A stretch of 21,220 nucleotides of DNA from a virus, in IMG/VR virus record IMGVR_UViG_3300031227_004262, positions 1-21,220 of that record. One strand, 5' to 3'. Positions 1-21,220 of the stretch are shown here, piece by piece. The notes beneath the pieces were generated by a model that had not been told where the DNA came from, ran no database searches, and saw only the letters and a program-made list of their open reading frames with translations. A program made the position numbers and the translations under genes. Position 1 is the first letter of the stretch. Every line of letters starts with the position of its first letter.

Positions 1-41
1 GTCATGTTGTTTGTTACTATTGCGATTTTTTTATCCTCCTT
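1..41 (-). other. Start of a truncated gene at the left edge, with a strong SD
   Basis: Downstream of the capsid gene the minus strand carries AAAGGAGG (SD core at 35-40), so another late gene, probably head completion or tail, begins here and leaves the window. The start is odd. The first in-frame ATG (5-3) lies 29 nt past the SD. At normal spacing the codon is ATC, read as ATC GCA ATA GTA ACA AAC AAC ATG. The 16-nt stretch AGGAGGATAAAAAAAT is identical to the SD-to-start stretch of the gene starting at 9014, where the next base makes ATG. Either a non-AUG start, a point change or a sequence error is possible. Too little of the product is visible to name it. Confidence 0.45.
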
Positions 42-129
42 TCAGTTTTACTGATTATGCCTTACGGCTTGGGGTTTTTGATTTCAGCAGATTTCCCTAA
101 ACTGCGTTGTTATTATTACTTAACTAACC

Positions 130-984
130 TTACGAGGTTGTAATCTTAGAGATTGCTTTTGTTCTTAAGTTCTCAACGTCAATTCTTTGAGTTAAAACTG
201 CACCTTCCATATCATAGGTAGGCATTGTTAAACTCTCCATACTGATGTCTCTTGCGATTGCAATTGCGTAAGCCTGGGTTCTGTCAAAGATGTAACCTGA
301 TGTTGCTACTGCGTTTGTTCCAGCGTTTGCACTGAATGTAGATACACTCAATCCAAAAATTGTTCCAACTCGTCCAGTACTCATAAATCCAGTGTTACCT
401 GCTTTGTCAGCTTCTACGAAAGTATCAATATTCATTAAATCTGAATACTGTTCTTCTCCTAAAAGATAGTCAGTAGGCCTGTAATCTTCTGCTCGTACAT
501 CATAGATAGATTCCACAATATTTGCAATTGTTACTGCATCGCCACCTGCTGTGGTTGCGTTTGCATCATCCAACTGTCCTAGAACTAAGTTAGTCTCATT
601 TTCAGCAAATCGTTTTCCTGCTGTTTTAATGTTTCTATTAAGTAATTCTACTTGTGAGTCTTCCATCATTTCTCTAGTGATTCTAATTGCTACACCATAT
701 TTAACTGGTGTAAAACTAACACTATCGAAACTTATATTATCTAAAGGTACTTCTGCTCCTTCACTAACTTCTCGAACATCCATTGTGTTAGGCGATTCTA
801 AGTCTAAGTACATTGTACTACCTTTAAACTCAGACGGTCCTATTACAAATGCTGCCATATCTCTAGGAATCAAATTCTTTTCTGCTTCTTCAATTACCTG
901 TGGTAAAATTAGTTGCGGAATAAGACTCTGTCCTGCTGTTCCATCGGCCCTTGTTATATACTCGTTTAATTTATTCATTGCCAT
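130..984 (-). CDS. Major capsid protein, HK97 fold
   Basis: A 284-residue HK97-fold major capsid protein that builds the icosahedral shell. The N-terminal arm is helical. Residues about 70-110 form the typical E-loop and spine segment (EGAEVPLDNISFDSVSFTPV, then RITREMMEDS). The C-terminal part carries the GTIFGLSVS and ARDISMESL patterns and ends in the usual VENLRTKA strand. No long N-terminal scaffold (delta) domain is present, which agrees with a separate scaffold encoded by the protease gene two genes upstream. It starts 1 nt after the stop of the decoration-like gene and has no SD, so it is probably translationally coupled. A second ATG (976-978) lies two codons in. It is the last complete gene of the head block here. 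Confidence 0.92.
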   Translation of the reverse strand: MAMNKLNEYITRADGTAGQSLIPQLILPQVIEEAEKNLIPRDMAAFVIGPSEFKGSTMYLDLESPNTMDVREVSEGAEVPLDNISFDSVSFTPVKYGVAIRITREMMEDSQVELLNRNIKTAGKRFAENETNLVLGQLDDANATTAGGDAVTIANIVESIYDVRAEDYRPTDYLLGEEQYSDLMNIDTFVEADKAGNTGFMSTGRVGTIFGLSVSTFSANAGTNAVATSGYIFDRTQAYAIAIARDISMESLTMPTYDMEGAVLTQRIDVENLRTKAISKITTS

Positions 985-985
985 T

Positions 986-1447
986 TTACAAGTTTAAATT
1001 AATAAGAGAATAAAGTGCTGTCCCAGATGCTGATGTCGTCAAAGCTCTTCCTACTGGTGTATCCAATAAAATACTTGTACCACTATTAGTTCCTCTGTGA
1101 TTCTGTACACATCCAGATTCGTTATGAGCTACCAAAGCACCACCAGATACAATTCCTCCTGCTGAACATAAATATGCTCCTCTTGTTGCTACAGTTACCC
1201 ACTCGTCTGAACCTGCGTTATTAATCGCAAGACCATTACAAAGAGCGTCATCAATAGCTCCAAATGCTGTCAAATCAGCTGATTGGAAAGACTCTGCTCC
1301 AGATACTACTAAAGCTGTACCAGAAAACGTTACCCATTGACCTCCAGAAACTACCTCTAATGCTTTTGCTGTAATAGTTCTAGGGACTCCACCATCCATG
1401 ATAGCTTGTGCGCCTAAAGGATTACTTAATACTAATGCTGTTGTCAT
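986..1447 (-). CDS. Capsid decoration-like protein (DUF2190-like)
   Basis: A 153-residue, Gly/Ala/Ser/Thr-rich, beta-strand-rich protein between the prohead protease and the capsid gene, the usual place for a head decoration or stabilising protein. The C-terminal stretch TPVGRALTTSASGTALYSLI resembles the conserved end of DUF2190 proteins. Its start overlaps the protease stop as TAATG, so it is translated in step with the protease and scaffold. The position is certain. The family match is from pattern recognition only, and a head-fibre base or other surface protein is an alternative. Confidence 0.7.
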   Translation of the reverse strand: MTTALVLSNPLGAQAIMDGGVPRTITAKALEVVSGGQWVTFSGTALVVSGAESFQSADLTAFGAIDDALCNGLAINNAGSDEWVTVATRGAYLCSAGGIVSGGALVAHNESGCVQNHRGTNSGTSILLDTPVGRALTTSASGTALYSLINLNL

Positions 1448-1809
1448 TATGCATAAACGTATGACTTTCTCTGAATTCCAATTGAACCATGTCCTTGTGT
1501 AAAGACATAATCTCCTTTTTCTTTAACTTCCTCTTCTTCCTCTTCGTCTTCAACTTCTTTAGTCTCTTCAGCCTCTTTTTCCTCAGGTTTTACTTCTTCT
1601 TTTGCCTCATCTTTTGCTTCTTCAGCCTCATCAGCATCAGCTTCCATAACAGCTAGTGCTTTTTTCTTAGCTGCGATTCTTAATTTTGCAATTTTTTCGT
1701 CGATAGCTTTTTCTTCGTCACTAACTTCTGGTTCTGTCTCAACTTTAGGTTCTTCTTTAGTCTCTTCTTCAGATTCCGTAGATTCAGTTTTCTTTTCTTC
1801 TTCTGTCAT
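1447..1809 (-). CDS. Nested scaffolding protein from internal start in the protease gene
   Basis: In frame inside the protease gene, ATG 1809-1807 is preceded at 6 nt by AAAGGAGG (core 1816-1821), one of the best ribosome-binding sites in the window. It would give a 120-residue protein beginning MTEEEKKTES. The protein is dominated by Glu and Lys with Ala-rich helical heptads near residues 35-75, and it ends with a short non-acidic tail (GIQRKSYVYA). This matches the known logic of lambda C/Nu3, where an internal start in the protease gene makes free scaffold in excess. The SD and composition are seen; the role is inferred. The capsid protein lacks its own scaffold domain, which fits. Confidence 0.75.
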   Translation of the reverse strand: MTEEEKKTESTESEEETKEEPKVETEPEVSDEEKAIDEKIAKLRIAAKKKALAVMEADADEAEEAKDEAKEEVKPEEKEAEETKEVEDEEEEEEVKEKGDYVFTQGHGSIGIQRKSYVYA

Positions 1810-2346
1810 ATTAAACCTCCTTTCATCTTTTGTTGAATTTTCAATTTTACTTGAATGTGATTTGTACGCACTATTAAGGGCCGTACTAAAGGTTGCTCCG
1901 CCATCTGCTGGAACTGCAACTAGACTTAATTCTTTGAAATCTATATTATGTGGGATAATGTCTCCATCGTCTGTTTCTTCGATGTCTTCCGGTTTAACAT
2001 GAGCACCAACACTCACTGTGCTTAGTAATTTATCTCTGATTAATTGTTTCATCTTGGTATCTTTGACTACTGCGCTAAAAGGAATGTTTCTTAATGATTC
2101 GTCCCAGTGTGCTACATTTACTCTACCAACTATTGAATCTACAGAATTATTATGATCCTTAAGTAATGGTACTCCAATTAAAGTGTTCGCTGCTTTGCTT
2201 AACTCTTCGCCAATAAACTTGTGCCCATTTGATGTAGTTGTTTCGTTAATAGCGATTCCGTTAATTGTGAAATCTCCATCTAATTCTGCACTAGACTGAA
2301 TTGGTACAAAGTATTCTAACATTATTCCTTCTTTTTTGTCTGCCAT
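1447..2346 (-). CDS. Prohead maturation protease with C-terminal scaffold domain
   Basis: A 299-residue protein. Residues 1 to about 160 form an HK97-type prohead protease: candidate catalytic His65 in LLKDHNNS, Ser112 in STVSVGAHV, and the family strand FKELSLVAVPADGGA at 137-151. Residues 180-299 are extremely acidic and Glu/Lys-rich with helical, coiled-coil character, as expected of a scaffolding domain. The protease cleaves scaffold and capsid proteins during head maturation. An internal ATG at codon 180 has its own strong SD, so a free scaffold is probably also made (separate entry). A TATA-like element lies at 2378-2390. ATG at 2346 is chosen; Met9 (2322) is possible. Only a weak AGGT precedes the start. 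Confidence 0.88.
   Translation of the reverse strand: MADKKEGIMLEYFVPIQSSAELDGDFTINGIAINETTTSNGHKFIGEELSKAANTLIGVPLLKDHNNSVDSIVGRVNVAHWDESLRNIPFSAVVKDTKMKQLIRDKLLSTVSVGAHVKPEDIEETDDGDIIPHNIDFKELSLVAVPADGGATFSTALNSAYKSHSSKIENSTKDERRFNMTEEEKKTESTESEEETKEEPKVETEPEVSDEEKAIDEKIAKLRIAAKKKALAVMEADADEAEEAKDEAKEEVKPEEKEAEETKEVEDEEEEEEVKEKGDYVFTQGHGSIGIQRKSYVYA
1816..1821 (-). promoter_or_regulatory. Internal Shine-Dalgarno for the nested scaffold
   Basis: The minus strand reads AAAGGAGGTTTAATATG. A full AGGAGG lies 6 nt before an in-frame ATG inside the protease gene. A chance run of this quality at correct spacing, exactly at the boundary between the protease domain and the acidic domain, is unlikely. 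Confidence 0.75.
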
Positions 2347-2377
2347 GTAAATAACCTATCTATTTAAGAAAAAAGTT

Positions 2378-2390
2378 GTTTATATTTATT
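2378..2390 (-). promoter_or_regulatory. Possible archaeal TATA box for the protease-capsid block
   Basis: In the 71-bp gap before the protease gene the minus strand reads AATAAATATAAAC, centred about 37 bp upstream of ATG 2346. A start site about 25 bp downstream would leave a leader of about 11 nt that includes a weak AGGT. A second AT-rich stretch (TTAATATATATTAA, about 2398-2411) could also serve. It is less clear than the boxes at 18947 and 9675. Confidence 0.4.
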
Positions 2391-2417
2391 GAGAAAATTA
2401 ATATATATTAAATGCAA

Positions 2418-2756
2418 TCAGTCAATTCGCAAAGTAATCGTAGTTTCAGCGTTATTTGGGCCACTTACTCGAATATCTAGCGACTCATCTAGGACAAACT
2501 TATCGAATTGGTCTTGTACTATTAGGTTTGCTTGTGCCCCTTGAAGTACAGCTCTTGGAGCATAGTAGACTACTCCTTTATGCATCGAATTATGAAATAT
2601 TAAATAGCCAAGTGAACTAGTGATCGTTATAGATACAGTTTCCTTTGAATCAATTATAACTCCATTTAGTTTCCCCATTACTCTGGGAGTTTCAAAAGTC
2701 TCATTATCCATCTTAAGTCTAAACTCTTTCTTACGGGGGATTTCTATTTCTCCCAT
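2418..2756 (-). CDS. Unknown head-module protein, 112 aa
   Basis: I do not recognise this protein. It is 112 residues long, with alternating hydrophobic and polar strands (KETVSITITSSLGYLIFHNS; NNAETTITLRID), which suggests a beta-sandwich, and no membrane segment or Cys motif. Its start overlaps the upstream stop as TAATG. It sits between the MuF-type minor head protein and the prohead protease, so a virion role (connector, decoration or stopper) is a positional inference only. Confidence 0.6.
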   Translation of the reverse strand: MGEIEIPRKKEFRLKMDNETFETPRVMGKLNGVIIDSKETVSITITSSLGYLIFHNSMHKGVVYYAPRAVLQGAQANLIVQDQFDKFVLDESLDIRVSGPNNAETTITLRID

Positions 2757-3034
2757 TATACTTCAACCCTCCTATATACTTTATGCCGGGTGGTTGTTTG
2801 GATGTTTTCTCCAGTTATCCCTGTATCATATTCCTTCTGGCCCATTAGTCCTGGAATCGTCCCTTGAAAGCCATTTGAACGCCCTAAGTTCATTTGGTCT
2901 GCTGCGCTTAAGCCTATCTTAGGGATTACTTGGGTGCTAACTGCCGACCCATTACTTACGGCGTATTGTAAGTCTCCACAACCTGGTTGATAAGAAATCC
3001 TTTGCTTGGTGACTGGATCTAAATAAATTGCCAT
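2756..3034 (-). CDS. Unknown head-module protein, 92 aa
   Basis: A 92-residue unrecognised protein. It is Gly/Gln-rich with few charges in the middle (residues about 20-75), has one close Cys (PGCGDL), and ends in a basic tail (TTTRHKVYRRVEV). It is coupled on both sides by TAATG overlaps. Low complexity and position suggest a small structural protein of the head, but no fold is evident. Confidence 0.58.
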   Translation of the reverse strand: MAIYLDPVTKQRISYQPGCGDLQYAVSNGSAVSTQVIPKIGLSAADQMNLGRSNGFQGTIPGLMGQKEYDTGITGENIQTTTRHKVYRRVEV

Positions 3035-3189
3035 TATCCTTCTAAAAATGCTTTCTGTTTTAATTTAATTTGATTTTGAGTAAATTCATGGATACATTGA
3101 CCACAAACCCACAGCTGATTCATATAACAAATAGCTTTATTCTTTTTACACTTCGCACACATAGGTATATTATCTTCTGTTATTTGCAT
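3034..3189 (-). CDS. Small zinc-ribbon protein
   Basis: A 51-residue protein with two CxxC knuckles (MCAKCKKNKAICYMNQLWVC, then GQC) and a basic, helical C-terminus. It is probably a zinc-binding mini-protein. The frame also allows a start at 3222, but there is no SD there. ATG 3189 forms a TAATG overlap with the stop of the minor head gene and follows GGTGG, matching the coupling used by its neighbours. Function unknown; it could be an assembly helper or a regulator. Confidence 0.6.
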   Translation of the reverse strand: MQITEDNIPMCAKCKKNKAICYMNQLWVCGQCIHEFTQNQIKLKQKAFLEG

Positions 3190-3959
3190 TAGTCCACCAA
3201 CCCGACTATACTGCATCTGCACTGGCTGTGAGCTGGAGGAAGATTTAATCCTGTTTCGCCGTCAAGAGTCTCGAATACTTGACCGTCTAATCCTTCACAG
3301 ATAGGACAAGTTCTCTCATCTAGTGCAGTTAGCCATCTATAAGATTTAATTTTGTTTTCTGCGTATAAGTCTCTAAGTCCTTGGTTTGCTAATCTTACTG
3401 TCTCGGTTCGTGCTATGTTGATTGGTCTCTTGCTTGCAGAAAGTGTTACTTTTTTGGTACCATCTTCATTAAATTTCACTCTATCTTTGAGGCTGATCGA
3501 ACGGTCTATATCTTTTTCTATTTGAGTTATTGTTTTGTTCTTACGGAATCCGTCCTTAAGGATAATTCTTAATTTGTTTACATCTCGTTGTGGCAGCATT
3601 CCTTCTGCTACTTGAAATTCAGTAGTAGCTAATAGTTCTTCAAACTTATCCACCCTTAAATTTTGCAGTATCTTTACTAGATAATCTGAGTAATTAAAAC
3701 CGGCTAACTCTTTAACATTTACATATTGGGATACTTTCATGTTTCCTTTCTCTGCATCTGTTAAGGTTGGTTTACACTTGCTTACTAACTTAATCTTATT
3801 TTCTCTTATCTTTGTTTCAGCTGATTGCTTGGCTGTTTTCTTTGCGCCTGGAACAAAATTAAGACTGTCACAATACATACACCTATATAATGAATTATGT
3901 AATTCATTAAATTCTATTAATTCTCCAACCTGTCTACAATTACCACATTTTAATTTCAT
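3189..3959 (-). CDS. MuF-type minor head protein with N-terminal zinc ribbon
   Basis: A 256-residue protein from the chosen start. The last about 75 residues form a phage Mu F / SPP1 gp7 minor head domain: RTETVRLANQGLRDLYAENK, then W-L-T-A-L-D-E-R-T-C-P-I-C, and a closing LPPAHSQCRCSIVG. Such proteins bind the portal and act in DNA injection or head assembly. The N-terminus is unusual: Cys5, Cys8, Cys27 and Cys30 make a CxxC-CxxC ribbon like the Mu Com zinc finger. The frame stays open to ATG 3980, but ATG 3959 makes an ATGA overlap with the HNH stop and has GAGGT upstream, so it is preferred. Confidence 0.82.
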   Translation of the reverse strand: MKLKCGNCRQVGELIEFNELHNSLYRCMYCDSLNFVPGAKKTAKQSAETKIRENKIKLVSKCKPTLTDAEKGNMKVSQYVNVKELAGFNYSDYLVKILQNLRVDKFEELLATTEFQVAEGMLPQRDVNKLRIILKDGFRKNKTITQIEKDIDRSISLKDRVKFNEDGTKKVTLSASKRPINIARTETVRLANQGLRDLYAENKIKSYRWLTALDERTCPICEGLDGQVFETLDGETGLNLPPAHSQCRCSIVGLVD

Positions 3960-4426
3960 TTTGTAAAAAACCTCATCCATTTATCTCTATTGAAATTAGT
4001 CTTACTATGACATGACTGACATAATAAAATTAAATTATTTGGGCTACTATTCAACTTATCATAATCTATATGATGGACACATTTTCCTTTTTTAAAACAT
4101 ACTTGGCATAAATAGTCATCTCTTTCTTTAATAAATAGTTTCATTTGATTATTAAATTCTGGGCTATAGGGTAAAAAAGAGGTTCCACCTTTCCAACTTG
4201 TATTTAATTCTCCCTTTAATCCAACATTCTTTGGCATATATCCATTTTTACACTTCTTTTTTAATGCTTTAGATATTTTATTCTTGTGTTTTTGTGTTAA
4301 AATAACACCGGTAGAATCATAAATCTGCTCCTGTCCTTTCTTAAAACTAGTCTTATTTGGCTTACAAATACCCTTAGTTCCTTTATTCCACGCTGGTTTT
4401 GTTCTTATATAAACTCCTTTCGTCAT
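3956..4426 (-). CDS. Free-standing HNH homing-type endonuclease
   Basis: A 156-residue protein. The N-terminal half has repeated NUMOD-like DNA-binding motifs (RTKPAWNKGTKG about 8-19, KTSFKKGQ, HKNKISKALKKK about 47-58, LNTSWKGG about 74-81). The C-terminal HNH nuclease has Cys107/Cys110, His118-His119, Asn131 and Cys136-x2-Cys139-His140, so the active site looks intact. Homing endonucleases of this kind nick or cut allelic DNA and spread by repair. It is wedged between portal and minor head genes with ATGA overlaps on both sides, and an SD (AGGAGA) lies before its start. Its base content looks more AT-rich than its neighbours, which agrees with acquisition. Confidence 0.85.
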   Translation of the reverse strand: MTKGVYIRTKPAWNKGTKGICKPNKTSFKKGQEQIYDSTGVILTQKHKNKISKALKKKCKNGYMPKNVGLKGELNTSWKGGTSFLPYSPEFNNQMKLFIKERDDYLCQVCFKKGKCVHHIDYDKLNSSPNNLILLCQSCHSKTNFNRDKWMRFFTK

Positions 4427-5847
4427 TTTACTAACTCTCCTAAATATATTTTAGATTTATACTTTTCTGAAAGTAAACTAATAGTTTTTTGATTAGCATG
4501 AGGAACTGACCCTGGAACTTGTGGTTGTTTTATATTCTCCTCATTTTTTCTTGCTAAATCTACTTGCTTTTTTAATTCTTGTTCTTCTTGGTCTACTTTT
4601 TTACGAGCATCTTCTGGGGTTGGTAATTTGTCCACTACATCTAATTCCATTACTTCAGCGTATTCTATTTCAAGAGCTGCTCTTAGTTCTGGAGAAATAT
4701 CAAAAAGGCCTAGTGCATCTTTTATTGTTGTTAGTCTGATTGTTTTTTCTTCTTCACCTGGCAATTCCCATATAAATTCTACTTGGCCGTCTAATTTAGG
4801 GGAATTGTTTCGTAATACTGGCCTTAGTATTTGGTCTTCTATTATTTCCTCAATCATTGTTCTAAGTGAGTGGGTAAATCTTAACCAACCCTTGTCGTTG
4901 GTCTTTGCCATTCCCTCTGGGTTATTTGATATACCTAGAATACTCATAGGTAAATTCATACCTAATGCTAATTGCTCTAAGTCATGCTCGGCTGCCTTTG
5001 TTAGATTATCTGCTACTCCAGCAAAATCAATTAAATTCATTTCTACATTTGCGTCTGTTACCCACTCAGTAGAGTTGTTCATGAATTGTAAATCTGTTTT
5101 AAATTGGTCTAAGTCTGCTGCCTTGATTTTTTGACCAGGCACTCCTAGTTTTACATGAATTGGTGCTCCTGCCTTTCGACTTAATAACTTACATCTATCT
5201 AACTCACTGCCTGCATAATTTTCTATTGTGGCTCTATTGGGCCAAATAAATCCTACCCCGTATGGATCACCTGGAGTTTTATTTATTGTTAAATGTGCTA
5301 TCTGCTTCGGAGTAAATGGTATTGGTTTAGTCTTAGGAGAAAACATTTTTAACTTGCCCCTATATTGATTGTAACCTAGAACTTTTCCTTTTTTGGTTCG
5401 TCTGACGTACATATTGTTAGCATTCAAAACTCTTAACTTTTCAGTATTCTTCATATCTTCTAAATCTAATTCCATGAAACCATTACCTTTGCTTACTGCT
5501 TCTTTAATCCATGGCCTTAACTTACTCTTGAAATTTGTGTCGTCTATAAATCCGTCTAAGATTGCTTGAGAGTTTTCATCTTTAACTTTAATTGTAAAAT
5601 CTCCAATTATATTATCTACAATCTTATCTACAATTGCATTTGCTATTCCTACATTGTTTGTTATCTTGTCTACTTGCTCGAAATCGAATGGATGTTGTGC
5701 GCCTAGCCCCTTTGGAAACATCACGTTGGTGTCTTCGGATTCTCCTTTAAATGCTTCACTTAGAATATTCTGTCTATTTGCGTACTCTATTTCGGTAACT
5801 GCTAGATAGCAAGATACCTCTCCTTTCTTTTTAGACTTCAAATCCAT
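4423..5847 (-). CDS. Portal protein
   Basis: A 474-residue phage portal protein forming the dodecameric DNA channel at the unique capsid vertex, where the terminase docks. Typical features are the N-terminal crown and wing part with IANAIVDKIVDNIIGD (about residues 48-63), GYNQYRGK, the segment KQIAHLTINKTPGDPYGVGF, and a helical stem region with LEQLALGMNLPMSILGISNN. The C-terminal about 60 residues are Lys/Glu/Gln-rich and then low complexity. It follows the large terminase after a 58-bp gap holding a TATA-like element. There is no SD before ATG 5847, suggesting a leaderless start. Length is normal for the family. Confidence 0.9.
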   Translation of the reverse strand: MDLKSKKKGEVSCYLAVTEIEYANRQNILSEAFKGESEDTNVMFPKGLGAQHPFDFEQVDKITNNVGIANAIVDKIVDNIIGDFTIKVKDENSQAILDGFIDDTNFKSKLRPWIKEAVSKGNGFMELDLEDMKNTEKLRVLNANNMYVRRTKKGKVLGYNQYRGKLKMFSPKTKPIPFTPKQIAHLTINKTPGDPYGVGFIWPNRATIENYAGSELDRCKLLSRKAGAPIHVKLGVPGQKIKAADLDQFKTDLQFMNNSTEWVTDANVEMNLIDFAGVADNLTKAAEHDLEQLALGMNLPMSILGISNNPEGMAKTNDKGWLRFTHSLRTMIEEIIEDQILRPVLRNNSPKLDGQVEFIWELPGEEEKTIRLTTIKDALGLFDISPELRAALEIEYAEVMELDVVDKLPTPEDARKKVDQEEQELKKQVDLARKNEENIKQPQVPGSVPHANQKTISLLSEKYKSKIYLGELVK

Positions 5848-5867
5848 AAATAAGTTAATAAAAAATA

Positions 5868-5899
5868 GTTTAAGTATATTGAGTTATTTTATATATATT
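5868..5899 (-). promoter_or_regulatory. Predicted archaeal promoter for the portal operon
   Basis: The terminase-portal gap has two candidate TATA boxes on the minus strand. AATATACTTAAAC (5868-5880) is centred about 27 bp from ATG 5847, which would give a leaderless mRNA. A more canonical AAATATATATAAAA (5886-5899) lies about 46 bp out and would leave a leader of about 20 nt. The absence of an SD at the portal start favours the first. No good bacterial -35/-10 pair is evident. Confidence 0.5.
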
Positions 5900-5905
5900 T
5901 GTTTC

Positions 5906-7243
5906 CTAAGCTATATGCGGCGAGTAATAATCATTCAAATCGAATACGCACCGCATCATCATAGCATCTGAATAATCTGGGCTTCTCCCCAACTTCTCCT
6001 TTATTTCGTCCTTGCCAATCAATTCTATTTTCCCGTCTCTGTCTATATTCTTTTGAGAGATTTGTTCCAAGTCCGCTATAATACCCTCCTTGATTTCAAG
6101 TGGAACTTCAGGGCAAGCAATCTGTCCTAACTTAACTTTTTCTGCTAATTTAAAATAACATTGAGTCTTTAAGTTACGATAATTATGTATTTGTTTGGTA
6201 TAGTCTGTCTCTACTGGGCTTGAGTTATTAACAAAGCCTTTACAGTTTTCCATATAGTCTACTACTCCGCCGCCTACTCCATCCTCATCTATTACGATAT
6301 TGCTGTGTGGTACTTGATGTTCTCTGGCTAAATCATTTAGTAAATCAACTACTTCTTTGATTGAACTCTTTGGCAGACTGACTATTTTAACGATAGTCCA
6401 ATCTCTCCATACCATTGCTACTGTGTTATCGTTTCCAAACCTAGCCACATCACAGCTTATGAAGTTATCACAATGAGTCGGGATAAGCAAGTCATTAGTA
6501 AAGATGTCCAGTATTTTATCGTACTCGAATAACTTACTTGGATCATCAGAGTAATTCCAATTACCAAATAATAACCTTTCTTTTGAGTTCTTGTCTAGCT
6601 TGTGTAGATTCTCAATATAATACTTACTCATAAAAGGGTTGTCGCCTACTAGGGCTGGTATAAACATTCTATATGGTTCTAACTTATCTTCTGTCCATGG
6701 TCTCCAAAATGACTTATATGCCCAATTCTTTGCCGGATTGGATGCCATAAGTAGTTTAGGTACTAGGTTATATTCATCCAATTTGAACCTTAAACGACTC
6801 ATTACAATCATTTTAGCTTTCTCTGTTATCTCACTCACTTCATCCATGAAGGCACCTGTGAATTCTGTGCTACCTAGTGAATCGAACTCTGGGTCAGTAG
6901 GATATAAGAAAAGGTCCTTAAGATAAACTGAGCTTCCATTTGTGAAGTGGACTACCCCTTCCATTGCGTTGTATCTCCAATCTGTGTCTTTCTTTAGACC
7001 CCAATCCTTGAGTACCGCTAGAAACGACAGAAACGTGGACTCCTTAAGACTTTTTAATCTTGCCCTACCCATTAGCCACCTTGTTCCAGGATAAGCAAGA
7101 CAACTGAATACTAACCATATACAACCTAAATAAGATTTACCGCCTCCAGCCCCGCCACCGAAAAAGAGTTCGGTTGTTACTTTGTCTTGTAGAATAGTGA
7201 ACGCTTCGTCTTGCTTTAAACTAAGTTTGAGTCTTACTTCCAT
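5906..7243 (-). CDS. terL: Terminase large subunit
   Basis: A 445-residue packaging motor. The N-terminal ATPase has Walker A GGGAGGGKS at 29-37 and Walker B GAFMDE with Asp134-Glu135. The C-terminal RNase H-like nuclease shows Asp265 (SCDVARFGND), Asp319 and Asp321 (VIDEDGVGGG), and Asp423/Asp426 (PDYSDAMMM). It translocates DNA into proheads at the portal and cuts concatemers. Its start overlaps the preceding HTH/zinc-knuckle gene by 23 bp with only a weak SD. Both catalytic domains look intact. Confidence 0.95.
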   Translation of the reverse strand: MEVRLKLSLKQDEAFTILQDKVTTELFFGGGAGGGKSYLGCIWLVFSCLAYPGTRWLMGRARLKSLKESTFLSFLAVLKDWGLKKDTDWRYNAMEGVVHFTNGSSVYLKDLFLYPTDPEFDSLGSTEFTGAFMDEVSEITEKAKMIVMSRLRFKLDEYNLVPKLLMASNPAKNWAYKSFWRPWTEDKLEPYRMFIPALVGDNPFMSKYYIENLHKLDKNSKERLLFGNWNYSDDPSKLFEYDKILDIFTNDLLIPTHCDNFISCDVARFGNDNTVAMVWRDWTIVKIVSLPKSSIKEVVDLLNDLAREHQVPHSNIVIDEDGVGGGVVDYMENCKGFVNNSSPVETDYTKQIHNYRNLKTQCYFKLAEKVKLGQIACPEVPLEIKEGIIADLEQISQKNIDRDGKIELIGKDEIKEKLGRSPDYSDAMMMRCVFDLNDYYSPHIA

Positions 7244-7733
7244 GTTTATCTTTATAACGTTCCCGATTAGAACAAGATTTGCAATAAATTGACCTATTAT
7301 CTATAATTTTGTCACATTTTGAACATTTATTATTTAGATTTCTATGATAATTGAAATAATAATTTGGATTTTTTAAATTAAATGTAATTTTCCCTTTCTT
7401 TTTTATTATCTCCCATTTTTCTGGATTTTCTTTCTGCCATTTATAACATTTTTCCATATATTCTTTTTTAAACCCTGGTCTATTCTCCATCTTCCACCTA
7501 CGTCTATCACTTTTTCTTTTATTACTTTCTTTATATCTATCTAAAAGTGTATTTTTTGTTAAATTTGGTTCTCCATCCTTTCTTAAATAATTAGCAATTA
7601 ATCCCAATTTGGTTCTTCTTGACCATACGGCATTTTGTGCTACATCTAACTTTATAGAAATTTTTAAATCTCCCAATCCATAATTATAAAGTTCTAAAAA
7701 CTCCTCGTCTGTAAATTTTCTGTAAATCACCAT
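7221..7733 (-). CDS. HTH and zinc-knuckle protein, possible remnant of a mobile endonuclease
   Basis: A 170-residue, very Lys/Asn-rich basic protein. Residues about 8-46 look like a helix-turn-helix (DEEFLELYNYGLGDLKISIK, then NAVWSRRTKLGL). The middle is charged and helical. Cys137/Cys140 and Cys151/Cys154 form a zinc knuckle (KCSKCDK and YCKSCSNR) of the kind seen in phage homing-endonuclease DNA-binding parts. No HNH, GIY-YIG or LAGLIDADG nuclease motif is visible. It sits between the terminase subunits and overlaps the large terminase start by 23 bp. It may be a degraded or two-part mobile endonuclease, or a DNA-binding packaging or regulatory protein. Confidence 0.6.
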   Translation of the reverse strand: MVIYRKFTDEEFLELYNYGLGDLKISIKLDVAQNAVWSRRTKLGLIANYLRKDGEPNLTKNTLLDRYKESNKRKSDRRRWKMENRPGFKKEYMEKCYKWQKENPEKWEIIKKKGKITFNLKNPNYYFNYHRNLNNKCSKCDKIIDNRSIYCKSCSNRERYKDKHGSKTQT

Positions 7734-7737
7734 TTTC

Positions 7738-7923
7738 TTACTTTGACTTATTTCTAAATTTATACAAAATATACTTCCATAAACTATTATTTATCATTAA
7801 ACTTCTAGCTAATATGTCACTCCAAGACTCACGCCTAGATTTTCTTAATTTATTCAATTTATATAATACTTTTCTATCAACTTTTATAGTAGTTATTGTT
7901 TCCCACTCTTTCCACTTACCCAT
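7738..7923 (-). CDS. Ribbon-helix-helix-like DNA-binding protein
   Basis: A 61-residue basic protein. A short strand (TITTIKVD, residues 9-16) is followed by two helices (RKVLYKLNKLRK and SWSDILARSLMI), the layout of CopG/VapB/Arc-type ribbon-helix-helix dimers. It has a perfect SD (AAGGAGGTG, 7 nt spacing) and overlaps the small terminase stop by 8 bp. No toxin partner is adjacent, so a role as viral repressor or packaging-site binder is more likely than an antitoxin. Identification is by pattern only. Confidence 0.6.
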   Translation of the reverse strand: MGKWKEWETITTIKVDRKVLYKLNKLRKSRRESWSDILARSLMINNSLWKYILYKFRNKSK

Positions 7924-8320
7924 TATTTAACACCTCCTTCACATTTTCAACATCTGGTTCAACTCTTTCAATTATTACCTTTAACTGTTCTACTCCTTTG
8001 TGTTCTACTTCTTGTTCTGTTTTTTCTACCCATCCTTTATTTTTTCCTAATCTTGTTAAAAGGAATTGACTTGCTTTTTGCCTTATGTTTGCTGCGCTTG
8101 CTGCGTTATCCCCTGCACTGAAGTTTAATTGTTTAAATAACTCTGATTCTGCTAAATCTATATTGCTTAATCGTTTTAGTTCTAATAAGTCTGCCATATC
8201 TTGATTCTTTCCTAAGTAAAGTGTTACTGCGCCTCTTGTTATTCCTAGTCTTACAGCTACATCTACTCGTGTTCCATTACTTGCTTCTATTGCCTCTTTG
8301 TATTCTGTTTTGTTTGCCAT
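7916..8320 (-). CDS. terS: Terminase small subunit
   Basis: A 134-residue protein with an N-terminal helix-turn-helix (about residues 5-35: NGTRVDVAVRLGITRGAVTL), a helical oligomerisation core, and the segment RQKASQFLLTRLGKNKGWVE, which recurs in small terminases before a Glu/Val-rich tail that contacts the large subunit. It recognises viral DNA for packaging. The ATG at 8320 has no SD and lies about 25 bp from a TATA box (TAGTTTATAA), so it is probably the leaderless first gene of the packaging operon. Confidence 0.78.
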   Translation of the reverse strand: MANKTEYKEAIEASNGTRVDVAVRLGITRGAVTLYLGKNQDMADLLELKRLSNIDLAESELFKQLNFSAGDNAASAANIRQKASQFLLTRLGKNKGWVEKTEQEVEHKGVEQLKVIIERVEPDVENVKEVLNNG

Positions 8321-8340
8321 GGCTTAGTTTGTTTAGTTGA

Positions 8341-8350
8341 TTATAAACTA
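8341..8350 (-). promoter_or_regulatory. Predicted archaeal TATA box of the packaging operon
   Basis: The minus strand reads TAGTTTATAATC. TTTATA is centred 24-25 bp upstream of the A of ATG 8320, the normal TATA-to-start-site distance in archaea, and the gene has no SD, so the mRNA would be leaderless. TATAAT could be read as a bacterial -10, but no -35 at 16-18 bp spacing is seen. Confidence 0.6.
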
Positions 8351-8355
8351 CCTAT

Positions 8356-8433
8356 TTATTCTTCAAACTCTTCTATTTCATTTAAATCCGGTCTTATATC
8401 TTCTTCTTCCCAATAAAATTCTTCTCTTTCCAT
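8356..8433 (-). CDS. Possible 25-residue acidic peptide
   Basis: A short ORF in the 163-bp gap before the small terminase encodes 25 residues beginning MEREEFYWEEED, about half of them acidic. There is no good SD, and a hairpin lies just upstream. The strongly biased composition and clean stop make it worth recording, but length alone cannot prove coding. Confidence 0.3.
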   Translation of the reverse strand: MEREEFYWEEEDIRPDLNEIEEFEE

Positions 8434-8443
8434 GAGTATGAGT

Positions 8444-8461
8444 CCCAGGCACTACTCTGGG
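8444..8461 (-). other. Small hairpin in the intergenic gap
   Basis: The minus strand reads CCCAG AGTAGTGC CTGGG, a 5-bp GC-rich stem with an 8-nt loop in an otherwise AT-rich gap. It lies after the T8 tract, not before it, so it is not a classical intrinsic terminator. It could protect the 3' end of the upstream mRNA or shape the leader of the 25-residue ORF. Confidence 0.35.
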
Positions 8462-8475
8462 TGAGTGCAATAATG

Positions 8476-8483
8476 AAAAAAAA
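8476..8483 (-). terminator. T8 tract, probable archaeal terminator
   Basis: Directly after the TAA of the 176-residue gene the minus strand has eight T residues. Oligo-T on the non-template strand is sufficient for termination by archaeal RNA polymerase. It marks the end of the 9654-8484 operon just ahead of the packaging promoter. Confidence 0.55.
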
Positions 8484-9014
8484 TTACTTCTTTTTGGTAT
8501 CTATTTCTTTACTAATTGACTTATCTAAAAGTGCTCTTGTTTTTACTGCTCGAGTTATGGCGCTTGGGCCTGATTCCATCATTGTGTAAGTCTGTGCATA
8601 ACCTTTGAACTTGTATTTTTTGGTATCAATTAATACGTTAAGTCCTGGGTTTAACTTAGATAAATTAGAATCTGGTACTACTTTTTGTGTGATTAGTTCA
8701 AAGTTTTTCATGTCTGTGTACTTGCTCCAGTCTATTTCTGGTAATTTGATTTTCTCTGGGTACTCTATTGAACCAAATTCTCTTAGCTGTGCGTCTATTT
8801 GAACTTTTATAGTTGTCTTGAAATCATCTCTTGCTACGTGTCTTGCAAAAGGTAGTCCTTTTAGTGTTGCGTCTGCTTCTTGTTTTTTTAGTTCTATTTC
8901 AAACTTTTCATGTGCAGTTAGATCTCTTCTTGACTTATTTAGGTTTACGCCTTTTACTCCATCTACAGTTAATCTGCTCAATTCTGCTTTACTCATTGGT
9001 CTTGTTATCTCCAT
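8484..9014 (-). CDS. Unknown protein, 176 aa
   Basis: I do not recognise this 176-residue Lys-rich protein. The N-terminal about 70 residues look helical and charged (MSKAELSRLTVDG; LTAHEKFEIELKKQEADATL). Residues about 80-140 contain strands (EFGSIEYPEKIKLPEIDW; LNVLIDTKKYKFKGY). There are no Cys residues, membrane segments or known catalytic motifs. It has a very strong SD (AGGAGGAT, core 9023-9028), so it is likely made in quantity, and the gene ends at a T8 terminator. An abundant DNA-binding or structural accessory protein is one guess. Confidence 0.68.
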   Translation of the reverse strand: MEITRPMSKAELSRLTVDGVKGVNLNKSRRDLTAHEKFEIELKKQEADATLKGLPFARHVARDDFKTTIKVQIDAQLREFGSIEYPEKIKLPEIDWSKYTDMKNFELITQKVVPDSNLSKLNPGLNVLIDTKKYKFKGYAQTYTMMESGPSAITRAVKTRALLDKSISKEIDTKKK

Positions 9015-9030
9015 TTTTTTATCCTCCTAT

Positions 9031-9165
9031 TTAGTTAGTTAATTTTATTTTTATTATAGTGTTTGGTAATATAAAGTTAAATAATCTAAGCCAAAATTTA
9101 TTAATCCAATTTAAATCCTTCCTCTCAATATCAACGTATATCAATACAAAACTTTTCTTATTCAT
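9031..9165 (-). CDS. Small 44-residue ORF between operon genes
   Basis: ATG 9165 follows the previous stop (9167) by 1 nt, has GGAG 9 nt upstream, and reads 44 codons to a TAA that ends just before the strong SD of the next gene. The product (starting MNKKSFVLIYVDIE) is basic and hydrophobic, with a Trp/Leu/Phe-rich middle (NWINKFWLRLFNFILP) that could be an amphipathic or membrane-touching helix. It fills the gap exactly in operon style. Function unknown. Confidence 0.5.
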   Translation of the reverse strand: MNKKSFVLIYVDIERKDLNWINKFWLRLFNFILPNTIIKIKLTN

Positions 9166-9166
9166 A

Positions 9167-9475
9167 TTAGTTTACTCCAATTGGTGCTTTCTTGATTTCT
9201 ACACCGAATTTTAACTGAGACTGCTCGATTGACATATATTTCTTTTCATCTTCAATGTCCTGGACTAATTGTTTAAGTGTGGCTTCTATAACTACTTTCT
9301 TTCGTTCTTTTGCTCTACTCTCTTTGTCTTCGAGATACTTTGCCCATTTGCTGTTGAATGCGTTGAACTCGTTGAAGTAGTTTAATTCTTTTTCTAATTC
9401 TGCGATTGTTTTCTTTCGGCCGTTGATTCCCATTCGACAAGCCTTTTGTTCTTCCTTTGTTAGTTTCCTTTTCAT
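9167..9475 (-). CDS. Unknown helical, charged protein, 102 aa
   Basis: A 102-residue protein made almost entirely of charged helix, with coiled-coil potential at residues about 20-85 (KKTIAELEKELNYFNEFNAF; ESRAKERKKVVIEATLKQLV). There are no catalytic motifs. Its ATG overlaps the stop of the preceding ribbon-helix-helix candidate as ATGA. It could be a DNA-associated or oligomeric accessory factor; I cannot name it. Confidence 0.62.
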   Translation of the reverse strand: MKRKLTKEEQKACRMGINGRKKTIAELEKELNYFNEFNAFNSKWAKYLEDKESRAKERKKVVIEATLKQLVQDIEDEKKYMSIEQSQLKFGVEIKKAPIGVN

Positions 9476-9654
9476 CTTTCTAGGTACTCTGGTTTAATTA
9501 ATTCTATCTGCTCGTCTAACTTTGCTTGTAATAAATCATTAACATTGAATGGTGATTTTTCTTTTTCCATTTCGTCTAAGAACTCTCTCTGTCTTTGTTT
9601 TATACTCACACTTTTCTGAGTTATACGCTCTCTTGGATTTACTCTCATTCCCAT
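9472..9654 (-). CDS. Ribbon-helix-helix candidate, first gene of a leaderless operon
   Basis: A 60-residue protein. A short strand (KSVSIKQ, residues 14-20) leads into two helices (RQREFLDEMEKE and NVNDLLQAKLDEQIELI), a layout typical of small archaeal and viral ribbon-helix-helix regulators. ATG 9654 has no SD but lies 26 bp from a TATTTAAAT box, so translation is probably leaderless. A small DNA-binding protein at the head of its own operon may autoregulate it. Assignment is by predicted secondary structure only. Confidence 0.58.
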   Translation of the reverse strand: MGMRVNPRERITQKSVSIKQRQREFLDEMEKEKSPFNVNDLLQAKLDEQIELIKPEYLER

Positions 9655-9660
9655 GTGATT

Positions 9661-9687
9661 AAGTATTTAAATAAGTATTTAAATGTT
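9661..9687 (-). promoter_or_regulatory. Tandem TATA promoter of the 9654 operon
   Basis: The + strand holds two exact copies of AAGTATTTAAAT in tandem (9661-9672 and 9673-9684). The outer copy places TTTAAA 26.5 bp from the A of ATG 9654, the archaeal TATA position for a leaderless mRNA. The 13-mer GTATTTAAATGTT (9675-9687) is identical to 18947-18959 and at the same distance from its ATG. The box overlaps the stop codon of the upstream glycosyltransferase. The inner copy, 14 bp from the start, may be an operator or regulator site. Confidence 0.7.
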
Positions 9688-10734
9688 GGTATTAACCAGC
9701 TTATGTATTTGCCTCGCCGTATTTCCCCAAGTTAAGTGCTCGATTGACTTAGCGCAATTTTTAGAGATTTTCTCCACTAGGTTTTGATTATCGTAACACA
9801 TCCTTAGCGTCTTCTTGAGGTCCTCCATATTTGGAGTTAACCAACTGATCCCCTCGTATTCTAGCTCGTGTTTTACCTCAGTCAGTTCTCCGTCTATTAG
9901 CCATCCGTTATTGTTCTCTTTTATGAAGTCTGTTTGCCCGCCGAATGTTGTGCTTATCACCGGCTTGCCGCAGGCCAAAGCTTCTAGGCATGGAATATTG
10001 AATGCCTCTGCTCTTGTTGGACTTACAAAGACATCACAACTATTGTATAATTCATTGAGTTGCTTTGTTGTTAGTTCCCCTGTGTGAAATACTACATCTG
10101 TCCTTCCTTCTAGTTCTGGGAATAATTTTAAGAAGTCTGGTATTCCGTATGCTGGATTAATCTTTAAAACTAACCTTGTATTATCTTCTAATTTGAATAC
10201 TTCTAGATATGCTTTGATTAAGTATTGGAGTCCTCCACGGTCTTCTAGGTTTCTTAATCCTTTGTTTGCTAGAAAAGTAAATGGTTTAACTTCCCTTTTT
10301 TGTTCTATTGGATAATAATCTTCTTTGTTGTATCCGTGTGGTATCATTATTAATTTTTTTGGGTGTACTCCTGAGCTTACTGCTGCCTGGAAAGTGTGCT
10401 CGCTTGGACAAATTATCTTCTCAATCCTAGGATTTAAGCATTCTTCTGCTATCCACTTAGGTATTCTGTCGCCTTCCCATACGAGATAAACCATTTGATA
10501 TTTTGCACTTAAATTAGCTCGCCAGTGAAGTGGATGTGTTATAATCAAATTAATATCAAAACCTTGTTCTCGTTTAACCATTTCTAACTCTTGGTCATTT
10601 ATCTGAGTTTCAAAACCTTGAGGGATTGCACTAATAAGCTTACACTCTGTTAATTTGTTTAATTCATTTACTAGTCCCCTTGTATGCGAAGAGTAACCCG
10701 AGGTTCCAAGTATGTTTCCAATTACATTAATCAT
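9679..10734 (-). CDS. GT4-family glycosyltransferase
   Basis: A 351-residue GT-B-fold retaining glycosyltransferase (group 1, GT4-like). The C-terminal donor domain shows the E-x7-E motif at Glu243/Glu251 (EAFNIPCLEALACGKPVI), preceded by LYNSCDVFVSPT. IPHGYN and FTFLANKGLRNLEDRGG are typical of the domain junction. It transfers a sugar from a nucleotide donor; the substrate cannot be read. It is the last gene of the glycan cassette, starts by an ATGA overlap with the GT2 gene upstream, and its stop lies in the next promoter. Confidence 0.87.
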   Translation of the reverse strand: MINVIGNILGTSGYSSHTRGLVNELNKLTECKLISAIPQGFETQINDQELEMVKREQGFDINLIITHPLHWRANLSAKYQMVYLVWEGDRIPKWIAEECLNPRIEKIICPSEHTFQAAVSSGVHPKKLIMIPHGYNKEDYYPIEQKREVKPFTFLANKGLRNLEDRGGLQYLIKAYLEVFKLEDNTRLVLKINPAYGIPDFLKLFPELEGRTDVVFHTGELTTKQLNELYNSCDVFVSPTRAEAFNIPCLEALACGKPVISTTFGGQTDFIKENNNGWLIDGELTEVKHELEYEGISWLTPNMEDLKKTLRMCYDNQNLVEKISKNCAKSIEHLTWGNTARQIHKLVNTNI

Positions 10735-11570
10735 TTGAACTGCTCCTTGTATTTTGACACGAAATCACCATTTTCTTCTGATAGTTTCTTTGTAAAATCA
10801 TTAAGTAATCCATGATTGAAGTCTAGGTTATTTTGATACTCTGGGGTTCTTTCTCCACCTGAATTTGTCATAAGATGATAAGCAATAGCTCCAGTATGTA
10901 CTCCTATTTTAAATCCTGCAGTAATTGCTTTAAAGCTGAAGAACTCTTCCTCACGAAATGAACAGAATCCTATATTACTCTCATATTTTACTTTCTCATG
11001 TACTGTCTTTCTGATAAGTGCCATTGACCTGAAATGTGGGCTTGGGATTATTTCTTTCTCAATATAAAGCCATCCGCAATCATCCCCGAATTTATCTATT
11101 GTTCCGTCTTTTTTTAATTTAATGTCTGCTATGAAAGGTTTGACAAACTTCGTTTCTCTTCTTGGGGTTGGTTGGAACGCTACTGGGACTAATCCACTTG
11201 CTATGTCATATCCTGCGTCTAAAGTCTCTACTAATTTTTCTATGTAATCTGGTTCAAGTATATTATCGTCATCTAACCTTAAAATTGCTTCACCTTCTCC
11301 TACCTTCATTATTTTATCTACCAACATTTGTCTTAACTTTGTTACACCGTATCTTGTTTGTTCTTCACGCATAATGAATACCCTGTGGTTTTCTTGTTTA
11401 AGTAGGTTAATTAGACATCTAATAAAATGATGTGATATAAGTGGTGCGCCCGACCTATCATCATAAATAAAAATATCCCAGTCTTGGTGGCTCTGCGTTC
11501 TTAGACTTTGAAGTAATAATCCTACTTCAGAAGGTCTATCTTTCGTACAACACATTATATCAATCTTCAT
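10731..11570 (-). CDS. GT2-family glycosyltransferase
   Basis: A 279-residue GT-A-fold protein. The start MKIDIMCCTKDRPSEVGLLL is the nucleotide-binding strand and helix, IYDD lies at about 35-38, and the metal-binding Asp cluster LRLDDDN has Asp100-Asp102. A later FREEEFFSFKAITAG resembles the ED catalytic motif of GT2 enzymes. It adds a sugar to a glycan acceptor in the cytoplasm. It has ATGA overlaps with the genes on both sides, so it is part of one coupled operon. Donor and acceptor unknown. Confidence 0.85.
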   Translation of the reverse strand: MKIDIMCCTKDRPSEVGLLLQSLRTQSHQDWDIFIYDDRSGAPLISHHFIRCLINLLKQENHRVFIMREEQTRYGVTKLRQMLVDKIMKVGEGEAILRLDDDNILEPDYIEKLVETLDAGYDIASGLVPVAFQPTPRRETKFVKPFIADIKLKKDGTIDKFGDDCGWLYIEKEIIPSPHFRSMALIRKTVHEKVKYESNIGFCSFREEEFFSFKAITAGFKIGVHTGAIAYHLMTNSGGERTPEYQNNLDFNHGLLNDFTKKLSEENGDFVSKYKEQFK

Positions 11571-12865
11571 TTAATCACCATCTTTTGAATTTTGTCTCTT
11601 TTAGCGTGGATGTACTTTTCTGGCATAGAATCTGTACGAGTAAATGATGCACTTTGCGCTTTTAAACCTTTATAAAATGAGTCTTCCCTTGAAAAGTCTG
11701 GCTTATTGAAATAGAGCCCATTGAATTCCCAGTCATACCCTTTGAATTTATCTGATCCAACTGCCTCATCGTACATCTTGCTTCCAGGATATGGCGTAAC
11801 TAGTCCTATGTCAAAATCATCTGGTCTGGCTTTTTTTAACCAGTCTACTGTCTCTTCTACATCTTGTTTTGTTTCTCCTGGTAATCCCATCATAGTAAAT
11901 GCTTCATAATGGATTCCAGCTTCTTGGATTAATTTTCTTGCAGCATAGTTCTGTTCAACTGTCACTCCCTTTCCAAGAGCTTTTAACATTCTATCTGAAC
12001 CGCTTTCTACACCTGTACACAACTTAACGAATCCTGCTTTTTTGAGTAACCCGGCTTGTTCTGGATGTTTTGAAAGAATATCGCTTCTGATAAATCCTCT
12101 GTGCTGATATGGGCGCTTGCTTAACCTATCGCATAATTCTTCTAATCTACCGGGATTAACATTTATCTCATCATCGTACCACATAAAGCTTTCATACCCG
12201 TATTGTTCGTTTAGTCTGTCCATTTCTTCGACAACTCTTTCTGGGGAATGTTGTCTGATTTTGTTATACATCTCAATATCACGTCCGCAGCAAAAGTTAC
12301 AAGTAAACGGACAACCTCTCTGAGTTTGAACACTTGTGGTATCTTTGCCTAATAAATTATAATGATAAGTATCTCTGTCTATGAACTTTTCGTCTGGCAT
12401 TTTTACATCATCCAGTTTCTTTACTAATTCACCTTTTTGCCATCCTGGCTTAAATATATTTTCTGTTGACTCTCCTTCCCCCTCGAATACTGTATCATAT
12501 CCATCTAATGTCTTAATGTTTGGATCTTCTATGCCTTTTCTTTTTAATGAGCTCATTGCGCTTGCGTGTGGACCACCTATTACTGTTTTCACATTAGGAT
12601 TGGACTCTTTTAATGTATTGAATAATCTGTGGGTATGTTTAAATTGTGGTGAGGTACCTCCAAATAAATAATAATCAAAACTATTGGAAAGTCTTCTCAT
12701 TGTATTTTCTGCTGACTCTATGTCAGTTCCTGCAAAGTCTAAAAATGATACATCATTCTCTTTGTCTAAGGCGGTTGCTACTCTGACCATTCCAACGTTT
12801 GGGAATACTCTTTCATTTATTAGAAATGGGCTTGGAGGATTTATTAAAACTACTTTATTCCCCAT
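11567..12865 (-). CDS. B12-binding-type radical SAM enzyme
   Basis: A 432-residue protein. Residues 1-110 form a Rossmann-like cobalamin-binding-type domain (KVVLINPPSP, LFGGTSPQFKHT, KTVIGGPHASA). The radical SAM core begins with Cys185-x3-Cys189-x2-Cys192 (RGCPFTCNFC) and continues with WYDDEINVNP, GVESGSDRMLKALGKG and MMGLPGETKQD. No DxHxxG cobalamin ligand is seen, as in many class B members. Relatives are C- or P-methyltransferases, methylthiotransferases and ring-forming enzymes. In this cassette a sugar or lipid tailoring step is plausible. It overlaps the upstream GT2 by 16 bp and the downstream one as ATGA. Confidence 0.87.
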   Translation of the reverse strand: MGNKVVLINPPSPFLINERVFPNVGMVRVATALDKENDVSFLDFAGTDIESAENTMRRLSNSFDYYLFGGTSPQFKHTHRLFNTLKESNPNVKTVIGGPHASAMSSLKRKGIEDPNIKTLDGYDTVFEGEGESTENIFKPGWQKGELVKKLDDVKMPDEKFIDRDTYHYNLLGKDTTSVQTQRGCPFTCNFCCGRDIEMYNKIRQHSPERVVEEMDRLNEQYGYESFMWYDDEINVNPGRLEELCDRLSKRPYQHRGFIRSDILSKHPEQAGLLKKAGFVKLCTGVESGSDRMLKALGKGVTVEQNYAARKLIQEAGIHYEAFTMMGLPGETKQDVEETVDWLKKARPDDFDIGLVTPYPGSKMYDEAVGSDKFKGYDWEFNGLYFNKPDFSREDSFYKGLKAQSASFTRTDSMPEKYIHAKRDKIQKMVIK

Positions 12866-13506
12866 TTTTTCTTAAATAATTTACCCATTTTTTTTAGATG
12901 ATCTGATTTGTGTGTTAAATTCCTATCTGTTAATTGATGATGTTGAACCCAAAAATTACACATGACTCCTTTTAATCCTGCATTATCTATTCTATATGAA
13001 TAATCTATGTCATCTCCCCCGCTAAACTGTTCATCAAACAATCCAATTTTTTCAATAGTTCTTTTCGGAATATAAGTATTCCACGTACCTGCCCATTTTT
13101 GGCCTTCTAAAAATTCTGGTCCAGAAATACCTCCCCCATTTATTCCTATCACTATCCCAATATCTTTTTTTTGTGCATTATCATGCATATTCATCAACCA
13201 ATCTTTTCCATATAATTTAAAATGTATTACATCTGCCTGAGTCAAATAAATATCCATATTACCTGCTTTTTTTATTCCAAAGTTAATAGCATTGACTAAT
13301 CCTTTTCTGGGAATTTGATATAATTCTATGTTTTCATGTCTATCTAAAAGGTTTAAACAATATTCCCAAGTTCCATCATCACTATATCCATCTATAATAA
13401 TTAACTTAAATGGGAAACTGGTAGATTCATACAAGTGTTTAATCATTTCTTTTAGGTGTGGCATTGCGTCCAATACTGGTAAAATAATTGCTACTTTCGG
13501 ATTCAT
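12850..13506 (-). CDS. GT2-family glycosyltransferase (short)
   Basis: A 218-residue GT-A-fold protein. VAIILPVLDAMPHLKEMIKH at 5-24 is the family start, IIIDGYSDDGT at 37-46 binds the nucleotide, LTQADVI (88-94) takes the DxD position in altered form, and FSGGDDIDYSYR (161-172) is the acceptor/base motif. It is more Lys/Ile/Asn-rich than its neighbours, suggesting separate acquisition. It starts with an ATGA overlap on a 41-residue ORF and has 16 bp overlap with the next gene. Probably an active transferase, though the incomplete DxD leaves doubt about the metal site. Confidence 0.8.
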   Translation of the reverse strand: MNPKVAIILPVLDAMPHLKEMIKHLYESTSFPFKLIIIDGYSDDGTWEYCLNLLDRHENIELYQIPRKGLVNAINFGIKKAGNMDIYLTQADVIHFKLYGKDWLMNMHDNAQKKDIGIVIGINGGGISGPEFLEGQKWAGTWNTYIPKRTIEKIGLFDEQFSGGDDIDYSYRIDNAGLKGVMCNFWVQHHQLTDRNLTHKSDHLKKMGKLFKKKWGIK

Positions 13507-13628
13507 TCTTCAACATACACCTCATAATAGTGCCAGACAAATCTTGGATTTCCTGGCTCGACAACTGTGCATAGATATTTCCCAGAAGGTATATCTTGTC
13601 CGGTTCCATATTTATATACTCTTCTCAT
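13503..13628 (-). CDS. Small 41-residue protein coupled to the radical SAM gene
   Basis: A 41-codon ORF fills the gap between the SPASM radical SAM gene and the GT2 gene, with ATGA overlaps at both ends (13625-13628 and 13503-13506). That is strong evidence for translation. The product begins MRRVYKYGTGQDIPSGKYLC and continues with a Trp/Tyr/Val-rich, acidic end (FVWHYYEVYVEE), like a single small beta-domain. It could be a small accessory protein, or less likely a peptide substrate for the adjacent radical SAM enzyme. Confidence 0.62.
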   Translation of the reverse strand: MRRVYKYGTGQDIPSGKYLCTVVEPGNPRFVWHYYEVYVEE

Positions 13629-14725
13629 ATTAAATTCATCTCCATCTTATCATCCATAAATATATGCTCAAAAAACTCATTTTGAGAACAAAGTGTGCAT
13701 CTATCACATTTCTTCAATCTTATTTTATCTACTTTGTTCCAATGGTCTTTAGACCCCCAATACTTTATAAATTTCTTTGGATTAGGATAATGGTCAGATA
13801 AGTAAGCCCATGGGTTTCCTCTAGTGTCCGTACACATATAGACTTTCCCGTCTGCGCACCAAGTAGTAGTTAACATACTTGCCCTACACTTTTTGAAGTT
13901 GTGTTTTTTACTCATATCTGAATTGAACTTATGTTGTACTCCCATCACTTTGAAATCGTCTCGCTCAAACTTTCTTCCTCGTTCTACTTGATTCCAAATC
14001 ATCTTCCCATGCTCTTTGAATAACTTTACTTGAGTTGGGCTGATAGCTGGCCTTATTTGAATAGTATTACATCCTATTTCGCTGGCTAGTTTAATTGCTT
14101 GATAGATTGATTTATAGTTATAATCGTCTATTAAGAACTTGAATCCAATATTTACTTTGCTATCAGATGATTTTTTTATATCGGCTATTCGTTTTAAATT
14201 ATTTATCACTACATCAAACTGACCTTCTTTTACACCCTTAACTTTTGCATAATCTTTTTTGTTTCCGGCATCTATACTAAATCCTACGAACTTACAAGTC
14301 TCACAAATAGTATGCCACCAACTTTCATTATTGCATAGAAACCCATTAGTTACAAATCCTATGTCTAATCCTTGTTTTTTACACTCTAATAACATATCAC
14401 GACACACTGGATGACAAGTAGGGTCTCCACCACCGCCTATGCAAGTCGCTTTAACACCCCATTTCTTCCATAGTTTTGGTAAGCTTAATATATATTTGTC
14501 TGGAAGCTTCTCGTTATTTCTAAACTTCTCTCCAGTCTTATCGGTACGTTTACGGTTTGCAAACATACAAAACCTACAATTATAATTACAAATATTAGTC
14601 ATATCAAAGTTTATATTGATTGGTGGTAATACCTTTCTATTCAAAATTGCCCAGTAGTGATCACTATGCACGAGATTCTTCCAGCTATTAAAAGGATTAT
14701 ATTTTTGGGTCCACTCCTTTATCAT
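13625..14725 (-). CDS. Radical SAM enzyme with SPASM-like C-terminal domain
   Basis: A 366-residue protein. The radical SAM cluster motif is Cys46-x3-Cys50-x2-Cys53 (NICNYNCRFC), followed by the SAM-binding IGGGGDPTCHP at 97-106 and FVTNG. The C-terminus carries extra Cys for auxiliary iron-sulfur clusters: Cys280, Cys290 and Cys298 (WCADGKVYMC) and Cys340, Cys343 and Cys346 (KCDRCTLC). SPASM/twitch enzymes modify peptides or oxidise and rearrange sugars (for example BtrN-type chemistry). Among glycosyltransferases a sugar substrate is more likely. Both ends have ATGA overlaps. Confidence 0.87.
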   Translation of the reverse strand: MIKEWTQKYNPFNSWKNLVHSDHYWAILNRKVLPPININFDMTNICNYNCRFCMFANRKRTDKTGEKFRNNEKLPDKYILSLPKLWKKWGVKATCIGGGGDPTCHPVCRDMLLECKKQGLDIGFVTNGFLCNNESWWHTICETCKFVGFSIDAGNKKDYAKVKGVKEGQFDVVINNLKRIADIKKSSDSKVNIGFKFLIDDYNYKSIYQAIKLASEIGCNTIQIRPAISPTQVKLFKEHGKMIWNQVERGRKFERDDFKVMGVQHKFNSDMSKKHNFKKCRASMLTTTWCADGKVYMCTDTRGNPWAYLSDHYPNPKKFIKYWGSKDHWNKVDKIRLKKCDRCTLCSQNEFFEHIFMDDKMEMNLI

Positions 14726-15231
14726 TGGTCTGCTCCGTTTTTAATTACTTTCAGAACAAATCTTATTGCTCCACTATTTTCTACAATCTCTTCAGACAAA
14801 CTAATAAACATCGCTCCGAATGTTTCTTGTTCATAATTCATAACTGCGTTTATTTCTCCACCGTTTGGAGCCCACATGTCAAAATATTGTGGCCTGATAA
14901 ATCTTTTATGGTTTGGATAAATGGACATTAAATGAGCATGGTTTGGTGCTATTATTTCTACTATTCCGCCGTGTTTACTTACTCTCCATATTTCATACAT
15001 AAAAAAGAATACATCATCTACATGTTCAATTACATGACTTGCCCTAACATAATCTGCTGAGTTTGTATCAAAAGGTAATCCCTTATCTAAATTTCTTACT
15101 TCATCTGGATTGCACTCCTTATCTATATCTACATTTACCCAACCCAACTTAGCATCTCCTGGACGGTTACCACTACCTAAATTTAATAATCTTGGTAATT
15201 TTTTAATTGACTTTTCTTTCTTCGCTACCAT
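14722..15231 (-). CDS. SAM-dependent methyltransferase (type 11-like)
   Basis: A 169-residue class I methyltransferase. Motif I LNLGSGN is at 16-22, acidic motif II VNVDID at 32-37, LPFDTNSADYV at 52-62 and ASHVIEHVDDV at 64-74, then W-R-V-S-K-H-G-G. The type and length fit small-molecule or sugar O/N-methyltransferases found in polysaccharide clusters. Its start overlaps the 83-residue gene by 29 bp without a clear SD, and its stop overlaps the radical SAM gene as ATGA. Acceptor unknown. Confidence 0.83.
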   Translation of the reverse strand: MVAKKEKSIKKLPRLLNLGSGNRPGDAKLGWVNVDIDKECNPDEVRNLDKGLPFDTNSADYVRASHVIEHVDDVFFFMYEIWRVSKHGGIVEIIAPNHAHLMSIYPNHKRFIRPQYFDMWAPNGGEINAVMNYEQETFGAMFISLSEEIVENSGAIRFVLKVIKNGADQ

Positions 15232-15454
15232 GTTTTACTTTTATGTCTTGGAATCCGTCTCCAAAGATTTCTTTTAGATTATTCTTTAATGCTACTCTTT
15301 CTCTGTTAATATTTCTAATCTCTAAGGCTCTACGTCCTACTTCTTCAAGTCCTAGTTCATCTTCTTTGCCTTGTCGAATGTCTGCTTCGAGTATACTAAT
15401 CTTGATGTTTGCTATACATAGTCTGTCGAATAAATCTGCTATTGCTTCTTTCAT
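15203..15454 (-). CDS. Helical 83-residue protein of the glycan cassette
   Basis: An 83-residue, mostly helical protein (IADLFDRLCIANIKISILEA; RRALEIRNINRERVALKNNL). The pattern of a helix with L-x-D-R-L-x-I-x-N-I-K followed by a second helix with I-R-x-I-N-x-x-R-x-A-L-K resembles small helical proteins I associate with sugar clusters, but I cannot name the family with confidence. It has a strong SD (AAAGGAGGT, 6 nt) plus an ATGA overlap with the fusion gene, so it may be made at a higher level than its neighbours. Confidence 0.65.
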   Translation of the reverse strand: MKEAIADLFDRLCIANIKISILEADIRQGKEDELGLEEVGRRALEIRNINRERVALKNNLKEIFGDGFQDIKVKHGSEERKVN

Positions 15455-16680
15455 TTTTTACCTCCTTTGAATATTAATAATTGTTCTTTAAACTGGAAAT
15501 GGTCTGGGGTCTTAACTAACTCTAGTCCCTTATCTGTAAATTTCTTGATCCACCATTCTCTATCTTCTTTGATTATATGAGTTCGATCAGCATCACAATT
15601 TGGGGTATTTTTAAATGGGACACTTATTAGAATATCTTTATTAGAATATCTAATCAGAGTATCTATTGCACTATTTAATTTACTATATTCCAGGTGTTCG
15701 AGTAAATCATAAGCCACAGATAAACCATAAAGTCCTTGTGAATGATAATCCTCTACATTCCCTGGGAATATCAAATCTAACGAATTTCTAACTGCATAGG
15801 TGCTTTTTTCTATTCCGACACAGCCTACCCCAATGCTATTCAAAGCCTTTACCCTTTGCCCGAATCCACAGCCAAACAAGATGGCATTCTTACATTTAAA
15901 GAAGTCTTTCCAGTCTATTGCATCCTGATAATGTTTTGCTTCCATATTCATTCTTGGTGCAAAATATAACTCATCGAAATCTATCTTAAAATTATCCAAT
16001 ATTACTTTTGGTATTTCAGTTACATTGAATTGTTTTGTTGGATACGTTCCAAATAAGTGTGCGTTCTTCCAATCGGTAAGAAATTTCTTGGTATGGATAG
16101 TTGAATTATCTAAATGCTCATTTCCACGTCTAACTATGTAATGCATATACTCAACCGGCAAGTGACCCAAATGCCAAATAGTCGTGCAAATTGTTCCGCT
16201 TTGTTTTCCGCCAGTTAAAATAGGATGACTATCTTCTGGGTAACTATCTGCTTCGCTTATTTTGAATAGTCTATTTGGTACAAAATGGTCTTTTCTTGTG
16301 TTGTCCAAATGACCTAAATCTCCAATGAAATGTTCCATCTTTACTGAATATAACCCTGGTTCTGCCGTCTGGATGAACTCCTTTACTTTGTTTATGTCTT
16401 CACATACCTCATCTTCGTCTAAGACTAAACACCAATCATCTGGATGGTTTGCCTTTAAATGTTCAAGGTATTTATTTCTAGACTTTCCATTAGTGTTCTT
16501 GTCTGATTCATCCCATCCATTATTATGATGCTCTATGCCAGATATGGCTTTTGGCAGTGTCAACCCGATGGGTATGCTTGTGAAATAAACTACTTTATCT
16601 GCTTCCTTAATAGAATCTACTGCCATCTGTATAAAATTCTCATTACCTGGACCCATTATTACTACGATTAGTTTATCCAT
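15451..16680 (-). CDS. GT2-like glycosyltransferase fused to a methyltransferase
   Basis: A 409-residue two-domain protein. Residues 1 to about 220 are GT2-like with an Asp/Glu metal motif LVLDEDE at 85-91 and a His-rich acceptor part. Residues about 245-409 form a class I SAM methyltransferase: AILFGCGFGQ at 266-275, VGIEKS for the acidic motif, and VAYDLLEHLE at 322-331. One polypeptide may add and then methylate a sugar. It overlaps the epimerase by 13 bp and the next gene as ATGA. Both domains look complete. Confidence 0.82.
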   Translation of the reverse strand: MDKLIVVIMGPGNENFIQMAVDSIKEADKVVYFTSIPIGLTLPKAISGIEHHNNGWDESDKNTNGKSRNKYLEHLKANHPDDWCLVLDEDEVCEDINKVKEFIQTAEPGLYSVKMEHFIGDLGHLDNTRKDHFVPNRLFKISEADSYPEDSHPILTGGKQSGTICTTIWHLGHLPVEYMHYIVRRGNEHLDNSTIHTKKFLTDWKNAHLFGTYPTKQFNVTEIPKVILDNFKIDFDELYFAPRMNMEAKHYQDAIDWKDFFKCKNAILFGCGFGQRVKALNSIGVGCVGIEKSTYAVRNSLDLIFPGNVEDYHSQGLYGLSVAYDLLEHLEYSKLNSAIDTLIRYSNKDILISVPFKNTPNCDADRTHIIKEDREWWIKKFTDKGLELVKTPDHFQFKEQLLIFKGGKK

Positions 16681-17522
16681 TTTTGTCCCTCTGTTTTATA
16701 AAATTCTATCAACCTATCTAATCCTTCTTCTATTTTTATTTTAGGATCGTATCCGAATTTTCTTAACTTATCTATATTAATTTTTACCTGTTGGGGCTGT
16801 GCTATCTCTGGCGCACTGAACTCTCTATCAATTGCTTTTCCTAACTTTTCTTCAATTATGCAAGCAACATCAACTAACTTCCTACAATCATCTCCACAAA
16901 TATCGTATGAATCATTTTTTGCTTTATCCCAGTTGTCTAGTAAGCACGTTATTCCTTCTACGAAATCATCTACATGAGTAAAATCTAAGGTCTTGTTCTC
17001 GTCTCCGTATATCTCAAGCGGGTCTCCTGTCATTGCGTTAATTACCCACTTTGTTATTAGTCTTGTAGTTAGATCGTGATGTTCTCCGTATACTGTGCTA
17101 GGCCTAATAATCAAATATTCTATTCCGTAGCATTGTTTGTATGCCTCGCAAAGTGCTTCTCCGTATAATTTGCTTGCAGTATATGGATTCACTTCTTTAC
17201 TCAATACTCTACTTGAACTCATATAAACGAATTTCTTGATGTTATTCTTTCTACAGAACTCTAGGCATTGGTATGTTCCTTGACAGTTATTTATATGTGG
17301 CAATTCTGGGTTAAGTGTTCCCTCATTTATTTTACAATGCGCCGCAAGGTGAAAGAATATGTCTGTGTGTTGAGTTTTCTGGGTTAGTCTGATTGAATTA
17401 AGACTTAATACATTACTTCCTAGCCTCATGTCTATTTCCATTATACACTTGTTTGACTTGTCTAATCTTTCTTTTAACTTGCTGCCAATTAGACCAGCGC
17501 TACCTGTAATAATAAAGTTCAT
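16668..17522 (-). CDS. NAD-dependent nucleotide-sugar epimerase/dehydratase
   Basis: An extended short-chain dehydrogenase of 284 residues. The Rossmann motif TGSAGLIG (6-13) starts the protein, the Ser triplet (102-104, YMSSSRV) and Tyr114-x3-Lys118 (YTASK) form the active site, and RPSTVYGEHHD is the family substrate-loop pattern. It probably makes the activated sugar for the transferases around it (UDP-glucose 4-epimerase or dTDP-glucose 4,6-dehydratase class; sequence alone does not decide). The frame extends to 17540, but ATG 17522 gives an ATGA overlap and puts the Rossmann strand at the N-terminus. Confidence 0.87.
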   Translation of the reverse strand: MNFIITGSAGLIGSKLKERLDKSNKCIMEIDMRLGSNVLSLNSIRLTQKTQHTDIFFHLAAHCKINEGTLNPELPHINNCQGTYQCLEFCRKNNIKKFVYMSSSRVLSKEVNPYTASKLYGEALCEAYKQCYGIEYLIIRPSTVYGEHHDLTTRLITKWVINAMTGDPLEIYGDENKTLDFTHVDDFVEGITCLLDNWDKAKNDSYDICGDDCRKLVDVACIIEEKLGKAIDREFSAPEIAQPQQVKINIDKLRKFGYDPKIKIEEGLDRLIEFYKTEGQKWIN

Positions 17523-18739
17523 GCAAGTACTGCATCCCATTGCTTCATCACAATAGGATTATCATATTTAGTTAAAACTGCTTTACGGCCGTTCTCGCCC
17601 ATTTCTTTTCGCATAGCTGGATTTTTGTATAGCATTTCTACTGCTTCTGCGCAGTTTTCTATGTCACAGGAGCCTCTTTCTACTTCCCAACTTCCTGTCA
17701 TTGTTCCGTTGAATGATTTTTTATCATAATCTTTTGAGTTGAGTGCAAATAAGTCTAATGTCTCTACACCAGATAGCTTGATGCCTAGGCCTGCTTTATT
17801 ATTTATTACTAATTCAGGTGTAGTTGTATAATCTGTTGCGACGACAGGTATCTGGCAGCTCATTGCCTCAATGATAGGTATTCCGAAGCCTTCTCCAGAT
17901 GTGGTAAGCAAAAAGCAATCCATCACATTGTAGACTTCATTCATTTTACTTTGAGGGAATCCATTGACCGCATTCATCCCAGAATAAACTACTCGGTTTT
18001 CTAGGTTATGCTTTTTTACTAACTCGCTTATTTTCCATGCCTGTTGAGCTGCGTCGTTTGGATCTAAATGTAAAAAGAGCACTGCATTTGGTATCTTGTC
18101 TGCAATTAGCCTCATTGACTTAATTGTTCTATCTAAGTTCTTTCTTGGCTGATTACGTGCAACTACTCCAATAACAAACTTGTCAGTTAGTCCCCATTTC
18201 TTTTTCGATTCAAGTTTTTCAGACTCCTCTAGTGGGTAAAATTGCTTTGAGTCTACACAATGAGGAATATGTTTTACGTCTAGGTTGTAATAATCTTTGA
18301 CTTGCTTTTGTCCGAATTCTGCCATAGCAACTGGTTGGTCTATTTTTCTTAAAATAGCTTCGCACCCTTTGGGCATTCCACCGCCACCATCACTCGGAAA
18401 GTAGAAAAATGTCTTGGCCGGACTTGTATCAACATTCAAAAACCACGGAAATAACATAAAAGTATCCAGTAATATGATAAATCTATCTGCCTTAAATTTT
18501 TTAAGTCTATGGCTCATTGACCTATTGAAATATTGGTCTGTTTGGTCGTGTCCATAAATAGGGTAATCAAATTCTTCTCCGCCTTTTAATGTAAGTTTTT
18601 CTATGTCTGAACCCATATAACCATTTGCCATATACATTATTTCATGCCCTTGAGACTTTAAATGTCTTACAATCTGAACCATTTGATTTCTATACCCCGT
18701 ACAAATTGTAGGAGAATCACTTAACAATGCAATCTTCAT
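17519..18739 (-). CDS. GT4-family glycosyltransferase
   Basis: A 406-residue GT-B-fold glycosyltransferase. The start MKIALLSDSPTICTGYRNQM has the acceptor-domain Gly-rich loop. VIGVVARNQPRKNLDRTI at 189-206 opens the donor domain. Glu283 and Glu291 form E-x7-E (EGFGIPIIEAMSCQIPVV). It is the first enzyme gene of the cassette. It overlaps the 69-residue leader gene by 23 bp and the epimerase as ATGA. Together with the GT4 at the other end of the operon it brackets the pathway. Sugar specificity unknown. Confidence 0.87.
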   Translation of the reverse strand: MKIALLSDSPTICTGYRNQMVQIVRHLKSQGHEIMYMANGYMGSDIEKLTLKGGEEFDYPIYGHDQTDQYFNRSMSHRLKKFKADRFIILLDTFMLFPWFLNVDTSPAKTFFYFPSDGGGGMPKGCEAILRKIDQPVAMAEFGQKQVKDYYNLDVKHIPHCVDSKQFYPLEESEKLESKKKWGLTDKFVIGVVARNQPRKNLDRTIKSMRLIADKIPNAVLFLHLDPNDAAQQAWKISELVKKHNLENRVVYSGMNAVNGFPQSKMNEVYNVMDCFLLTTSGEGFGIPIIEAMSCQIPVVATDYTTTPELVINNKAGLGIKLSGVETLDLFALNSKDYDKKSFNGTMTGSWEVERGSCDIENCAEAVEMLYKNPAMRKEMGENGRKAVLTKYDNPIVMKQWDAVLA

Positions 18740-18926
18740 AATTATAAACCTCCAGCTGTTTTTTGGTAACTGTTTGCTTTGTCCCGGATGTGTAAACTAT
18801 AGAAGTACCTGACCTCACGACAAAAAAGTTAGTGTTCTCAAAAAACGATGCTATCTCTTCAGGACAAGTCAGCCCCTTGATTGAATCACCATTTTGTTGA
18901 AAAGCTATATTACGTAGCTTATACAT
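18717..18926 (-). CDS. Small unknown protein at the head of the glycan operon
   Basis: A 69-residue unrecognised protein with a central helix (CPEEIASFFENTNFF), then strands and a Lys/Tyr-rich end. ATG 18926 has no SD and is 26 bp from a TTTAAATA box, so it is probably leaderless. It overlaps the first glycosyltransferase by 23 bp and could feed ribosomes into it. It may be a regulator of the cassette or a passenger; nothing in the sequence decides. Confidence 0.58.
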   Translation of the reverse strand: MYKLRNIAFQQNGDSIKGLTCPEEIASFFENTNFFVVRSGTSIVYTSGTKQTVTKKQLEVYNYEDCIVK

Positions 18927-18946
18927 AAGTCAATATATATATAATG

Positions 18947-18959
18947 GTATTTAAATGTT
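18947..18959 (-). promoter_or_regulatory. Predicted archaeal promoter of the glycan operon
   Basis: The minus strand reads AACATTTAAATAC, with TTTAAA centred 26.5 bp upstream of the A of ATG 18926. The same 13-mer occurs at 9675-9687 at exactly the same distance from ATG 9654. The purine-rich AACA upstream would serve as BRE. It sits in a 37-bp gap just after the stop of the 92-residue gene. No other promoter of this quality is seen before 9687, so the whole cassette may be one transcript. Confidence 0.7.
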
Positions 18960-18963
18960 TTGT

Positions 18964-19242
18964 TTATTTATAAATCTGGTCTATCTTCTGGATTGTGTCT
19001 CTTACTCTGCGATTAACTTTGCATAATCTGTCTAGCTTATCTTGGATTTTTTTATTCTTTGGCCTGAAATTTGATTTGATTATGCCCTGGTCTTTTAAGT
19101 CTTTGAAGTATTCTATAATTTTTCTTCTCTCGTAGACTAATTTCTCTCTAATAAATAAATATTTAGATTGAGTTATCATTATTGGGATCACCTGAACGTT
19201 ATCTGAATCGTGAAAGATTATCCCTTCAATTGTTATTTCCAT
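18964..19242 (-). CDS. Unknown protein, 92 aa
   Basis: A 92-residue Lys/Ile-rich protein. A beta-rich N-terminus (ITIEGIIFHDSDNVQVIPIM) is followed by long basic helices (KYLFIREKLVYERRKIIEYF; RLCKVNRRVRDTIQKIDQIY). It may bind nucleic acid. AGAGGGAT lies just before its ATG, and it overlaps the RusA-like gene by 17 bp. No family recognised. It is the last gene before the glycan promoter. Confidence 0.62.
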   Translation of the reverse strand: MEITIEGIIFHDSDNVQVIPIMITQSKYLFIREKLVYERRKIIEYFKDLKDQGIIKSNFRPKNKKIQDKLDRLCKVNRRVRDTIQKIDQIYK

Positions 19243-19600
19243 TGTATCCCTCTATATTTATTATTGAATATTCTTCAACTGATTGATGCTTGTTCATTGT
19301 TATTTTAAAAATTTGTTTGTCATCCATCTCTTCAAAATTAGCAAAGATTGAATCTGTTATAAATTTCTCTAAGTTTGCTAAATCTCTTTTTTTGATAGTC
19401 CCATCTTTGTTATACCAATTAGAATAAATATCTATTGTGACTTCTAGCTCTCCTTCTATGACTTCATACGGAGTTGTTTTTACTATTAAGCCGACTTCTT
19501 TGGATAACTCTCTGGCTTCTTTTGATTTTACTCTATGCCCATGGAATGTTGCATACATTGTATTAACTGTTGGGGTCTTAAATGATATTCTGAATTTCAT
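19226..19600 (-). CDS. RusA-like Holliday junction resolvase
   Basis: A 124-residue protein of RusA length. The family start F-x-x-P-T-V-N-x-x-Y lies at residues 7-16. The acidic catalytic region is at 73-94: Asp73, Asn76, Lys79, Asp83 and the pair Asp93-Asp94 (RDLANLEKFITDSI, then MDDKQI), followed by a basic strand. RusA dimers cut four-way junctions, which in viruses clears recombination intermediates before packaging. The start has GAGGT 9 nt upstream and an ATGA overlap with the preceding nuclease gene. Confidence 0.8.
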   Translation of the reverse strand: MKFRISFKTPTVNTMYATFHGHRVKSKEARELSKEVGLIVKTTPYEVIEGELEVTIDIYSNWYNKDGTIKKRDLANLEKFITDSIFANFEEMDDKQIFKITMNKHQSVEEYSIINIEGYNGNNN

Positions 19601-19995
19601 ACTACATATACCTCAAGTATTTCTCTTAAAGAATCTATCGGGTTCTCCCATTCATCTATGATTAACCGCCAATTAGCTAATACTTCTTTGAGTGGGACAA
19701 TTATTAAGTCTACATCGCAATGCTTTTCTTGAATTTGTTTTAACCATGTTTTGCTGACTGTCTCTTGGATTTCATACACTATTATGTCTTGTTTAATTCG
19801 CATCCAAATGTCCGGATAGTCATCGTTTGGTCTTTCTGGATTGAACTCTGTGTAAATTGGTACGTTGTGATTGTCTTTATGTTTACGCCTGAGCATTCTT
19901 ACTAATTGAGTTTTCACACAATCATGTAGATCAGATGCTTCCTTGAAGTTTCTAAGCCCTATTTTGTTATTTTTTCTATAGTCTGTTCTTGACAT
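19597..19995 (-). CDS. PD-(D/E)XK-like nuclease
   Basis: A 132-residue basic protein with a restriction-nuclease-like core: Glu50 in PIYTEFNP, Asp62 in YPDIWM and Glu75-x-Gln77 in IIVYEIQ, followed by the helix SKTWLKQIQEKH and strand VDLIIVPLK. The E...PD...ExQ pattern is seen in small viral and archaeal nucleases. It may process recombination or replication intermediates together with the adjacent RusA-like enzyme. SD GAGGT lies 7 nt before ATG 19995. Family assignment is by motif only; the substrate is unknown. Confidence 0.63.
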   Translation of the reverse strand: MSRTDYRKNNKIGLRNFKEASDLHDCVKTQLVRMLRRKHKDNHNVPIYTEFNPERPNDDYPDIWMRIKQDIIVYEIQETVSKTWLKQIQEKHCDVDLIIVPLKEVLANWRLIIDEWENPIDSLREILEVYVV

Positions 19996-20132
19996 TCTTT
20001 TACCTCATAAGTGTGAAAATTAACTGACCTATATTCTGGGCAGTCTAAGTTGTTTGGATGATGGTCTGGATCGTAATCTTCTTGGCATTCTGGGCAATTT
20101 CCTATTAATCTATTCAGACAAGTCCTAGCCAT
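19959..20132 (-). CDS. Small Cys-rich 57-residue protein
   Basis: A 57-codon ORF spans the gap before the nuclease gene. It begins MARTCLNRLIGNCPECQEDY and has a CPEC knuckle, a His-His pair (PDHHPN), then CPEY and a later Cys, so a zinc site is plausible. It overlaps the membrane-protein gene by 8 bp and the nuclease start by 37 bp. It has no clear SD, but the start sits at the preceding stop as in coupled neighbours. The 37-bp overlap is the main doubt; a shorter real product is possible. Confidence 0.5.
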   Translation of the reverse strand: MARTCLNRLIGNCPECQEDYDPDHHPNNLDCPEYRSVNFHTYEVKECQEQTIEKITK

Positions 20133-20337
20133 TATCTGGAGTATGCGCCTCTTTTAAGCCTTGTACTATTATATTAATTAATAGCACAATCATTAGGAAA
20201 AATTCAACCCATAAAACGTATGGATTGTTTTCAACTATATGGATGTACCCATTTGTTATTATGTTATAAAAAGTGTAAACTAAATGTGATACTCCGGTCA
20301 TTGCCGATGCATACATCAAGATTTTAAAAGGCTTCAT
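20125..20337 (-). CDS. Small membrane protein with two helices
   Basis: A 70-residue protein with two predicted membrane segments, residues about 5-27 (ILMYASAMTGVSHLVYTFYN) and about 41-62 (VLWVEFFLMIVLLINIIVQG), joined by a short polar loop. The short Lys-bearing N-terminus suggests both ends are cytoplasmic. The start overlaps the methyltransferase stop as TAATG. The function is unknown. Small viral membrane proteins can act in exclusion or lysis, but nothing here shows that. Confidence 0.6.
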   Translation of the reverse strand: MKPFKILMYASAMTGVSHLVYTFYNIITNGYIHIVENNPYVLWVEFFLMIVLLINIIVQGLKEAHTPDNG

Positions 20338-20954
20338 TATACGTCTGCCTCCGAAATTGCGTAGTTTGATAGTTTTCCTTCCAAATGACTTCTATGTTCA
20401 CAAAGAGTACAAGCCATACAACTACATTCTTGTAAACCATCAAGTTCCTTTCTGAATTTATCTTCTTCACCCCATCTTTTATTTATGCTTTTGTCATAAG
20501 ATACAACTTTACATCTTCCCTCATTCTCTCTATCAAATATTACTATTGCAGACGCAAATGGTGCTGTTGATTTTGCTTCTCCAAATTTAATCCTTCCTCT
20601 GATAAATCTTATTTCAGATGCATAAGGAAATATGAAGTCATGCCAATAACTTCTATCAGAACTTGAAACGATTAAACAAACCACCTTAGCTCCTTTCCTG
20701 CTTTCATCTAAAGCCTTTTTAATCCAATCTCCAGTATGTCCTCCGTAAGGTGGATTCATAAATACATTATCTTTGCTCCAGTCTTTTGTTAATCCGTCAT
20801 CTTCTTCTGTCCAAAAATTATAACATTTTGCTGTATCTTTATGTGCACATGGGTCTAATGTGAAGTCAAATTCTTTATGTAATTCGTTAAAGAATCTCCA
20901 TGGTGTTTCCCATGTATTATCTTTTGAAGATACCATTGATTTTATTAGTGCCAT
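20337..20954 (-). CDS. dam: Phage-type DNA N6-adenine methyltransferase
   Basis: A 205-residue protein of the phage Dam (DNA_N6_MTase) type. TWETPWRFFNELHKEFDFTL at 14-33 is the family start, DPCA at 34-37 belongs to the SAM-binding region, and the catalytic NPPY is at 67-70, followed by GRIKFGEAKSTAPFASAIVI. It methylates adenine in a short target in viral DNA, probably to evade host restriction or mark DNA. Cys residues near the C-terminus (about 178-186) form an extra CxxC-like cluster. It has TAATG overlaps on both sides. No cognate restriction enzyme is present. Confidence 0.87.
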   Translation of the reverse strand: MALIKSMVSSKDNTWETPWRFFNELHKEFDFTLDPCAHKDTAKCYNFWTEEDDGLTKDWSKDNVFMNPPYGGHTGDWIKKALDESRKGAKVVCLIVSSSDRSYWHDFIFPYASEIRFIRGRIKFGEAKSTAPFASAIVIFDRENEGRCKVVSYDKSINKRWGEEDKFRKELDGLQECSCMACTLCEHRSHLEGKLSNYAISEADV

Positions 20955-21142
20955 TAGTTCTCCACCTCGGGTTTTTCATGTAAGGCGAACCCAGATAGTT
21001 TGTCGATTTCTTCTATATGAATCATCCCGCAAGTACATCCCTCTTCAATTACAAATCTATTACATCCGCCACAATATGCAAATTCTTTCTTCCCAGACAT
21101 ATAATCCTCATTGTTTATCAGATTCTTATCAAAATCTAACAT
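20954..21142 (-). CDS. Zinc-knuckle protein, possibly cut by the window edge
   Basis: The visible frame ends with a Cys cluster (YCGGCNRF, then GCTCGM), a probable zinc site, and an acidic tail. From ATG 21142 it has 62 residues. The reading frame stays open to the window end at 21220 (a further 26 protein-like codons), so the gene may begin outside. An internal ATG at 21100 has GAGG 6 nt upstream and would give a 48-residue zinc protein. The start is therefore unsettled. The stop overlaps the methyltransferase ATG as TAATG. Function unknown. Confidence 0.55.
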   Translation of the reverse strand: MLDFDKNLINNEDYMSGKKEFAYCGGCNRFVIEEGCTCGMIHIEEIDKLSGFALHEKPEVEN

Positions 21143-21220
21143 CTTTTGAATAGTAGCTTTCTTCTTTAACTCTTTAATAAATTGCCCTAAAGCATCCTTA
21201 AAACAATCAACACCTAATAT

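Follow-up and report, generated by a model that had tools for sequence, protein, structure and literature searches.

In phage lambda, the protease gene C contains, in its 3' part and in the same frame, the gene for the Nu3 scaffold, which has its own translation start. The lambda gene order is C/Nu3-D-E, and the overlap of C and Nu3 was reportedly described in a 1980 paper. In herpesviruses, the short scaffold product comes from its own transcript. In HSV-1, a separately encoded scaffold product binds the capsid protein via its C-terminus, with the last 25 residues of preVP22a as the binding part. Phage P2 carries protease and scaffold in one gene, and Pseudomonas phage MD8 carries a protease-scaffold-capsid fusion (PMC8508860). 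Little is known of how archaeal tailed viruses assemble their heads, and the literature searched, most of it outside subscription journals, yielded no account of an archaeal virus with a nested scaffold.

The window analysed here is the whole of virus record IMGVR_UViG_3300031227_004262 (21,220 bases), in which the head genes are clustered on the minus strand. Upstream in this cluster are a possible small terminase subunit (weak match, E=0.041), the large terminase (PF04466, E=2.2e-13), the portal (phrog_9232), and a Mu F-like protein followed by small genes between the portal and the protease-scaffold gene. Last in the cluster come, in this order, the genes for the protease-scaffold protein, the decoration protein and the major capsid protein. 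HNH-endonuclease-like ORFs, read from the sequence, adjoin the portal and terminase genes at 3956-4426 and 7221-7733. Positions 9679-18739 hold a cassette of glycosyltransferase-like genes, a sugar epimerase, a methyltransferase-like gene and two radical SAM genes, one of which had a B12-binding match slightly under the cut-off; this cassette perhaps serves modification of a surface glycan. The features of the locus are as follows.

2357-2390, minus strand: AT-rich promoter-like stretch (TAAATATAAA and CTTAAATAG) upstream of the protease start, from the sequence
1447-2346, minus strand, stop codon included: full-length head maturation protease with acidic C-terminal putative scaffold domain, 299 aa, from the ORF, PHROG matches and fold
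1867-2346, minus strand: protease domain, approximately residues 1-160, from alignments, an AlphaFold2 model and a T4 gp21 fold match
1816-1821, minus strand: putative internal Shine-Dalgarno (SD) sequence AGGAGG, duplex energy -11.2
1807-1809, minus strand: putative internal ATG start codon, Met180, in frame with the 299-aa ORF
1447-1809, minus strand: putative nested scaffold gene (inner ORF), 120 aa, 13.7 kDa, pI 4.35
1450-1521, minus strand: conserved C-terminal module of the putative scaffold, about 24 residues, predicted beta hairpin, from the consensus of a 46-sequence alignment, the tails and the model
986-1447, minus strand: decoration or capsid stabilisation protein, from model matches and an hhalign match to HFTV1 gp18
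130-984, minus strand: major capsid protein, HK97 fold, 284 aa, from PF25209 (E=1.6e-12), PF05065 and phrog_10

The long gene matched PHROG families 4523 (E=1.5e-12) and 617 (E=1.4e-11), both head/protease families, and had no match to the Pfam prohead protease families at E<=0.1. His65 and Ser112 did not vary across two alignments, one of 22 and one of 46 sequences. An AlphaFold2 model built on 46 relatives was confident over approximately residues 5-165, with pLDDT blocks mostly above 80 in the protease domain; beyond this domain came a linker helix and then a low-confidence acidic part. The top solved-structure match of the protease model was the T4 capsid assembly protease gp21 (5jbl_B, Foldseek E=1.5e-6), and structural comparison with T4 gp21 gave Z 12.0 over 135 residues at 3.2 A. 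Herpesvirus proteases matched more weakly, at Z 5-8, values that mean little by themselves. As modelled, the N-terminal part has the fold of the T4 gp21 and herpesvirus assembly proteases. No ClpP-like (lambda C-type) fold was present in the structure match lists of the protease model, an absence that proves nothing.

The AGGAGG that the initial annotation had placed 6 nt ahead of an in-frame ATG was confirmed at 1821-1816 and 1809-1807, with a spacing of 6 nt. The whole site, AGGAGGTTTAATATG (1807-1821, minus strand), occurs once in the 21,220-base record, and its AGG AGG encodes Arg-Arg in the protease frame. The start had also been placed exactly at the boundary between the protease and acidic domains. 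The acidic stretch does begin at this residue, Met180; the end of the protease domain (~160) lies about 20 residues before it. RNA structure around the internal site was weaker than elsewhere in the ORF in all 66 distinct relatives, but the difference from shuffles was small (z only +0.40, positive in 50 of 66), and RNA openness was given little weight because it is mostly a matter of composition.

Relatives were collected from 29 virus loci found in protein and capsid searches and from the best 80 of 169 relatives in a protease profile search. A protease ORF was present at 104 loci, 71 of them distinct across the relevant stretch. Two of these end within the protease domain (L067, L078) and three are remote (L106, L031, L003); with these five left out, 66 distinct relatives were counted, window included, with protease identities to the query from 96% down to approximately 52%. 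A wide search was made over 160 codons for an SD core consisting of A, G or T followed by GG[AG]GG, with the start of L026 set by hand. It found the core 4-18 nt ahead of an in-frame ATG where the acidic part starts in 66 of 66 relatives, which share kinship and hence represent fewer than 66 independent trials. Loss of the SD or ATG in close homologues, which the initial annotation had named as evidence against a nested gene, was thus not seen. The spacing was 4-13 nt in 63 relatives; L026 (18 nt), L070 (16 nt) and L072 (16 nt) had spacings that are long for an SD. The codon phase of the SD core was 0 in 35 relatives (as in AGG AGG or AGG GGG), 1 in 14 (as in AAG GAG G) and 2 in 17 (as in AAA GGA GG). 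On the protease tree the phase switched 15 times or more, and 45 different peptides are encoded across the SD, indicating that the nucleotides and not the residues are conserved. In L077, L084, L090, L097 and L105, 77-156 codons separate the protease from the acidic part, and the SD and ATG are still found at the acidic start. These five relatives, and L085 by its likeness to L084, carry a domain inserted between protease and scaffold, which is CPxCGG zinc-finger-like and/or of an RFNQTKFKS type that looks helical.

A fixed rule was also applied, in which an in-frame ATG had to lie no more than 70 codons after the protease domain and be preceded by an SD with a duplex energy of -9 kcal/mol or lower to AUCACCUCCU. 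By this rule 58 of the 66 relatives, window included, had the internal start. The other eight were the three with long spacing and five with the inserted domain (L077, L084, L085, L090, L105); L097 passed via an ATG in its zinc finger, and its own acidic start, with SD, lies further downstream. Applied to controls, the rule picked out far fewer sites: 1 of the 124 ATGs that fall in the protease domain, 2 of 123 linker ATGs in the wrong frame, 7 of 94 located deeper in the acidic part and, in other ORFs with 220 codons or more, 12 of 1182 internal ATGs. Only 12.5 of 66 were expected when the six codons ahead of the ATG were redrawn synonymously. By these counts, the SD and ATG at the acidic start are not a product of chance. 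Among distant Thermoproteota homologues that have no acidic tail, a strong SD-ATG was present in 1 of 14.

The same figures bear on a P2 gpO-like alternative, in which the fusion alone is translated, the scaffold is freed by self-cleavage between the domains and the SD-like motif is incidental. P2 sets a precedent with its single gene, and Haloferax tailed virus 1 (HFTV1) carries an annotated P2 gpO-like scaffolding/protease, gp17, in which no internal ATG has an SD energy below -6.7. However, an incidental motif would not persist in all 66 relatives and in three codon phases, nor would it shift along with the acidic domain, and the synonymous redraws fell far below the observed number; we consider this alternative improbable. 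A second alternative is recoding, in which the purine-rich motif, acting as an SD-like stimulator or through AGG-AGG slippage, would yield a shortened protease through a +1 frameshift. The site in the window is AGG AGG TTT AAT ATG A, and the +1 frame does reach TGA immediately (ATGA). The tandem AGG is not kept, however, the SD being in another codon phase in 31 of 66 relatives, nor is ATGA, which is ATGG in L024, L026 and L027; what persists is the SD-ATG pair. Frameshifting at AGG AGG was rejected on this lack of codon conservation and has hardly any likelihood left. Internal initiation of the scaffold is very well supported by this comparative evidence. All 66 distinct relatives, each with a complete domain, keep protease and scaffold fused in one frame, which suggests that both products matter.

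Outside the counted set, the remote relative L003 (1067-2293) has, at its acidic tail, an ATG preceded by a very strong internal SD (-15.2). Prohead proteases matching its protein were found in 618 phage records, mostly enterobacterial, and the nested layout may reach bacterial phages.

The 120-aa product of the inner start would contain 44 D+E residues and no Cys or Trp. A helix is predicted in the acidic part at residues 211-238 (full-protein numbering), and the strands of the predicted C-terminal hairpin are at 280-285 and 288-293. Because of the analogy with HSV-1 preVP22a, this conserved module is probably the capsid-binding part and is treated as a candidate for that function. No significant pairwise alignment was obtained between the acidic parts of the window and of L028, indicating rapid divergence of this region. 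Of 64 complete acidic tails, 45 contain a D-x-D-E motif, often ADADE, which may mark a cleavage site or serve in binding.

The internal start might instead be used for a short protein that is not a scaffold, such as a regulator or inhibitor of the protease. The acidic part has no Pfam family, and its tail is of low complexity and was modelled with low AlphaFold confidence, which leaves some room for such a role. A scaffold fits the location between the protease and the decoration and capsid genes, the size, the charge, the predicted helix and the conserved C-terminal module, and it also fits a capsid protein that has no scaffold domain of its own; a regulatory role is therefore unlikely. We infer that the 120-aa protein is a scaffold from its position, its acidity, the predicted helix and the capsid gene order.

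The capsid protein itself is informative on this point. PF05065 aligned capsid residues 20-282 to profile positions 3-279 of 280, and approximately 19 residues precede the fold. The match begins at residue 20 and leaves no room for a delta or scaffold domain, indicating that the scaffold comes from another protein. The protein encoded at 986-1447 was considered as a rival scaffold after a weak match to PHROG 673 ("head scaffolding", E=0.0025), and was dismissed on the beta-rich decoration fold of its model. That model matched the base of the phi29 head fibre gp8.5, HFTV1 chains in 8qsy and the TW1 stabilising protein, and its profile aligned weakly with HFTV1 gp18, an annotated capsid stabilisation protein (hhalign E=6.8e-5, probability 64%). 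The ATG of the decoration gene shares one base with the scaffold stop codon (TAATG).

The two starts of the protease-scaffold gene differed strongly. When the first ATG of the ORF was taken as the protease's own start, its mean SD energy was -1.9 kcal/mol, vs -10.4 kcal/mol at the internal ATG, and the internal SD was the stronger in every one of the 66 relatives. Upstream boxes were counted in 65 relatives, since L015 ends short of the 60-nt upstream window. TTTAWA was present at -45 to -18 of the protease ATG in 39 of 65, vs 15.0 (maximum 28) in shuffles, most often between -31 and -28. TTTAWA was the sole motif tried at the internal start, where it was found in 5 of 65 vs 2.8 in shuffles. 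This lack of a promoter signal suggests that initiation takes place on the mRNA and is translational rather than transcriptional. The initial annotation had described the promoters as archaeal-looking. Among the relatives, TATA-like boxes are enriched upstream of the protease; the window itself carries variants of the TTTAWA box and stands outside the 39 strict matches. A TATATATA-type element was also present at about -95 to -40 of the protease start in 21 of 66 relatives, besides the box near -30, and is perhaps an operator or a second promoter. An archaeal box approximately 30 nt from the ATG fits leaderless transcripts. Within the window, some genes have no SD and others have a strong one. 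Leaderless mRNAs together with SD-led distal cistrons are described for archaea (PMC7531240).

Halogranum tailed virus 1, a haloarchaeal virus, was the sole reference-phage match, and a near-DNA search against reference phages gave no match. The sole relative in a scan of GTDB contigs lay in a Bathyarchaeota genome (38% identity). Distant homologues were present in 38 of 398 genomes of the Bathyarchaeota's phylum, in a search confined to archaeal genomes. The archaeal replication markers MCM (PF00493) and PCNA (PF00705) were each found in 0 of 16 related virus records, which is not evidence on the host. The haloarchaeal virus match, the Bathyarchaeota relative and the TATA-like boxes, all indirect, make an archaeal host likely.

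L106/L107, L109 and L108 are Bathyarchaeota proviruses whose protease ORF continues without a frame change into the capsid protein (PF25209, E=1.6e-6 in L106). The SD energy at the ATG of the capsid part was -11.5 in L106/L107 and L109 and -11.8 in L108; the Thermoproteota protease-capsid fusions L121, L124 and L126 had no strong SD there (-4.6, -3.3 and -5.4). A nested capsid gene in the Bathyarchaeota proviruses, with the capsid protein itself as the inner product, is therefore possible on the basis of two distinct sequences. To our knowledge, a capsid protein made as a nested product would be without precedent.

Taken together, it is very probable from the conserved reading frame and start signals that this gene yields two proteins sharing a C-terminus, the inner one being a scaffold started at the internal SD and ATG. 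Initiation at 2346 would give the long protease-scaffold fusion, and initiation at the internal site (1821-1807) would give the 120-aa scaffold alone. As we infer the production, stoichiometry and cleavage of the short protein, it would be in excess and would direct assembly of the capsid protein that has no scaffold domain, a few long copies would bring the protease into the prohead via their scaffold tail, and the protease would cut the scaffold out ahead of DNA packaging. It is a more tentative idea, which we would not yet favor, that one mRNA uses two archaeal start modes to set the ratios of head proteins, with a leaderless-type fusion and an SD-led scaffold, and that the same trick was moved to the capsid protein in the Bathyarchaeota proviruses. 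The initial annotation expected a standard gene caller to report the long product and miss the scaffold. With the inner start present in 66 of 66 relatives, standard annotation would overlook this probable head-assembly protein across the virus group, leaving the group's scaffold absent from gene calls. A practical rule for annotators is to look for an SD and ATG where an acidic tail begins. The nested scaffold start would be a fixed trait of a virus group whose protease has a T4/herpesvirus fold, and the locus offers a testable case of archaea possibly using leaderless and SD starts on one message.

Of the described systems, HFTV1 is similar in being an archaeal tailed virus with the order scaffolding/protease, capsid stabilisation and capsid protein, and in its related decoration protein, as judged from the model and the weak profile alignment. 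Its gp17 differs in having no detectable sequence relation to the window protease and in lacking an internal ATG with a comparable SD. The prohead protease gp11 of Halogranum tailed virus 1 is a homologue (35.8% over residues 26-143), has a long C-terminal extension and is followed by one small gene and then a capsid gene; however, it is 888 aa long, and its several internal SD-ATG sites are ambiguous, with none that clearly marks the beginning of a scaffold. The likeness to lambda C/Nu3 put forward in the initial annotation holds for the in-frame nesting, the common C-terminus, the inner start with its own SD, and the decoration and capsid genes that follow. For the protease, the likeness to the lambda C family (S49, with a ClpP-like fold) is less clear, its model resembling T4 gp21. 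In addition, the protease start in this group mostly has no SD and often has a TATA-like box, and the host is probably archaeal. Because the protease model matches both T4 gp21 and herpesvirus proteases, herpesvirus UL26/UL26.5 (UL80/UL80.5) is as close a parallel, with an assemblin-type protease fold (the weaker match) and a C-terminal scaffold domain; unlike in herpesviruses, the inner start in the window's group has a strong SD and no TTTAWA promoter signal. A lambda-like translational version and a herpesvirus gene layout would thus meet on one protease type. Arrangements of the lambda C/Nu3 and UL26/UL26.5 kind are known; what is new here is the virus group, the combination of this protease type with an SD-led inner start, and a possible division between leaderless and SD-led initiation.
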